Position numbers and translations under genes: made by a program. The notes under the pieces were generated by a model. That model was given only the letters and a program-made list of their open reading frames with translations. It was not told the origin of the DNA and searched no databases. Shown piece by piece: positions 1 through 64,000 of a DNA stretch of 64,000 nucleotides. Every line of letters begins with the position of its first letter. Position 1 is the stretch's first letter. Origin of the DNA: Solibacillus sp. FSL H8-0538 (lineage in GTDB: Bacteria; Bacillota; Bacilli; Bacillales_A; Planococcaceae); contig NZ_JBBOPI010000001.1 of NCBI RefSeq assembly GCF_038003525.1, forward strand, positions 2,907,001 to 2,971,000, in the 5' to 3' direction.

Positions 1-351
1 TCCTTCGTGTACCATTTGTACAATAACAGTAGAATTATAGCCTTGGTTAATTAATGAAGCAGTCCAACATTTAACTATATTGATAAACTCTGTAGTGTTT
101 ATTTTTTTGTTAAATTGTATAGATTTTTTCACTGTATTGAAATCAACAGAAGCTCTTTTAGACTCCAAAGGTAACTCAATGTACCATTTGTTTTCTTTAA
201 ATTCACATTTACTTAGTTGATGTATCCTCATTTCATCCTCAAGGATTATTTTCGATTCCTCAATAGAGCTGTTTAAATCATAACTACTATCCGAATATTC
301 CTGAACTTTATCTATTAATTCCTCCATAATATCCGTTATCGTAGTTTCCAT
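1..351 (-). CDS. Third gene of a recombinase-trio element (partial, runs off the left edge)
   Basis: An open frame reads on the minus strand from an ATG at 351 to the window edge (117 codons, no stop). An AGAGGG ribosome-binding site lies a few bases upstream. It starts 12 bases after the stop of the 885-residue recombinase, so it is the third cistron of that operon. The visible part is acidic and lysine-rich and shows no catalytic motif I recognise. In Tn554 and related elements tnpA and tnpB are followed by a third gene (tnpC), so position suggests an accessory transposition protein. That function is inferred from position only. The C-terminus is outside the window, so it could also prove to be a third recombinase. 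Confidence 0.6.
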   Translation of the reverse strand, partial: METTITDIMEELIDKVQEYSDSSYDLNSSIEESKIILEDEMRIHQLSKCEFKENKWYIELPLESKRASVDFNTVKKSIQFNKKINTTEFINIVKCWTASLINQGYNSTVIVQMVHEG

Positions 352-363
352 AGAATCCCTCTT

Positions 364-3021
364 TCAATCTATAAATTGTAAGTTCTCTGGGTCTGGCTGT
401 TCTTCTAATTCATTTATTACATTATTTAATTCATTATTAATCAACATCACTATTATTTCTTCCCCAAACTTTCTTTTGGCTTCCATAATACTTGTATAAT
501 CTCTAAGCAATAAGTTATAAAGTTTATTTTTCTCTCCTAATGGAATATCTGCTTTTCTTGCTATGTCCTTATACTTAATAAGAGTTCGCTTTATCCTCTT
601 AGCAATAACGCTAATTGTATAAAAATGTGGGATAGAAAACGGACAATTACTACATTCAATTTCATTAGAGATGCATTTAGAAAATAAACATTGGTATGTT
701 TGTTCTTTTGCTGGTGAAAGACCAAGATTAATTAAATTTAATTTTTTCTTTAACTCTTCTTTAGGCATTTCTTCAAATAATTTACCTAAATCTTCTCGTT
801 CTTGTGATAAATAATTCAAATAAGCTGTTGTATCTTCCAATTTAACAACGTCACCAAATAAAGCCCTTAGTTCGATTGACTTTTTTGTTTGCTCTATTCT
901 ACTGACAGGACTCTCTCCAATTAAGAAATGATTTAATTGAGAATATATAAATCCAAAGTAGCCTGTATCAAATAGCTGCCCCATGATAAAATCTAAATGC
1001 TCTGGAGGAAGTTGAATGTAAATGTTAGAAGTTTCCCTGCTTACATGACCCCGTAAATGTTGAGCAATCGTTACCGGATCGCTATCTAAAGTAGATTCAA
1101 TTACTGAACTTGTATAAGTTAAAACAGTTCTATTCATTTTTCTGGATTCAAATCTAAAATCATCTGAATGATTTTTAAAAAATGAATCATGAGAACTGGA
1201 GCTAACTCTATTCTCCTTAGTATAAAAATGAATTAGATTCGATTCATCATCAAGATGTAATTTTCTACACCTAAACTCACATATTAAAATTGCATAAGCC
1301 ATTGGCAAGGTTAGTAAACTGGAACAATAAAATGTTGCCTTTTCTTTAGTCTTATTATGTTCAAACCATTGTACCTGATAAAAACTTACGATTTTTAATG
1401 CATCACTGTAAGTTAATTTAAGGTTTTCTAATGATTCAATAGTATTTATATTCAATTCATCAAACGAGGAACTATGAAAGCGTGGAAAGTCTAAAACAGT
1501 GCCATTTCTCCAACCATTGTTCATGTGTAGCAAAACATATAACCACATAGAATCATATTTTTTATATTCCTTACTATTTGTTAATCCTTTTTTAATATCT
1601 TCTATCGCTAATCTTTTATGGGTATCATAGTCACTAACATAATTATTCAAACTCAAATATTCCTCAACAGAGTAAATTTCTTTTTCTTTTATGCCTTTGC
1701 TATTATTGCTATGTTTAAAATTTATTTTTGACAAGTCAAAAATTCTTTTCCCAAATCTCTGTTCACTATTTTGTGTGATGTTAAACAGGAAAGAACGTAG
1801 TTCTTTTCTATGCTTAAACGAGACATGGTTATTAAACAACCCTAAATTAAGTTCTTTCTCAGAGAACTCACTAATTTCTTTACTACCTATAAAATCAACA
1901 AAGATTTTTGTGATTTTAGATAAATCTACCACTCTTCTAATACAACTTGTTCTATTTCCGTTCATTTTTTTCAGTTTCCAATCAACATATTGAAACCAAA
2001 GTTTTTTAGTTATAGGAGCCTTAAAGACAACATTTTTAATCTTTAAAATTTCTCGGAATAAAAGATGAAAATCATTTGTTGTTACATCACATAATTTTAC
2101 TATTTCTTTTTCTTTCGTAAGTTCATAAAGGTAGTTATCCATTTCTGCTTTGTAATAAAGAGTAGTTCTACCTTTATATTTATCTATTCGTGCTAAATGT
2201 GGAATCTCAGCTGAAAAGGTATATTTTTTTAAAACTTCATGATTCCCTTTTGTTGCACCATAATCGTTATACAATTTAGTTACTTCATCATAGGTGTAAG
2301 TTTTTTGTAATAACTCATTACAAGCCTTAATTTGCGAGTCTTTTAAAAATTGAAAATCTTCTTTTTGTATGTATGTTTTCTGATTTCTTCCTTTAAAAAT
2401 TTCAATGTTATATTCTTTAATTGCCGCATAAAAATTATGAGGAGATAATTTCAAATCTCTCATAGCATCTTTTACTCCTATTTTGTTTTTAAGCACAATT
2501 AAGTCTACTTTTTTAACATACATATGTTCATATTTTTTTTGGAATAAAAAAATCCTAATCTTTCTTTTTATTAAACTATCTTTAAAGTGACTAATATCTG
2601 AATATATATTGAGTTCGTTAAAGGCTTCAGAAATTGAAATAAACTCCTGCTGAAATTGAAAATAACTACTTTTCTTAATCCAATTTTTTTGTTTTCCGTA
2701 AATATGATTATCGAAATTTATCATTTCAAGACATGTTTGTTCAACTAAATTTTTTACACTGGAAATATTCACTCTAGGATTCTCATTCCCTGTAAGGCTG
2801 CAAACAAATTCACGTATTGAAATATGATCTTCACGAAACAATTCTATCTTTTTTAGAAATGTTTCAAAAGATTTTATAGAAATATAAGTAAGTCCATTTT
2901 CTTCTTTTGCTTCAATTTCACCTTGTTTTATAAGCTCTTGTACTTTTGATTGACTTGCTAATCTATAATTTTTTAATTTATAAATTTCATTTAACTGGTA
3001 AAAGAATGCGTATCCTTCCAT
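364..3021 (-). CDS. Large tyrosine recombinase, TnpB-like (885 aa)
   Basis: This is the second cistron of the element; its ATG directly follows the stop codon of the upstream integrase. The N-terminal half (about 1-340) has helix-rich segments I cannot assign, perhaps DNA-binding. The C-terminal part (about 480-680) looks like a tyrosine-recombinase catalytic domain. Arg505 is in a WRNGTV box, Arg631 in KMNR where HxxR is usual, His659 in an LRGH box, and the putative nucleophile is Tyr668. Four cysteines near residues 790-815 (pattern C-x5-C-x6-C-x2-C) look like a zinc knuckle. It is longer than Tn554 TnpB (about 630 aa, from memory). Role: strand exchange together with the 440-aa integrase. 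The family call is fairly safe; the catalytic assignment is by eye. Confidence 0.75.
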   Translation of the reverse strand: MEGYAFFYQLNEIYKLKNYRLASQSKVQELIKQGEIEAKEENGLTYISIKSFETFLKKIELFREDHISIREFVCSLTGNENPRVNISSVKNLVEQTCLEMINFDNHIYGKQKNWIKKSSYFQFQQEFISISEAFNELNIYSDISHFKDSLIKRKIRIFLFQKKYEHMYVKKVDLIVLKNKIGVKDAMRDLKLSPHNFYAAIKEYNIEIFKGRNQKTYIQKEDFQFLKDSQIKACNELLQKTYTYDEVTKLYNDYGATKGNHEVLKKYTFSAEIPHLARIDKYKGRTTLYYKAEMDNYLYELTKEKEIVKLCDVTTNDFHLLFREILKIKNVVFKAPITKKLWFQYVDWKLKKMNGNRTSCIRRVVDLSKITKIFVDFIGSKEISEFSEKELNLGLFNNHVSFKHRKELRSFLFNITQNSEQRFGKRIFDLSKINFKHSNNSKGIKEKEIYSVEEYLSLNNYVSDYDTHKRLAIEDIKKGLTNSKEYKKYDSMWLYVLLHMNNGWRNGTVLDFPRFHSSSFDELNINTIESLENLKLTYSDALKIVSFYQVQWFEHNKTKEKATFYCSSLLTLPMAYAILICEFRCRKLHLDDESNLIHFYTKENRVSSSSHDSFFKNHSDDFRFESRKMNRTVLTYTSSVIESTLDSDPVTIAQHLRGHVSRETSNIYIQLPPEHLDFIMGQLFDTGYFGFIYSQLNHFLIGESPVSRIEQTKKSIELRALFGDVVKLEDTTAYLNYLSQEREDLGKLFEEMPKEELKKKLNLINLGLSPAKEQTYQCLFSKCISNEIECSNCPFSIPHFYTISVIAKRIKRTLIKYKDIARKADIPLGEKNKLYNLLLRDYTSIMEAKRKFGEEIIVMLINNELNNVINELEEQPDPENLQFID

Positions 3022-4344
3022 TTATAAGTTCCTCAAATCTTCGATTTTAGTGTATATTTTATTATTAGCCTGAACAGTTGCTCTTGCTAAAATTTCAATT
3101 GCATCTTCAGTTTTCTTTTTAACATTCTGCTCTTCAATATAACTTTGTGCTGATTCTATATTTGAATCTCCTCTCGCAATAGCAACTTCACTTGCAGACC
3201 ATCTGAGTAAAAACACAAGCATATTAGTGTAAATCCCTCTTCCAATATGCGTAGACCAAGGTTTTGAGGTTAAAAGCAAATAATCCTTTTCACTTGCTTC
3301 TAAAACATACTCCAAGAATTTATCTTTTATCTTTGTATAACGTTCCCAATATGCCATTCCTGTAATTGGCTTTCCAGTGTGAATAGAACAAAACATCGCT
3401 TTGTTATTTTTTATTTTTCCTGCTCTTTCTAACCTTAGTAAAATCTCTTTATGCTTTTCATACAACTCTAATACAATTGGTACTTTAAATATTGCTTGAG
3501 TCCTTACTTTTTTCACTTGTTCAAAAACAGTAAGTTCCTTATCAGAAAAAAGTATTCTCCAATTGTCTTGTATATTAATTGTAAACTCTCCCGAACCGTT
3601 CTTCTGAGGTTCTTTAATGCTCCTTCGTAACAGATTTACAACTTCTCCTCTCCTTAACCCTCCATAGAATTGAAAAGCAATTCCTAACGCGATATCAGGG
3701 GCTTCTAATTCTGCAACTCTTAAAAATAGATTTACAAGATCTAATCTACCCATACCAAAATCATGTAACTTTCTTTCTTTTATTTGCTGTTTATTTATTT
3801 TTTTATTGGGATACTCTGTACCAAGTTCAAAATTATCAAAAGGTGAGATGGTTATTATTTTCCTGTCACCTTTAAAGTTTCTTATTTCTTCCCTATATTG
3901 TACATTTTCTTTAATAATTTGTTGTTCCTTTAACCAACGAAAGAATCTTACAAGAATACGCTCAGAACGAAAAACTTGTGAAGGTTGAATCTGTTCTAAT
4001 TTTACCCTATTAGTTAAGAACGAAATATACCTTGCTCCATGTTGTAGTTCTAATCCATAAATACCTTCCTTCTCCAAATGTAAAAACATTTCATCTTCGT
4101 TCTCAATACACTCTAAAATAAAATGTAGAAACTTTTTTATCTCTTCTGCATAATTTTGCTGAGTGTTAATAGATAACGATTTTCTATCCAATTCGCTTTT
4201 TATAAAATTTGTTAATGGATGTGGGTATAATAAACCCGTTTCCTTGTCTTTAGTACACAAAAATACTTTCACATTTGAAATTAGTTCGCCATTCCTAATT
4301 TCATTTATTTTCATTTGTTTTACTACAAATTCAAAATCTCCCAT
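3022..4344 (-). CDS. Tyrosine recombinase / integrase, TnpA-like (440 aa)
   Basis: First gene of the recombinase operon. A strong AGGAGGG site precedes the ATG at 4344. An N-terminal SAM-like core-binding domain (about 45-145) is followed by the catalytic domain. Visible catalytic residues are Arg231/Arg232 in GGLRRGEV (box I), His366 and Arg369 in HIGR (HxxR) and Tyr402 in the QSYI segment. The stop is immediately followed by the ATG of the 885-aa recombinase, suggesting translational coupling. Its 5' end faces the junction with the truncated DUF72 gene, as expected for a recombinase sitting at the end of its own element. The DNA is clearly more AT-rich than the suf, glt and fad regions, consistent with transfer. 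Confidence 0.88.
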   Translation of the reverse strand: MGDFEFVVKQMKINEIRNGELISNVKVFLCTKDKETGLLYPHPLTNFIKSELDRKSLSINTQQNYAEEIKKFLHFILECIENEDEMFLHLEKEGIYGLELQHGARYISFLTNRVKLEQIQPSQVFRSERILVRFFRWLKEQQIIKENVQYREEIRNFKGDRKIITISPFDNFELGTEYPNKKINKQQIKERKLHDFGMGRLDLVNLFLRVAELEAPDIALGIAFQFYGGLRRGEVVNLLRRSIKEPQKNGSGEFTINIQDNWRILFSDKELTVFEQVKKVRTQAIFKVPIVLELYEKHKEILLRLERAGKIKNNKAMFCSIHTGKPITGMAYWERYTKIKDKFLEYVLEASEKDYLLLTSKPWSTHIGRGIYTNMLVFLLRWSASEVAIARGDSNIESAQSYIEEQNVKKKTEDAIEILARATVQANNKIYTKIEDLRNL

Positions 4345-4476
4345 AATGCCCTCCTCAGAAAATAACTACACCTCTACTCTTTAGAGGACTTTATTCCCCT
4401 AGCACCCATAAGTAAATATTCTCAACACATTATTCATCTAATATTATCTTAATAAAGAAATATTTACCACAAAAAA

Positions 4477-4502
4477 AGGACTATTCGTGTGAAATAGTCC
4501 TC
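4477..4502 (-). terminator. Hairpin terminator near the element end
   Basis: GGACTATT and AATAGTCC form an 8-bp stem around a short loop. Read on the minus strand the stem is followed by a run of seven T. It would stop transcripts coming from the truncated DUF72 gene before they enter the recombinase operon. Confidence 0.7.
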
Positions 4503-4521
4503 CCAAAATACATTGATATAT

Positions 4522-4551
4522 ATGGTTATTAATATATATATATATAACCAT
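4522..4551. repeat. Palindrome at the presumed element end
   Basis: ATGGTTAT (4522-4529) and ATAACCAT (4544-4551) are perfect inverted arms separated by an alternating TA tract. It lies within about 30 bases of the junction with the DUF72 gene, so it may be a recombinase-binding site of the element end. It could also simply be an AT-rich hairpin. Confidence 0.4.
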
Positions 4552-4573
4552 GTTTATATTGTACCAATATCCC

Positions 4574-5095
4574 CTAATATAAATCACAAACCGTGTGAAT
4601 CAATTCATGCGTTTTAAGAAAAGCAAGCGTTTTATCCTTCATAGTATTAGCGTACCATGTTTGATTACGAAATTCGATCGCTATTGGAAAACCCTGTAAT
4701 TGTTGTTTCACATAGCGAATATATTGTACATTTTTACTCGTACAATCAAACCAAGGAGGAAACTGAACAAGAATCATCGCTAGCTTGCCATACTTTTGAA
4801 ACACTACGGCACATTCTTTAAATGCATTGAACATATCATTGCGCGTTTCGTAAGGCAAATCATCGCGTAAGTGCCCAGTCATCCCTTGAAAAGCTTTCAC
4901 AACAAAACGAAAATTATCTGGTGTATCCTTGCACCATTTCTCTATATTAGCGGACGACGGAATGGCATAAAAAGATGTATCTACTTCGACAGTCGGAAAA
5001 TGGCCACTGTAATCAAATAATTTGTCCCGTGCAGACGTTACCTGACTATATAATGTTGGATGATCGCCCCAGCCTGTTAAACCTATATAAATCAA
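4574..5095 (-). pseudogene. DUF72 (YunF-like) protein, 3'-truncated by the element
   Basis: The protein starts like YunF-type DUF72 proteins (IYIGLTGWGD) and follows the family until a HTVCD motif. It then ends after only two more residues, at about 173 aa, whereas the family is usually about 270-290 aa. The missing part normally follows exactly this motif, so the gene has lost its C-terminal third, most simply by insertion of the recombinase element. I chose the TTG at 5095: AAGGAG lies 8 bases upstream, and this gives the family N-terminus. The upstream GTG at 5104 overlaps the ribosome-binding site. DUF72 proteins are TIM-barrel-like and of unknown function. The remaining piece is probably not functional. 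Confidence 0.8.
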
Positions 5096-5271
5096 CGTCT
5101 TCACTCCTTTTCCCTATCATAGCATACTAATAGTTGTTAATAAAAACGTGCCTTCCCACCGTTATTGAATTTGCTTATGTAGTTAAAAGTGACTCTAATT
5201 AATCGTTTTACGCATGGGGTAATAAACGAAAGACTCGAATAATAAAATGCATCAGTTGTAGAGAATTTCTA

Positions 5272-5600
5272 AAGTAATTTATGGGTCTCTACCCAAACAG
5301 TTGCTTTACTTTAAAAGAAAGTGTACTACTTTATAAGCACATGGAACGGAAGGCGGCGAGTGTAGCTGACGGCATTCGCCTTTCGCTACAGAGCATAGCT
5401 TCCTGCGGGAAAAGCAAGCGAACCGAGACCCTGGACTGAGGCCAACACGATGTTGGTCACAAAGGCGTTGCCACAGGACGTGGCGTACTTAGCCTTTGTT
5501 CCTTTGTTCCACTGAAGCGGCTCGGTGCTTGCCCGCGGAAAGCGTCCGCCTGGAGTGCAATGTGCAGTTAAGTACAGATTTTTGCGTAGCGCCTTATTTA
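5272..5600 (+). repeat. Dispersed modular repeat, family A, copy 1
   Basis: About 320 bases shared with a second copy at 36345-36667, which lies in the opposite orientation. Shared parts include the left arm (GTACTACTTTATA, then a segment containing GGCATTCGCCTTTCGC) and the right arm (CCCGCGGAAAGCGTCCGCC). A core at 5441-5502 contains CCAACA/TGTTGG and GCCAC/GTGGC palindromes. It is GC-richer than its surroundings and fills the space between the DUF72 relic and the phosphodiesterase gene. Open frames inside it look spurious. Confidence 0.85.
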
Positions 5601-5618
5601 TTAAAGGAGATTATCCAA

Positions 5619-6410
5619 ATGAAACGGATAGCTATTATTTTAGTTGTCGTCATAGTTGGTCTATCGCTATTTTTATTCATGAACAATCAAAACCAGCTTC
5701 CACAACAATTTTTACAAATTTCGCATCGAGGAGCCTCTGCTTATGAATTAGAACATTCGCTAGCCGCTTATGAGTTAGCTCTTGCTCAAGGGACTGATTA
5801 CTTAGAGGTGGATGTTCAGCTAACCAAGGATGGACAGTTAGTTGTAGTTCATGATGATGTTCCTACCTTTGGGGATGGACGGCGCGTTGAACACTATTTA
5901 TTTAGCGAACTGCAACAGGCCCATAGAGCGGATTACGGTGTTCCATTATTAACGGTAGAGGATGCATTTCAGACATTTCCATTTGCAAAATTTTATATTG
6001 AAACTAAATCCAATAGCAAAGACCTCAACGAAAAGCTACTACGTTTAATCGAGCAATATCATTTAGAAGATTCTACTATTATTCAATCCTTTCATAAAGG
6101 TAGTCTTAAGTGGTTTCGAAAGAACAATGATTCCATTCCGCTTATTCAACTACTATCTAAAATAGAGACTGCTAGATTGAGCCGATTAGACTTGTTTTTT
6201 ATTAAACGCTATGCAGATGGCGTTGGGGTAAACGATGCAGTATTTAAGCTTGAAGACGTGGAGAAAATTCACCGAACGCAGTTGAAAGTTCATGTATATA
6301 CGGTGGATGATGCTGAGCGAATGAGAGAACTAATAGAAGCTGAAGTAGATGGAATTTTTACGAATCGGCCGGATGTGCTACACCGTTTGATTGAAGGAAC
6401 AGTATATTAA
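5619..6410 (+). CDS. Glycerophosphodiester phosphodiesterase family protein, membrane-anchored
   Basis: Hydrolyses glycerophosphodiesters to glycerol 3-phosphate and an alcohol (family knowledge). An N-terminal hydrophobic segment (about residues 4-20) should anchor the catalytic TIM barrel outside the membrane. Catalytic motifs are HRG at residues 36-38, Glu63 and Asp65 in LEVDV, and His78 in VVHDD. The usual ENT triplet after HRG is replaced by LEHS, a mild deviation. The start is the ATG at 5619 with AAAGGAGA eight bases upstream. The open frame extends to 5496, but that extension is repeat sequence. The gene stands alone and is followed by a strong hairpin terminator. Confidence 0.88.
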   Translation: MKRIAIILVVVIVGLSLFLFMNNQNQLPQQFLQISHRGASAYELEHSLAAYELALAQGTDYLEVDVQLTKDGQLVVVHDDVPTFGDGRRVEHYLFSELQQAHRADYGVPLLTVEDAFQTFPFAKFYIETKSNSKDLNEKLLRLIEQYHLEDSTIIQSFHKGSLKWFRKNNDSIPLIQLLSKIETARLSRLDLFFIKRYADGVGVNDAVFKLEDVEKIHRTQLKVHVYTVDDAERMRELIEAEVDGIFTNRPDVLHRLIEGTVY

Positions 6411-6554
6411 ATAAAACATTAAAAGATAAACGATTTTTCTGCAGAAGTTTTTACACATTGCCCATAGTAGAAAGTCAGTAAAATCAACGCATTGCGAATT
6501 ACTCTTTTCAAATAAATTTATTCTTTTTCAAACGCTATCGGCACGTTATACATC

Positions 6555-6585
6555 AAAGACCACCCATTACGGAGTGGTCTTTTTC
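6555..6585 (+). terminator. Rho-independent terminator after the phosphodiesterase gene
   Basis: AGACCAC and GTGGTCT arms enclose a short loop and are followed by a T run. An A run on the other side makes it potentially bidirectional, so it could also serve the small lipoprotein gene on the minus strand. Confidence 0.85.
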
Positions 6586-6634
6586 TGAGATATTTAACTG
6601 GAGCACTCGTTATTTTAAAAATGCAAAATCTTAA

Positions 6635-6808
6635 CTATTGGTTATCATCTTGTTGATCATTTTGATTATCATTTTGATTTTGATCTTCTTGTTGTTCAGA
6701 AGGTTCTTCAGTTGGATCTGGCTCCTGTTCATCATTAGGTGTACCACATCCGAACAATAATCCAATAGATAGTATTGCTGTAAACGTACCTAATATCCTT
6801 TTTTTCAT
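6635..6808 (-). CDS. Small acidic lipoprotein (57 aa)
   Basis: A 57-residue frame on the minus strand begins MKKRILG, has a hydrophobic core and reaches a lipobox LLFGC with the acceptor cysteine at residue 21. The mature part is only about 36 residues and is almost entirely Asp, Glu, Gln, Asn, Pro and Thr, ending in alternating D/N/Q. GAGGTGA lies just upstream of the ATG. It is predicted to be lipid-anchored on the outer face of the membrane. I do not recognise a family. Short lipoproteins of this sort are common in Bacillales; a role as a cell-envelope spacer or decoy is guesswork. It stands alone between the phosphodiesterase terminator and an empty region. Confidence 0.75.
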   Translation of the reverse strand: MKKRILGTFTAILSIGLLFGCGTPNDEQEPDPTEEPSEQQEDQNQNDNQNDQQDDNQ

Positions 6809-7200
6809 GTATTCACCTCATTCTAAGGAAATTTTATTCACCATTATTATTGTCTATATTTTTATTACGTATACGGTATAAGCAGCAGACCGAGTTAGAT
6901 TTAAATAAAAGTAAGAAAATTGAACAAAATAGACCTTAAAACTTCTATCAAAAGTTTCATTGTAACTATAGAATATTTTGCAAGTCTAAATGAAACTTGC
7001 AATGTAAGTACTTAAATATAGATCTACGTCAAGATTTCAGACAAACTTCAGTTAACTTTTTTAATGCGCAACTTCCATTTTGCAGATTAGCTGCATCATA
7101 AATTCTTTGGATGTTACAGCAACAAAGACCTGTTCATGTTCTTTTGCCCTACCCTTCCTCCCCTTTGATGAATAGAATAATGAGGAAAGGAGGTGTTTTT
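6809..7200. other. Intergenic region, no gene seen
   Basis: About 390 AT-rich bases between two divergent small genes. I see no ORF with a ribosome-binding site, no RNA gene and no clear repeat. It should hold the promoters of both flanking genes, but no consensus pair stood out. Confidence 0.5.
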
Positions 7201-7344
7201 ATGGGGTACTCTGGAAATGTAGGCAGTTATAATTGTAATTACGGAGACAATAATTATGGCTATGGTTCAACATTCGTCCTAATCGTTGTCCTATTCATTC
7301 TTCTAATTATTGTCGGCGCTACTTTCATGCATAAAGGGTATTAA
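7201..7344 (+). CDS. YjcZ-family small sporulation-type membrane protein (47 aa)
   Basis: A textbook AAAGGAGGT site precedes the ATG at 7201. The 47-residue product has a Gly/Tyr/Asn-rich head (about 1-22) followed by a single membrane helix containing [16 protein letters not shown], the hallmark of the YjcZ family. Members are tiny proteins found across spore-forming Bacillales and often associated with spores. Their biochemical role is unknown. The head, with NYG-type repeats, is longer than in minimal members. It appears to be monocistronic. A longer frame opening at 7111 has no ribosome-binding site and is rejected. Confidence 0.85.
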
Positions 7345-7599
7345 CGTTTCTATTGTTTTAGTGTAAAAAATTAGGCTATATCTTCTATTTAGATTGTATG
7401 TTAATGGATATGGATAAAGTTTTCACCATTGTCCTAGATGTTTCTAAAATCAAATAGCCTCCAAAATCTCTTTCGTAAGCTATAACCCCATTGTAATTGT
7501 AGTGTAAAGCTAATTTATCCCCACACCTCTTGGGTTATTATTTTGGGTCATTTTGTATAGGAAGTGATCCTTTTTCTCCCTTTACTGAACAATATCTAT

Positions 7600-7902
7600 A
7601 AATTACCCAATAAAACTTTCTGCATACTCGAGCGTCATGCCTTCGATAAATTACTTGTAGACAATTTGATTTTCTAATCCACCGAAGGAAGGTAATCCCG
7701 TATTCAAATAACACAAATAAACATGCAGCGCCTCCCGGTATTATAAAGCAATTTTAGCCAAGCGTTCGAAGGTTTGTATGAAGCCAGCATCCCAAGCGTT
7801 GGGCACGTAATACAAGAGATTGGGCGGTACGCGAACAAGTGGCGTTAAATCAGGTACGTGAGGAAGAACAGAAGGCTTCATTACGGAAAACTTGATGTCC
7901 AT
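7600..7902 (-). pseudogene. Decayed coding fragment, family not recognised
   Basis: From an ATG at 7902 a 53-codon frame reads protein-like text (start MDIKFSVMKPS, later YYVPNAWDAGF, then TFERLAKIAL) to a TAA at 7741. After this stop, related-looking text (FGGLENQIVYK, then GMTLEYAESFIG) continues in other frames with further stops. This fits a gene broken by frameshifts. It could equally be an intact 53-aa gene followed by noise. I do not recognise the family. Confidence 0.3.
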
Positions 7903-7906
7903 TTAT

Positions 7907-7959
7907 CCTGGTGGTATGGATCAAAAGAACGCTTTTCCCTTTTGATCCACATCACCAGG
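7907..7959. repeat. Long hairpin, 21-bp arms with an 11-base loop
   Basis: The left arm (7907-7927) and right arm (7939-7959) match at 19 of 21 positions after reverse complementing, sharing CCTGGTG and GGATCAAAAG. No T run follows on either side, so it is not a simple terminator. It could be the tip of an IS200/IS605- or IS91-type end, or a structured RNA. Confidence 0.65.
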
Positions 7960-8110
7960 CGGGCAAACGCAGTGCGCTTAGCTTGAAAAGATATGTGGCA
8001 AGAGCAGGATAAAAAATAAGAGCACTATATCTACTACATGCGACAACTATATTGACAAACACCGTGTCCTTACTTATGTGGATGAGAAAGTTATACTTTC
8101 TTATTCACTA

Positions 8111-8207
8111 AAAAAAGCGACTAACACCAAAGTTGGCATTAGTCGCTGTTAATTTTGCAGGAAGGCTCGGATTACCCGATAGACCCTTCCATCTCGAATT
8201 TGAATAA
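8111..8207 (-). pseudogene. Diverged copy of the 3' end of sufB and its terminator
   Basis: These 97 bases align without gaps to 11128-11224, differing at roughly ten positions. They include the terminator hairpin (AGCGACTAA arms), the stop codon and the last nine or ten codons of sufB (KFEMEGSIG then stop). The match stops abruptly upstream of those codons. The copy lies 3,017 bases from the original in the same orientation. It is a relic, not a gene. Confidence 0.85.
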
Positions 8208-8692
8208 TTTTGAAAATAATAATAGATTAAATCACATGGAAAAAGGCTTTAAATCAATGTTTTTAATAATATATTCGTCAAAATCCATCATACAAAATCA
8301 AACGAATTTGGCACGTGCTGAATTCGCATGAAATAAGGGTTTTGAAAAACATGAATTCACTGAATGGGAACTGTGAGTTCTTTTCATTTTACTCATAAAT
8401 TTTCAGGTACTTTTGTGTGTCTTATTAAATTAACGCACCCCGTTAGTTGCACAAGGACTATCCTATTAATTGTACAATTGAATCGTATTGTTCATTATCT
8501 ATTCTAATTCCTTTGAATTTCCCGAATCACTCTATAAACTATTAAAGCCATAGTAGTGTTTTTATTCTTCCTATCGGTAAAAAAGGCTAAAGACAACCAT
8601 TTTTCCATGTTCTTCATGGTGTGTTTGCCCATACTTTTTTCGTTGAAAATCATAACCTATTTAAGTAACCAAAAAAATGGAGGAATATGACT

Positions 8693-9493
8693 ATGACAAT
8701 AATAACAAAAAAAGAATTTATTTATACAATTCGTAAAGGGGATACTCTTACTTCGATTGCAAAGAGATTTGGAAGCTCTGGAGATGCAATCGCACAAGCC
8801 AACCACTTAATGCCACCCGTTACAGACCCTAACCTTATCTTTCCAGGGAATGTACTTGTAGTTCCCAGCCTTTCAGTTTCAGGAAAAGCATCCTATGTTG
8901 TAAAATCTGGTGACACTGTCAGTGGAATTGCTTTGAGATTTAGCACATTTACTGATTTAGTTTCAGGTATCAATAACTTGACTAACCCTAACCTAATTAT
9001 TCCTGATCAACAGTTACTGGTTCCTGTTTTTATCTATGAAATTAAATTGGGGGATACGCTATCTGCTATTTCGAGCAGATTTGGAATTCCACTTTCAAGA
9101 ATCATTAAAGCAAATCAGGGGCGCCCGGGTTTTCAGAAAGACCTTATTTGGCCGAAGTTTCATTTGATTATCCCCCTGCCGACATCCAAAAATATTGTTG
9201 TATGGACTCCTCTTCCTGGGACAAAGATTGCTAGCGGGCAACGCGTAAAAGGACAAGCAAGAGCATTCGAAGCGGCTCTTAATCATGAACTAAGAGATGC
9301 AAATGGAGTTATTGTTTCAAATGAGGGCTTTATAACAGCCGATGCAGGAGCCCCTGTGTATGGAAATTTCAGCAGCACGTTGCCCTTTGACAGAAAACCT
9401 ACATCAACAACAGGGGAACTTCACGTTTTTACTAGAAGCGCTAAAGATGGAAGTATCCAAGATCTTGTAAAAATAAAAGTTCTTTTTAAATAA
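8693..9493 (+). CDS. Triple-LysM protein with C-terminal Gmad2 domain
   Basis: Three LysM peptidoglycan-binding modules lie at about residues 8-55, 63-110 and 112-160, each with the YxIKxGDTL-like start (TIRKGDTLTSIA, VVKSGDTVSGIA, EIKLGDTLSAIS). The last 95 or so residues match the immunoglobulin-like Gmad2 domain linked to spore germination (a WTPLPG start and a VKGQARAFEA segment). There is no signal peptide. In Bacillales, LysM proteins without one are often mother-cell-made spore coat or cortex-interface proteins such as SafA and YaaH, so a spore role is a fair inference. I chose the ATG at 8693: GGAGGA is eight bases upstream, whereas the ATG at 8687 is only two bases from it. The gene stands alone between two copies of the sufB tail. 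Confidence 0.85.
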   Translation: MTIITKKEFIYTIRKGDTLTSIAKRFGSSGDAIAQANHLMPPVTDPNLIFPGNVLVVPSLSVSGKASYVVKSGDTVSGIALRFSTFTDLVSGINNLTNPNLIIPDQQLLVPVFIYEIKLGDTLSAISSRFGIPLSRIIKANQGRPGFQKDLIWPKFHLIIPLPTSKNIVVWTPLPGTKIASGQRVKGQARAFEAALNHELRDANGVIVSNEGFITADAGAPVYGNFSSTLPFDRKPTSTTGELHVFTRSAKDGSIQDLVKIKVLFK

Positions 9494-9770
9494 AATAAGT
9501 ACCCTGCTTACCCAACAATCATTTGGCTATTCTTGATTTTTTTCAATTCGGGAAAGCCTTTATTTTCACACATTCGCCTAACTTAGTGCGCAATATTTGT
9601 CAAATGCACATTAATGAAGTGTTGTTCCTTCTTACACTAACCTGACTCTTTAGTTCAATAACAATTATTTCAAATTGCGAAAAAATTTACAACATTTTCT
9701 TTCAAGTATTTGGCCCTTTTAGTTGAAGAACAAAAACGCTAGCACCTCTTTATACACGACCCAAGTGGAC

Positions 9771-11068
9771 TTATTCGCTTGGGTTATTTCTCGTTTGAAA
9801 CATTTCACCGTTACATTTCGGGCATTCCAGAGATACTTCTTCTCCCTGTTTTTTATCCACCATAAATTTACCAATTAAATAAGCAGGTACCTCATCGATT
9901 TCATGACATTTTGTGCATACGAAAGAAACCAGCTCGATTGGTTCATTTAAACCAAATGGATCCTTCTCAAATGCTTCAATCATTCGTTGGCGGTATGATT
10001 TTTTCTTCGGTACTTTCCCAAATAAAAGTGATAGTTGTTTTGTACGCACAAATTCATACAAAACCATAGCTTGATTCGTTTTTCATAGCTTCTCCTACTT
10101 TATAACCCAAAACGCCCAACCATTCGAAAATGCTTGGGCGGGATGTACTGAAGTAAATTGAATAGAAAACGATAATTCGGTTGTTTCGTTACCACTTTCT
10201 TTCCCGTTCGATGATCTTCATACCAAAATGTCACATGTGTCTTGTCGTATCCTTGAATGCGATATTCCGCAATCGCTGGACGCGCTAAATAACGACCAAT
10301 ATATTTCGCTGCCTTCTTCGCATTCTGCATCTTTTTTTCAGCATTCACATAAAAAAACTTTCGTATAGCGTCTATATAAATCATTAATTAATTTTTGAAC
10401 AGCCGTGTTATTGGGAAACCACCTTTTCATCGAGTCCATCACAATTTTCTGCCAAGACTTCTGTAAATATTCATAAGAAATAAATGTTAGTGGTTTCCAA
10501 TCATTTGAAGAATCCATTCCACCTTCTGTCACAAGTACATGAATATGTGGATTGAACTTTAAATCTCGTCCGAATGTGTGAATGATTGTAATAATACCAG
10601 GCTTGATTTGAAGCTGTTTATTTCTACGCTCATAGTAATAATCAAACACTTGCGCAACTAATTAACTGAATTCGTTTAACTTTTTTCGATCTAGAAAAAA
10701 TACATTTCGTATTTCTTCTGGAATCGTAAACACCATATGACGATGTGGCACATTGAAAACAGGCTCCTGTTGTTTATCTGACCAATCATCCGTATATTTT
10801 TTTCGCATTTATTACAAAAACGGCTTTTACAAGAGAAGTAAACAAAAACGGGTTTTGAACCACCAGGACAACCAAGACATTCATAACGTATGTGCCCCAT
10901 ATCTTTTGAACCGCATCGAATGGTTTTTTGAACTGTTTCTAAAATATCTTGACGATAAGCTGCAGGAAATGCCTCTTGGTTCATCCGCCAAAATCCATCA
11001 AAATGATCGTTTAACATTCGTTTGATAATTCCTCGATGATCAAATTGCATTTCCAACACCTCCATCAT
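9771..11068 (-). pseudogene. IS91-family (HUH) transposase, broken by frameshifts and stops
   Basis: Four consecutive minus-strand fragments reconstruct one transposase. The first (10691-11068) carries the N-terminal zinc-binding domain (CLGCPGG, then CKSRFCNKCEK). After a frameshift near 10805 the text continues (TDDWSDKQQ, then VPHRHMVFTIPEEI) to an in-frame stop near 10664. The next fragment (10338-10649) holds the HUH motif in FNPHIHVLVTEGG. After another frameshift, 10100-10384 holds the paired tyrosines in KYIGRYLARP. The last fragment (9771-10067) is a C-terminal region with a CTKCHE/CPKC zinc pair. IS91 elements transpose by rolling-circle replication. With several disruptions this copy cannot move by itself. 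Confidence 0.85.
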
Positions 11069-11126
11069 TAATGTTATTTTACACCAAAGTTATCCCCAGG
11101 CTAGAATTATATTATTTCCTTTACAA

Positions 11127-11164
11127 TAAAAAAGCGACTAACACCAAAGTTGGCATTAGTCACT
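11127..11164 (-). terminator. Terminator of the suf operon
   Basis: The arms AGCGACTAACACCAA and TTGGCATTAGTCACT form a long stem with a two-base loop, and a T run follows on the minus strand. It lies just after the sufB stop codon. Confidence 0.85.
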
Positions 11165-11188
11165 GTTAATTTTGTTGTAAGGTTTGGA

Positions 11189-12586
11189 TTACCCGATAGA
11201 ACCTTCCATCTCAAACTTGATAAGACGGTTCATTTCTACTGCGTATTCCATTGGAAGTTCTTTCGTGAATGGTTCAATGAAGCCCATTACGATCATTTCA
11301 GTTGCTTCTTGTTCAGAAATACCACGAGACATTAGATAGAATAATTGTTCTTCAGATACTTTTGAAACTTTCGCTTCGTGCTCTAAAGATACATTATCAT
11401 TTAAGATCTCGTTGTATGGAATTGTATCTGATGTGGATTCGTTATCCATAATTAATGTATCGCATTCGATGTTTGCACGAGCACCAGTAGCTTTAGGGCC
11501 GAAACGTACTTGACCCATGTAAGAAACTTTACCGCCTTGTTTAGCGATTGATTTCGATACGATTGTTGAAGATGTGTTTGGTGCTAAGTGAATCATTTTC
11601 GCACCAGCATGTTGGTGTTGGCCTTTACCTGCGATTGCGATTGATAATGTCATACCACGAGCGCCTTCACCTTTAAGGATACAAGCTGGGTATTTCATCG
11701 TAAGTTTAGAACCGATGTTACCATCAATCCATTCCATTGTACCGTTTTCTTCAACAACTGTACGTTTCGTTACTAAGTTGTACACGTTATTCGCCCAGTT
11801 TTGAATTGTAGTGTAACGGCAATATGCATCTTTTTTAACGATGATTTCTACTACAGCTGAGTGTAGAGAGTTTGTTGTATAAACAGGGGCTGTACAACCT
11901 TCTACATAGTGTACAGAAGCACCTTCATCAATAATGATTAATGTACGTTCGAATTGACCCATGTTTTCAGAGTTAATACGGAAGTATGCTTGTAACGGTG
12001 TTTCCACTTTTACGCCTGGTGGTACGTAAATGAATGAACCGCCTGACCATACTGCTGAGTTAAGTGCTGAGAACTTATTATCTGAAGCTGGAATTACTGT
12101 ACCCCAGTATTTTTTGAAGATGTCTTCGTTTTCACGAAGTGCTGAGTCTGTATCTTTAAATACGATCCCCAAATCTTCAAGATCTTTTTTCATGTTATGG
12201 TAAACTACTTCAGATTCGTACTGAGCAGATACACCTGCTAGATATTTTTGTTCTGCCTCAGGAATACCTAATTTATCAAATGTAGCTTTGATTTCTTCAG
12301 GTACTTCATCCCAAGATTTTTGAGTTGCTTCTGATGGTTTTACGTAATACGTAATTTCATCGAAGTTTAAAGAAGCTAGTTCTCCACCCCATTGTGGCAT
12401 TGGTTTTGCATAGAAAATTTCAAGAGCCTTTAAGCGGTAGTCTAACATCCACTGTGGTTCTTTTTTCATATTTGAGATTTCACGAACGATGTCTTCAGTA
12501 AGTCCACGTTTTGAACGGAAAATTGATACGTCCTTGTCATGGAAGCCATACTTGTAATCGCCGATATCAGGCATTTTTTTAGCCAT
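11189..12586 (-). CDS. sufB: Fe-S cluster assembly scaffold SufB
   Basis: Part of the SufBCD scaffold that builds Fe-S clusters in the cytosol from sulfur delivered by SufS/SufU. The 465-aa product is the usual SufB length and has the family text throughout (start [17 protein letters not shown]; later [32 protein letters not shown] near the end). The ATG at 12586 has GGAGGAG a few bases upstream. The frame is open to 12664, but that extension overlaps sufU and lacks family sequence. It is the last gene of sufC-D-S-U-B, the standard Bacillales order, and is followed by a strong terminator. A diverged copy of its last codons lies 3 kb downstream. Confidence 0.98.
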
Positions 12587-12606
12587 TTTTTCTCCTCCGT
12601 TCAGGT

Positions 12607-15573
<2,967 letters not shown>

Positions 15574-15591
15574 CTCATTCGTCCTCCTTAG

Positions 15592-16371
15592 TTATGCTTC
15601 TGTTCCAACAGTCTCGTCTTCAATGCCTAGCTCTTGTTTGATCCAGTCATATCCTTCAGCTTCAAGTTTTTGAGCTAATTCTTGACCACCCGATTTAACA
15701 ACTTTACCTTGCATCATAACGTGTACATGGTCAGGCGTGATGTAGTTAAGTAAACGTTGGTAGTGAGTGATCATTAGGCAACCGAATCCTTCGCCGCGCA
15801 TTTCATTGATTCCTTTCGATACAACTTTAAGTGCATCGATATCAAGTCCTGAGTCAATCTCATCAAGGATAGCGAATGTTGGTTTGATCATCATTAATTG
15901 AAGGATTTCGTTACGTTTCTTTTCCCCGCCAGAGAAGCCTTCATTAAGGTAACGTTGAGCCATTTCTTCTGGCATTTCTAAGAAGTCCATTGTTTTGTCT
16001 AATTCACGGATGAATTTCATTAGAGAAATTTCTTGACCTTCTTCACGACGTGCGTTGATAGCAGAACGTAAGAAGTCCGCATTTGTAACACCAGCAATTT
16101 CTGATGGATATTGCATAGCTAAGAAAAGTCCTGCTAGAGCACGCTCGTCAACTTCCATATCTAATACGTTTTCGCCATCCATTAAAACTTCACCTTGCGT
16201 TACTACGTATTTAGGATGCCCCATAATTGCAGATGCTAACGTCGATTTACCAGTACCGTTAGGACCCATAATTGCGTGGATTTCATTTGTGTTAATTGTT
16301 AGGTTTACACCTTTTAAAATCTCTTTACCGTCGATTTCAACGTGAAGATCTTTAATTTCTAAAGTTGCCAT
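15592..16371 (-). CDS. sufC: Fe-S cluster assembly ATPase SufC
   Basis: ABC-type ATPase that drives the SufBCD scaffold; it is soluble and not a transporter. The 259-aa product shows Walker A GPNGTGKST (about residues 37-45), the signature NEGFSGGEKKRNE, Walker B FAILDEIDSGLD and the H-loop MITHYQRLL. It is the first gene of the suf operon, with GGAGGT before the ATG. A sigma-A-type promoter lies about 60 bases upstream. Confidence 0.98.
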   Translation of the reverse strand: MATLEIKDLHVEIDGKEILKGVNLTINTNEIHAIMGPNGTGKSTLASAIMGHPKYVVTQGEVLMDGENVLDMEVDERALAGLFLAMQYPSEIAGVTNADFLRSAINARREEGQEISLMKFIRELDKTMDFLEMPEEMAQRYLNEGFSGGEKKRNEILQLMMIKPTFAILDEIDSGLDIDALKVVSKGINEMRGEGFGCLMITHYQRLLNYITPDHVHVMMQGKVVKSGGQELAQKLEAEGYDWIKQELGIEDETVGTEA

Positions 16372-16431
16372 TAGATTACCTCCATAAGTTCATTGCATGG
16401 GCAAAACCATTGCTAATTTATTGTCATTACA

Positions 16432-16460
16432 ATCTTAACTGAAAAGGGTATAGGTTGCAA
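16432..16460 (-). promoter_or_regulatory. Predicted sigma-A promoter of the suf operon
   Basis: On the minus strand TTGCAA (16460-16455) and TAAGAT (16437-16432) are separated by exactly 17 bases, about 60 bases before the sufC ATG. The rest of the 16372-16686 gap shows no gene or repeat. Confidence 0.6.
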
Positions 16461-16686
16461 ACAGTTTAGAATGATTTTAATTAAAAAATCTTTCGCACAT
16501 TTTGGAAATGCTAACAAGAAGTTTATTTATACGATATTAATAGGAGTTTGAATTAATTTTTCATTTTCAATTCGAAATAGATAAATGAGAATTAATTTCA
16601 CTATTCTAGTTGCATTTTTTCATTAAGACTATTTACGCTACCAATTAAGGCGACATACGTAGTCCCACTGTATGTCAGCCATTGCA

Positions 16687-17442
16687 TCATCTTGTATAAG
16701 CCCATAAATAGCCTTTTGTTTCTAAAAGGGGCACTTTAACATTTAATGGAGGCAGTCGTAAAATTGCATTATTTGCTATTAGCTCATAACCATCATTGAT
16801 CCGTTCAATTTGAATAGGCAGATGAAGCTCTATAAAAAGCTGCCGCATTCGATAAATCGTATTATACAAGTTCGCTAGTGCCCTCTTTTCCTCATGATTC
16901 GGCCAAATATCATCTAAAATACTGTATTTTGATACAACCTTCCCTTCTTGGACAAGTAAATAATAAAATAGTTCTTCCGTTATTTTCGTAGGCCATTTCA
17001 CTGTTTGACCATTTATACGTACTTCAGCCTCTCCATACAATTTAACTTCTAACCTTGCCTCATCTTGTTGTTTATTTACTCCATAATATTTAGAAAGTCT
17101 TTCGTCAAGTTGGCGAACCATATTTGGAGTCATTGGTTTTAGTACGTAATCTAACGCTTGTACACGAAATGCATCTACTGCGTATTGTGAGTACGCTGTG
17201 GAAAAAATAATCGGTACATCAATTCCCTCATCTACAAGTTTTTTTGCAAGCTCAATTCCAGTCATTTTAGGCATCTCGATATCTAATAAAAACGCATCTG
17301 CCTGAATTTTTGTTAGCTCTAAGGCTGCTATTGTAGGAGATGAATAGCTAGCAATCACTTGAAAGCGATGATCTTTTTCAAGAATTCGTTTGTGCAAATC
17401 TAAAATCGGTTGTTCATCCTCCACCATTGCAATTTTCCACAT
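16687..17442 (-). CDS. Response regulator with a winged-helix (SARP/OmpR-like) output domain
   Basis: Receiver domain (1-120) with acidic residues Glu8/Asp9, phospho-acceptor Asp54 in LLDIEMPKM, the conserved Thr/Lys in STAYSQYA and LKPM, then a linker. The C-terminal domain (about 135-230) resembles the Trans_reg_C/SARP winged helix (KLYGEAEVRINGQ, WPNHEEKRALANLYNTIYRMR). It starts two bases after the stop of the hybrid kinase, so the two form one operon. The final 20 or so residues (KGYLWAYTR end) are not part of the domain. The targets are unknown. No terminator is visible before the suf promoter region. Confidence 0.85.
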   Translation of the reverse strand: MWKIAMVEDEQPILDLHKRILEKDHRFQVIASYSSPTIAALELTKIQADAFLLDIEMPKMTGIELAKKLVDEGIDVPIIFSTAYSQYAVDAFRVQALDYVLKPMTPNMVRQLDERLSKYYGVNKQQDEARLEVKLYGEAEVRINGQTVKWPTKITEELFYYLLVQEGKVVSKYSILDDIWPNHEEKRALANLYNTIYRMRQLFIELHLPIQIERINDGYELIANNAILRLPPLNVKVPLLETKGYLWAYTR

Positions 17443-17444
17443 CG

Positions 17445-20366
17445 CTATTCTCCTTCATTCGGTAATTTTAATGTAATAGTTGTTCCTTCATTTGCTTTAG
17501 ACTTCACTGTCAATTGTGCATTTGGGATTTCTCGTACACGGCGAAGTACATTACTAAAGCCAATGCCGCTGTTACTCATAATTTTCCCTTCCATAAGCAT
17601 CCCTATCTGCTCATCAGTCATCCCAACACCGTCATCAATTACTTCAATCTGTAACATCTGAGGCAATTGTTGAATGCGAAGTGTAACATGGCCATCCCCC
17701 TCTTTTTCAAAAATCCCATGTCGGACAGCATTTTCGACAAAAGGCTGTAAAAGTAAGCTTGGCAACTCTACCTTCTTCGTATCTATCGCACGATCAATAT
17801 CGATTTGTACAATTAGTCGTTCTCCAAAACGTGCTTGCTCGATTTCCACATAAGCTTGAATAATTTCCAGCTCTTTTTCCAATGTAGCTAGTGTATTTTC
17901 TTTACTCGAATTTAATATATATCGCAAATAAGTTGAAAGCATTGTTAATAAGTGTCCGGCCTTTTCACCATCTGTATAACAAAAATAAATAATACTACTA
18001 AGGGCATTATATAAAAAATGTGGTTTTATTTGTGCCTGTAAAAATGCCATTTCATGCGCCAACGCGTTGTTCATTGCCTCTTTTGTTAAAGAAATTGCAG
18101 ATAGCCTAGCCATAATTGTTTCTTTTGTCGCTGGCTTCCGAACATAATCATTTGCTCCTGCATCGAAAACGAATGAAATATTCGTCGGATATTCATCAGC
18201 AACAAGCATAATAATAGGTAAATCAAAATAACTATACTTTTCTCGTATAATCCTTGTTAAAGATAAACCATCTTTATATGGCATTACTTCATCTACTAAT
18301 AGAAAATTAGGCTTATATTCTTCTAATTTTGCCAAAGCAGTTTCTGCATTATGTGCTAACTGAATTGAATAATCACTACTCAGCAACGTTTGTAGAACCT
18401 CTGCGTGTGCATAATCATCCTCTACAATTAGCAGTTTAGGCAAAAGAACGTCACTTTCTAAGCTTGGTATTTGGACATTAGAAGCAAGCTGAATATTATG
18501 CTGTTCTACATATTTGGAAAACGGTAATGTAATCGTGTAACAGATGCCATTGTCGACAAAATGAACACCATAAGAACCACCCATCTGTTCAATAATGGCT
18601 TGCCCAATTGATTGTCCTGTTTCATCTGCTGCTATTTGCCTTGTATCTTCTGGTCCATTTCCTTCTACAGTAATACGAACATCTGTGTCAAGTTGAATAA
18701 CGGATATGATCACATTCCCATTGACTGCATGGTGAATGGCCGTTTCAAGTATTCGGTACATAATTTGGCTTAGTTTTTGTTCATTCGCTATCACTTCTAA
18801 AGAAACATCTGCTTGCACGAATAAACGTATTTTTTCCTTTTCTATCGTGAGTGAGTGTAGGGTAATGACATGCTGGAGTATCATTTGAAGATTAATCGAT
18901 GCCACATCAATTTGAAATTCCTCAAAACGAATACGTGTGAAATCCTTCAAGTCACTTACTAAATAAAGTAAGCGTTCTAATTGCTGTTCAAGTAAACGTT
19001 GCTCATCGGACGGTGTTTTGGCCGCTATTGTCCTCGATACATTTAGTGCATGATAAAGAGGCTGCTCTAACTCCTTGGTTGTTACTTCTAAAAAAGAGTC
19101 CTTTCCTATCGTTGCTTTTTCGAGTCGCTCACTGAATCGCTCCGCATCCGTTGTTCGATTAATTAATCGCATTGCGAGAAAAACGTTCATGCTTAAAATA
19201 AAGAAAAGCATTCCAATACGATTAAAAATGTTCCGTCCAGAGAAAAATAACTGATCAAAAGTACCACTAAGTGCAAACATAAATAACGAAGAAAAGATAA
19301 AAATCAACGTGATTAACTCATTTTTAGGAGCCTTTGTTTTTTTCGTAATAAATATGTAGAAAAAGCGCACGATTAAAATAACCGTGAGTAAACTCATATA
19401 GCCGAAAAAAACATATTGCTGACTTGATAATGATCGTGCAGGAAATAACAAAACCGCAATACTATACACGATTAAAGGCATCGATAAAAGGAAAACAGTC
19501 CTACGCTTAAGCACTTCTTGGACTGTATAATAAACAAAACAAATGAGCATAAAGCCATTAATAAATGTGATAAAATCCTGGAATCGGAAATAAAACTCAA
19601 AAGGTAAATTTGTAAAAAGTCTTAACAGTGTACGCTCTCCACGAGTTAACACAAGAAAAGCCAATGAGATAAAGTAAAGTGCACTATAAAAAAACGCTTT
19701 ATCTTTCGTTCTAAGTAAAAATAAACTAAAGTGATAGATAGCAAAAATGAGAAAAATAAATATAACAGTACATTCTAAATTCACATCTTTATTGACATCT
19801 TTTTTAATTGTTTCTGCTATACCGATATCAATGGGGAAAACGATCCCCTGTCTTGCATTATAAAAATCTGCTACTTGGATTGTAACGATAATTGTTTTTT
19901 TTTGGGGTGTAAAATATAGCTCATACGTTGGATTACTTGGCTCTACATCTGCTTTACTAGTTCCTAATGTTCCATGAGAGGCTAGCTCCTCTCCATTCAC
20001 ATATAGTCGATGTGCAGACCAAATATTTCGGACCCGTAAACCAATTTCTTCGAAGTGTTCCGGTAATTCAATTTTGAGCTGATACGTACCAAATTGCACA
20101 TCATCCTTCCAGGCTCCTGGTACCACTTGTGTAGAAGCATCTTCTTGAAAAACTTGAGGTGAGCTAAATTGTTCAGGTATGAATTTCCACGCACCTGAAA
20201 GCGAGACAATTTCCTCATCTAAAGTAATAGACGTTAAATCTAGCACCCCATTCTCTGCTTTAATCTTCGTTTTCCGGGTATCTTGATCATTAAATAACAT
20301 AAATAAAAGTATCGTCATTGATAGGAATATAAGTATCCAACTCGTTATCTTTTTCCACAAGTTCAT
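17445..20366 (-). CDS. Hybrid sensor kinase: 7TMR-DISM sensor, degenerate HK core, receiver and LytS-type HK
   Basis: Membrane sensor of 973 aa. In order: an N-terminal membrane helix (about 9-26); an extracytoplasmic jelly-roll DISMED2-like domain (about 40-190, with WRNIWSAHRLYVNG-like text); seven membrane helices (about 200-400); a HisKA/HATPase-like core (about 420-620); a receiver (645-760, Asp692 in VDEVMP); and a second LytS-type kinase (770-973, His783 in IKPHFLYNALS, Asn879 in FVENAVRHG, DDGVGM, GIGFSNV). The first core looks dead: the usual SHELRTPL reads TKELEQPL with Lys431 in place of His, and its ATP-site boxes are eroded. The second core is intact and probably phosphorylates the adjacent regulator. 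The ligand is unknown; DISMED2 domains are thought to bind carbohydrates. Confidence 0.88.
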   Translation of the reverse strand: MNLWKKITSWILIFLSMTILLFMLFNDQDTRKTKIKAENGVLDLTSITLDEEIVSLSGAWKFIPEQFSSPQVFQEDASTQVVPGAWKDDVQFGTYQLKIELPEHFEEIGLRVRNIWSAHRLYVNGEELASHGTLGTSKADVEPSNPTYELYFTPQKKTIIVTIQVADFYNARQGIVFPIDIGIAETIKKDVNKDVNLECTVIFIFLIFAIYHFSLFLLRTKDKAFFYSALYFISLAFLVLTRGERTLLRLFTNLPFEFYFRFQDFITFINGFMLICFVYYTVQEVLKRRTVFLLSMPLIVYSIAVLLFPARSLSSQQYVFFGYMSLLTVILIVRFFYIFITKKTKAPKNELITLIFIFSSLFMFALSGTFDQLFFSGRNIFNRIGMLFFILSMNVFLAMRLINRTTDAERFSERLEKATIGKDSFLEVTTKELEQPLYHALNVSRTIAAKTPSDEQRLLEQQLERLLYLVSDLKDFTRIRFEEFQIDVASINLQMILQHVITLHSLTIEKEKIRLFVQADVSLEVIANEQKLSQIMYRILETAIHHAVNGNVIISVIQLDTDVRITVEGNGPEDTRQIAADETGQSIGQAIIEQMGGSYGVHFVDNGICYTITLPFSKYVEQHNIQLASNVQIPSLESDVLLPKLLIVEDDYAHAEVLQTLLSSDYSIQLAHNAETALAKLEEYKPNFLLVDEVMPYKDGLSLTRIIREKYSYFDLPIIMLVADEYPTNISFVFDAGANDYVRKPATKETIMARLSAISLTKEAMNNALAHEMAFLQAQIKPHFLYNALSSIIYFCYTDGEKAGHLLTMLSTYLRYILNSSKENTLATLEKELEIIQAYVEIEQARFGERLIVQIDIDRAIDTKKVELPSLLLQPFVENAVRHGIFEKEGDGHVTLRIQQLPQMLQIEVIDDGVGMTDEQIGMLMEGKIMSNSGIGFSNVLRRVREIPNAQLTVKSKANEGTTITLKLPNEGE

Positions 20367-20453
20367 TCACCTCTTTTTCATCATACAGTACAAAACTCTC
20401 AAAATACTAACAAGTGTCAATTCAACCCTTTTACTATAAGTGTTAGCAAGACA

Positions 20454-20480
20454 CATCTCGCCCAAAAATTGGGCGAGATG
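20454..20480. repeat. Perfect 10-bp hairpin between the kinase and gltD
   Basis: CATCTCGCCC and GGGCGAGATG are perfect arms around AAAAATT. No T run follows, so a simple terminator is doubtful. It lies upstream of the hybrid kinase gene and could be an operator or leader hairpin. Confidence 0.45.
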
Positions 20481-20498
20481 ATGTCCTTTCTTAACCAT

Positions 20499-20533
20499 AA
20501 AAAAATGCTGCTCGAGTTTTCCTCAAACAGCAC
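20499..20533 (-). terminator. Terminator after gltD
   Basis: GCTGTTTGAG and CTCGAGCAGC arms (two imperfect pairs) around GAAAA, followed by seven T on the minus strand, shortly after the gltD stop codon. Confidence 0.8.
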
Positions 20534-20548
20534 TTTTATTTTGATGAA

Positions 20549-22030
20549 TTATGCGTTTACTTTAACACGAGTTAAATGGTAATCAACACACACCGCCACC
20601 GCACGACCTTCTTTAATCGCCCAAACAATTAAGCTTTGGCCGCGGCGCGCATCACCTGCTGCAAAGACGCCTGGTACGTTTGTTTCAAAATCCTTCATCG
20701 ATGCCTGAATACGGTTGTTAGTAACGTTGACACCGAAATGCTCCGGTAATGTTCTTTCCGTTCCTTCAAAGCCAATTGCAACAAAGACATGCTGTGCTGG
20801 CCACACTTTTTCTGTCCCTGGAAGCTCTTTAAAGTAATGGAAGCCATCATCGCCCATGATTTTTGCCATTTGAATTGTGTGTAGTTCTTTCACATCCCCA
20901 TTTTTATCCGCCACGATTTTTTGTGTTTGGATGCAATACTCACGTGGATCACGGCCGTATTGTGCGTCCGCTTCCGCATAGGCATAATCTAATTTGTAAA
21001 TGTTTGGATCTTTCGGCCACATTGTTTCATCCGTACGTGTTAATTCTTGCTGTGGATGCTTCCCGAATTGATACACTGATTTGCATTTTTGACGTAGTGC
21101 GGTTGCCACACAGTCCGCACCTGTATCCCCACCACCAATCACAATCACATCTTGGCCTTTGACATCTAAAGCTTTACCGTCTTTAAAGTTTGAATCGAGT
21201 AAGCTTTTTGTTGTTGCTGTTAAATAGTCCATCGCTAAATGGATATTCCCTGATTCAGCCCCCTCCATACGAAGCGTACGTTGCTTTTGCGCGCCGACAC
21301 ATAAAATAACTGCATCATACTGAGAACGTAACTCTTCAGCTGTAATAGCTTTACCGATTTCGGTATTGACAACAAAATTAATTCCTTCTAAGCGTAGCAA
21401 GTTTACACGACGCTCGATAAGGTCCTTTTCTAGCTTCATATTTGGAATACCGTACATTAGTAAACCGCCTAAACGATCCGAGCGTTCATATACTGTAACA
21501 CTATGTCCTAGTTGATTTAGTTGATCGGCAGCTGCTAAACCTGCTGGACCTGAACCAACGATTGCGACTGTACGACCAGTGCGCTTTGCTGGAATTCGTG
21601 GCGTTACCCAGCCATTTTCAAAGCCTTTATCAATAATTGTGCGCTCAATTGATTTAATCGCTACTGCTGGATCGGTAATTGCTAGTATACAAGAGCCCTC
21701 ACAAGGCGCTGGACAAACGCGCCCTGTGAATTCCGGAAAGTTATTCGTCATATGTAGACGATCAAGTGCTTCCTTCCACTGCCCTTTATACACTAAATCA
21801 TTCCATTCCGGGATGACGTTATTAATTGGACAACCCGCTGCTGTACCGCGGATTTCGATACCCATATGACAGAATGGTGTGCCGCAATCCATACAGCGTG
21901 CGCCTTGCTTTTGCAAAGATTCATCTGTCAGCCTTGTCGCATACTCATTCCAACTTGAGACGCGCTCTAGTGGCGGTTGTTCTTTCATTTTTTCTCGTTT
22001 ATATTCCATAAATCCAGTTGGTTTACCCAT
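20549..22030 (-). CDS. gltD: Glutamate synthase (NADPH) small subunit
   Basis: Supplies electrons from NADPH to the large subunit for glutamate synthesis from glutamine and 2-oxoglutarate. The 493-aa protein has the N-terminal cysteine clusters for Fe-S centres (CMDCGTPFC; then CPAPCEGSC), the FAD-binding [13 protein letters not shown] motif (about 155) and the NADPH-binding GGGDTGADC motif (about 298). It is separated from gltB by about 170 bases filled with a dispersed repeat, whereas the pair is often closer. A terminator follows. Confidence 0.97.
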
Positions 22031-22074
22031 TCTAGAACCCTCCTCTTATTTAGAACAGTTATTAGCGCCAGCTT

Positions 22075-22195
22075 AGCAGTAACAAGGGCTAGAGCATTCG
22101 GCAAAGTGTGCTTGCACTCGCATGATGAAGGCGAAGCGACCTCGAACGGGTGGCGCAAATGCCTAGACATTACTCGAAATAAAGTAGTTATTGCT
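22075..22195 (+). repeat. Dispersed repeat, family B, copy 1 (gltB/gltD gap)
   Basis: Contains GAAGCGACCTCGAACGGGTG followed by GGCGCAAATGCCTAGACATT, shared in diverged form with copies at 30790-30895, 31860-31975 and 46440-46560. All copies lie in the same window orientation, between minus-strand genes. Confidence 0.75.
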
Positions 22196-22199
22196 CAGC

Positions 22200-25100
22200 T
22201 TATTTGGAAATCGCTTGCTCTTTATTGCCGCCAGTCGTTTCTTCAAATGCTAGCATCGCTGCTAATTCATCCGTTAGCCCTTTAAGTTTATGACGCTCGA
22301 TTTTTCCGATAATCACCTTATAATCGGTTGGCACTACCTTCACAAATTTCGGTACCAAGTCATTCCATTTCGCTAATACATCCAGCGCAAGAGAGCTATC
22401 GGTTTCTTCTAAATGCTTAATAATAAACTGGCGTACAGATTCGATTTCACCTTTATGTTGTAAGCGTTCGAACTCAATCATTTCCATATTACATTGCGCT
22501 TTAAATGCTGCCTCGTCTGTTGGGAGTATATATGCAATCCCACCTGACATACCAGCACCGAAGTTTTGACCCACATCGCCAAGAACAACAATGCTGCCAC
22601 CTGTCATATACTCACAACCGTGGTCACCAATGCCTTCAACGACAATGTTGGCACCTGAGTTCCGAACGCCGAATCGATGCCCTGCGCGTCCGTTAATAAA
22701 TGCTGAACCACTTGTTGCACCGTAAAGACATACGTTACCAGCAATTACATTTTTCTCTTGCGCCCCTTTAATCGGAGCAATCGCCACTACCTTACCACCT
22801 GATAAACCCTTACCGAAGTAATCATTTACATCGCCAACACAGCTCATTGACATCCCACGTGGAATGAAGGCACCAAAACTTTGACCTGCATGACCTGTAA
22901 ATTTCAATGTAATTGTATTTTCTTCTAAGCCCGGTTCTCCGTATTTTTTCGAAATTTCACTTCCGATTATTGTTCCCATTACGCGGTTTGTATTTTTAAT
23001 GTTGTATTCCAGCTCGATTTTCTTTTTTTCTACGATTGCTTGTGACACTTTTGGAAGCAACACACGGATATCGAAGCTTTCATCGATATGATGATCTTGC
23101 TGAATTTGCTTAGTACGTGTACCTTGCACCTGATGTAGAAGGGCAGATAAATCAAGCTGATTTGCTTTCCAGTGCTGTTTTGTACGCTCTGAAATTTCAA
23201 GGACATCTGTACGTCCAACCATTTCCTCTACTGTGCGGAAGCCTAAAATCGACATGTACTCACGCATTTCCTCTGCGATAAAACGCATATAGTTGACTAC
23301 ATGATCCGCATTCCCCATAAATTTTGCACGAAGCTCTGGATTTTGCGTTGCGACACCAACTGGGCACGTATCTAAATGACAAGCGCGCATCATAACACAA
23401 CCTAAAACGATGAGCGGTGCTGTTGCAAATGCATACTCCTCCGCGCCAAGTAATGCGGCCATCACAACGTCTTTACCTGTCATTAATTTACCATCTGTTT
23501 CTAAAATAACGCGGTCACGCAGGCCATTAAGCATTAATGTTTGGTGTGCTTCTGCAAGACCTAGCTCCCACGGAAGACCTGTATGCTTGATCGACGTTTT
23601 TGGAGAAGCACCCGTCCCGCCGTCATAACCAGAAATCACGATGACATCCGCCGCACCTTTTGCTACACCAGCCGCAATGGTCCCAACACCTGCTTTTGCT
23701 ACAAGCTTTACAGAAATACGAGCGTGACGGTTAGCATTTTTCAGGTCATGAATCAGCTCTGCCATATCCTCGATTGAGTAAATATCATGATGTGGAGGTG
23801 GTGAAATTAAACCTACACCAGGCGTAGAGCCGCGAACTTCTGCTACCCACGGATAGACTTTATTTCCCGGTAGCTGACCGCCTTCACCAGGTTTTGCACC
23901 TTGCGCCATTTTAATTTGCAGCTCATCGGCGTTGACTAAGTAATGCGACTTCACACCGAAACGACCCGATGCAATTTGCTTGATGGCACTGCGGCGGTTA
24001 TCGCCATTTACATCTACTGTGAAGCGCGCTGGATCTTCCCCACCCTCACCAGAATTTGAACGTGCGCCTAAGCGGTTCATTGCAATGGCTAATGTTTCAT
24101 GCGCTTCTTTTGATAATGAACCAAATGACATCGCACCTGATTTAAAGCGTTTCACAATTAAATCAACAGACTCCACTTCTTCTAATGGAAGACGACGCTC
24201 TGCTTTTTTAAAATCAAATAAATTACGTAGGAAGCCGATGCGTTCTTCATTCGCCATTTCTGCGTACATGCGGTAGAGGCCGTAATCATTTTTCCGTGTT
24301 GCCCACTGCAATGTATGAATTGTTTTCGGATTGAACGCATGATGCTCGCCGTCCGCACGCCACTGAAAATTACTTCCGGATTCAAGTTCCGCACGCAGTG
24401 ATTCAACGGCGCTATCATGACGACGTTTTGCTTCCTCGCCAATTGTTTCTAAGCTAATACCGTCAATTTGAGATGCAGTTCCTGTAAAGTGCTCATCAAT
24501 TACTGCTTTTGAAATACCGACCGCTTCAAATACTTGAGCGCCACGGTATGATTGCACTGTTGAAATCCCCATTTTCGACATTACTTTCACAACGCCATCT
24601 GCAGCACCTTTACGGAATTTTTTCACTGCATCTTTATAAGAAATTGCTAAGTGGCCATTGTCAATCGCTTCTTGAATTGTTGCGTATGCTAAGTACGGAT
24701 TAATCGCATCGACACCGAAGCCAATTAGCGCTGCAAAATGATGTACTTCACGCACTTCACCGCTATTGACGAGGATGCTCACTTTCGTACGTAACCCAAC
24801 ACGGATTAAATATTGATGCAGTGCACTTGCTGCAAGTAATATGGGCACCGTTAGTTGGTTCGCATCTTCTTCGTAATCCGTCAGCACTACTAAAGTTTTG
24901 CCACCAATGACCGCAGCCTCTGCTTCTGCTTTAATACGATTCAACTCTTTTTCTAAATCTTCAGTAAATGAAAGGCGGATTTCAGCTACCTGGAAATGTT
25001 CTTCATTATTATTAATTAAGTTATTGTACTCTGCGTTTGTTAGTACCGGTGTATCTAACATAATACGGCGTGCATTTTCTGCCGTTGGATGAAGTAGATC

Positions 25101-26723
25101 ACCTTCTGCACCAAGTAAGGTCATCGTAGAAGTTACGACATGCTCGCGGATAGAATCAATCGGTGGATTCGTTACTTGGGCAAATAACTGCTTAAAGTAA
25201 TTGAACAGTGACTGTGGGCGCTCGGATAACACCGCAAGTGGTGAATCATTCCCCATGGAGCCAAGTGGATCCTTCCCTTCTTTAGCAAGCGGTACGATAT
25301 ATTTCTGCACATCTTCAAATGTGTAGCCGTTAATTTTTTGGCGTAGCGTTAAGTTCGTTACTTCCACTGCTTGTTCTTCATCCACTTGGACTTTTAACAT
25401 ATTGTCTTCAAGCCACTGTGCATAAGGATGTGCGCTTGCTATTTCTTCTTTTAGCTCTTCGTCTGAAATGATTTTCCCTTGTTCCAAATCAACAAGTAGC
25501 ATGCGGCCTGGACTTAAACGATCTTTGTACAATACATCTTCCTCTGCCACATCTACTACACCTGTTTCAGATGAGAAGATTATATGGTCATCCTTTGTCA
25601 CATAAATTCGACCAGGACGTAAGCCATTTCTGTCCAAAATCGCACCAATTTGTTTACCGTCAGTGAAGCAAATTGCTGTAGGACCATCCCACGGCTCCAT
25701 TAAGCTTGAATGATATTGATAAAATGCTTTACGGTCTTCTGCAATTCGCGGGTTTTCTGTCCACGGCTTTGGAATCATCATCATTGCTGCATGGGCCGGT
25801 GTACGACCTGCTAAAACGAAAAATTCGAAGGCATTATCGAGCATAGATGAGTCCGAACCTGTTGTATCAATGATCGGTAATAGCTTTTCTAAATCATCAC
25901 CAAATGCTTCGGATACAATTTGCTGCTCACGTGCGCGCATCCAGTTAATATTGCCGCGCAGTGTATTAATTTCTCCATTATGAATGATGTAACGATTAGG
26001 ATGGGCACGTTTCCATGACGGGAACGTGTTTGTTGAATAGCGTGAGTGCACGAGTGCTAGTGCGGAAATGAAGCTTGCGTCTTGTAGGTCCATGTAGAAG
26101 TCACTTACTTCCTCTGGAGAAAGTAAACCTTTGAATACCATTGTTTGGCTCGACATGCTTGGGCAGTAGAATTCATAGCCTTTAGCATCTGTCCAGTGTT
26201 CTGTTTGTTTGCGGATTAAATACAGTTTACGTTCAAATGCTAATGTGTCTTTTGTGTTCGTTGCTTGAATAAATACTTGGCGTACAACAGGTGCTGTCGC
26301 TTTTGCAATATCACTCAGGTTTTCTTTATTCGTTGGAGCAGTTCTCCAGCCAATCAGTACCTGGCCTTCTTGCTCAATTAATTCGTTTATTTTTGCTTCG
26401 ATTGCATGACGCTGTTGTTCATTTTCTGTGAAGAATAGCTGCCCTACACCATACTCGCCTTTTACTGGTAAATTTAACTCCCTACAGTTTAACTTGAAAA
26501 ATGCATCCGGAATCTGGACCATTAAGCCGGCTCCATCGCCCGTTTTACCATCTCCTCCACGGCCAGCACGGTGCTCTAAGCGACATAACATTTCTAATCC
26601 GTTTTTTACAATTTCATGTGAAGCACGACCTTTAATATTGGCGTACATTCCGATTCCACAAGCATCGTGCTCGAACTCCGGTGAATAAAGGCCTTGCGCT
26701 TTCGGTAATTGATGAAAAGTCAT
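22200..26723 (-). CDS. gltB: Glutamate synthase (NADPH) large subunit
   Basis: The 1507-aa product is the normal length. The N-terminal glutaminase domain follows a 21-residue propeptide, with Cys22 (HDACGIGMYA) expected to be the N-terminal nucleophile after processing. Central and FMN-binding synthase domains follow (PPHHDIYSIEDMAELI, GYDGGTGASPKTS) with the Fe-S cysteines in CVMMRACHLDTCPVG. A C-terminal GXGXG beta-helix ends the protein (GDHGCEYMTGGSIVVLG). The ATG at 26723 has GGGGGGA upstream and gives the family start MTFHQLPKAQGLY. The 8-residue extension to 26747 is unlikely. In B. subtilis this subunit is called GltA. It is divergent from its activator gene gltC. Confidence 0.97.
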   Translation of the reverse strand: MTFHQLPKAQGLYSPEFEHDACGIGMYANIKGRASHEIVKNGLEMLCRLEHRAGRGGDGKTGDGAGLMVQIPDAFFKLNCRELNLPVKGEYGVGQLFFTENEQQRHAIEAKINELIEQEGQVLIGWRTAPTNKENLSDIAKATAPVVRQVFIQATNTKDTLAFERKLYLIRKQTEHWTDAKGYEFYCPSMSSQTMVFKGLLSPEEVSDFYMDLQDASFISALALVHSRYSTNTFPSWKRAHPNRYIIHNGEINTLRGNINWMRAREQQIVSEAFGDDLEKLLPIIDTTGSDSSMLDNAFEFFVLAGRTPAHAAMMMIPKPWTENPRIAEDRKAFYQYHSSLMEPWDGPTAICFTDGKQIGAILDRNGLRPGRIYVTKDDHIIFSSETGVVDVAEEDVLYKDRLSPGRMLLVDLEQGKIISDEELKEEIASAHPYAQWLEDNMLKVQVDEEQAVEVTNLTLRQKINGYTFEDVQKYIVPLAKEGKDPLGSMGNDSPLAVLSERPQSLFNYFKQLFAQVTNPPIDSIREHVVTSTMTLLGAEGDLLHPTAENARRIMLDTPVLTNAEYNNLINNNEEHFQVAEIRLSFTEDLEKELNRIKAEAEAAVIGGKTLVVLTDYEEDANQLTVPILLAASALHQYLIRVGLRTKVSILVNSGEVREVHHFAALIGFGVDAINPYLAYATIQEAIDNGHLAISYKDAVKKFRKGAADGVVKVMSKMGISTVQSYRGAQVFEAVGISKAVIDEHFTGTASQIDGISLETIGEEAKRRHDSAVESLRAELESGSNFQWRADGEHHAFNPKTIHTLQWATRKNDYGLYRMYAEMANEERIGFLRNLFDFKKAERRLPLEEVESVDLIVKRFKSGAMSFGSLSKEAHETLAIAMNRLGARSNSGEGGEDPARFTVDVNGDNRRSAIKQIASGRFGVKSHYLVNADELQIKMAQGAKPGEGGQLPGNKVYPWVAEVRGSTPGVGLISPPPHHDIYSIEDMAELIHDLKNANRHARISVKLVAKAGVGTIAAGVAKGAADVIVISGYDGGTGASPKTSIKHTGLPWELGLAEAHQTLMLNGLRDRVILETDGKLMTGKDVVMAALLGAEEYAFATAPLIVLGCVMMRACHLDTCPVGVATQNPELRAKFMGNADHVVNYMRFIAEEMREYMSILGFRTVEEMVGRTDVLEISERTKQHWKANQLDLSALLHQVQGTRTKQIQQDHHIDESFDIRVLLPKVSQAIVEKKKIELEYNIKNTNRVMGTIIGSEISKKYGEPGLEENTITLKFTGHAGQSFGAFIPRGMSMSCVGDVNDYFGKGLSGGKVVAIAPIKGAQEKNVIAGNVCLYGATSGSAFINGRAGHRFGVRNSGANIVVEGIGDHGCEYMTGGSIVVLGDVGQNFGAGMSGGIAYILPTDEAAFKAQCNMEMIEFERLQHKGEIESVRQFIIKHLEETDSSLALDVLAKWNDLVPKFVKVVPTDYKVIIGKIERHKLKGLTDELAAMLAFEETTGGNKEQAISK

Positions 26724-26810
26724 TAAAATCCCCCCAAAATCTTTCAATTGCTTATTTACATTTTAAAGTTTTCGAAATAATATAAACAATATATAGTTTG
26801 GATGGAATTA

Positions 26811-26825
26811 ATCTAAAAAATAGAT
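26811..26825. promoter_or_regulatory. Likely GltC (LysR-type) operator
   Basis: ATCTA-N5-TAGAT is a perfect dyad with the T-N11-A form of LysR-type sites. It lies in the short gap between the divergent gltB and gltC, just before gltC. This is where a LysR regulator that both autoregulates and activates the neighbouring operon would bind. Confidence 0.6.
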
Positions 26826-26841
26826 AAATGGGGTGAGAACG

Positions 26842-27744
26842 TTGGAACTACGCCAATTACGTTACTTTGTAGAAGTGGCAGAACGCGAACATATTTCTGA
26901 AGCAGCTGAACATTTGCATGTCGCTCAATCCGCAATTAGTCGCCAAATTGCCAATTTAGAAGAAGAACTAGGTACACCACTTTTTGAGCGCATCGGCCGC
27001 AATGTCAAGCTAACGCCAGTAGGGAAAATCTTTCTTGAACATACCGTTACTGCCTTGAAGGCAATTGATTTCGCTGCCAAGCAGGTGGAAGAATTTATAG
27101 ACCCGGCAAAAGGGACAATCAAGGTCGGCTTCCCAACAAGTTTAGCTAGCTATGTTTTACCAACTGTTATATCTGCATTCAAAAAGGAATACCCAGATGT
27201 GTCATTCCACTTACGTCAAGGATCCTACAAATTTTTAATTGAAGCGGTAAAAAGTCGCGAATTAAATTTAGCTTTTTTAGGCCCACTACCTCCTAAGGAT
27301 GAATTAATCGATGCAACCGTACTGTTTAGTGAAAACATTCATGCGCTACTACCTGCAACACATCCATTAGCAAAAAATTCGTCGATTAATTTAATTGATT
27401 TACGCAACGATAATTTCGTTTTGTTTCCGGAAGGCTATATTTTGCATAAAGTAGCCGTTGAAGCATGTAAATCAGCAGGCTTCATCGCCAAAGTTACTTC
27501 TGAGGGTGAGGATATGGATGCACTGAAGGGGCTTGTTGCTGCAGGAATTGGAGTCACTCTATTGCCAGAGAGTTCACTATATGATTCGACACCACGTTTA
27601 ACAGTGAAGGTTCCGATTGCTATGCCAAGCATTCGTCGCACAGTCGGCGTCATCTCTCCAACAAATCGCGAGCTCGCTCCATCTGAAAAAGTATTTATTG
27701 AGTTTGTTAATAATTTCTTCTCGAGACTAACACAGTTTCAGTAG
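26842..27744 (+). CDS. gltC: LysR-family activator of glutamate synthase, GltC
   Basis: The 300-aa product begins MELRQLRYFVEVAEREHISE, as in B. subtilis GltC. It has the N-terminal winged helix-turn-helix (HLHVAQSAISRQIANLEEEL) and a C-terminal LysR effector-binding domain (about 90-295). I chose the TTG at 26842 because it restores the family start and GGGGTGAG lies upstream; a GTG at 26833 falls within that site. It is divergent from gltB, the typical arrangement. In B. subtilis GltC activates gltAB and responds to 2-oxoglutarate and glutamate through glutamate dehydrogenase. Confidence 0.95.
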   Translation: MELRQLRYFVEVAEREHISEAAEHLHVAQSAISRQIANLEEELGTPLFERIGRNVKLTPVGKIFLEHTVTALKAIDFAAKQVEEFIDPAKGTIKVGFPTSLASYVLPTVISAFKKEYPDVSFHLRQGSYKFLIEAVKSRELNLAFLGPLPPKDELIDATVLFSENIHALLPATHPLAKNSSINLIDLRNDNFVLFPEGYILHKVAVEACKSAGFIAKVTSEGEDMDALKGLVAAGIGVTLLPESSLYDSTPRLTVKVPIAMPSIRRTVGVISPTNRELAPSEKVFIEFVNNFFSRLTQFQ

Positions 27745-27756
27745 GGCGTTTTAGTT

Positions 27757-28086
27757 AATCGACAGTTTTATTTGGTTAATAGACCGTGGGCTCCTGGTTA
27801 TAGACACTCTTGCGTTGCTAATAGACAGTTCGCTTCCGGTTATAGACACTCTTGCGTTGCTAATAGACACTTCGCTTCCGGTTATCGACACTCTCGTGTT
27901 GCTAATAGAGTCTGCGCTTCTGGTTATAGACACTTTTGCGTTGTTAATAGACGCTCCACTTCCGGTTAAAGACACTCTTGCGTTGTTAATAGACGCTCCA
28001 CTTCCGGTTATAGACACTCTTGCGTTGCTAATAGACAGACACTGCGCTTCTTGTTTATAGACACTCTCTTCGCATTAATAGACAAA
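27757..28086. repeat. Minisatellite of about 42-bp units made of two 21-bp halves
   Basis: About seven to eight degenerate units. Each unit joins a half like TTATAGACACTCTTGCGTTGC to one like TAATAGACACTTCGCTTCCGG, and the halves share TWATAGACACT. Since 21 is a multiple of three, long frames stay open on both strands by chance. It fills the gap between the convergent genes gltC and metQ. There are no unique spacers, so it is not a CRISPR array. Confidence 0.9.
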
Positions 28087-28122
28087 ACAAAGGACGCCTC
28101 TCATTGAGAAGCGTCCATTTTT
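28083..28122. terminator. Bidirectional terminator between gltC/minisatellite and metQ
   Basis: GGACGCCTCTC and GAGAAGCGTCC arms around ATT (one bulge). T-rich tracts on both sides suit metQ transcripts from one side and readthrough from gltC on the other. Confidence 0.75.
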
Positions 28123-28130
28123 AGTAATAA

Positions 28131-28997
28131 TTATTTGCTTACAGGAACTACTGCCCCGCCCCATTCTTCAACGATGAAGTCTTGGATTTCTTTAGAATGT
28201 AGTACTTCAATTAACTTCACGATTGTTTCGTTGTTTTCTTCACCAGCACGTGTAGCAATTACGTTTACGTATGGAGATTCAGATCCTTCAATGGCAATAG
28301 AATCTGTAATTGGGTTAATACCTGCATCGATTGCGAAGTTTGAGTTAATTACAACTGCATCACCTTCACCATTTTTATAGTATTGAACTAAAATTTCTGG
28401 TGCAGAGCTTGCATCAATGTTTAAGTTTTTAGGGTTTTCTACAATATCTTTTAATTCAGCAGCTGTTTTATCAATACCATCTGCTAATTTAATTAAGCCT
28501 AAATTTTCAAGTAACGACAAAATACGACCTTGGTCAGAAACTGAGTTAGAAATGATAATTGTTGCGCCGTCTGGAAGTTCATCTAAAGAAGCATATTCTT
28601 GAGAGTATATCCCGATTGGCTCGATGTGAATTCCACCAGCATTAACAAAACCGTAGCCTTTTTCAGCGTTTTCAAGCTCTAAGTACGGAATATGTTGGAA
28701 ATAGTTAGCATCTAATTCGCCAGACTCTAAATCTTGGTTTGGCATTATATAATCTTGATAAGGCTCGATTACTAATTCGATCCCTTGTTCAGCTAAAAGT
28801 GGTTTCGCTTGCTCTAAAATAATATCATGTAAACCATAAGAAGCACCTACAACTAATTTTGTTGGTTCAGTTGTACCTTCTGTTGCAGCTGTATCGTTTG
28901 TATCAGCTGTTTCAGTTGTTCCTTCATCATCGCTTCCACAAGCTGCTAAAGCTAATACAAGCACTGATAAAAGTAAAAATGATAATAATTTCTTCAT
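28131..28997 (-). CDS. metQ: Methionine ABC transporter substrate-binding lipoprotein MetQ
   Basis: NlpA-family binding protein of 288 aa. It has a type II signal peptide with lipobox LAAC and acceptor Cys20, then an acidic Thr/Glu-rich linker (about 22-48). The binding domain contains the typical text VVGASYGLHDIILE, DANYFQHIPYLE and NSNFAIDAGI. It captures methionine outside the membrane for MetP/MetN. It is the third cistron of metN-metP-metQ, 63 bases after metP, followed by a terminator, and should be under the upstream SAM riboswitch. Confidence 0.95.
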   Translation of the reverse strand: MKKLLSFLLLSVLVLALAACGSDDEGTTETADTNDTAATEGTTEPTKLVVGASYGLHDIILEQAKPLLAEQGIELVIEPYQDYIMPNQDLESGELDANYFQHIPYLELENAEKGYGFVNAGGIHIEPIGIYSQEYASLDELPDGATIIISNSVSDQGRILSLLENLGLIKLADGIDKTAAELKDIVENPKNLNIDASSAPEILVQYYKNGEGDAVVINSNFAIDAGINPITDSIAIEGSESPYVNVIATRAGEENNETIVKLIEVLHSKEIQDFIVEEWGGAVVPVSK

Positions 28998-29060
28998 TAA
29001 ATTTCTCCCCTTCTCTATATGCTTTCTCTATGTGAACGACCTATGCCGCCGTCACCTAAA

Positions 29061-29729
29061 CTAACGCTTGTCTGTTTTTGATGTAATCGCATCGCCAATA
29101 AACTGAAGAACGAAAACGATAGCTAATATAATAATTGTCGCCATTACGGTTACGTCAGATCGGCTACGTTGGAATCCATCAATAAATGCTGTATTCCCTA
29201 GTCCACCTGCACCAATAATACCAGCCATTGCTGTATAGCCTACAAGTGCAACCGATGTTACTGTAATACCAGAAATAAGCGCTGGCAATGATTCTGGTAT
29301 TAGTACTTTCCAAATAATTGTTGATGTTTTTGCACCCATTGAGCGAGCTGCTTCAATAACACCTTTATCAATTTCACGAAGTGCGATGAGGACCATACGT
29401 GCATAGAACGGCGCCGCACCGATAATAAGCGCAGGTAATGCCGCATTTACACCACGAATCGTGCCAAGTAAAAAATTTGTAAATGGAATTAATAAAATTA
29501 TAAGCACGATAAACGGAATGGAACGGAAAATATTTACGACAGATCCTGTTAAAAAATGCGCTACTTTATTTGCCCCTATTTGATTGGGACTCGTTAAAAA
29601 TAGTAAAATCCCGATTGCTAGACCGAGCACAAAGGTTACACCTGTTGAAATTACAGTCATATAAAGTGTTTCATACGTCGCTTCCCACATTTTGTCCCAC
29701 ACGACGTTCGGAAATAATTGACTAAGCAT
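29061..29729 (-). CDS. metP: Methionine ABC transporter permease MetP
   Basis: Membrane permease of 222 aa with five or so hydrophobic helices and the EAA-type loop (EAARSMGAKTSTIIWKVLIPESLPALISG) that contacts the ATPase. The ATG at 29729 is preferred: GGAGGTGA lies six bases upstream, and this gives the same length as B. subtilis MetP. An alternative TTG at 29735 is too close to that site. It overlaps the 3' end of metN. Confidence 0.95.
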   Translation of the reverse strand: MLSQLFPNVVWDKMWEATYETLYMTVISTGVTFVLGLAIGILLFLTSPNQIGANKVAHFLTGSVVNIFRSIPFIVLIILLIPFTNFLLGTIRGVNAALPALIIGAAPFYARMVLIALREIDKGVIEAARSMGAKTSTIIWKVLIPESLPALISGITVTSVALVGYTAMAGIIGAGGLGNTAFIDGFQRSRSDVTVMATIIILAIVFVLQFIGDAITSKTDKR

Positions 29730-30750
29730 GCTCAATCACCTCCGTTTTAATTTCATGCTGCTCAAGTATTGCTAGTGCAGCATCTATATCCGCTTGCTGT
29801 CCATCAATATGCACGAACAATGTACCGTACGGACCACTAGTTGTATGAGAAATATCACCTTGAACGATATTAATGGCAATATCAAACTGCTTAATAATTT
29901 GCGAAATGACTGGTTGCTCTGTCGTTTGTCCAACGAATGATAGCTTAATGATGTTCCCAGATTTATATTTCGCTAAAATTTGCTCTAAAGATTCTTGCGT
30001 TTCTTGTGTTGCACCTGATACTTGTGAAACGAATTTTTTCGTAATTGGTGCTTGCGGGTGTTGGAATACTTGTAGCACCTCACCTTGCTCCACTACTTGT
30101 CCAGCTTCCATAACAGCGACGCGGTGACAAATTTTACGAATAACGTGCATTTCGTGTGTGATTAGTACAATCGTTAAGCCAAGTCTTTTATTAATATCTA
30201 AAAGAAGCTCTAAAATTGAATCCGTCGTTTCCGGGTCAAGTGCAGATGTTGCTTCATCACATAAAAGTACTTCTGGGTTATTCGCTAAGGCGCGCGCAAT
30301 ACCGACACGCTGCTTTTGTCCTCCCGAAAGCTCTGAAGGATACGCTTTGCCGCGACCAGTAAGACCAACAAGTTCAATTAACTCTTCTACACGTTTTACA
30401 CGTTCTGCTTTGGGAACACCTGCAATTTCAAGCGGGAAGGCGATGTTTTCCGCCACAGTGCGTGACCATAAAAGGTTGAAGTGTTGGAAGATCATACTAA
30501 TTTTTTGACGAGCCTCGCGTAGTTTTCGTCCTGAAGCAGATGATAGCTCATTGCCACTAACTGTAACTAAGCCCTTTGTTGGCTTTTCTAAACCATTTAA
30601 CAGGCGAATCATTGTACTTTTACCGGCACCACTATAACCGATAATGCCATAGATTTCTCCTTGCTTAATCGATAAGTTTACATTTTCAACAGCTGTTAAG
30701 TCGCCATTTTTCGTTTTATAAACTTTCGTAATATTTTTTAATTCAATCAT
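29722..30750 (-). CDS. metN: Methionine ABC transporter ATPase MetN
   Basis: ATPase of 342 aa with Walker A GYSGAGKST, the Q-loop FQHFNLLWSRTV, signature LSGGQKQRVGIARAL, Walker B VLLCDEATSALDPE and the H-loop ITHEMHVI. The C-terminal NIL domain (about 265-340) is the methionine-sensing regulatory domain typical of MetN. First gene of metNPQ. A family B repeat separates it from the S-box leader. Confidence 0.96.
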   Translation of the reverse strand: MIELKNITKVYKTKNGDLTAVENVNLSIKQGEIYGIIGYSGAGKSTMIRLLNGLEKPTKGLVTVSGNELSSASGRKLREARQKISMIFQHFNLLWSRTVAENIAFPLEIAGVPKAERVKRVEELIELVGLTGRGKAYPSELSGGQKQRVGIARALANNPEVLLCDEATSALDPETTDSILELLLDINKRLGLTIVLITHEMHVIRKICHRVAVMEAGQVVEQGEVLQVFQHPQAPITKKFVSQVSGATQETQESLEQILAKYKSGNIIKLSFVGQTTEQPVISQIIKQFDIAINIVQGDISHTTSGPYGTLFVHIDGQQADIDAALAILEQHEIKTEVIEHA

Positions 30751-30784
30751 TACTGTACTCCTTCTAAAAACAGCATCCTCTGCG

Positions 30785-30898
30785 CTGCTTTATTTTGTAA
30801 ACCAAGAGTGTTAATGCGCCGGTTTACACCCGAACTGGCGAACTGACCAACATCATGTTGGCATCGAACTCGAGGGCGTGGCGATTAAACCTAGACGT
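30785..30898 (+). repeat. Dispersed repeat, family B, copy 2 (between S-box and metN)
   Basis: Ends in CTCGAGGGCGTGGCGATTAA then ACCTAGACGT, matching the other family B copies. It also contains CCAACATCATGTTGG, the palindrome seen in the core of the family A repeats, which links the two families. It lies within the metNPQ 5' leader downstream of the riboswitch terminator. Confidence 0.7.
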
Positions 30899-30902
30899 AA
30901 AC

Positions 30903-31073
30903 GAAAAAACCTTTCTACTTGAAGACATAGTAGAAAGGTTTTCGCATTTTTATACGTTCAACCGTTCTCTCATCTCTCAAAGCTTAACTTTGTGTGACTT
31001 GGCACCTTTTCATCATACATGCTGGTTGCCGGGCTTCATAGGGCACTTCCCTCCGCCTCTCTTTATAAGAGTA
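30903..31073 (-). ncRNA. SAM-I (S-box) riboswitch with terminator, controlling metNPQ
   Basis: On the minus strand the leader shows the S-box core: CTCTTATAAAGAGAGG, then GAGGGAAGTGCCCT, GAAGCCCGGCAACC, AAGGTGCCAA and a 3' GAGAGATGAGAG segment closing the junction. A terminator follows at 30903-30945, with a CCTTTCTACT / AGTAGAAAGG stem and a T run. High SAM should cause termination before metN. The aptamer is complete by eye; pairings were not computed. Confidence 0.93.
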
Positions 31074-31116
31074 ACGCTATTAAATTTTTTATTATGAATG
31101 TTACTTTATCACGCTA

Positions 31117-31443
31117 TCAATTATGCGTCAAATGTTTTTTTAATATTTCATACAAAAATGGTACGGATTGAAATGCATAGATTTTATCTACGATTTCACC
31201 TCTTTGCGATATAACTAGGCAGGGCACACTTTCTATTTCAATATCATAAGCGAGCTGCTCCATATAATTTAAATTGGCTTTCCCTAATGGGAGATTTGGG
31301 AGTAATTGTTCCACAACATCCATCATTTTTGATGCAACTGCACACGTACCACACATCGGTGTATATAAATAAAAGGCAGTTAACGGCTGCTCTTGCATTT
31401 GTTGTTCCCACTTTTGTCTAGTCCATTCGTTCATCTGCTTCAT
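31117..31443 (-). CDS. yusE: Thioredoxin-like protein YusE
   Basis: Thioredoxin-fold protein of 108 aa with a CGTC active site (TPMCGTCAVA, about residues 31-34) and the cis-proline region ESVPCL. The CGTC pair differs from the CGPC of general thioredoxins, so redox partners may differ. Gene order metNPQ-yusE-yusF-gcvH matches B. subtilis. It lies nine bases after yusF. The start is uncertain between the ATG at 31443 and one three codons later. Confidence 0.85.
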   Translation of the reverse strand: MKQMNEWTRQKWEQQMQEQPLTAFYLYTPMCGTCAVASKMMDVVEQLLPNLPLGKANLNYMEQLAYDIEIESVPCLVISQRGEIVDKIYAFQSVPFLYEILKKHLTHN

Positions 31444-31452
31444 CCTATACTT

Positions 31453-31782
31453 TTATTTGTGAACGGCAAATTTTGCTACCTCTAATAGCTGAAGTAAAAT
31501 AGCACTTGGAGTTTCGGCTACTTCTATATATTGCTTCGGGATGACGAGCTGTATCGCATCAGAATAGCAACGCTTCATGAGCTTACGTAATTTCTCTCCG
31601 TTTTTATCGGCATCAAACATTGTATACAGATCGCAATGCTCATAAGGCTCGATAAGCGTGATTAAGTCTTCTTCACTAATCGTACCATTTGTACATAAAA
31701 TCGTAGCGTTTTCGGCTAATAGAGGGATTATTTTCAATTTGTCCGAACGACCTTCTACGATTATACACTTTTCCACATTCAT
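31453..31782 (-). CDS. yusF: Toprim-domain protein YusF
   Basis: A 109-aa single Toprim fold with the conserved Glu in IIVEGRSDK (N-terminal motif) and the DxD in YTMFDADKNG. Similar small Toprim proteins (YusF-like, related to RNase M5 and the Toprim of primases) may bind or cleave nucleic acid; no defined function is known to me. The ATG at 31782 follows AGGAGG by seven bases, while the frame extending to 31815 has no ribosome-binding site. It is co-transcribed with yusE. Confidence 0.85.
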   Translation of the reverse strand: MNVEKCIIVEGRSDKLKIIPLLAENATILCTNGTISEEDLITLIEPYEHCDLYTMFDADKNGEKLRKLMKRCYSDAIQLVIPKQYIEVAETPSAILLQLLEVAKFAVHK

Positions 31783-31857
31783 CTTCCTCCTATAGAAAGA
31801 CAAATCTTGACCCAAAATAAGGTAAGATGATGTCGTTTATTATGTGATTAAGAAAGC

Positions 31858-31976
31858 TATAGTTGCTCAACCACGAACACAAGCATCGGAGAGTCCGAAG
31901 TGAAAGCGCTCTTAGCCTTCGCCTGAGGACAGACCGCGACCTCGAGGGGCTGGCGCTTTCGCCTAGACGTTACATT
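31858..31976 (+). repeat. Dispersed repeat, family B, copy 3 (gcvH/yusF gap)
   Basis: Ends in GCGACCTCGAGGGGCTGGCG then CTTTCGCCTAGACGTTA, the conserved part of family B. It fills most of the 290-base gap between yusF and the gcvH terminator. It also contains a TTAGCCTTCG stretch shared with the core of family A. Confidence 0.75.
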
Positions 31977-32027
31977 TACTTATTTAATTGTTATCCATAT
32001 GGCGAAATTTTATAATTTCCTTAACAA

Positions 32028-32069
32028 TAAAAAAAAACGCCAAACTCCTGTGACGGACTTTGGCGTTTC
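32028..32069 (-). terminator. Terminator after gcvH
   Basis: AAACGCCAAA and TTTGGCGTTT arms with a long T run on the minus strand, directly after the gcvH stop codon. Confidence 0.85.
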
Positions 32070-32075
32070 AAGAAA

Positions 32076-32456
32076 TTATTCTGCGATTAACTCTTCGTAT
32101 TTCTCAGCAGTCATTAACTCTTCGATTTCAGAAGGGTTAGTAAGTTCAACTACAACCATCCATGCTTGTCCATACGGAGATTCATTAACAAACTCAGGGT
32201 TATCAGAAAGTTCTTCGTTTACTTCAACGACTTTACCTGATATTGGTGCGTATAATTCTGAAACTGTTTTAACAGATTCAACACTACCAAATGGTTGGTT
32301 TAATTGAATTTCGTCGCCTACTGCTGGTAGTTCAACGAAAACGATATCGCCAAGTTCATGTTGTGCGAAATCTGTAATTCCTATACGTGCTTTGCCATCT
32401 TCAACTTTTACCCACTCATGTTCTTCTGAGTAGCGTAATTCTTTAGGTGTGTTCAT
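32076..32456 (-). CDS. gcvH: Glycine cleavage system H protein / lipoyl carrier
   Basis: A 126-aa lipoyl-domain protein with the lipoylation lysine in [14 protein letters not shown]. It shuttles the aminomethyl group in glycine cleavage. In Bacillus it is also the carrier from which lipoyl groups are transferred to other complexes, which may explain why it sits apart from gcvT/gcvP. The ATG at 32456 with GGAGGGG upstream is preferred over the TTG three bases earlier. It has its own terminator. Confidence 0.96.
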
Positions 32457-32536
32457 CAAAACCCCTCCATATCATATGTAGTACATTCATGTTCAGTGTG
32501 CCATATTTCGTTCGGAAATTCAATACAATACGTTGT

Positions 32537-32893
32537 TTATTTCCATGATTCTAAGAAGTCAGACTCCTTAAATCCTAATGTTACTTTTTTTCCATCTGTT
32601 ACAATTGGACGCTTAATTAGCATACCATCCGATGCTAGTAGAGAAATTTGCTCTTCTTCAGACATATGTATTAGTTTGTCCTTTAACCCTAATTCTTTAT
32701 ACTTGTTACCAGAAGTATTAAAAAACTTTTTCAGCGGCAAGCCACTTGCTTCATAATATGATTTTAGTTGTTCTTTAGATGGCGTTTGTTCTACTATGTG
32801 AACCGCCTCATAAACAATGCCATTAGCATCTAACCATTTTTGTGCTTTTTTGCATGTCGTACATTTTGGATATTGAATAAATTGTAATGTCAT
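32537..32893 (-). CDS. yusI: ArsC/Spx-family protein YusI
   Basis: A 118-aa ArsC-fold protein starting MTLQFIQYPKCTTCKKAQ with a CxxC pair (Cys11, Cys14) and the family segment IKRPIVTDG near residue 92. It belongs to the Spx/MgsR/ArsC family. YusI itself has no defined function that I know of. It lacks the RNA-polymerase-binding context characteristic of Spx, so a redox or reductase role is as likely as a regulatory one. Position between gcvH and fadE matches B. subtilis. Confidence 0.88.
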   Translation of the reverse strand: MTLQFIQYPKCTTCKKAQKWLDANGIVYEAVHIVEQTPSKEQLKSYYEASGLPLKKFFNTSGNKYKELGLKDKLIHMSEEEQISLLASDGMLIKRPIVTDGKKVTLGFKESDFLESWK

Positions 32894-32980
32894 AAAATGT
32901 CCCCCTTTTATACGAATCGTTTCTTTTCATTGTAATCGAAAACGAATATCCAATGCAAAAAGATGCTGCTGCCGACCTAA

Positions 32981-33013
32981 AATAAAACCTAAGCGCGGCG
33001 CCCCGCACTTAGG
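32981..33013 (-). terminator. Terminator downstream of fadE
   Basis: CCTAAG-GCGG type arms (CCTAAGTGCGG with CCGCGCTTAGG) followed by TTTTATTTT on the minus strand. It lies after both the fadE stop and the relic tail. Confidence 0.75.
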
Positions 33014-33026
33014 TTGATCGTTCTTA

Positions 33027-33086
33027 TTACACCACAAACTTCTCTGCTTTAATTAGTTTTGCACCTGTCGCTTCTCTTTCGGTGCA
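33027..33086 (-). pseudogene. Relic 3' end of a second acyl-CoA dehydrogenase gene
   Basis: Read on the minus strand it gives REATGAKLIKAEKFVV and a stop. The genuine fadE end, 109 bases upstream in transcription order, reads REAAAKLIEAEKFVV and a stop. The residue changes and a one-codon indel indicate a diverged paralogue tail, not a recent copy. Nothing of the rest of that gene remains. Confidence 0.8.
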
Positions 33087-33135
33087 GAAATACACTGTCT
33101 TCATATACAGATCTTTCTTTTGTAGTAATTAAATC

Positions 33136-34917
33136 TTAAACCACAAACTTCTCTGCTTCAATAAGTTTCGCAGCTGCTTCACGTTTTTTCGGAATTAAGT
33201 TGTATGGGTTGTTACGTGTTAATTTACGTAGTGCTGATAAGATCATACGGCCAGCATCACCTTCAACTGAAGCTAGTAATGTATCTTTCGCTTCTTTTTC
33301 GATTTCTGAAAATGCTTCTTGTGTGAAGATTTGAGTGTAAAGAATTTTTTGTTGTGATTTTTCAACACCATCGCGAGCAATCGCTTTTTGCGTACGAATT
33401 ACAGCTGATTCCATTGCGTATAATTGGTTCGCAATGTTCGCGATGTTCACAAGTACTTCTTGCTCTGCATCTAGTTTTGCTCCGAACGCCTGTGCAGCAG
33501 CACCAGCAGCTAATACAGCAATTTTCTTCGCATTTTTCACAAGGTATAATTCTTGCGCTAATGGCTCATCACCAATTTCTTCAGGCATTAACATTAGGAG
33601 CTCTGCTTGTAATTGGTGTGCTACTTGTAGAAGTGGTAACTCGCCTTTTAGAGCTTTCTTCATAAATGTACCAGGAACAATCATACGGTTAATTTCATTT
33701 GTGCCTTCGAAAATACGGTTAATACGAGAGTCGCGGTAAATACGCTCTACTTCGTACTCTGCCATGAAGCCGTAACCACCATGCAATTGTACTGCTTCGT
33801 CTGCCACATAGTCTAATGTTTCAGAACCGACTACTTTTGCAATTGAACATTCAATCGCATATTCAGCAATAGCACCCGCAATTTTTTGGCCGTCTTTTTG
33901 CTCCTCAAGAGACAACTGGCTTAAGCGGTCCTCGAAGTAACCGACAGTACGATAGTTTAAAGACTCTGAAGCATAAATATGTGATGCCATTGTCGCTAAC
34001 TTTTCTTTCGTTAAGTTGAATCCCGAAAGTGGCGTTTTGAACTGCTGACGTTGCTTTGTATATTTAACCGCTAGCTCGAATGCACGTTTAGATGCACCGA
34101 CAGTACCTATTCCTAACTTATACCGACCTATGTTTAAAATGTTGAATGCGATAATATGACCGCGACCGATTTCACCAAGTAAGTTTTCAACTGGCACTTG
34201 TGCGTCTTGTAAAATTAAAGTACGAGTAGAAGATGATTTAATGCCCATTTTCTTCTCTTCTGCTCCTACTGATACGCCGTCGAATTTGCGGTCAACGATG
34301 AATGCAGTGAATTTATCGCCATCGATTTTTGCGTATACTACGAATACATCCGCAAATCCTGCGTTTGTAATCCATTGTTTTTCACCATTTAATACATAGT
34401 GAGTACCTGCTGCATTTAATTTGGCCACTGTTTTTGCACCTAAAGCGTCAGAACCTGAACCTGGCTCAGTTAATGCATACGCAGCGATTAATTCGCCAGA
34501 AGCTAACTTTGGTAAGTAGCGTTTCTTTTGCTCTTCGTTACCGAAAAGAACGATTGGTAAAGAACCGATTCCTACGTGTGCACCATGAGTAATTGAGAAT
34601 CCACCTGCTGGAGACAATTTTTCAGCGATTAAAGCGGAAGAAATTTTGTCTAAAGCTAAACCTTCATATTCTTCTGGAACATCCGCCGCAAGTAATCCTA
34701 GTTCACCAGCAATTTTTAATAAGCGTACGGAGTGATCGAATTCATGGTTCTCAAGGTTTTCTACAACAGGTAATACTTCGTTATTTACGTAATCCTCTGT
34801 TGTTTTGGCGATCATTTTTTGCTCATCGGTGAAATCCTCTGGCGTGAATACGCGTTCGATTTCTACGTCCTCGATTAAGAAAGCGCCGCCTTTAATAATG
34901 TTTGAAGTTTGTTCCAT
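33136..34917 (-). CDS. fadE: Acyl-CoA dehydrogenase FadE
   Basis: First oxidation step of fatty-acid beta-oxidation; flavin enzyme of 593 aa, matching the long YusJ/FadE type with a C-terminal extension. Visible family segments are ALTEPGSGSDALG (FAD/substrate), the WITNAGFADVFVVYAK strand, the QLHGGYGFMAEYEVERIYRD block and the catalytic-base region FEGTNEINRM. The ATG at 34917 follows GGGGAGGA and is preferred over an 18-residue extension. It is third in fadN-fadA-fadE. Confidence 0.95.
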   Translation of the reverse strand: MEQTSNIIKGGAFLIEDVEIERVFTPEDFTDEQKMIAKTTEDYVNNEVLPVVENLENHEFDHSVRLLKIAGELGLLAADVPEEYEGLALDKISSALIAEKLSPAGGFSITHGAHVGIGSLPIVLFGNEEQKKRYLPKLASGELIAAYALTEPGSGSDALGAKTVAKLNAAGTHYVLNGEKQWITNAGFADVFVVYAKIDGDKFTAFIVDRKFDGVSVGAEEKKMGIKSSSTRTLILQDAQVPVENLLGEIGRGHIIAFNILNIGRYKLGIGTVGASKRAFELAVKYTKQRQQFKTPLSGFNLTKEKLATMASHIYASESLNYRTVGYFEDRLSQLSLEEQKDGQKIAGAIAEYAIECSIAKVVGSETLDYVADEAVQLHGGYGFMAEYEVERIYRDSRINRIFEGTNEINRMIVPGTFMKKALKGELPLLQVAHQLQAELLMLMPEEIGDEPLAQELYLVKNAKKIAVLAAGAAAQAFGAKLDAEQEVLVNIANIANQLYAMESAVIRTQKAIARDGVEKSQQKILYTQIFTQEAFSEIEKEAKDTLLASVEGDAGRMILSALRKLTRNNPYNLIPKKREAAAKLIEAEKFVV

Positions 34918-35110
34918 ATTAAATTCCTCCCCTAAGGTAATTGTTCGGAAACGCTTAGACACTTCTGACAAAAGCAGCGTTTAAACTTTTGTCTATGAAA
35001 CTTACAAATTTATTGCTAAGCTACGGAATTGTGCATGGATACACTGACCTTTGCTTTGGTGACGAATTTGGAAGCATCAAAAAACTCGTGACCGCAAACT
35101 AATCTTCCTC

Positions 35111-36283
35111 TTACAGTACTTCGAATACACCAGCAGCACCCATACCGCCGCCGATACACATTGTTACTACACCGTATTTACCGCCACGACGTCTTAACTC
35201 ATTGATCAATTTTAGTGTTAAAATGGCACCTGTTGCTCCTAGTGGATGGCCAAGTGCGATTGCGCCGCCATTTACATTCACTTTTTCTACGTCGATGGCT
35301 AAATGGCGAACAACTTGTAGTGATTGTGATGCGAACGCTTCGTTAATTTCCCATAAATCGATGTCGCCTTGTGTAAGACCTGCGATTTCAAGTGCTTTGG
35401 GAATCGCTACGATTGGGCCAATTCCCATTACTTCTGGTGGTACGCCGCCAACTGCAAAGCCTAAAAACTTGGCTAATGGTTTTAATCCTTGTGCTTCAGC
35501 TTCTTCACGGTCCATCACAAGTACAGCTGCTGCACCGTCTGAAGTTTGAGAGGAGTTACCTGCTGTTACAGAACCTTTCACGTTGAACGCTGGGCGTAAT
35601 TTCGCTAAGCCTTCAATTGAAGTACCAGGTCGTACCCCTTCATCAGTATCGAACGTAAACTTCTTCTCTTGTAATTTATTATTCTTGTCTACGTAATACT
35701 CAATAACTTCAACCGGTACAATTTCGTCTTTAAATTTTCCTTCGCGAATGGCTTTTTCTGCTAATTCATGAGAACGAACTGCAAATGCATCTTGATCTTC
35801 TCGGCTTACTTTATAGCGATTTGCTACCTCCTCAGCAGTGTGACCCATTCCGATATAGTATTGCGGTGCTTCTTCAGCAAGTTTTGGATTTAAACGAACT
35901 GTGTTACCAGTCATCGGAATCATACTCATTGATTCTGTACCACCTGCAATTATTGCTTTTGAATGACCAAGCATAATACGTTCAGCAGCATATGCAATTG
36001 TTTGTAAACCTGATGAACAGAAACGGTTTATTGTAAGTGCTGGTGTTGTATCCGGCAGTCCAGCTAAAGCACCAATATTACGCGCTACATTCATTCCTTG
36101 CTCTGCTTCGGGCATTGCACAGCCTATAATTAAATCATCAATCGGACCTTCATAGCCCGCTCTTTTAAGTGTTTCCTTTACTACTAGCGCACCAAAATCA
36201 TCTGGGCGAACTGTTGCAAGTGAACCTTTTTTTGCTCGACCAATTGGCGTTCTTGCTCCTGCCACAATTACAGCTTCACGCAT
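35111..36283 (-). CDS. fadA: Acetyl-CoA C-acyltransferase (3-ketoacyl-CoA thiolase) FadA
   Basis: Last step of the beta-oxidation cycle. The 390-aa thiolase has the acyl-accepting cysteine in [10 protein letters not shown] (about residue 88), the conserved NEAFASQ and [14 protein letters not shown] segments, and the proton-relay cysteine in [10 protein letters not shown]. Strong GGGGGA site before the ATG. It is split from fadN by a family A repeat of about 320 bases, which could affect co-transcription. Confidence 0.97.
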
Positions 36284-36344
36284 ATTAATGTATCCCCCTT
36301 ATCGTATGCTAGCGACGTTTTGTAACTAGCTATAAATTGTTCTA

Positions 36345-36667
36345 TTAAGTTGGCTCTACACCAAAATCTGAACTTGACAGCACATTCCACTCCAGGCGGA
36401 CGCTTTCCGCGGGCGTGGCTTGAGCCTCCTCGGGCCAACACGATGTTGGTCACGAAGGCGTTGCCACAGGACGTGGCGTTCTTAGCCTTCGTTCCTAAAC
36501 GTTCGTGCGGGGTCTCAAGGCTCACGCTTTTCCCGCAGGAAGCTTTGCTCTGTAGCGAAAGGCGAATGCCGTCAGCTACACTCGCCGCCCTCCGTTCCAT
36601 GTGCCTATAAAGTAGTACACTTTCTTTTATAGTAAAGGACATATTTTGGTAAAGACCCATTAAGTTA
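36345..36667 (-). repeat. Dispersed modular repeat, family A, copy 2 (fadN/fadA gap)
   Basis: Arms match copy 1 at 5272-5600 in reverse orientation. The core at 36434-36496 is in the same absolute orientation as the core of copy 1 (5441-5502), so core and arms are inverted relative to each other between the copies. The 139-aa frame across it is spurious. Confidence 0.85.
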
Positions 36668-36787
36668 CAAGCAAATTTACCGTCCAAATTTTGAATCGTT
36701 CTGACCTTATACGGTTCAAAATCGATGACATCCGCCAGAGACCAAGACTTTCCTGAGTAGACATCTAGCCTGTTGAAGAAAGTCCCT

Positions 36788-39172
36788 TTAGTTACGTAAT
36801 GGTTTACCTTTTACAAGCATTTGCTGCATACGCAATTGTGATTTTTGATCTGCTACTAGTTGTAAAAATGCGTCTTTTTCTAAGCCTAATAAATACTCTT
36901 CAGACACTTCTGTTCCGTATGGTACTAAACCACCTGCGATAACATACGCTAATTTCTTCGCGATTTTCAGGTCATGATCGCTAATCATACCTGAATTGTA
37001 AAGGCCTTGTGCTCCTAAAAGTAATGTTCCATAACCTGGTGCTCCAACAACTTTTACTGGCTTCTTCACTGGTGGCACATACCCCGCGTCATGTAGCGCA
37101 ATCGCAGCTTGTTTTGCATCGAAAATTAAGTGATCAGAGTTCACCGACACGCCGTCTGCAAAGTTTAAGAAGTTGGTTTCACGGGCTTCTTCACCAGAAC
37201 CTGATACTTTTGCCATTGCAATTGTTTCAAATACTTTATTTGCAATGTTTTGATAGTCTATTTCAACACCATTTGGTAAACCTTTAATGAATTTTTCGTA
37301 AAGACCAATGTTACCTCCACCGCCTGGAATTAAGCCTACACCTACTTCAACTAAACCCATATACGTTTCTGCTGATGCTTGAATGTGAGCAGCTGGTAAA
37401 CATACTTCCGCGCCGCCACCTAAAGTCATTGAAAATGGTGCCGCGACAACTGGCTTCACACTGTATTTAATACGACGCATCGCTTGTTGGAATGATTTAA
37501 TAACAAAATCAAGTTCAAAAATATTGTCGTCTTGCGCTTCCATTAGGATCATACCGAGGTTAGCTCCAACACAGAAGTTTTTACCTTGATTACCGATTAC
37601 AAGCCCTTTGAAGTTTTTCTCTACTTCATCAATTGCGAAATTAATCATTTGGATAATGTCTAAACCGATCGCATTTGATTGTGAATGGAATTCTAAAAGT
37701 GCTACCCCGTCACCTAAATCTACTAAACTCGCACCTGCATTTGATTTAATAACTCCGTTTTTCTTTTTATAGCGTTTTAAGTCAATCGCTTTTTCGTTCA
37801 CAGGTACTTTCACATATTCAGTGCCATTGAAGTAAACAAGATCACCATCAATTTCTGTGTAGAATGTTGAGTAGCCTTTTGCAAGTAAATCTTTTGCAAA
37901 CGCAGGTACTTCGCGGCCCTCTGCTTCCATTTTAGCAATGGATTTTTCTACACCGATTGCATCCCATAGTTCAAAAGGACCTTGCTGCCAGCCGAAGCCC
38001 CATTTCATTGCGTTATCGATTGCAACAATATCATCTGCAATTTCTCCGTTTAATTGTGCAGAGTAAATTAATGTTGGTGCAAAAATATTCCACAATAGTT
38101 CTCCAGCGCGGTCATTTGCATACACTAATGTTTTTACTTTGTTTGCTAAGCCTTTTGTCTGTTTTGCCAGCTCAACTGAAGGCGTTTGCAGTTTTTTTGT
38201 TGGACCGTATTGAAGTGTGGATAAGTTCAGCTCATGAATTTCTTTTCCTTGTTTAAGGAAGAAACCTTGGCCAGACTTTGCACCTAACCAACCGTTTTCA
38301 ATCATTTTATTTAAAATTGGTGATTCTTCAAACACTGCCTGTTCTTCACCAGTTGTTTGGTCATAAACGTTTTTCGCAACGTGTGCGAATGTATCTAAGC
38401 CCACTACATCAAGCGTACGGAATGTTGCTGATTTTGGACGGCCAATTAGTGGACCTGTTACCGAATCCACTTCGCCTACTGAATAGTTACGGGCAACCAT
38501 TTCTTGCATGGTTACTAGTAGTCCGTAAGTTCCAATACGGTTTGCGATGAAGTTCGGTGTATCTTTTGCAATTACAACACCTTTCCCTAGCACATTTTCA
38601 CCGAAAGTTTGCATGAAATCTACAACTTCTAGTTTCGTTGTTATTGCAGGGATTACTTCTAAAAGTTTTAAATAACGTGGCGGGTTGAAGAAGTGTGTTC
38701 CAAGGAAATGCTTTTGGAAATCTTCCGAACGCCCTTCAGCCATTGCGTTAATACTAACGCCAGAAGTATTTGAAGAAATGATTGTGCCTGGTCTACGCAC
38801 CGTATCGATTTTTTCAAATAATCCTTTTTTGATTTCTAAGTTTTCTACAATAACTTCTATGATCCAATCTACATCCTTTAGCTTTACTAAATCATCTTCA
38901 AAGTTACCTGCAGTAATTAATGCTAAGTTTTTCTTGGCAGCTAATGGTGCTGGCTTTTGTTTTAGCAGCTTTTGCAATGCTCCGTTTGAAAAACGATTGC
39001 GGACTGCAGACGATTCGAGCGTTAACCCCTTCGCTTCCTCATCCTTTGTTAGCTCTTTTGGTGCGATATCTAATAATAATGTTGAAATACCAATATTTGC
39101 TAAGTGAGCAGCAATTCCTGACCCCATTACCCCTGAACCTAAAACGGCTGCTTTTTGAATTTTGTAAGACAC
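36788..39172 (-). CDS. fadN: 3-hydroxyacyl-CoA dehydrogenase / enoyl-CoA hydratase FadN
   Basis: Bifunctional beta-oxidation enzyme of about 794 aa. The N-terminal NAD-dependent dehydrogenase has the AAVLGSGVMGSGIAAHLANIG Rossmann motif (about 6-26) and the catalytic-His segment THFFNPPRYLKLLE. The C-terminal crotonase domain (about 480-700) has GNQGKNFCVGANL and GVGLIPGGGGN. A GTG at 39172 with GGGGGA suitably spaced is the best start; an upstream TTG is too close to that site. Two FadR-like operators lie upstream, so fatty-acyl-CoA should induce it. Confidence 0.95.
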   Translation of the reverse strand: MSYKIQKAAVLGSGVMGSGIAAHLANIGISTLLLDIAPKELTKDEEAKGLTLESSAVRNRFSNGALQKLLKQKPAPLAAKKNLALITAGNFEDDLVKLKDVDWIIEVIVENLEIKKGLFEKIDTVRRPGTIISSNTSGVSINAMAEGRSEDFQKHFLGTHFFNPPRYLKLLEVIPAITTKLEVVDFMQTFGENVLGKGVVIAKDTPNFIANRIGTYGLLVTMQEMVARNYSVGEVDSVTGPLIGRPKSATFRTLDVVGLDTFAHVAKNVYDQTTGEEQAVFEESPILNKMIENGWLGAKSGQGFFLKQGKEIHELNLSTLQYGPTKKLQTPSVELAKQTKGLANKVKTLVYANDRAGELLWNIFAPTLIYSAQLNGEIADDIVAIDNAMKWGFGWQQGPFELWDAIGVEKSIAKMEAEGREVPAFAKDLLAKGYSTFYTEIDGDLVYFNGTEYVKVPVNEKAIDLKRYKKKNGVIKSNAGASLVDLGDGVALLEFHSQSNAIGLDIIQMINFAIDEVEKNFKGLVIGNQGKNFCVGANLGMILMEAQDDNIFELDFVIKSFQQAMRRIKYSVKPVVAAPFSMTLGGGAEVCLPAAHIQASAETYMGLVEVGVGLIPGGGGNIGLYEKFIKGLPNGVEIDYQNIANKVFETIAMAKVSGSGEEARETNFLNFADGVSVNSDHLIFDAKQAAIALHDAGYVPPVKKPVKVVGAPGYGTLLLGAQGLYNSGMISDHDLKIAKKLAYVIAGGLVPYGTEVSEEYLLGLEKDAFLQLVADQKSQLRMQQMLVKGKPLRN

Positions 39173-39197
39173 GAGCAATTCCCCCTTCTTCCCTCTT

Positions 39198-39215
39198 TGA
39201 ATGAATAGTCATTCA
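39198..39215. promoter_or_regulatory. FadR-like operator 1 upstream of fadN
   Basis: TGAATGAATAGTCATTCA is an 18-bp near-palindrome matching the B. subtilis FadR (TetR family) consensus TGAATGAMTAATCATTCA at almost all positions. It lies 26 bases before the fadN start. Confidence 0.85.
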
Positions 39216-39352
39216 TTTTTGAACGAAAAAAAACTTGAAACAGCTTTTCTGTTCTTAGTGTAGTATAATTTGTCAATTTTATCAATCTTTTTTAACGCAA
39301 TTTTCTATAATTTTATTATACTGCTTTAATAATAATAGGTTCATCTGTTATT

Positions 39353-39370
39353 TCAATGAGTAATCATTCA
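39353..39370. promoter_or_regulatory. FadR-like operator 2 upstream of fadN
   Basis: TCAATGAGTAATCATTCA matches the same consensus with two differences, about 155 bases upstream of site 1. It lies in the divergent gap to the thioredoxin-like gene and could control either gene or both. Confidence 0.7.
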
Positions 39371-39436
39371 GTAAGTCAATTTCCTTTTCTGTGTCGACCA
39401 AAATGTGTAAAATAGTGTTAAGGAGTGTGATTAATC

Positions 39437-39754
39437 ATGCAAGAAATTACTACATTAGAACAATTTAATGAAATTACAGGCACAGAAAAATCAGTTGTTA
39501 TTAAATTTTTCGCAGGCTGGTGCCCAGACTGTACACGTATGGACATGTTTATTGATCCAATTATTGAAGAATACACACAGTACGATTGGTACTCAATCAA
39601 CCGCGACAACTTCCCAGAGCTAGCTGAAAAGTATCAAGTAATGGGTATCCCATCACTATTAATTTTCAAAAACGGTGAAAAACTTGCTCACTTACATAGT
39701 GCAAATGCAAAATCACCTGCACAAGTAACAGAGTTTTTAGACGCACAAGTATAA
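39437..39754 (+). CDS. Thioredoxin-like protein with WCPDC active site
   Basis: A 105-aa thioredoxin fold with the active site AGWCPDCTRM (Cys28, Cys31 by count) and cis-Pro in MGIPSLLIF. The CPDC dipeptide differs from standard CGPC and recalls the YtpP-like group. Cytosolic, no signal peptide. It is divergent from fadN and monocistronic with its own terminator. The redox partner is unknown. Confidence 0.85.
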   Translation: MQEITTLEQFNEITGTEKSVVIKFFAGWCPDCTRMDMFIDPIIEEYTQYDWYSINRDNFPELAEKYQVMGIPSLLIFKNGEKLAHLHSANAKSPAQVTEFLDAQV

Positions 39755-39756
39755 TA

Positions 39757-39792
39757 AAAAATGGGCCGCAAAGTGCGCGCCCGTTTTTTTAT
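39757..39792. terminator. Bidirectional terminator between the thioredoxin-like gene and the anti-sigma gene
   Basis: GGGC-CGC and GCG-GCCC type arms, flanked by an A run on one side and a T run on the other, serve two convergent genes. Confidence 0.8.
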
Positions 39793-41000
39793 TGTTTAAC
39801 TGCCTGTTCAAGTGAATTCAGATTATAATAGTAGGTTTTTTGGAAAAATTCTTCACTATAGCTTAGTCGGAAATTCCCCCCTAAAAATTCTACCGATAGG
39901 AAATCTTGTAGCCAAGCTGGACCTTCCACATGATTTTCTATAAAGGTATGAATTAGCTTTCCATCTTTCACCGTCACAATTTGCCCGTTTTCCCCTTCTA
40001 AAAATAGCAGTTCTTCACCGATTTCTTCCCTGTTGTACATCGTACCTCCCGTATACTCCCCTGGCACTCCTTCAACATATTGATATGCATCCAACTGTTC
40101 ATTATAGTACACGTAGCGAATTTGCTTATCTTCAAAGGAGCTGAAAACGATTACTTCGTCTCCATTTGAAAAGCTATGAATGCCCGCATGATAAGGTTGG
40201 TCCGCATTTTTATCATACGGACCGATATACCCCAAATCAACGATATGTTCCCCGTCTATTAAGTAAAGTTGCACATTCTCTTCTTTAATAAGCGGCCACA
40301 GTTGAACTCCATTGGGCAATTCCAACGTGCCATGCGCAACCATTAAATTATGCAGTGAGCCGTTTGGTGCCGTCTCTGCTACTGGCGCCTCCCTATAAGT
40401 AAGTGCAATCGATTTTGGCGCAACATACGGCTCATACAGAAGCCACTCTTCATACACATCTTCATACACTCGGACATCTGATTTGGAAATCATTTGTATA
40501 TTTAGATCATGAATATACGTCTGACCATCTATAAGATTTTCATGCTGCATATATAACTTCGTAATTCCTTCTTCATTAGGAGGCATCATCTTTAAAATAC
40601 GTAACGAAGCAAAATCCACGTTGGCGTATTTTTGAAATACTTCTTTTGGAGATGCTACCACTTCAGTAGCCGATACCTTCTCAAATGCCTCATAATCTTC
40701 CCATTCAATTGCAGTTAAATAAGCAATTGCTCCTTCTGCCTGTTGTTCTGACAATAGTTTATTAAAATAGACTTCACTAAAGCTCGCCGGTTGCTCGACA
40801 GACTGTTCACCCATTGATAAATATGAAAATGAGCCGATAAGGCCGATTACTAGTAGTACAAATACAGGCTGAAGTGCTTTTATGAAAGATTTATTGGATT
40901 TTCTTTTCTTAGAAGCTATTTTTGTCACGAGGCGATCCGTTAGCCATTGTTCCTCCCCAATGACCTCACCAATACTTTTCTTGATTTTGGAATCCTTCAT
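39789..41000 (-). CDS. Membrane anti-sigma factor-like protein, partner of the ECF sigma factor
   Basis: About 403 aa: a cytoplasmic N-terminal segment (about 1-45), one membrane helix (about 45-64; LQPVFVLLVIGLIGSFSYL) and a large extracytoplasmic part rich in beta-strand-like text. It overlaps the end of the ECF sigma gene, the usual setting of a cognate anti-sigma factor. I see no zinc-binding HxxxCxxC motif, so it is not a ZAS-type. I chose the ATG at 41000, eight bases after GGGAG, over one five codons upstream. The signal sensed is unknown. Confidence 0.75.
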   Translation of the reverse strand: MKDSKIKKSIGEVIGEEQWLTDRLVTKIASKKRKSNKSFIKALQPVFVLLVIGLIGSFSYLSMGEQSVEQPASFSEVYFNKLLSEQQAEGAIAYLTAIEWEDYEAFEKVSATEVVASPKEVFQKYANVDFASLRILKMMPPNEEGITKLYMQHENLIDGQTYIHDLNIQMISKSDVRVYEDVYEEWLLYEPYVAPKSIALTYREAPVAETAPNGSLHNLMVAHGTLELPNGVQLWPLIKEENVQLYLIDGEHIVDLGYIGPYDKNADQPYHAGIHSFSNGDEVIVFSSFEDKQIRYVYYNEQLDAYQYVEGVPGEYTGGTMYNREEIGEELLFLEGENGQIVTVKDGKLIHTFIENHVEGPAWLQDFLSVEFLGGNFRLSYSEEFFQKTYYYNLNSLEQAVKQ

Positions 41001-41502
41001 AGAGCGCACTCCCATCTAATTCGACTTTTAATTTTTCTCGTCCGCGTTTCAGTCTTGTTTTTATTGTATTTACCGGGCATTGCATTAGCTCAGCTATTTC
41101 CTCAGTTGACATTTCTTTATAATAGTAGAACACAATGACTTCTCGGTATTTCACCGGCAATTTTAGCACGGCATGACCAAGCAGTTTTGACTCATCATTT
41201 TCAAGGACTAGCTGTTCTGCAGACACACTGCCTTTAAAAATAGACTGTATTTTTGTTGTGACAAAGGTATTTTTGTAGTGCCAGCTGCGTAAGTAATCAT
41301 GACAGCGATTAATCGTCATCCGAAATAAATATGTTCTATACGACGAACCCCCGCGGAAATCAGTTCGCTTTTCAAACGCCTTCAACAATACGTCCTGAAC
41401 AATGTCTTCTGCAATTTCTCTATTTTTCACATATGTAAAAGCAAGGCGGAGCAATTCTTCCCCGTGTATTTTAATAAATGCTTCCAGTTGTTCCGTCTGC
41501 AC
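40966..41502 (-). CDS. ECF-family RNA polymerase sigma factor
   Basis: A 178-aa sigma-70 relative with region 2 (LRLAFTYVKNREIAEDIVQDVLLKAFEKR...FRMTINRCHDYLR) and region 4 (LPVKYREVIVFYYYKEMSTEEIAELMQCPVNTIKTRLKRGREKL); regions 1.1 and 3 are absent. Its own upstream region carries a good ECF-type promoter, suggesting autoregulation. Its 3' end overlaps the downstream anti-sigma gene. Confidence 0.93.
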   Translation of the reverse strand: MQTEQLEAFIKIHGEELLRLAFTYVKNREIAEDIVQDVLLKAFEKRTDFRGGSSYRTYLFRMTINRCHDYLRSWHYKNTFVTTKIQSIFKGSVSAEQLVLENDESKLLGHAVLKLPVKYREVIVFYYYKEMSTEEIAELMQCPVNTIKTRLKRGREKLKVELDGSALYEGFQNQEKYW

Positions 41503-41538
41503 GTAATTCCTCCCTTATTTATCAAATTCACCTCACGT

Positions 41539-41567
41539 TAGACGGAGCAAAACAGCAAACCGTTTCA
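41539..41567 (-). promoter_or_regulatory. Predicted ECF-type autoregulatory promoter
   Basis: On the minus strand TGAAAC (-35) and CGTCTA (-10) are 17 bases apart, closely resembling B. subtilis SigW/SigX/SigV-type promoters. The -10 lies 37 bases before the sigma gene start. Confidence 0.7.
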
Positions 41568-41659
41568 CTATTGTTGATTTTTCCCACAAAAGTGGTAAGA
41601 TAATTGAAATCTCATTTTTTGGGTATATTATAACTTAAATCTTAATGGAGGTGACTAGG

Positions 41660-42184
41660 ATGCGAGTACTATTAAATGTGAATGGAATGTCCCAGTATAG
41701 TGCGGAAGTTCGTCCTGAGTATCAAAGTTCTGCATGTGGTCCCACAACTGCGCACGTTATTTTAAATTATTTATCCCAAGATGAAGCAATCATTAATAAA
41801 GATGTAAATGAATGGTACAAAACGCTTGGCGGCACTAAAATTGGCCTTTTCAAGTGGCGCATGATTAAAAATCTACGCAATGCACTTGGTCCTAATTGGA
41901 CAATCGATAGCTGCTCTTTAACGGAAGCTATTGAACAGCTTCGAATTGGTAATCCAGTTGCCATGAAGTTCGACAATTATTTTACATTGCAGTTTTTATC
42001 AAAAATTAAGCCACTCTTCAAATATCACTGGGTTCCACTTATCGGCTATGAAATTAAGGACGATGAACTTCATTTAATTATTCATGATAACGGCGGCCGC
42101 AACCGCGAAAGTCAATTGCGCACATTCCGCTACGAAGATAATCGCCGAGTATTAAGCTTTGTAAAAATTGAACCGAAGTTTTAA
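41660..42184 (+). CDS. C39-like cysteine peptidase family protein
   Basis: A 174-aa papain-fold protein of the Peptidase_C39_2 type. Likely catalytic residues are Cys26 (SSACGPTTA), His123 (KYHWVPLIGY) and an Asp/Asn in IIHDNGGRN. There is no signal peptide or membrane helix, so it should act in the cytosol. The substrate is unknown, and double-glycine leader processing is not implied without a transporter. The start is the ATG at 41660 with GGAGGTGA upstream; an earlier ATG at 41645 lies inside that site's region. Confidence 0.8.
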   Translation: MRVLLNVNGMSQYSAEVRPEYQSSACGPTTAHVILNYLSQDEAIINKDVNEWYKTLGGTKIGLFKWRMIKNLRNALGPNWTIDSCSLTEAIEQLRIGNPVAMKFDNYFTLQFLSKIKPLFKYHWVPLIGYEIKDDELHLIIHDNGGRNRESQLRTFRYEDNRRVLSFVKIEPKF

Positions 42185-42186
42185 CA

Positions 42187-42212
42187 CAGCAGAAGCGATC
42201 TGCTGTTTTTTT
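42187..42212 (+). terminator. Terminator after the C39-like gene
   Basis: CAGCAG and CTGCTG arms around AAGCGAT, followed by seven T. Confidence 0.88.
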
Positions 42213-42297
42213 ATGTTTGTGTTAAGAAATATGGCAGCTCTATTTAGTGCTTTCCTCACTCTAATAAGTTATATCCTACTTCTCCCCTCCACCCATA

Positions 42298-42329
42298 CAA
42301 AAAGACAAGCCCATTTCTAGACTTGTCCT
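42298..42329 (-). terminator. Terminator after the exonuclease gene
   Basis: GGACAAG and CTTGTC arms followed by TTTTTG on the minus strand, right after the stop codon. Confidence 0.7.
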
Positions 42330-42336
42330 TCATTTA

Positions 42337-43224
42337 TTATAGTAATGAATACAGTGAACGCGCATGCTTCGCAATTAAACGGTAACCTTTACCTTCTAAG
42401 TTCGCAAAAGTGCCGTTCTCATAATCTTCTAATCGCAAACGTTCAAGCTCAGTATCAATCTGTGCCTGACAATTAATTTCTGCAAGCTGATGAGATAGCT
42501 TCAGCATGTCTACGTTTTCACTAATTTTCGAACGTTGCCCTGGCTTCAACGTATCAAGCGCATTTAGTACACCGTCAATGGAGCCGTGATTTTGAATAAG
42601 TTGAAGTGCCGTTTTTGGACCAATCCCCTTAACACCCGGATAGCCATCGCTCGAATCGCCCATAAATGCTTTCACCTGAGCGAATTGTTTTGGTGAAATA
42701 GCATATTCCTCGACAAAACGTGCCTCTGAATATACATCATATTCTGTATACCCCTTTTTCGTAAACGCGATTGTCGTTGAAGGATTTAGCAGCTGCAGTA
42801 AATCCTTATCGCCACTAATAATCGTAATATCCGCGTCGTTCTTCCACTTCTCCACCATCGATCCGATCAAATCATCTGCCTCTAAGCCTTTAACACCGAA
42901 GTTTTTCCAGCCGATCATTTCAGATACTTCTTTTGCCATATCAAATTGCGGTAGCATTTCCTCTGGTGGTGCTGGACGGTTTGCTTTGTAGCCGTCGAAT
43001 AAATCATTACGGAAAGTATGTGCCCCCATATCCCAGCATACGGCTAAATGCGTTGGCTTCATTAAGTTTTGTGCCGTTAATACGTGACGCGCGAAGCCTT
43101 GTACACCATTAGACGGCGTGCCATCCTCAAGTCGAATAAATTGGTTCATTGCGGCTGACGCGAAAAACGAACGGAATAATAGTGCCATCCCGTCTACTAC
43201 TAGTAAATGTGGTTTATTTGTCAT
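42337..43224 (-). CDS. ypcP: 5'-3' exonuclease (FEN-like, YpcP type)
   Basis: A 295-aa stand-alone version of the DNA polymerase I 5'-nuclease domain, which removes RNA primers and flaps. Metal-binding acidic residues appear in LVVDGMALLFR, WDMGAHTFRNDLFDGYKANR, GLEADDLIG and IISGDKDLLQLL. The H3TH DNA-binding motif is VKGIGPKTALQLIQ. Length and motifs match B. subtilis YpcP. AGAGAGG precedes the ATG. It appears monocistronic with its own terminator. Confidence 0.93.
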   Translation of the reverse strand: MTNKPHLLVVDGMALLFRSFFASAAMNQFIRLEDGTPSNGVQGFARHVLTAQNLMKPTHLAVCWDMGAHTFRNDLFDGYKANRPAPPEEMLPQFDMAKEVSEMIGWKNFGVKGLEADDLIGSMVEKWKNDADITIISGDKDLLQLLNPSTTIAFTKKGYTEYDVYSEARFVEEYAISPKQFAQVKAFMGDSSDGYPGVKGIGPKTALQLIQNHGSIDGVLNALDTLKPGQRSKISENVDMLKLSHQLAEINCQAQIDTELERLRLEDYENGTFANLEGKGYRLIAKHARSLYSLL

Positions 43225-43321
43225 TTCATTAATTCCTCTCTCTTTAAGTCCTCCTATTATAGCAAAATATTAATTGTTCTCATTGAAATCTGTCCTCGAA
43301 TATTTCTTAATACTTATACTT

Positions 43322-43462
43322 CCCTCGCATTTATTGACTATACGGATCCAGAAATAACATTATCACAAGACAATAATTTAACACGTATGGAACTAGCAGC
43401 TTGGATGGCTGATTTTTTCGGATTACAAGGTAGCACTTGTAGGTATCGTTTTTTGGAAACGT
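43322..43462 (+). pseudogene. Possible C-terminal gene remnant, family not recognised
   Basis: A short frame reads FIDYTDPEITLSQDNNL then ELAAWMADFFGLQG, text that looks protein-derived, with no start codon context or ribosome-binding site. It lies in the 300-base gap upstream of the exonuclease gene, on the opposite strand. The rest of the gap shows only the hutH terminator. Confidence 0.3.
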
Positions 43463-43489
43463 AAATCTACTAAATAGACAAATAAATAA

Positions 43490-43527
43490 CCCAGATGTCC
43501 CCCAAAACTGAGGGCCATCTAGGTTTT
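43490..43527 (-). terminator. Terminator after hutH
   Basis: CCTAGATGGCCC and GGGACATCTGGG arms (one mismatch per side) followed by a T-rich tract on the minus strand. Confidence 0.65.
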
Positions 43528-45008
43528 TACGGTGCTAAGTACAGCGCAAGCATTTCAACATCTTTACTAAAAATTCGGTCTCCCGTAATTGCAGGAACTA
43601 TCGCACGCACCTCCTGCCACTTTTCAAACAGCTTTGGCGCCATTAAATCCGTTCCCCGATATTCTGCTGCCTGTGCCGCACAAAAGGCCTCAATCGCTAG
43701 CACTCGCCTAACGTTTTGAATAATAGAATAAGCATGACGTGCCCCCGTTGTTCCCATACTGACATGATCCTCTTGATTGGCCGAAGACGGAATGGAATCA
43801 ACCGATGCCGGGTACGCCAGCGTTTTATTTTCTGAAACTAAGCTTGCCGCACTATACTGCAAAATCATGGCGCCCGATTGCAAACCAGGCGCTGCACTTA
43901 AAAATGGTGGTAATCCTACGTTTAATGAAGGATTGACTAAACGCTCAATGCGCCGCTCGGACACATTAGCTAATTCGGACATGCCAATTTTTAAAAAGTC
44001 CATTGCAAAGGCAATCGGCTGCCCGTGGAAGTTCCCACCTGAAATAACGAGTGCCCCGTCCTCAAAAATAAGCGGATTATCCGTTGCTGCATTCATTTCA
44101 ATTTCCAATTTATCTTTAACATAACCGAGCACCTGCCAGCTAGCACCATGGATTTGTGGAATGCATCGCAAGGAATACGGATCTTGCACGCGCATCTCCC
44201 CTTGAACAGTTGTCAGCTGGCTCCCTTTTAGCCATGCTCGCATACGTGTGGCAACATCACTTTGCTCCTTAAAGCCGCGCGCCTCATGCACGGCCGGGTG
44301 AAACGCATCAAGGATTCCGCGCAAGCTCTCTAACGTCATTGCCGCAATCCATTCACTAGCATACGCTAGCTTTTCCGCTTCAATATAATTGACGACGCCT
44401 TGCGCGGTCATTGCCTGTGTACCATTAATGAGAGCAAGTCCTTCTTTTGCACGAAGTTCAATCGGCTCAAGTCCTTGCTCAGCCCATACTTCATTTGCTG
44501 GCCTCTGCTGACCATTTACCACAACTTCCCCTTCACCAATAAGGGCGAGCACTAAATGCGAAAGCGGCGCTAAATCACCGGACGCACCGAGCGAACCTTG
44601 CTGAGGAATCACCGGATGAATAGACGCGTTTACCATAAATTCTAAGCGCTCTAACACCTGTAAACGAATACCTGAAAATCCTTTTAATAACGCATTTAAT
44701 CGCAGCACCATCATTGCCCTAGAAACAAGCTCTGGAAATGGCTCGCCTAAACCGCACGCATGCGAACGAATTAAGTTTAACTGAAGCTCATTCACTTCCT
44801 GCTCGGCAATTTTTAAATCACTAAATTTCCCAAACCCTGTATTAATCCCGTACACCGTCTTACCTTCTCTTACAATTCGCTCAACTGCTTGACGGCTTTT
44901 TTGAACACATGCCTTTGCTTCCTCATCAATCTTGATTTTGGCACCGTCATACAAAATCGACTTCATTTGCGCAATTGTTAATGCACTACCGTTTAGTATA
45001 ATCATCAT
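43527..45008 (-). CDS. hutH: Histidine ammonia-lyase HutH
   Basis: Converts histidine to urocanate, the first step of histidine breakdown. The 493-aa product has the Ala142-Ser143-Gly144 triad that cyclises to the MIO cofactor ([14 protein letters not shown]). Other conserved blocks are [10 protein letters not shown] near residue 53 and [14 protein letters not shown]. The start is the ATG at 45008, eight bases after AAAGGA; a start three codons upstream falls inside that site. It follows hutI by 27 bases. Confidence 0.97.
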
Positions 45009-45035
45009 TTTTCGCATCCTTTACGTAAAATGAAA

Positions 45036-46295
45036 TTAACCTACAACTTTCACGCCCTTTTTCCATACTTCATGTACATGATTCACACCAAATATATAGT
45101 GGAGCTTTTGATAATTGGGCACATCCCATACAACTATATCTGCCTGTTTGCCTACTTCAATGGAACCAATCTTGTCCGCCATACCAATCGCACATGCCGC
45201 ATTATACGTTGCCGCACACAGTGTTTCAGCTGGACTCATTCGCATAGTCATACATGCTAGGTTCATGACAAGAGGCATAGATGTCGTAGGAGAAGAGCCA
45301 GGATTACATTCTGTTGAAATCGCAACAGGCACACCTGCAGCTATCATATCTCTCGCACGTGCTGGTTGTTCCTGTAAACATAGAGCCGCAGCAGGAAGTA
45401 AGCACGCAATCACACCTGCATCTGCAAGTGCCTCAATGCCTTCATCACTTGTTTTTAATAAATGCTCTGCTGAAATCGCCCCAACTTTAGCTGCAAGTTG
45501 TGCTCCATCAGAAGCCTCCATTTCATCTGCGTGGATTTTCGGAATTAATCCGTGCGCCTTACCTGCTTCTAAAATGCGCTCGGCTTGCTCCGTTGTGAAC
45601 ACATCTTTTTCACAAAACACATCACAAAACTTCGCTAACTTTTCTTTGGCGATGTGGGGAATCATATCGTTCACGACTATATCAACATACGCATCTGCAT
45701 CGTCCTTGTATTCTTCTGGGATGGCATGTGCCCCCATAAAAGTTGAGACAATTTCCACAGGGTGCTTTTCATTTAAGCGTTGCATTATACGTAATTGCTT
45801 CAGTTCTGTTTCTAAATTTAAGCCATATCCACTTTTACTTTCCAACGTTGTAACACCGTGCGCTAAAAAGGAATCGAGACGTAACGCGGTCGTATTGTAA
45901 ATATGCTCTTCTGATAGTTCGCGTGTTTTTTGCGTTGTCGCTAAAATGCCACCCCCAGCATTTAAAATCTCCATATACCCTTTCCCCTGGATACGCATTT
46001 CGAATTCAAATTCCCTGCTGCCCCCATGCACAATATGCGTATGCGGATCAATTAATCCAGGCGTCACGATTTTACCAGTGGCATCCACAATATATGCTTC
46101 ACTCGCACGTGGTGTACAAAGTGGAATTAATTCCTGCATGGTCCCAACTAGCTGAATAACTCCATCCTCAATCCAAACACTTCCACCTTCGATAATACTA
46201 AGCTCAGACATTGCCTCTTTTGTACGTGGCCCTTTATGGTCGTTTTTTAATGTAATAAGTTGTGCAGCATTTTGAATCCAAACTGATTTTGACAT
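45036..46295 (-). CDS. hutI: Imidazolonepropionase HutI
   Basis: Third enzyme of histidine breakdown (imidazolonepropionate to formiminoglutamate); 419-aa amidohydrolase. Metal ligands are visible in PGLIDPHTHIVHGGSR, IHADEMEASD and AVAISTECNPGSSP-like segments (VAISTECNPG). AAGGGGG precedes the ATG. It is transcribed ahead of hutH. Urocanase (hutU) and the antiterminator hutP are not next to it, unlike the B. subtilis hutPHUIGM cluster. Confidence 0.97.
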   Translation of the reverse strand: MSKSVWIQNAAQLITLKNDHKGPRTKEAMSELSIIEGGSVWIEDGVIQLVGTMQELIPLCTPRASEAYIVDATGKIVTPGLIDPHTHIVHGGSREFEFEMRIQGKGYMEILNAGGGILATTQKTRELSEEHIYNTTALRLDSFLAHGVTTLESKSGYGLNLETELKQLRIMQRLNEKHPVEIVSTFMGAHAIPEEYKDDADAYVDIVVNDMIPHIAKEKLAKFCDVFCEKDVFTTEQAERILEAGKAHGLIPKIHADEMEASDGAQLAAKVGAISAEHLLKTSDEGIEALADAGVIACLLPAAALCLQEQPARARDMIAAGVPVAISTECNPGSSPTTSMPLVMNLACMTMRMSPAETLCAATYNAACAIGMADKIGSIEVGKQADIVVWDVPNYQKLHYIFGVNHVHEVWKKGVKVVG

Positions 46296-46439
46296 TTTTG
46301 CATCCCCCTTTGTATCATATGAACGATTAATCGCCTCGTAATTTTAATCCGAATCTTATATTCCATTATTAGCTATAAAATACATTTTTTCCACACGTAT
46401 TTTCTTATATTCCCTAAACTAATAGGCTCATATGTTTAG

Positions 46440-46560
46440 AAAAGCACAGTCGCGCCTATTTGCACGCGACAAGCTGCTTGCGAAGTAAACGCTTCACGAC
46501 TTTCGCCCCTGGAATAGAAGCGACCTCAAGCGTACGGCACAAATGCCTAGACATGGTTAA
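46440..46560 (+). repeat. Dispersed repeat, family B, copy 4 (upstream of hutI)
   Basis: Contains GAAGCGACCTCAAGCGTACG then GCACAAATGCCTAGACATGG, the conserved family B end. It lies between the ubiB terminator and the hutI promoter region. The 46296-46440 part holds no gene. Confidence 0.75.
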
Positions 46561-46578
46561 AAAGTTATACTTACTTAG

Positions 46579-46625
46579 CAAAAAAAAGATTGCTTCCAAC
46601 GTGTGACATCACGCTCGAGGCAACC
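46579..46625 (-). terminator. Terminator after the UbiB-family gene
   Basis: GGTTGC...CACG and CGTG...GCAATC imperfect long stem, followed by eight T on the minus strand. Confidence 0.8.
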
Positions 46626-46630
46626 TTTAC

Positions 46631-48631
46631 TTATTGCGTTCGCTTCATATCTCGAATCGCCTGGATTGACAGACGTACGAGTAAAATCGCACATAAAAAC
46701 AGTCCTAAATATGCAGCTGTATTTAAATAGATCGCATAAGCGCTATGCATAAACTGCGAAATTGCAAGCAACGCGACTGAAATGATCCCAAATGTAATCC
46801 CGACGAATAATAGCACAAGCCTTGAAAATAGCTGCGTCACAAACATGGCATTTTTCTTATCGGAGAAAATGTCATGATGCAGTATGATTTTGCCGCTCTC
46901 AACCTTTTTAAAGAGTTGATCTATGCGTCGTGGTAGCTTGCTCAAATTCGGTAGTATCATTGCAAGTTCTTCTTCAATACGGTCCTTCGTCGCTAGTGGT
47001 TCCTTAAACGGCTGCTTGAGGCTTGATTTAATATAGGCGTTTGAGAAATTCTTTGCCTCACTAAAAATATCAAAATTCTCATGAATAATTCGTAGCGTCC
47101 CGTCCAATGTCACAATTGCTCGAAGTGCTACACTTACGGCTGGGTAAAAGTGCAAACCAAATTCACGGACAACGGAAAATAATGAATAAATAAGCTCATC
47201 AGTTGGAATGCGCTCAACATAAGCAATTTTCAACATAATTTGGCTGATGGCCTGCTCAATTTCCTGTCGTTCTACCTCATCTGCATTTTCCACAAGTAAC
47301 GTAATCCCATCAAAAATAACTCCTGCATCATTCTGATGAATACCTACTAAAAATAACTTTAACCCTTCCTGCTGTTGGCTCGCCAGTCTCCCTACCGCAC
47401 CAAAATCAAGGAGCGTCGTGGCGCCGGACCAATTATCAATATAAATATTTCCTGGATGTGGATCCGCATGAAATATCCCTGAAATGAGTGCCTGTTCTAA
47501 AAAAGAGTAAAGTAAGGTTTGCGCAAATTCATGACGATCGATATTAAAGTGCTCAAACACTTCATCACCATTTGTTACAGACTTGCCTTCCACATATTGC
47601 ATGACAAGCAGATTGGCATTACTATGCTCCGCATAAACACGCGGAATATTCACTTTTAGCAAGCTTTTCTTCATCACATTTGTAACTTGTATCATATTGC
47701 GTGCCTCAATATTAAAATCAATCTCTTCGCGCAGTGCATGCGCGAAACCAACTGCTAGTTCACGGAAGCCCAAGTTTTCCGCCCACTGAGATTTACTTGA
47801 AACCCAGTTCGCAAATTCAACTAAAATACTTAAATCCTCACGCATAATATTCCTGACATCCGGTCGTAAAAGTTTCACGACAACTTGTTCATTCGTTTTA
47901 CGCAAAATAGCCCTATGAACTTGACCAATAGATCCAGCTGCAAGTGGCTCTTCATTAAAATAAGAGAAAACTTCTTCGACTTTCACATTTAAATTATTCT
48001 TTAAAATGGTGTTAACCTGCTCTTTTGAAAGGGGTCGAACGTTTTTTTGTAATTTTTCTAGTTCTTCGATAAATACCGGTGAAAATAACTCTTTACGCGT
48101 TGAGAGCACCTGACCGAACTTAATAAAAATCCCGCCGCACTGTTCGAGTGTATCGCGTAGTGCTTTTGCCAATTCACGTTCATCATCACGGTACCTTGCA
48201 TACTTCATCGTACGCGTAATTCCATTCGTCACAGCAATACGTAGTACTTGACGCAATCGCTTCTGCTGACGCCAATAGCTATACAAGGTTTTTATTAGGG
48301 AACGTTTTCCGGTCATTCGTTCACCGTTTTCGTTTAATTCAATCGGATCAAATAGCTCGAAAAATAAATAGAGTAGCATCGAAATTAATAACATACTCCC
48401 TATCCACAAAAGTGTTGCCACATTGACCACATTCGGCATGAGACCTTTCTCTAAATAACTCGTTTCACGTAAATACGTATACCAAAATACAAAGGTTGTA
48501 AAAGACACACTTATAACTACGGATAAAAATCGCTTCGTTAAATTAATATTCGAGCCAATTAATCGACCGCTTACGAAATAAATAATAACGGAAACGATAA
48601 TTATTTGAATGATAAACGGTATACCACTCAT
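46631..48631 (-). CDS. UbiB/ABC1-family protein kinase-like membrane protein
   Basis: A 666-aa atypical kinase of the AarF/UbiB/Coq8 family. About three N-terminal membrane helices (1-90) come first. The kinase-like domain (about 165-520) carries the family KxGQ motif in GIFIKFGQVLSTR, the Ala-rich loop AAGSIGQVHRA, the ATP lysine in VVVKLLRPD, HADPHPGNI (catalytic loop) and LLDFGAVG (metal). Two C-terminal membrane helices (about 600-655) end the protein. Family members support isoprenoid-quinone or lipid metabolism through ATPase activity; the Bacillus role is poorly known. Starts 13 bases after the OsmC-like gene, so the two form an operon. Confidence 0.9.
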   Translation of the reverse strand: MSGIPFIIQIIIVSVIIYFVSGRLIGSNINLTKRFLSVVISVSFTTFVFWYTYLRETSYLEKGLMPNVVNVATLLWIGSMLLISMLLYLFFELFDPIELNENGERMTGKRSLIKTLYSYWRQQKRLRQVLRIAVTNGITRTMKYARYRDDERELAKALRDTLEQCGGIFIKFGQVLSTRKELFSPVFIEELEKLQKNVRPLSKEQVNTILKNNLNVKVEEVFSYFNEEPLAAGSIGQVHRAILRKTNEQVVVKLLRPDVRNIMREDLSILVEFANWVSSKSQWAENLGFRELAVGFAHALREEIDFNIEARNMIQVTNVMKKSLLKVNIPRVYAEHSNANLLVMQYVEGKSVTNGDEVFEHFNIDRHEFAQTLLYSFLEQALISGIFHADPHPGNIYIDNWSGATTLLDFGAVGRLASQQQEGLKLFLVGIHQNDAGVIFDGITLLVENADEVERQEIEQAISQIMLKIAYVERIPTDELIYSLFSVVREFGLHFYPAVSVALRAIVTLDGTLRIIHENFDIFSEAKNFSNAYIKSSLKQPFKEPLATKDRIEEELAMILPNLSKLPRRIDQLFKKVESGKIILHHDIFSDKKNAMFVTQLFSRLVLLFVGITFGIISVALLAISQFMHSAYAIYLNTAAYLGLFLCAILLVRLSIQAIRDMKRTQ

Positions 48632-48644
48632 TCACTCACATCCC

Positions 48645-49079
48645 TTAATTCAATGTAATAGTTAGCTTAATTTCCACATTTCCTCTAAGTGCCTTACTAA
48701 TCATGCAAGTTTGCTCCGCCTTTTCACCTAAACGGTGGGCCATTTTCTCATTGCGCTCAGAACGCTCCTGCAAACTAATCGTGACATGATGAAGTATTTG
48801 TTCATAAGTAAAGACGCCATTTGTCACGTCCACGATTCCTTCCGATTGCAATTTAAGCTTGGCTTCAATTCCGCTCCGCTCAAGCATGGCCGCAAGTGAA
48901 ATAATATAACATGTTGCCGCAGCTCCGAGTAACATTTCATCTGGATTAGTACCAATACCTGGTCCATCCATCTCCTCAGGAATAGAAATCTCTGTTTTTA
49001 ATTTCATTGCATCTAAACTGCCGACATCATTTCTACCACCTGGCCAATTAATATTCGTAAAAAATTTGTGCTGTCCCAT
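48645..49079 (-). CDS. OsmC/Ohr-family peroxiredoxin-like protein
   Basis: A 144-aa OsmC-fold protein with the two family cysteines in AATCYIISLAAMLE (about residue 57) and AEQTCMISKALRG (about residue 125). In Ohr/OsmC proteins they reduce organic hydroperoxides via a lipoyl or thiol partner. The start text and mid-region (SIPEEMDGPGIGTNPDEMLLGA) fit the YhfA/SACOL-like OsmC subgroup rather than classical Ohr. First gene of a pair with the UbiB-like kinase. Confidence 0.9.
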   Translation of the reverse strand: MGQHKFFTNINWPGGRNDVGSLDAMKLKTEISIPEEMDGPGIGTNPDEMLLGAAATCYIISLAAMLERSGIEAKLKLQSEGIVDVTNGVFTYEQILHHVTISLQERSERNEKMAHRLGEKAEQTCMISKALRGNVEIKLTITLN

Positions 49080-49241
49080 TAATCCTCTTCCTATCCCATT
49101 ACTTTTTTGTCAGAATAATATGTTTAAATCACTATAACATGTTTAAAAGGTGTGAATACAATATACGCTTCGTCATCTATAAAACAGTCATCAAATAGCT
49201 CCACAATACTTTTCGACTAGCGCTAATTCGTAAGTTACAAC

Positions 49242-49278
49242 AAAAAACGGTAGTTGGAATATGACTTCCAACTACCGC
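49242..49278 (-). terminator. Terminator after the GGDEF gene
   Basis: CGGTAGTTGGAA and TTCCAACTACCG perfect 12-bp arms, followed by a T run on the minus strand. Confidence 0.9.
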
Positions 49279-49310
49279 TGATATTATTAATACACTTAGT
49301 CCCTACTTAT

Positions 49311-49925
49311 TTAAATAATCGAATACTGATTGCGGCCCTTGTGCTTAGACTGCTTTAGTGCCTGCTGGGCTAAATCAAATAGTTCCTCAAATTTGTTAAT
49401 TGCGCCTAATTCATTATGGGCAATACCCATGCTTACTGAAAGAGGAATCACCTCATCCTCCCATATAAACGCACTTTCTTGAATATGGGTAAATAAATTA
49501 ATTGCTTGATCAATTCCGCCCTCAAACGAACAATAACGCCAAAATACGGCGAACTCATCATCGCCAGCACGGGCCACAAATGCATGCTCACCTTGAAGTA
49601 ACTCCTCACAGACATTCGCTAAATGCACAAGAATTTGATCGCCTACAGGATGGCCATACAATTCATTCACTGATGCAAAATAATCAATATCAATTGTTGC
49701 ACAAATCACAACATGATTACATAAAGCCGCTTCCTCTAACCATGCCTTCGCTGTGTCAACTAAAAATTGCTCAGTATAGCTTCCCGTTAACTGGTCACAC
49801 TGCCCTAACTCTTTTCGTTCAGTTTGACGACATGATATTATCTTCGCTTGCATACCTTTATCATGAACACGTCCACACACATGGACCCTCACCTGCTGCT
49901 CATGTAATCGCTGTTGCCTCTGCAT
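49311..49925 (-). CDS. GGDEF-domain protein with a variant GDDEF active site
   Basis: A 204-aa protein with a short N-terminal segment (about 1-40) and a single GGDEF domain (about 45-200). The start of the domain (DQLTGSYTEQFLVD) and the metal region (CATIDIDYFASVNELYGHPVGDQIL) are normal, but the signature reads RAGDDEF, giving GDDEF where GGDEF is expected. The second glycine contacts GTP, so diguanylate cyclase activity is doubtful. No sensor domain or membrane helix. The ATG at 49925 is preferred, with GGGGTGA six bases upstream. Single gene with a strong terminator. Confidence 0.85.
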   Translation of the reverse strand: MQRQQRLHEQQVRVHVCGRVHDKGMQAKIISCRQTERKELGQCDQLTGSYTEQFLVDTAKAWLEEAALCNHVVICATIDIDYFASVNELYGHPVGDQILVHLANVCEELLQGEHAFVARAGDDEFAVFWRYCSFEGGIDQAINLFTHIQESAFIWEDEVIPLSVSMGIAHNELGAINKFEELFDLAQQALKQSKHKGRNQYSII

Positions 49926-50030
49926 CTTTATCACCCCAACAAAAAGTAGTCATTAAAACAATATACCTTTAATATATGATTAATAAACCTAATTTATTGT
50001 AGTTATGTAAATAAAATCTCCAAAGTCTTC

Positions 50031-50780
50031 TCACGTCGCAATTTTTAAGACAGTAGTTGAAATACCCTGTGCTGTAACACCATGAACGATCATTTCATTT
50101 GAGCCTTTTTCAAAAACAACACCGTTCAGTCGGCCATTTTCATATAAACTTCCGCCATCTATGCCGATTTTTTTACTGCAAGGAGAAATCCAAATTTGGC
50201 TACTTGCTTCTTCATTTAAATAAATTGTTGGTGTATGCCCAAAAACAATTGTTTCCTTTGCCATATGTGGAAACTTTGTAAATTCATCGCGAATCCATAA
50301 AAAATCCTCTTCCGAAGAAAGTGAAAAATCCTCTACATAGGGATCAATCCCCGCATGGACAAATACAAAGCCTTCCCACGAGTAATAAAATGGACAATTT
50401 TCAATAAATGATAGCAAATCCGTATGACGTTCTTTCATCATTTGTGCAATTACCGTATCTGTCGAGTGCTTCGGTAAATCAACTATTGAAAAACTCTGAA
50501 TCGTTGCAGCTCCACCAACATTAAAAAAGCTATTCGCTTCAAGCTCTGGATGCTTCAGCCACTGCAAAAACATCTGTTCATGATTTCCCAGTAAAGCAAC
50601 CGCAGCATGTGTTTCCGTCAGCTCCTTCACTTTTCGCAAAACATCCAAGCTTTGCGGACCACGATCTATATAATCTCCGACAAAAACGAGCTGCTCCTCG
50701 CATGGATTCCACTTCAGCAAGAGCTTCTCAAGCAATTCAAAATTCCCATGAATATCACCAATCGCAAAAACTTTCTCCAT
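50031..50780 (-). CDS. PPP-family metallophosphatase (serine/threonine or Ap4A-type)
   Basis: A 249-aa phosphatase with the three PPP signatures: GDIHG (FAIGDIHGNFELL, about residue 7), GDYIDRG (about 36) and GNHE (about 66). Metal-binding histidines appear further on in FVHAGIDP and FGHTPTIY. PrpE- and bacteriophage-lambda-phosphatase-like proteins of this length act on phosphoproteins or bis-nucleoside polyphosphates; the substrate here cannot be told from sequence. The ATG at 50780 is preferred because the upstream GTG lies in the GGGGTGAG ribosome-binding site. Confidence 0.9.
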   Translation of the reverse strand: MEKVFAIGDIHGNFELLEKLLLKWNPCEEQLVFVGDYIDRGPQSLDVLRKVKELTETHAAVALLGNHEQMFLQWLKHPELEANSFFNVGGAATIQSFSIVDLPKHSTDTVIAQMMKERHTDLLSFIENCPFYYSWEGFVFVHAGIDPYVEDFSLSSEEDFLWIRDEFTKFPHMAKETIVFGHTPTIYLNEEASSQIWISPCSKKIGIDGGSLYENGRLNGVVFEKGSNEMIVHGVTAQGISTTVLKIAT

Positions 50781-50885
50781 TGTGCTCACCCCTCAAAAAT
50801 AAATAACCAAACCCTATCCAATATCATACTTATATGTTATTATTGCTCTATAAACAATTATATCATTAGTCGATTATTTTTTAAC

Positions 50886-50958
50886 GGTCTTGTAGCTCAG
50901 TTGGGAGAGCACCACCTCGACAAGGTGGGGGTCGCTGGTTCGAGACCAGTCGGGACCA
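50886..50958 (+). tRNA. tRNA-Val (anticodon GAC), with C at position 33
   Basis: A full cloverleaf folds by eye: acceptor GGTCTTG/CGGGACC (with T-G wobbles), D-stem GCTC/GAGC, anticodon stem CCACC/GGTGG around TCGACAA, T-stem GCTGG/CCAGT with TTCGAGA. The anticodon is GAC (Val). The base before it (position 33) is C, while nearly all elongator tRNAs have U33. The CCA end is not encoded (ATCC follows). It stands alone, followed by a strong terminator. Confidence 0.88.
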
Positions 50959-50969
50959 TCCTATTGAAG

Positions 50970-51012
50970 AAGCCTGTAAACGTTGATAATTCAATGTTTA
51001 CAGGCTTTTTTT
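50970..51012 (+). terminator. Terminator after tRNA-Val
   Basis: AGCCTGTAAAC and GTTTACAGGCT perfect 11-bp arms, followed by seven T. Confidence 0.92.
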
Positions 51013-51121
51013 GAGGAGAAGCATCTATCAATGGAATAACCTACATTTACCTGTTGCAGCTAATTTAAGTGTAATCGCTGAAATCAAAAAACTCTTGCCC
51101 TATATTCCGGTAAAGGTCCTT

Positions 51122-52615
51122 TTAGCTAAACGTAAGCTTCGTACTTCGCTCAAGCATTACTTCAATTGCATCGTGACGTTCAACGTAATCCAGGAGCTGT
51201 CCTGAAGGTAGACGCAGTTGCACGTCACTAGGTATTAACAACTTTGGAATTATGAGGATAGCTGGCTTTGTTAGCTGGACTTCCCTTCTCATAGTCGTCA
51301 TATTAACCTCTAAGCCTTTATGCAGTAATAGATCGACCGTCAGCTGCTTCATCGAATCCTGTAAAAGTAGTCGCATGCCGTCCTTACTCTCAAATGCGAC
51401 GCACGCTTCTTTACCTTCATAGCTACCAAACCAACTATCGCCAAAACTAAGTAATGGCACAACTGTATCGGGTAAATTTTTGGCCACTCCCAAATGTTCT
51501 TCATTTGACTCCGATTTTGTCAAAATAAATTGCTCATCATTTTCATATGTCACGACGATACGCGCTTCATTGGACTTGATGCGTGTTACCTTCTCATCGC
51601 TAAGCTTATGTAGCACTCTTGCTTCAACATCATACATATATAAATAGCCATGGTCACTATAATTGCTAAAATACAATTGCTTGTCGTGCATCGTACAAAA
51701 TTGCGCACGCACCTCGAGCTCTTTTTTAAAGACTAGCTTCGATAGGTCAATTGTCGCTAACTGTGCTGTTTTCGGATGCGGAAAATAAAGTGTTCCGTCG
51801 TAAAGAGCGGCGTCATAAAGGGCCGCGAGTTTTTCGAAGCGGTCACTTGTACACGGCGGATAATGGTCCAAATCCCACTGATGGTCACGCTTGAAAAATT
51901 CGTCCGAACGTAAAAAATAACGGTAACGGATTTCGTGCGTAGCTGTTCTTGTGCCAAGATCATTCCATGTCGCATCAACATGATACCATTCACCGTCTAG
52001 CTTCACCATATTCCACGCATGTCCTAGGTCGCTTTCGCCGTCAGCCTTCCCGACAACGTAATAGCACGGAATGCCAAGCTCTTCCATCATTTTCTCAAAC
52101 AACAGTGCATATGCCATACAAACGCCCTGTTTTTCATGCATGAACGTATATACCGTAAACGGCGAGCCTTGCGTCTGCATTTCATAATCATAAGCTCGAA
52201 TAATGTAATCATGCACGGCAACGACTTTTTCAACATCGTTCATCGCTGTATGCGTAATTTGTTTTAGTATGTGGCGAATTTCGCCCACGACCCACTTTTC
52301 TTCCTCACGTGACATACGGTAACTGAGCGTAAATTCTATCTTCACACGGTTTTTGGATGTGGACATGTAACGCGTACTACGACTTGCACAATGCTGTGTA
52401 TAAAACGGATGCTGTAAATGGCATAGGTCAAATACTTCTTCTAAAAGTGCATCCATCGATTTCGGCAATCGTCCATTCACTTGTAGCGTAAATTTGCGGT
52501 CCATCCGTTGCATATGTGCAACAACGGCTGGTAATAACTGTTTTGCTGTAATCGTCGTCGCCTTCATTCCCCCACTTGCTTGGAATTGTTGTAACGTTTC
52601 AAAATAAATGGTCAT
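51122..52615 (-). CDS. Transglutaminase-like protein with a C-terminal repeat domain
   Basis: About 497 aa. The N-terminal half holds a transglutaminase-like (cysteine-protease fold) domain with a plausible Cys166-His199-Asp214 triad (QGVCMAYALLFEKMM, LGHAWNMV, YHVDATWND). The C-terminal half (about 240-490) reads like a set of short beta-strand repeats (YFPHPKTAQLATIDL, YFSNYSDHGYLYMYDV), similar to DUF5050-type propellers. No signal peptide is visible, although many relatives are secreted. The ATG at 52615, five bases after AAGGAG, was chosen from two adjacent ATGs. The substrate is unknown. Confidence 0.8.
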   Translation of the reverse strand: MTIYFETLQQFQASGGMKATTITAKQLLPAVVAHMQRMDRKFTLQVNGRLPKSMDALLEEVFDLCHLQHPFYTQHCASRSTRYMSTSKNRVKIEFTLSYRMSREEEKWVVGEIRHILKQITHTAMNDVEKVVAVHDYIIRAYDYEMQTQGSPFTVYTFMHEKQGVCMAYALLFEKMMEELGIPCYYVVGKADGESDLGHAWNMVKLDGEWYHVDATWNDLGTRTATHEIRYRYFLRSDEFFKRDHQWDLDHYPPCTSDRFEKLAALYDAALYDGTLYFPHPKTAQLATIDLSKLVFKKELEVRAQFCTMHDKQLYFSNYSDHGYLYMYDVEARVLHKLSDEKVTRIKSNEARIVVTYENDEQFILTKSESNEEHLGVAKNLPDTVVPLLSFGDSWFGSYEGKEACVAFESKDGMRLLLQDSMKQLTVDLLLHKGLEVNMTTMRREVQLTKPAILIIPKLLIPSDVQLRLPSGQLLDYVERHDAIEVMLERSTKLTFS

Positions 52616-52633
52616 CATTTCTCCTTCATACAT

Positions 52634-53095
52634 TTTAAAAAATTTTATATTACACTGATTTCGGTTAGTAAAGTAGAACTATCCAAACAAACGTTTAATA
52701 CTCTTCAAATGATTTAGTAGCCTTTTAAATCGATTCTATATTCAACCAGTAGAATAAAAACTACCATAACTTTCCCTTTAATATACCGCAGTACTTAAAA
52801 AATGCCCAACCGTAAATTTCGCGCGCAAAATCATGAGGTGTTATCTGAATCTGGCCAAGCAAAGATTAACAATGACTTAGTATAGCCTATCCATCAAGTT
52901 AGTTGGTACCAAATGTTCACGCTAAATAAATTAGGAAAGCATTCTGTTCAACACAGAACATTTTCCTGGATTATAAACCGCCTCAGCGTCTTGTGTATGC
53001 AGGAAATTAATTGTAGTAATTATTTCAAATAATATTAAATTCTGAAAAAAGAACTTGACCTTCGGATGTTATCATACTATAATTTCGATTATTAT
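52634..53095. other. Intergenic region before the T-box
   Basis: About 460 AT-rich bases with no ORF, repeat or RNA gene that I can identify. The promoter of the T-box leader must lie near its right end; TTGACC at 53053 could be a -35. Confidence 0.4.
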
Positions 53096-53104
53096 TCTAA
53101 AAAT

Positions 53105-53364
53105 CAAATGAGCGTTGACGAGAACATATTAAGCTAGATCTCCCTGTTGGCAGAGAATCAGTGGTTGGTGGAAACTGATACAAAGATCTATGTGAATTTC
53201 ATTCTTCGAGCTTTTTTTATACTACAACTTAGAACAAGTAGTATAAAAACGGATTAAACCGTTATTTAAACCAAGTGGGAAACATGGTTTGTTTCCAATT
53301 AGGGTGGTACCGCGTGAACAGCCACGTCCCTATCGTTACAGATAGAGACGTGGCTTTTTTTGTC
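53105..53364 (+). ncRNA. T-box leader controlling the NSS-family transporter
   Basis: The T-box sequence AGGGTGGTACCGCG lies at 53301-53314. A Stem I-like region upstream has TAGATCT pairing with AGATCTA, the GAATTTCATTCTTCGAGC segment typical of the 3' side of Stem I, and a terminator at 53322-53363 (CCACGTC/GACGTGG stem, seven T). An uncharged tRNA pairing with it should allow readthrough. The specifier codon is not certain; TAT (Tyr) and TGT (Cys) are the best fits by position, with ATG (Met) less likely. Confidence 0.92.
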
Positions 53365-53411
53365 TTTTTCTTTGTTTTACAGAGGTTGAGACGCAATAAA
53401 AATAGATTGGA

Positions 53412-54782
53412 TTGATTAGCATTCAAACATCAGAGCAATGGTCATCGAAGATTGGTTTTATTTTATCTGCTGCTGGATCAGCTATAGGGGTAGGCGCAAT
53501 TTGGAAGCTTCCTTATGTAACTGGCGTAAGCGGGGGAGGTGCATTCTTTCTTCTATTTATTTTATTTTCTTTGTTTATAGGTTTTCCATTATTATTAGCA
53601 GAGTTTATTATTGGGAGAAGCACGCAGAAAGAAGCAGTTAGTGCTTATCGTACTTTAGCGCCAAATACAAGTTGGCATTGGGTCGGAAAGTTAGGGGTAT
53701 TTACCTGTTTCCTATTGCTATCGTTCTATAGTGTAATTGGCGGTTGGATTGTTATTTATTTTGCCAAAGGTTTATTTGGTGGAATCATTAGTGAGAGCGC
53801 AGATTATGTTTCCATCTTTAACGAAACAATTGGAAATCCTGCCTTAGTTATTGGCGCACAATTTGCATTTTTAGCGATCACTGTTTTAGTCGTTGCAAAA
53901 GGGATTCAAAATGGGATTGAAAAAGTAAGTAAAATTTTGATGCCTGCCTTATTCATCCTATTTTTTGTTCTAATCATTCGCTCACTTACACTCGATAATG
54001 CGATAGAGGGTGTGAAATTCTTTTTAGCGCCTGATTTTTCAAGTATTACATCTCAAAGTATTTTGTTTGCTATGGGGCAAGCTTTCTTCTCTTTAAGTGT
54101 CGGCGTTTCCGTAATGGTGACGTATAGTTCTTATCTTTCGAAAAAAGAAAGCTTAATTCAACCGGCTATTTCGATCGTTTCCATGAATTTATTCATTGCT
54201 TTATTAGCAGGATTAGCCATCTTCCCAGCTGTATTTTCTCTAGGTTTAGAGCCTGCTGAAGGACCTGGATTATTGTTTGTTGTACTACCTGCTGTGTTTG
54301 ATCAAATCATTTTCGGAGAAGCTTTCTTATTAGGATTTTTAGCATTATTTTTATTCGCCACATTAACCTCCGCCTTTTCTATGTTAGAAATCATTGTGGC
54401 ATCTCTCTTGAAAGGCAAAGAGGAGCAACGTACAAAATATGCCTATATCATTGGTGTTTTAATTTTCATAGTCGGCATTCCTTCAGCATTATCGTTTAGT
54501 GTGTTTGCTGATATTTTAATCTTCTCGAAGAATATTTTTGACTCAGCAGATTATTTAGTTAGTAATATCTTAATGCCACTTGGCGTGTTTTTAATCTCGA
54601 TTTTCGTACCACTAAAGATTAAGAAAAGCACTTTACGAGAGGAACTTTTACAGCATTCTCGTCTAGGAGCCACTGCATTTACTATTTGGTTCTTTATTAT
54701 GAAGTACATTATTCCGCTAGTCATTATCATCGTGTTCCTTGATATTACGGGCATACTTGATAAAATCATTGGGCTTTTTTAG
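53412..54782 (+). CDS. Sodium:neurotransmitter symporter family (NSS) amino-acid transporter
   Basis: A 456-aa membrane protein with about eleven or twelve helices. Helix 1 carries the NSS signature for Na+ and substrate binding ([17 protein letters not shown], about residues 19-35). Bacterial relatives transport amino acids such as tryptophan, tyrosine, leucine or methionine with sodium. Control by a T-box supports an amino-acid substrate whose shortage is sensed through its tRNA. The start is probably the TTG at 53412; its ribosome-binding site is weak (AGATTGGA), so the start is less sure than the protein family. No terminator is obvious before the IS remnant. Confidence 0.9.
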
Positions 54783-54859
54783 CTTAACACCACCTGCTAT
54801 TTAAGTGCACAAATAGAAAGTGCTGAACGCAAGCAGAGTGGACTAACATAATTTTATAA

Positions 54860-55515
54860 GACAACATAAAACACCTCCAATTGGAGTACGTTGAAAATAC
54901 GTACATAAATTCGGAGGTGTTTTTGCATGGGCAAAACAAATTATGCAGCGGATATTAAATGGGCAGTAGTAAAGGAAAAAATTACAGGTGAGTTAACAAA
55001 TGAACAACTCATGATTAAATATGGTATTAAAAATAGATCACAAATTAATTCATGGATGATATGGTATAGAAACAATTAACTCTATCGATTTGACCAACCG
55101 ATTGGCAAGCAATATTCCTATGGTCATGGTCCTGAGGGTCAATCAGAAACAGATAAAATGAACCGAAAAATGGCGCAGAAACTATCCAGAAGGTGTGATT
55201 GTGCATTCGGATCAAGGAAGTGTGTACACATCGTATGCGTATCAAAATTATGTGAAGGAAATGAATTTGGTAGGGAGTATGTCGCGTCGTGGGAACTGTT
55301 GGGACAATGCGGTTATTGAATCGTTTCATGCGATTTTGAAAACAGAAGAATTTCAATATGTAAAATTTAATTCGTTATCATTGGAAGAAGTACGCAAACG
55401 TGTAAACGAATATATTTTGTATTACAATGAGGAACGAATTCAAGAAAAATTAGACTACTTGACGCCAAAAGAATTTGGTCATCAAGCAGCCTAAAATAGG
55501 TGTTTTATGTGTGTC
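54860..55515 (+). mobile_element. Internally deleted IS3-family element
   Basis: Bounded by near-perfect inverted ends: GACAACATAAAACACCT (54860-54876) and the complement of AGGTGTTTTATGTGTGTC (55498-55515), differing by one base insertion. It contains an OrfA start (MGKTNYAADIKWAVVKEK) ending at a premature TAA, more OrfA-like text (FDQPIGKQYSYGHGPE), and then directly the C-terminal third of OrfB. Most of orfB is missing, so it cannot transpose on its own. Confidence 0.8.
55172..55494 (+). pseudogene. IS3-family OrfB, C-terminal fragment of the DDE transposase
   Basis: Reads VIVHSDQGSVYTSYAYQN, MSRRGNCWDNAVIESFHAILKTE and YILYYNEERIQEKLDYLTP, the second Asp, the final Glu and the C-terminal end of IS150-type integrase domains. 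The first catalytic Asp and the N-terminal helix-turn-helix are deleted. The in-frame join to OrfA text lies at about 55160-55180. Confidence 0.85.
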
Positions 55516-55572
55516 TCAAATCGTTATGTCAGTTCACTTAAAAGGATTTCTAATTATTTTCATTATTTACAT

Positions 55573-55839
55573 TTAGCCCATATATCGGTCAAGATTGGGA
55601 ATAAGCTTTTCACTAAAGTGATACCCCTCATTGATTGCGAAAATTCTTGATTGTTTTTGATTATCTTTTTTCATGCTTTTCTCGAAAGCCTTTTCTCCAT
55701 GATATTGATATTTTTGCACCCAATAGTGAAGTTTACTTGCAGAAATATTTACTTCTTTTGATAGATTAGTAAAACCTTCATTTCCATTTAAGTACTGTTT
55801 TACGAGTAGTAATTTCAATTCACTTGTATATTTAGTCAA
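55573..55839 (-). pseudogene. Second IS3-family OrfA, truncated
   Basis: An 88-residue frame, TTG start, begins with a normal transposase helix-turn-helix (TKYTSELKLLLVKQYLNG, VNISASKLHYWVQKYQYHG). After about residue 62 (KKDNQKQSR) the family sequence stops and unrelated text leads to the end. It is an IS3-type OrfA of a different subgroup from the neighbouring remnant and has lost its 3' part and its OrfB. Confidence 0.7.
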
Positions 55840-55846
55840 TAAAAAA

Positions 55847-55886
55847 GCACCCCAAATTATAGACAGTGTCTAAAATTTGGGGTGCA
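55847..55886 (-). terminator. 12-bp hairpin after dsdA: terminator or IS end
   Basis: GCACCCCAAATT and AATTTGGGGTGC arms with a T run on the minus strand just after the dsdA stop codon, so it can terminate dsdA. It is also directly upstream of the OrfA relic, so it may derive from that element's end. Confidence 0.65.
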
Positions 55887-55892
55887 GTTCAT

Positions 55893-57233
55893 TTAAAGTG
55901 ATAACGTTACTCCTTTTTTATAATACTCATGCATTATTTCTTTAGGAACCATACTTCCACCAGTGGCCCACATGAGATGTAAAGAATTTTTCATTTTATC
56001 CTTTAAGTTATGATTTTTTAAATACTCCTTACCTTGTTTCTCATTCCATAATTTTACTGGTCCTATTACACCTGCTAATGCAGAAGGCTCTAGGTGAATA
56101 TTTTCTGTATCGGCCAAAGTGCTCAATAATTCAAATAATCCATTGTCACTTACCGTATAACTTCCGCTTAATAAAGATTCAATGATTGGACCAACGAACC
56201 CTGATGGTCTTCCGACCGCTAGACCATCTGCTGAAGTTATGTTGTCAATTCCAAAATCTTGTACAGTCACCTTATCATGTAGCCCTGTCATCAGTCCAAG
56301 TAACATACTTGGTGAATGTGTAGGTTCTGCAAAGAAGCAATGTACACAATTTTGATATATTAGTTTCAAACCATAAGCTACTCCCCCAGGTCCACCGCCC
56401 ACTCCACATGGAAGATAAACAAATAGCGGATGATTTTCATCTACTATTACATTTAAATCCTCTAATTGTTGTTTTAATCTGCTTGCTGCCACTGCATAGC
56501 CTAAAAATAGATCATGAGAGTTTTCGTCATCAATGAAGTAACAATTCGGGTTGCTATACGCCTGCTTTCGCCCTTCTTTTACGGCTTCGCCATAATCTCC
56601 CGTATATTCTATAACCGTTACTCCTTTGCTTTTTAAAAGATCTTTTTTCCATTTCTTTGCATCAGCAGACATATGGACTGTTACTTTAAAGCCTAATTTG
56701 GCACTCATAATGCCTATACTCAACCCTAAGTTGCCCGTAGATCCCACTGCGATTGAGTATTGCGAAAAGAAGTTACTGAATTTTTCACTAGCAAGGATGG
56801 AATAATCATCATTTACCGTCAATAAACCATGTTTAAGAGCCAACGTTTCTGCGTGTTTCAATACTTCGTAAATACCGCCGCGTGCCTTAATGGAACCTGA
56901 AATAGGGAGATCGTTGTCGCATTTTAACAAAAATGTCCCTTCTAACGGATGCTTATACATGTTTGATAATTTTTTTTGCATCGCCGGGATGGGTACAATA
57001 GGAGATTCAATGATTCCGTTGAGGTTTCTTGTTTCAGGAAAAACTTTAGCAATGTATGGAGCAAAACGCTTTAATCTTTCTTCGGCATCTTTTATATCTT
57101 TTTCATTAAACGGAAGATAATCACCATTTTCTTGAAATGGTTCGTATTTAGGATTTGACCAAAACACTTCCTTTGTAGCAACTAACTCGTTTATTAAAGG
57201 ATATTCTTTTATCCATTCTTGAATAGTTTTCAT
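55893..57233 (-). CDS. dsdA: D-serine ammonia-lyase (D-serine dehydratase)
   Basis: PLP enzyme of 446 aa converting D-serine to pyruvate and ammonia. The PLP lysine is Lys116 in [12 protein letters not shown], the phosphate-binding loop is [13 protein letters not shown], and [14 protein letters not shown] forms the cofactor-binding glycine loop, as in E. coli DsdA. GGAGGAG precedes the ATG. No DsdX/DsdC-type permease or LysR regulator is adjacent. Instead it is the last gene of the minus-strand cluster that starts with an ABC transporter, 68 bases after an SMR gene. Confidence 0.95.
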
Positions 57234-57301
57234 CTCTCTTCTCCTCCATAGGGATCGTACCTTTTATCGGTATCTACTTATTGCCATTTAAAACCGTGAT
57301 T

Positions 57302-57622
57302 TTAATGTCCAGAAGTCATTTTAATACCTACAGCTCCTGCAATAATACACATAATAAATAGGGTTAATCTTAAACTTCTAGGTTCATTAAAGAAGAACAT
57401 TCCTGCTAAAACACTTCCAACCGAGCCGATACCGGTCCATATTGCATAGGCAGTCCCAACTGGAAGAGAAGTTAAGGACAACGAAAGAAAATAAAAGCTT
57501 AAACTCCCCAAAAAAAGACACGTTACAGATGGGCGAAATTTTTTAAACCCGTCTGCATGTTTCAGGCTTATAACACTACCAATCTCGGCAAATCCGGCAA
57601 TAAGAAGAAAAAACCAAGCCAA
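57302..57622 (-). CDS. Small multidrug resistance (SMR) transporter subunit 1
   Basis: A 106-aa protein with four membrane helices and the membrane-embedded Glu13 in LIAGFAEIGSVISLKHADGF, plus the GTAYAIWTGIGSVGSVLAGMFFF segment typical of SMR proteins. The TTG at 57622 with AGGGGA upstream gives the family length; the frame is open 10 codons further. It lies 10 bases after a second SMR gene, so the two probably form a heteromeric EbrAB/YkkCD-like pump. Guanidinium- or quaternary-ammonium-type cations are possible substrates. Confidence 0.88.
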   Translation of the reverse strand: MAWFFLLIAGFAEIGSVISLKHADGFKKFRPSVTCLFLGSLSFYFLSLSLTSLPVGTAYAIWTGIGSVGSVLAGMFFFNEPRSLRLTLFIMCIIAGAVGIKMTSGH

Positions 57623-57662
57623 TGAATCATCCCCTAACCTTGTATAAATCATTTCATTTTCT

Positions 57663-57992
57663 TTAATGTTTAGGTTGTGCTGGACTAACTTTTATTCCAA
57701 TTATACCCAATATCATTAAAGCCAAAAAAAATACTTTCAATGGATTAATGGTCTCTCCCAAAAAAAGCATCCCAGTTACTACTGTTCCCACCGTTCCTAA
57801 TCCAGTAAAAATGGCGTAACCAGTTCCTAAGGGAATTGAATGTAAGGCTTTTGAAAGTAAAAAGAAACTTAAGATTATAATAACTACCGTTACTATACTT
57901 GGTATAATTTTTGTGAATCCGTGTGAATATTTAAGACCGATCACCCAGACAATTTCTAAAAGTCCTGCCATTAAGATATATATCCATGCCAT
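57663..57992 (-). CDS. Small multidrug resistance (SMR) transporter subunit 2
   Basis: A 109-aa protein, four helices, Glu13 in ILMAGLLEIVWVIGLKYSHG and GTGYAIFTGLGTVGTVVTGMLFLGE. It is upstream of the other SMR gene. The GLEIVWVIGLKYS text resembles EmrE/SugE-type proteins. SugE/Gdx proteins export guanidinium and usually stand under a guanidine riboswitch; none is visible here. Start ATG at 57992 with GGAGAG upstream. Confidence 0.9.
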   Translation of the reverse strand: MAWIYILMAGLLEIVWVIGLKYSHGFTKIIPSIVTVVIIILSFFLLSKALHSIPLGTGYAIFTGLGTVGTVVTGMLFLGETINPLKVFFLALMILGIIGIKVSPAQPKH

Positions 57993-58021
57993 TTTATCGC
58001 ACTCTCCTTCGGCATTGGTAC

Positions 58022-58894
58022 TTATTTTTGAACCGAGAAGTTCTCTATATACCGGTAAATTGCATAAGCTACCCCATCTTCATTGCTTTTAAGAGTTGTC
58101 GTTGTACAAACAGCTTTTATGGTAGCTTTCGCATTTCCCATTGCTACACTGTATCCCACTTTCTCGAACATGGATAAATCATTGTTGCTGTCCCCGATGG
58201 CCATAGCCTGACCTAAGGAGCCATTTATCAAGAAAGCCAATTTTTCAAGGGCCATTCCTTTTGAAGCCCTTTTGCTTGTAATTTCAATGTTATGATCGGC
58301 AGACGAAACAACCATTAACTCATCAAAATTTTCAAATTGGTTCCATGCTTCCTCTAATTTCTTTTTATCAAACGAACATGCTAAAATATTATAAAATTCT
58401 TCCTCCTTTTTTAAGATCTCATGATAGTTTTCAACTAAAACATATCCAAACTGATCAAACTGTCTTTCCGCTACTTCAACTAATTCTTTTATATTTGAAT
58501 CCAAATCTGCGCTTTTCAACCTTTGAATCTCATTATGGAAATGATCTCTACCCTTTTTAAGAGTATATATGGCTTTATTAGTAAACACTTCGTAATAATA
58601 ATTCCGTTCATCTAGCCATTGGAGAATAGATTCGACACGATCTTTAGTTATCGTAATAGAAGAAATACACTCCCCATTTTTTGAATGAATGGTTGCTCCA
58701 TTTGTCCCGATTACGAATGGAGAAATCCCGGCTTTTTTGCAAATTTCTTGAACATCAAAATAGGCACGCCCTGTTGAAATAACTACTTCAAAGCCTCTAT
58801 CTTGGGCATATTGAATCGCCTTTATATTTTCATCACTAATTTCATTCTGGTCATTTAATAATGTTCCATCTAGATCTGTTGCAATGAGACTCAT
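58022..58894 (-). CDS. HAD-superfamily (Cof-type) sugar-phosphate-like phosphatase
   Basis: A 290-aa Cof/YkrA-type HAD hydrolase: motif I ATDLDGTLLND (nucleophile Asp8), motif II Thr in VISTGRAY, the motif III lysine (about residue 210) and motif IV IGDSNNDLSMF, with a type IIB cap between. These enzymes remove phosphate from sugar phosphates and other small phosphoesters. The ATG at 58894 has AAAGGAG upstream. It lies between the DeoR regulator and the SMR pair in the same direction, fitting a role in processing a phosphorylated product. Confidence 0.9.
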   Translation of the reverse strand: MSLIATDLDGTLLNDQNEISDENIKAIQYAQDRGFEVVISTGRAYFDVQEICKKAGISPFVIGTNGATIHSKNGECISSITITKDRVESILQWLDERNYYYEVFTNKAIYTLKKGRDHFHNEIQRLKSADLDSNIKELVEVAERQFDQFGYVLVENYHEILKKEEEFYNILACSFDKKKLEEAWNQFENFDELMVVSSADHNIEITSKRASKGMALEKLAFLINGSLGQAMAIGDSNNDLSMFEKVGYSVAMGNAKATIKAVCTTTTLKSNEDGVAYAIYRYIENFSVQK

Positions 58895-58921
58895 ATTTTA
58901 TTGCTCCTTTTAATAAATTTA

Positions 58922-59704
58922 CTATGCTTGAATCATATTGATTTTCTCTAATTTTAAATGATTTCTCCATTCCTCTGGAAATGGTTGCTCGCAGACAATT
59001 ACATCGACTTTTTCTAGAGGACAAACTTTACAAAATGTGTCGACACCAATTTTAGAGTAATCCGTTAGTAATATAACTTGCTTTGATACCTCGACCATCC
59101 TGCGTGAAACTAATGTTTCATGTAGATGATAATTACTAACCCCTCTTTGAATAGAAACGCCACCAGCTGAAATGAACGCTTTATCAATATTAAATTGATT
59201 TAACATTTGTTCAGTGAGACCGCCGCATATAGATTGCTGCTTTGGATCAATTTGTCCACCTAGTAATAGAATTTGACCTGTAAACTTATTTTGATTGAGC
59301 GATTCGGTCAACACAGACGACACAGGAAGAGAATTGGTTAAAATAGTAATGTCTCTTTTATTTTCAATACACTGCGCAAATTCAAGCATGGTTGTCCCTA
59401 CATCAATGATAATCACATCTCCGTTAGAAATGAGTTCTACTGCTTTTTTGCCAACCTTAACTTTCGCTTCTTGATTCACCGTTGTACGTTTTGTAAATGG
59501 AGGTTCCTCAAATTCAAAGACTGTTTTAATCGCTCCACCGTAAACCTTCTTTAAAAGTCTCTTTTCCTCTAACATCATCAAATCGCGTCGAATCGTTTCC
59601 TCTGAAACATTAAATTGATCAACTAATTCCATGACTTTTACTTTTCCTGTTTTATTCAGTTCTTTTAAAATTTCGTTCTTTCTTTCTTCAGGTAGAACAG
59701 ACAT
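58922..59704 (-). CDS. DeoR-family transcriptional regulator
   Basis: A 260-aa protein with an N-terminal DeoR helix-turn-helix (ERKNEILKELNKTG, FNVSEETIRRDLMMLEEKRLLKKVYGGAI) and a C-terminal DeoRC/ISOCOT sensor domain (about 75-235, GDVIIIDVGTTMLEFA, DKAFISAGGVSIQRGVSNY). DeoR proteins usually sense a phosphorylated sugar or polyol and repress their own operon. The ATG at 59704 follows GGGGCGAG. It lies 27 bases after the ATPase gene, within the cluster it probably controls. Confidence 0.92.
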   Translation of the reverse strand: MSVLPEERKNEILKELNKTGKVKVMELVDQFNVSEETIRRDLMMLEEKRLLKKVYGGAIKTVFEFEEPPFTKRTTVNQEAKVKVGKKAVELISNGDVIIIDVGTTMLEFAQCIENKRDITILTNSLPVSSVLTESLNQNKFTGQILLLGGQIDPKQQSICGGLTEQMLNQFNIDKAFISAGGVSIQRGVSNYHLHETLVSRRMVEVSKQVILLTDYSKIGVDTFCKVCPLEKVDVIVCEQPFPEEWRNHLKLEKINMIQA

Positions 59705-59731
59705 ATTTCTCGCCCCGTTATCATTCATAAT

Positions 59732-60745
59732 TTATAAAATAATACACTCTTTCTTTGGTAAAAACATTTGAACACGTGTTCCTTGTTCAAACATTGTTCC
59801 TTGATGATGAAGATAGTCTACATAGAAAGAGGACTCTTCTGTTTCTACCTCATATCTTAAAACATTCCCTATCATAGAAACATCTTTAATAACCCCTTTA
59901 ATAACCCAGTTCTCTTGTAAATCCAAGCTACCCTCACCAACATGAACTAATTGTAAAACTTCAGGACGAATGGCCACTTCATTTCCTTTTAATTCTGTGC
60001 AACGAACGAGTTTACGGAACACTTCCATAGTACAAACATTGTAGTTGCCAATAAACTTTGCAACAAATGTATTGACTGGAGAAGTATAAATTTCCGATGG
60101 AGAACCGGATTGTACAACTTGTCCTTTATTCATGACAAAAATTCGATCAGACATCGTCATGGCTTCTTCTTGATCATGCGTAACAAAAATAGTTGTAATA
60201 TCTAATTCTTTCTGTATTCTCTTTAATTCTTTTTGCAAACTTTTTCTAATTTTAGCATCTAATGCGCTTAAGGGCTCATCCAAAAGCAGTACTTTCGGCT
60301 CCATGACAAGCGCACGGGCAAGAGCAACCCTCTGCTGTTGTCCACCAGATAATTGATGAGGATAAGACTCTTCTTTTCCTATTAAATCCACCATCTCAAT
60401 CATCTTTTTCACTCTTGATTTAATATTTTTTACTTTCTTCATTTTAAGGCCGTATGCGATATTATCAAAAACGTTCATATTCGGGAAAAGCGCATAAGAC
60501 TGAAACACCATACCAACTTCACGCTGACGCGGTGATAAATTAGTAATATCTTTTCCATCGATTAAAATACTTCCTGCATCAACTTCCTCAAGTCCTGCAA
60601 TGGCACGTAATAATGTACTTTTTCCGCATCCACTTTGCCCAAGAAGTGTAGCAAATTCACCTTTTTTCAAATTTATAGAAATATTATTTAAAACGACTTG
60701 ATTTTCATATCCCTTAATCACTTGGTCAATAGTTACATAGCTCAT
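59732..60745 (-). CDS. ABC transporter ATPase (PotA/FbpC-like)
   Basis: A 337-aa importer ATPase with Walker A LLGQSGCGKSTLL, Q-loop VFQSYALFPNM, signature LSGGQQQRVALARAL, Walker B VLLLDEPLSALDAK and H-loop FVTHDQEEAM, then a C-terminal TOBE domain (about 255-335). This subgroup serves polyamine, ferric-iron, putrescine and 2-aminoethylphosphonate-type importers. Its ATG overlaps the permease stop codon (TAATG), so assembly is translationally coupled. Confidence 0.93.
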   Translation of the reverse strand: MSYVTIDQVIKGYENQVVLNNISINLKKGEFATLLGQSGCGKSTLLRAIAGLEEVDAGSILIDGKDITNLSPRQREVGMVFQSYALFPNMNVFDNIAYGLKMKKVKNIKSRVKKMIEMVDLIGKEESYPHQLSGGQQQRVALARALVMEPKVLLLDEPLSALDAKIRKSLQKELKRIQKELDITTIFVTHDQEEAMTMSDRIFVMNKGQVVQSGSPSEIYTSPVNTFVAKFIGNYNVCTMEVFRKLVRCTELKGNEVAIRPEVLQLVHVGEGSLDLQENWVIKGVIKDVSMIGNVLRYEVETEESSFYVDYLHHQGTMFEQGTRVQMFLPKKECIIL

Positions 60746-61617
60746 TATTTTTCACCTTCTTCAGCAGTATTTTTATGACGGTTTTGTTTTTTTAAAAACG
60801 AAAGAATTCGCTTCTTATTTGACACGACACCATTTTTTTCGCTTTTTAACGTAAGTTTTAATACGGTCCCCGTTAACAGTAAAATCATTGAGTAATAAGT
60901 AATAACAATTGCACTTGTTAAGTGGCCGCTGCTGTTTAGTTTGTCTGCAAGATAAATTTGAATGGTTTCAAATCGGCCACCGACAAGCAAATTGGCCATG
61001 GCAAACTCACTAAATAAAAGAGCGACTGATAATAAAGTAGACACTAAAATTCCAGATATAATATTTGGGAACACTACTGTACGAAACGCCTGGAATTTTG
61101 TGGCACCTAGTAATTCAGCTGCATCAACCAACTGTACTGCATTAAGCGTACGAAGACTGTTACGAATACCTTGATACATAAATGGTAAAATGGTTATGAA
61201 ATAAGCACCAATTAAAATCCAAGGCGTTCCGGCAATTTGAATCGGTCCATCTGAATATACCTTGATTAATCCAACAGCTCCAACAATAGGAGGAATACCA
61301 TAAGGAAGCATAGCTGCTGCTTGTAGCAATCTTTCCCACTTACTGAAATATACTGTGATGATAAAAATAGTTGGTAGCATAATAACAACACTAAGACCTA
61401 CAGACATGACAATTAAAAACAGCGTTCTTCGAAAAGCATCATAAAACCGTTCATCTTGAAATAATTCTAAATACCATTTCATTGTATAACTCTCAGGTAA
61501 AATAGTATGATCCCATTTACCAGCAATTGAGAATAAAAATGTTCCTATAAGTGGAATTAATAAATATATAACTAGTAATCCAACAATCACTTTATGGAAA
61601 GTTAATGAAGCTTTCAT
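60745..61617 (-). CDS. ABC transporter permease 2
   Basis: A 290-aa membrane protein with about six helices and an EAA loop (DAAELLGATKFQAFRTVVFPNIISG) near residue 165. It is of the PotC/PhnV-like type. The last 30 residues are strongly basic and cytoplasmic (KNGVVSNKKRILSFLKKQNRHK). It overlaps both neighbours by a few bases (ATGA with permease 1, TAATG with the ATPase). Confidence 0.92.
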   Translation of the reverse strand: MKASLTFHKVIVGLLVIYLLIPLIGTFLFSIAGKWDHTILPESYTMKWYLELFQDERFYDAFRRTLFLIVMSVGLSVVIMLPTIFIITVYFSKWERLLQAAAMLPYGIPPIVGAVGLIKVYSDGPIQIAGTPWILIGAYFITILPFMYQGIRNSLRTLNAVQLVDAAELLGATKFQAFRTVVFPNIISGILVSTLLSVALLFSEFAMANLLVGGRFETIQIYLADKLNSSGHLTSAIVITYYSMILLLTGTVLKLTLKSEKNGVVSNKKRILSFLKKQNRHKNTAEEGEK

Positions 61618-62552
61618 CGTAAGTCCCTCCTAATGCGGCGCATCATTCGTTCATTGAACCACATTGAACCTATCATGGTTGCTGCTAGAAGCACTCCCAA
61701 CGCACTACCTAGCTGCGGCTTTAATGCAACGTCACTAGCAACTAGTGATGCAATTTGTAACGACAATAAGTTATAGTTGCTGCCGACCAATGCATAGGCT
61801 GTAGCGTAAGCTCCCATCGCATTAGCAAACAAAATACTGAATGTACCTACAATACTAGGTAAAAGAACTGGAATCCCGATGTGAAGCCAAAATGAGAATG
61901 ATGACCCTCCTAATAATGAAGAGGCTTCTTTCCATTGTTTCTTAATTCCTTGATAGGAAGGATAGATAAGCATAACGGCAAGTGGAATTTGGAAATAAAT
62001 ATAAACGAGAATGAGACCTGTCCACGAATACAAATTAAAATCCGCAAACACTTCCCAACCAAGCTTGGCAAAAAGCAATGTAAACAATCCATTATTTCCA
62101 AGTAAAATAATATATGAAAATGAAAGGGGAATCCCCTCAAAATTCGACGTCATATTAGCAATCATCAATAGACGGTTTTGGATTTTTTGTGAGAACTTTG
62201 TAATTGAATAGGCAGCAATGACAGCAATAATGACAGAAACTACAGCAGAAAATAAGGAAATGACAAGACTATTTTGAATGGCTTGTAAGTAAAATTCACT
62301 TTTAAATATGGTGATATATTGATTAATCGTAACTTGTATTCCATCGTCTGCATAAAAACTATTTTTAATCATTGCCACTAAGGGCCCTATTTCAAACCCA
62401 ATCACAAACATAATAAATGGCAGTAAAAGAGCTAATAAGTAAACTTTTTGTTTTTTTATTTTTCTCAAGACTTCTCGCTCCTCTTTGTTCTCTAACAATT
62501 GGGGAATTGGTTTAACAGTACGTTCGTTAAACCAATTCCAGCCAACCTTCAT
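61614..62552 (-). CDS. ABC transporter permease 1
   Basis: A 312-aa membrane protein with six helices following a basic 35-residue cytoplasmic N-terminus. The EAA loop reads EASSLLGGSSFSFWLHIGIPVLLPSIVGTFS (about 225). It is of the PotB/PhnU-like type and pairs with permease 2 to form the membrane channel. It ends with a basic tail and overlaps permease 2 by four bases. The ribosome-binding site at the ATG is weak. Confidence 0.92.
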   Translation of the reverse strand: MKVGWNWFNERTVKPIPQLLENKEEREVLRKIKKQKVYLLALLLPFIMFVIGFEIGPLVAMIKNSFYADDGIQVTINQYITIFKSEFYLQAIQNSLVISLFSAVVSVIIAVIAAYSITKFSQKIQNRLLMIANMTSNFEGIPLSFSYIILLGNNGLFTLLFAKLGWEVFADFNLYSWTGLILVYIYFQIPLAVMLIYPSYQGIKKQWKEASSLLGGSSFSFWLHIGIPVLLPSIVGTFSILFANAMGAYATAYALVGSNYNLLSLQIASLVASDVALKPQLGSALGVLLAATMIGSMWFNERMMRRIRRDLR

Positions 62553-62573
62553 TCTTCAACTGGTAAATTCGCC

Positions 62574-63389
62574 CTAAAGACCTGGCAATTGATATGAAAT
62601 CATTTTATCGGACGGCTCAATATTCAAAAATTCACAAACGAGCGGTGCAAAAGCTAATTGCGGAACTACATCATTGTAAACGCCAGGTTCAACTTTTGGA
62701 CTAATAATGAAGAGCGGTACATCACGCTCACCATCCGTTATGCCGCCATGGTTCCCAGTTTCACTCATGCCATGATCAGATGTAATTAAAATGTGGTAGC
62801 CTTCTTTAATCCAAATTGGCAAAAGTTGTGCCAACAAGCTCCCCATTTTTAAGATTTGTTCACGATATTCTTTCGATTCTGAACCAAAAATTTCTCCTTT
62901 TACATCTACACTAAGCGGATGGATATATAAAAAGTGTGGGTCATACTTTCTGCGTAAAGCTTCTGCATCCATTAACACATGACTGTCTGGATAGTCATCA
63001 TCCCAATAAAATTTTCCGTATTGAATCGGTTTGGACTCATCCTCTTGCTCACGATCTTCAATAAAATGGAATGGCGCTCGATTATACAGTTCGCTTACCC
63101 AGTAATACGATGCCGTTCCATTTCTTAAGCCATTTTCTTTCGTAAGGTGAAAGAGACTTTTCTCGGTAGATAGACGAACAGCTTGATTAGACGTAATTCC
63201 GTTCACTGATGCTGGTGTACCCGTTAGTAACACCTCATATAATGGGCGGGAAAGACTCGGCAATTCCGACTTTACTTTATAAAGTGCCGCCTGATTCGTT
63301 TCAACTAAATGTTGAATATATCCAAGAGCTTCACATGCTTTATCATATCTCATACCATCAACAACAATTGCTATTACTTTATTTGACAT
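62574..63389 (-). CDS. Alkaline-phosphatase-superfamily phosphodiesterase/phosphonohydrolase
   Basis: A 271-aa protein of the nucleotide-pyrophosphatase/phosphodiesterase branch. It has metal-binding AIVVDGMRYD at the N-terminus (Asp11), a likely Ser/Thr nucleophile region (LPSLSRPLYEVLLTG, about 44-58) and the metal motif ITSDHGMSETGNHGG (about 208). No signal peptide is visible, so it should work inside the cell on the imported compound. Phosphonoacetate hydrolase (PhnA) belongs to the same superfamily, but the match is not specific enough to choose. It overlaps the 3' end of the substrate-binding protein gene by 11 bases. Confidence 0.85.
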   Translation of the reverse strand: MSNKVIAIVVDGMRYDKACEALGYIQHLVETNQAALYKVKSELPSLSRPLYEVLLTGTPASVNGITSNQAVRLSTEKSLFHLTKENGLRNGTASYYWVSELYNRAPFHFIEDREQEDESKPIQYGKFYWDDDYPDSHVLMDAEALRRKYDPHFLYIHPLSVDVKGEIFGSESKEYREQILKMGSLLAQLLPIWIKEGYHILITSDHGMSETGNHGGITDGERDVPLFIISPKVEPGVYNDVVPQLAFAPLVCEFLNIEPSDKMISYQLPGL

Positions 63390-64000
63390 GGACTAACACC
63401 TCTTCTTGCCAAATTTGTGGTAACGTTTTAGCCGTTGCTTCCCACGATTTGTAATCTTCAACTGGTTTTGCATTTTTGTACTGCTCTTCTGGAACCATTT
63501 TTTCAGCTACTTCTTTCGGAAGTTCTACATCACGAATTGGACGGGCAAATCCTTTAGCTAAGTTAATTTGTCCTTCATCGCTTAAAATATATTCTCTCGT
63601 TGCCATCGCTGCATGAGGATGTTTTGCATATTTGTTAATAATTGTTGCGTAACCACTAACTACTGAACCCTCACTTGGAATGCTCACATCAAATTGATCG
63701 CGGCTGATTTGTTCAGCGTAACCAAGAGCATTGAAGTCCCATACTAAGGCAACTTCCACTTCCCCTTTTTCGATGTTAGCTGGTTTAGCATCTGTTAAGC
63801 TTAGACGACCTTGCTTAGCAAGCTTCGCAAAAAAGTCAATTCCTGGTTGAATATTTGTTTCATCACCGCCGTAAGCCATCGCAGCAGCAAGAACGGCCAT
63901 TTGGTTCTGTGCACCACGCTGAACATCTCCAACCGTTACTTTATAATCTCCTTTTAATATGTCATCCCAAGATTTAGGCGGGCTATCTACTAATTCTTTA
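63379..64000 (-). CDS. ABC transporter substrate-binding protein (partial, runs off the right edge)
   Basis: The frame is open from the stop codon at 63379 through the window edge, so the ATG seen at 63900 is internal. The visible C-terminal 206 or so residues resemble Fe3+/AEP/polyamine-type binding proteins: SPPKSWDDILKGDYKVTVGD, VALVWDFNALGYAEQ, VVSGYATIINKYAKHPHAA and LAKGFARPIRDV. The signal peptide lies outside the window. It is the first gene of the cluster seen here and should define the substrate of the importer. Confidence 0.9.
   Translation of the reverse strand, partial: KELVDSPPKSWDDILKGDYKVTVGDVQRGAQNQMAVLAAAMAYGGDETNIQPGIDFFAKLAKQGRLSLTDAKPANIEKGEVEVALVWDFNALGYAEQISRDQFDVSIPSEGSVVSGYATIINKYAKHPHAAMATREYILSDEGQINLAKGFARPIRDVELPKEVAEKMVPEEQYKNAKPVEDYKSWEATAKTLPQIWQEEVLVHVK

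Follow-up and report, generated by a model that had tools for sequence, protein, structure and literature searches.

The window, the whole 64,000-nucleotide stretch of the Solibacillus sp. FSL H8-0538 genome that was analysed, opens with part of a recombinase element that ends inside a DUF72 gene. The features are listed in window positions, except for the last, which lies to the left of the window:

1..351, minus strand: gene C, 5' part; the complete gene encodes 586 aa and extends left of the window
364..3021, minus strand: gene B, encoding an 885-aa large recombinase (open reading frame, alignment, HTH_17 match below cut-off)
3022..4344, minus strand: gene A, in a GinA-like position, encoding a 440-aa tyrosine recombinase (PHROG integrase, 3.6e-05)
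1..4582, no strand: window part of the element, the remainder lying left of the window
4574..4582, no strand: A-proximal terminal inverted repeat CTAATATAA, the outer end of the element
4583..4588, minus strand: A-proximal host core of 6 bp, which encodes C-D of HTVCDEP (coding strand TGTGAT)
4589..5104, minus strand: 5' part of the DUF72 (YunF-like) gene, host DNA, within the reading frame 4574-5104 (Pfam DUF72 positions 1-141 of 217)
G000:C1:2893519-2893527: distal inverted repeat TTATATTAG, the exact reverse complement of CTAATATAA

The interruption of DUF72 was confirmed from both sides. The 5' fragment (window 4574-5104, minus strand) encodes 176 aa and ends in HTVCDLY followed by a stop codon, as seen in the list of reading frames and by Pfam. 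The missing part, Pfam positions 142-217, lies across the element, 18 kb leftward, at G000:C1:2893231-2893500 on the minus strand. When the flanks were joined in silico, with the element and the left core removed, a 287-codon DUF72 gene was obtained in a single frame without a stop, with HTVCDEPQAG restored. An earlier note on this DNA had proposed that DUF72 loses its C-terminal third after HTVCD beside the recombinases, a proposal that would have failed had the 3' part been nowhere in the genome or had relatives carried the same short gene; neither was the case. A genus-level sample consisted of this genome alone, and the search was made among 121 genomes of the family (Planococcaceae), 7 of which had no match. 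Of the 114 genomes that gave a match, 112 had a DUF72 frame of at least 258 aa; the two exceptions were this genome and G118, which carries an insertion of its own. At the break point, 38 of 39 DUF72 loci from 37 genomes read C-D-E-P and one A-D-E-P, with a search pattern that left D free. The split would be expected to cost this gene, which is widely conserved in bacteria, its function.

Both ends of the element could be placed exactly. The whole element measures 18,064 bp (G000:C1:2893519-2911582), with the 9-bp inverted repeat at both ends and a 6-bp core flanking each; the distal core, left of the window, is TGCGTT. The outer end had been predicted within a few bases of 4573-4582, in agreement with the repeat at 4574-4582. 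The surroundings had also been described as very AT-rich. This holds inside the element, where GC content is 24-33% over window positions 1-4500, compared with 39-44% for the windows between 4751 and 6000. Values of 30-34% recur outside it, however, at 6501-7750, and composition alone therefore cannot mark the border. The far end of the element is AT-rich by eye, with no frame of at least 60 aa at L004 1019 to 1426.

The earlier description of two tyrosine recombinases and a third gene was borne out, the third gene being complete outside the window, and a fourth gene, D (247 aa), follows to the left. In protein A, R231, H366, R369 and Y402 are invariant across 11 aligned sequences. Protein B has a catalytic-type domain (R505, K628, R631, H659, Y668), modelled tandem winged-helix-like repeats at its N-terminus and a four-cysteine cluster at its C-terminus. 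A Foldseek search with its AlphaFold model (pTM 0.37) ranked XerA first, XerH second and Tn1549 Int fourth, with a best E of 3.3e-3 and none at E <= 0.001. For protein C, Pfam Phage_integrase was matched below the Pfam cut-off (E 0.0011), the R, R, H and Y columns are conserved, and the first arginine (R235) is kept in 9 of 10 aligned sequences; by these signatures it is a tyrosine-recombinase relative. Gene D is likely, from its position and size, to be the TnpC/GinD counterpart; comparison of its predicted structure with the PDB gave no match at E <= 0.001. None of the four proteins matched NCBIfam at E <= 0.01, and PHROGs returned for this element a generic integrase for A, a weak match of unknown type for B and nothing more.

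Cargo had been predicted to the left of the window, and there, besides gene D, we found a ParA-like ATPase, LmuA and LmuB, an HNH gene, an HTH gene and others. PADLOC assigned LmuA (1.4e-77) and LmuB (6.9e-151) to Lamassu; their frames lie side by side (L004 6952-7953 and 5319-6989), as for a predicted anti-phage pair.

Searches with gene A identified 69 related loci. Genes of fitting size and place followed it as B at 63, C at 59 and D at 52, by a rule of size and position rather than by gene-by-gene homology; by tblastn, homologues of A, B and C neighbour one another in those family elements that were read. Phage records contained no match to A, and 4 of 72,556 plasmid records matched. The relatives include seven further DUF72 insertions: three use the same codon as the present element (Peribacillus asahii, Neobacillus mesonae and N. 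vireti, with both halves of the gene located), and four a second codon near residue 47. The insertions in P. asahii and N. mesonae show the same terminal repeat as this element. The hits on DUF72 come from two recombinase groups and fall on two exact codons. DUF72 had been described as not a known standard integration site; a weak literature search found no mention of DUF72 among the papers listed. With the seven further insertions it is a repeatedly used integration gene.

The two cores of an insertion differ in origin where they can be told apart. Among 20 insertions with both ends read, the host core, assigned by eye, lay at the gene A end in all 10 with distinguishable cores; in the other 10 the two cores had one and the same sequence or each suited the target, and these insertions do not test polarity. 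The radC insertions, which we considered as cases with their host core at the distal end, were set aside, since both cores read as plausible RadC codons, judged in part by known RadC sequences. Three of nine topB genomes (G207, G210 and G212) lie outside the 20. In G208 the A-end core is GTTCAA, and two candidate 5' halves of topB on another contig carry GTTCAA and GTGCAA, a pattern that fits either polarity. In SE elements the 6-bp host core likewise adjoins the first recombinase (PMC10214605, PMC9345347).

The data comprise the split gene, the two element ends with their inverted repeat, two cores, an operon that relatives conserve and insertion at an identical site in three further species. 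They are very probably explained by an integrated, probably chromosomal island of the GInt/SE type, with three tyrosine recombinases and a small fourth protein, inserted at the fixed DUF72 codon HTVCD|EPQAG. Strand exchange by the tyrosine recombinases, with a 6-bp overlap, would have split the gene there. On integration the host 6 bp would be kept at the gene A end, while 6 bp from the previous site, brought by a circular form, would be left at the other. A circular intermediate and present mobility are presumed, as are the sequence in which strands are exchanged and the functions of the individual proteins. If so, the 6-bp tags are a readable record of the island's previous site.

The winged-helix array of protein B was considered as the reader of the target, and this idea was not supported. 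In 27 of 31 same-target pairs with a B score the N-terminal part of B was the least similar region; of the remaining four, one is a tie at 1.00 and three involve L102, which has an incomplete B. Its similarity fell to 0.05 for L106 and L109, both at DUF72 site 2, and to 0.06-0.15 in topB VQTPTL pairs, compared with 0.27-0.61 in these pairs elsewhere (A, the C-terminal part of B, and C). Across 643 distant pairs, of which only 6 were same-target, a number too small to carry further conclusions, AUC values were 0.862 for the N-terminal part of B, 0.863 for A, 0.944 for the C-terminal part of B and 0.907 for C. In this comparison L095 and L103 were labelled lemA from neighbours alone.

The choice of targets is biased, and this bias, DUF72 included, is the interesting part of the result. 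By our own naming of target genes, the truncated gene was assigned at 38 of the 69 loci; the other 31 lie at contig ends, show neighbours only or are unclear. L095 and L103, lemA-like sites by their neighbours, were left out of the count, and the fragment at L094 has no Pfam match. Genes of DNA repair, recombination, topology, precursor supply or uptake account for 28 of the 38. These loci are not 38 independent events, since near-identical elements, as well as related insertions that share a site, are counted among them. Counted as distinct genes there are 12 with DUF72. Leaving DUF72 out, 9 of the 11 named targets handle DNA (among them topB, rarA, radC, radA, polY, a ligase gene, comGA and mrfA), a binomial P of 1.9e-5 at an assumed background of 20%.

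We give roughly even chances to this bias being a by-product, the islands needing conserved yet dispensable genes, many of which are repair genes. The islands also hit lemA and a Band_7 (flotillin-like) gene, and several sites lie within conserved motifs (VQTPTL of TopB, GPTG of ComGA, HNHPSG of RadC). Elements inserted in topB, moreover, bring a complete topB, so that its function need not be lost: a whole copy was carried in 4 of 4 single-contig insertions with ends read (G204, G205, G206 and G209), and G212 looks like a fifth from coordinates alone. The notion that every island brings a spare copy of the broken gene was rejected all the same, as none of six single-contig DUF72 cases (G000, G168, G200-G203) carries a spare intact DUF72. 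An unbroken radC was not seen in the three genomes with radC insertions, one of which had an extra fragment. Against a by-product stands the excess of DNA-handling genes itself, significant even at the background assumed. A less likely possibility, which we offer tentatively, is that this Bacillota GInt-like branch evolved to insert into genes of DNA repair, recombination and uptake, many of which it would inactivate, thereby shielding the island from removal by transformation and homologous recombination or easing repair-sensitive nicked intermediates. DUF72 would then belong to the same functional class, which would agree with published work in which Tm1631, a DUF72 protein, is predicted to be an endonuclease-IV-like DNA enzyme. 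The bias raises the testable idea that island targets are tied to DNA repair or to transformation, and gives a functional clue for DUF72.

Two other origins compete poorly with an integrated GInt/SE-type island. The earlier note had assigned the element to the Tn554-like family (TnpA, TnpB and TnpC). radC is a target of Tn554; the radC insertions among the relatives here, the tandem recombinases and the 6-bp footprint are shared with it. However, Tn554 has two recombinases and a small TnpC, whereas the third gene here encodes a 586-aa third recombinase relative and is followed by gene D, and one of the four SE genes has no counterpart in Tn554 (PMC10214605). The strict assignment is not supported, and a true Tn554-family transposon is very improbable. 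Slightly less probable still is a decayed island that has not moved recently and whose ends fall by chance within an old DUF72 pseudogene. In its favour, gene B is single-copy in the genome; against it, the four operon genes all have open frames, the terminal repeats match exactly and joining the DUF72 halves gives one frame free of stops.

Known systems resemble the element to different degrees. RITs (recombinase in trio) share three recombinases in a row; their archetype consists of three recombinases only, of 315-410 aa, with 34-bp inverted repeats (PMC10214605), whereas here the proteins are of 440, 885 and 586 aa, a fourth gene is present and the repeat is 9 bp. SE (strand-biased circularizing integrative element) and GInt (genomic island with three integrases) are compared here by layout and published descriptions rather than by their proteins. 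SEs have a four-gene operon, defined more loosely (PMC10214605), with a host 6-bp 'fingerprint' beside the first recombinase and a carried-in 6-bp 'footprint' at the opposite end. One SE reportedly complements its broken gene (bcp), as the topB carried by topB-inserted elements might. Whereas the present family is found in Bacillota, reports of SEs are confined to Gammaproteobacteria. GInts, defined by the layout ginABCD (PMC5385486), share a four-gene operon at one end, variable cargo, a short AT-rich far end, imperfect flanking repeats with a 6-nt overlap and sharp site choice, and in both groups distant members share a site (ssb in GInts; DUF72 site 2, topB and rarA here). They differ in three respects. 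GinC is reported to lack the first arginine (an observation of those authors, not a definition), which is present here in nine of ten sequences; B here has its modelled N-terminal repeat array; and GInts are described as sitting between genes, at the ends of genes or at their 5' ends, which probably spares the genes full inactivation, whereas here DUF72, radC, comGA and topB are broken mid-gene. The element adds a new member to an already known kind of island, within a large, mappable GInt-like family in Bacillota with exact ends.

The window corresponds to G000:C1:2907001-2971000. A DUF72 search of the window genome returned two pieces of one gene on the same strand, 18 kb apart, with the element between them:

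In the window: DUF72 5' piece, DUF72 positions 1-142
C1:2893231-2893500, same strand as the 5' piece: DUF72 3' piece, DUF72 positions 142-217
C1:2893519-2911582: the element, 18,064 bp

The earlier note had placed the right end of the element within a few bases of 4573-4582, in this YunF-like gene, and had suggested looking leftwards for the missing 3' part; the end does lie there, at window 4574-4582, and the 3' part was found beyond the element. The termini are TTATATTAG and its exact reverse complement CTAATATAA, with no further inward match. On the host coding strand, the junction proximal to recombinase gene A reads GTT-TGTGAT-TTATATTAG, the element starting at TTATATTAG, and the distal junction reads CTAATATAA-TGCGTT-GAACCG, the element stopping after CTAATATAA. 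When the flanks were joined computationally, omitting the element and the distal 6 bp, a DUF72 frame of 287 codons with HTVCDEPQAG intact was obtained; the distal core (the 6 bp beside the element end), TGCGTT, would give valine instead of aspartate if kept in the gene. Residues at the break site are C-D-E-P in 38 of 39 DUF72 loci and A-D-E-P in one. Because the aspartate is present in 39/39, TGTGAT is the host core and TGCGTT was brought by the element. Relatives do not share a short DUF72 gene: of 121 family genomes, 114 gave a match, and in 112 of these 114 DUF72 is unbroken over 258 aa or more. Only the window genome and G118 depart from this. The splitting of DUF72 by the element is real and sharply resolved. 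Copy 1 of the Bacillaceae-1 RNA lies in a GC-richer patch immediately outside the element; the window contains these RNA features:

5442-5508, minus strand: Bacillaceae-1 RNA (RF01690), copy 1
36435-36501, minus strand: Bacillaceae-1 RNA (RF01690), copy 2
53106-53334, plus strand: T-box leader
30967-31071, minus strand: SAM riboswitch

The recombinase operon encodes, from the right end, A (440 aa), B (885 aa), C (586 aa) and D (247 aa), in tightly packed or overlapping genes. Protein A retains R231, H366, R369 and Y402 in 11/11 aligned sequences. In protein B, R505, H659, Y668 and four cysteines were invariant, and K628 and R631 nearly so, in 11 sequences; with 43 sequences H659 and Y668 were still invariant and R505 nearly, while K628 and R631 fell below the 90% listing level. 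Protein C has R235 in 9/10 sequences, and R381, H404, Y413 and four cysteines in 10/10. The N-terminal third of B has a weak HTH_17 match, and its model, of moderate confidence, shows successive helix-helix-strand-strand units; D is predicted to have a small N-terminal domain, a 63-residue helix and more helices. Protein B was matched in 12 of 200 family genomes, window genome included. When the A alignment was used to scan a single genome of each species, 69 loci came up, all in records titled as Bacillota except one (L104) in a record labelled Arthrobacter beigongshangensis, a label that may be wrong.

Cargo of the window element comprises a ParA-like ATPase, a weakly TnsA-like protein, LmuA and LmuB, an HNH protein and a Cro/C1-type regulator; several further cargo genes gave no match. 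The small regulator was found again across elements at 44-77% identity (window element, L004 3315-3674; Ureibacillus sinduriensis element, L063 3728-4081; also L065, L069, L076, L079 and L081). The U. sinduriensis element also carries a complete leucyl-tRNA-synthetase-like gene, named by eye (L063 8464-10881). The Neobacillus mesonae element has a frame of ~180 aa, HTH-like at its start, in the space from the DUF72 junction to A (L083 7050-7989); a 63-aa stretch ahead of A in L085 and L086 resembles it.

DUF72 was split in eight insertions, the window included, at two sites. Site 1, after HTVCD or a variant, is used in the window genome, Peribacillus asahii, N. mesonae and N. vireti; site 2, after FYA (~residue 47), in U. 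sinduriensis, U. chungkukjangi, Lysinibacillus fusiformis and Bacillus sp. HNG. In the draft assemblies of U. chungkukjangi and L. fusiformis the halves lie on separate contigs; in L. fusiformis the 3' half is itself broken once more. Site-2 end sequences differ (TTATAGG in Ureibacillus versus TTGTACATCT in Bacillus sp. HNG) and the normalised A score between these elements is 0.33, yet the DUF72 codon is identical. DUF72 as an integration site was absent among the open-licence literature matches listed, which does not imply absence from print.

The gene truncated on the A side was assigned in 38 of the 69 loci, with both ends read for 17 and the A-proximal half only for 21, and with each topB matched to its locus by eye:

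topB 9, DUF72 7, rarA 5, radC 3, polY 3
ATP-dependent DNA ligase 3, radA 2, lemA 2
comGA 1, thyA 1, mrfA 1, Band_7 (flotillin-like) 1

Genes for DNA repair, recombination, topology, precursors or uptake account for 28/38 assigned targets and, by distinct gene with DUF72 excluded, for 9/11 (binomial test, 5.0e-10 at 6% background and 1.9e-5 at 20%, with assumed backgrounds and non-independent loci). The DUF72 protein Tm1631 has been predicted in print to be an endonuclease-IV-like DNA enzyme; taken with this target set, the work on DUF72 function (PMC4939058 included) offers a lead but does not establish what DUF72 does. Finding a gene truncated does not prove that its function is lost. In 4/4 single-contig topB cases read (G204, G205, G206 and G209), the element carries an intact topB between the broken halves, divergent at 460-469 bits in the first three genomes and 848 bits in G209, and all four have a further topB elsewhere; these intact copies argue against a simple 'disable repair' account for topB. 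Transformation as a means of curing mobile elements is discussed in PMC4774983. L087 (Domibacillus) and L140 (Clostridium) have a normalised A similarity of just 0.12, yet each breaks a RarA-like gene close to the Walker B motif (name and motif by eye). Three relatives (L099, L101 and L112) split radC, the Tn554 target, at one common site. Among the open-licence matches listed, no publication brought topoisomerase III, comGA and radC together with ginABCD integrases. That DUF72 is hit repeatedly at two exact codons, and that targets lean towards repair genes, would interest a specialist.

Both ends were read in 20 insertions (8 DUF72, 3 radC, 3 comGA and 6 topB), with cores assigned by eye. 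In ten the two cores differ, and the host gene matches a single one of them:

DUF72: window genome, P. asahii, U. sinduriensis, U. chungkukjangi, L. fusiformis, Bacillus sp. HNG
comGA: three genomes
topB: G206

The host-fitting core was at the A end in all ten. The other ten comprise two DUF72, three radC and five topB insertions; there, either the cores do not differ or each of them suits the target, which suggests that these elements came from the corresponding gene of a different host.

The earlier note had proposed a Tn554-like family. The window element is not a strict Tn554 element; it is instead a new representative of a known type, resembling GInts, islands with ginABCD (PMC5385486), and SEs, strand-biased circularizing integrative elements. 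PMC10214605 and PMC9345347 report the same polarity for SEs, with the host core at the first-recombinase end, as in our 10/10 decidable insertions. Likeness to Tn554 persists in two respects: relatives here also split radC, and the 6-bp footprint is common to SEs and Tn554-related elements (PMC10214605).
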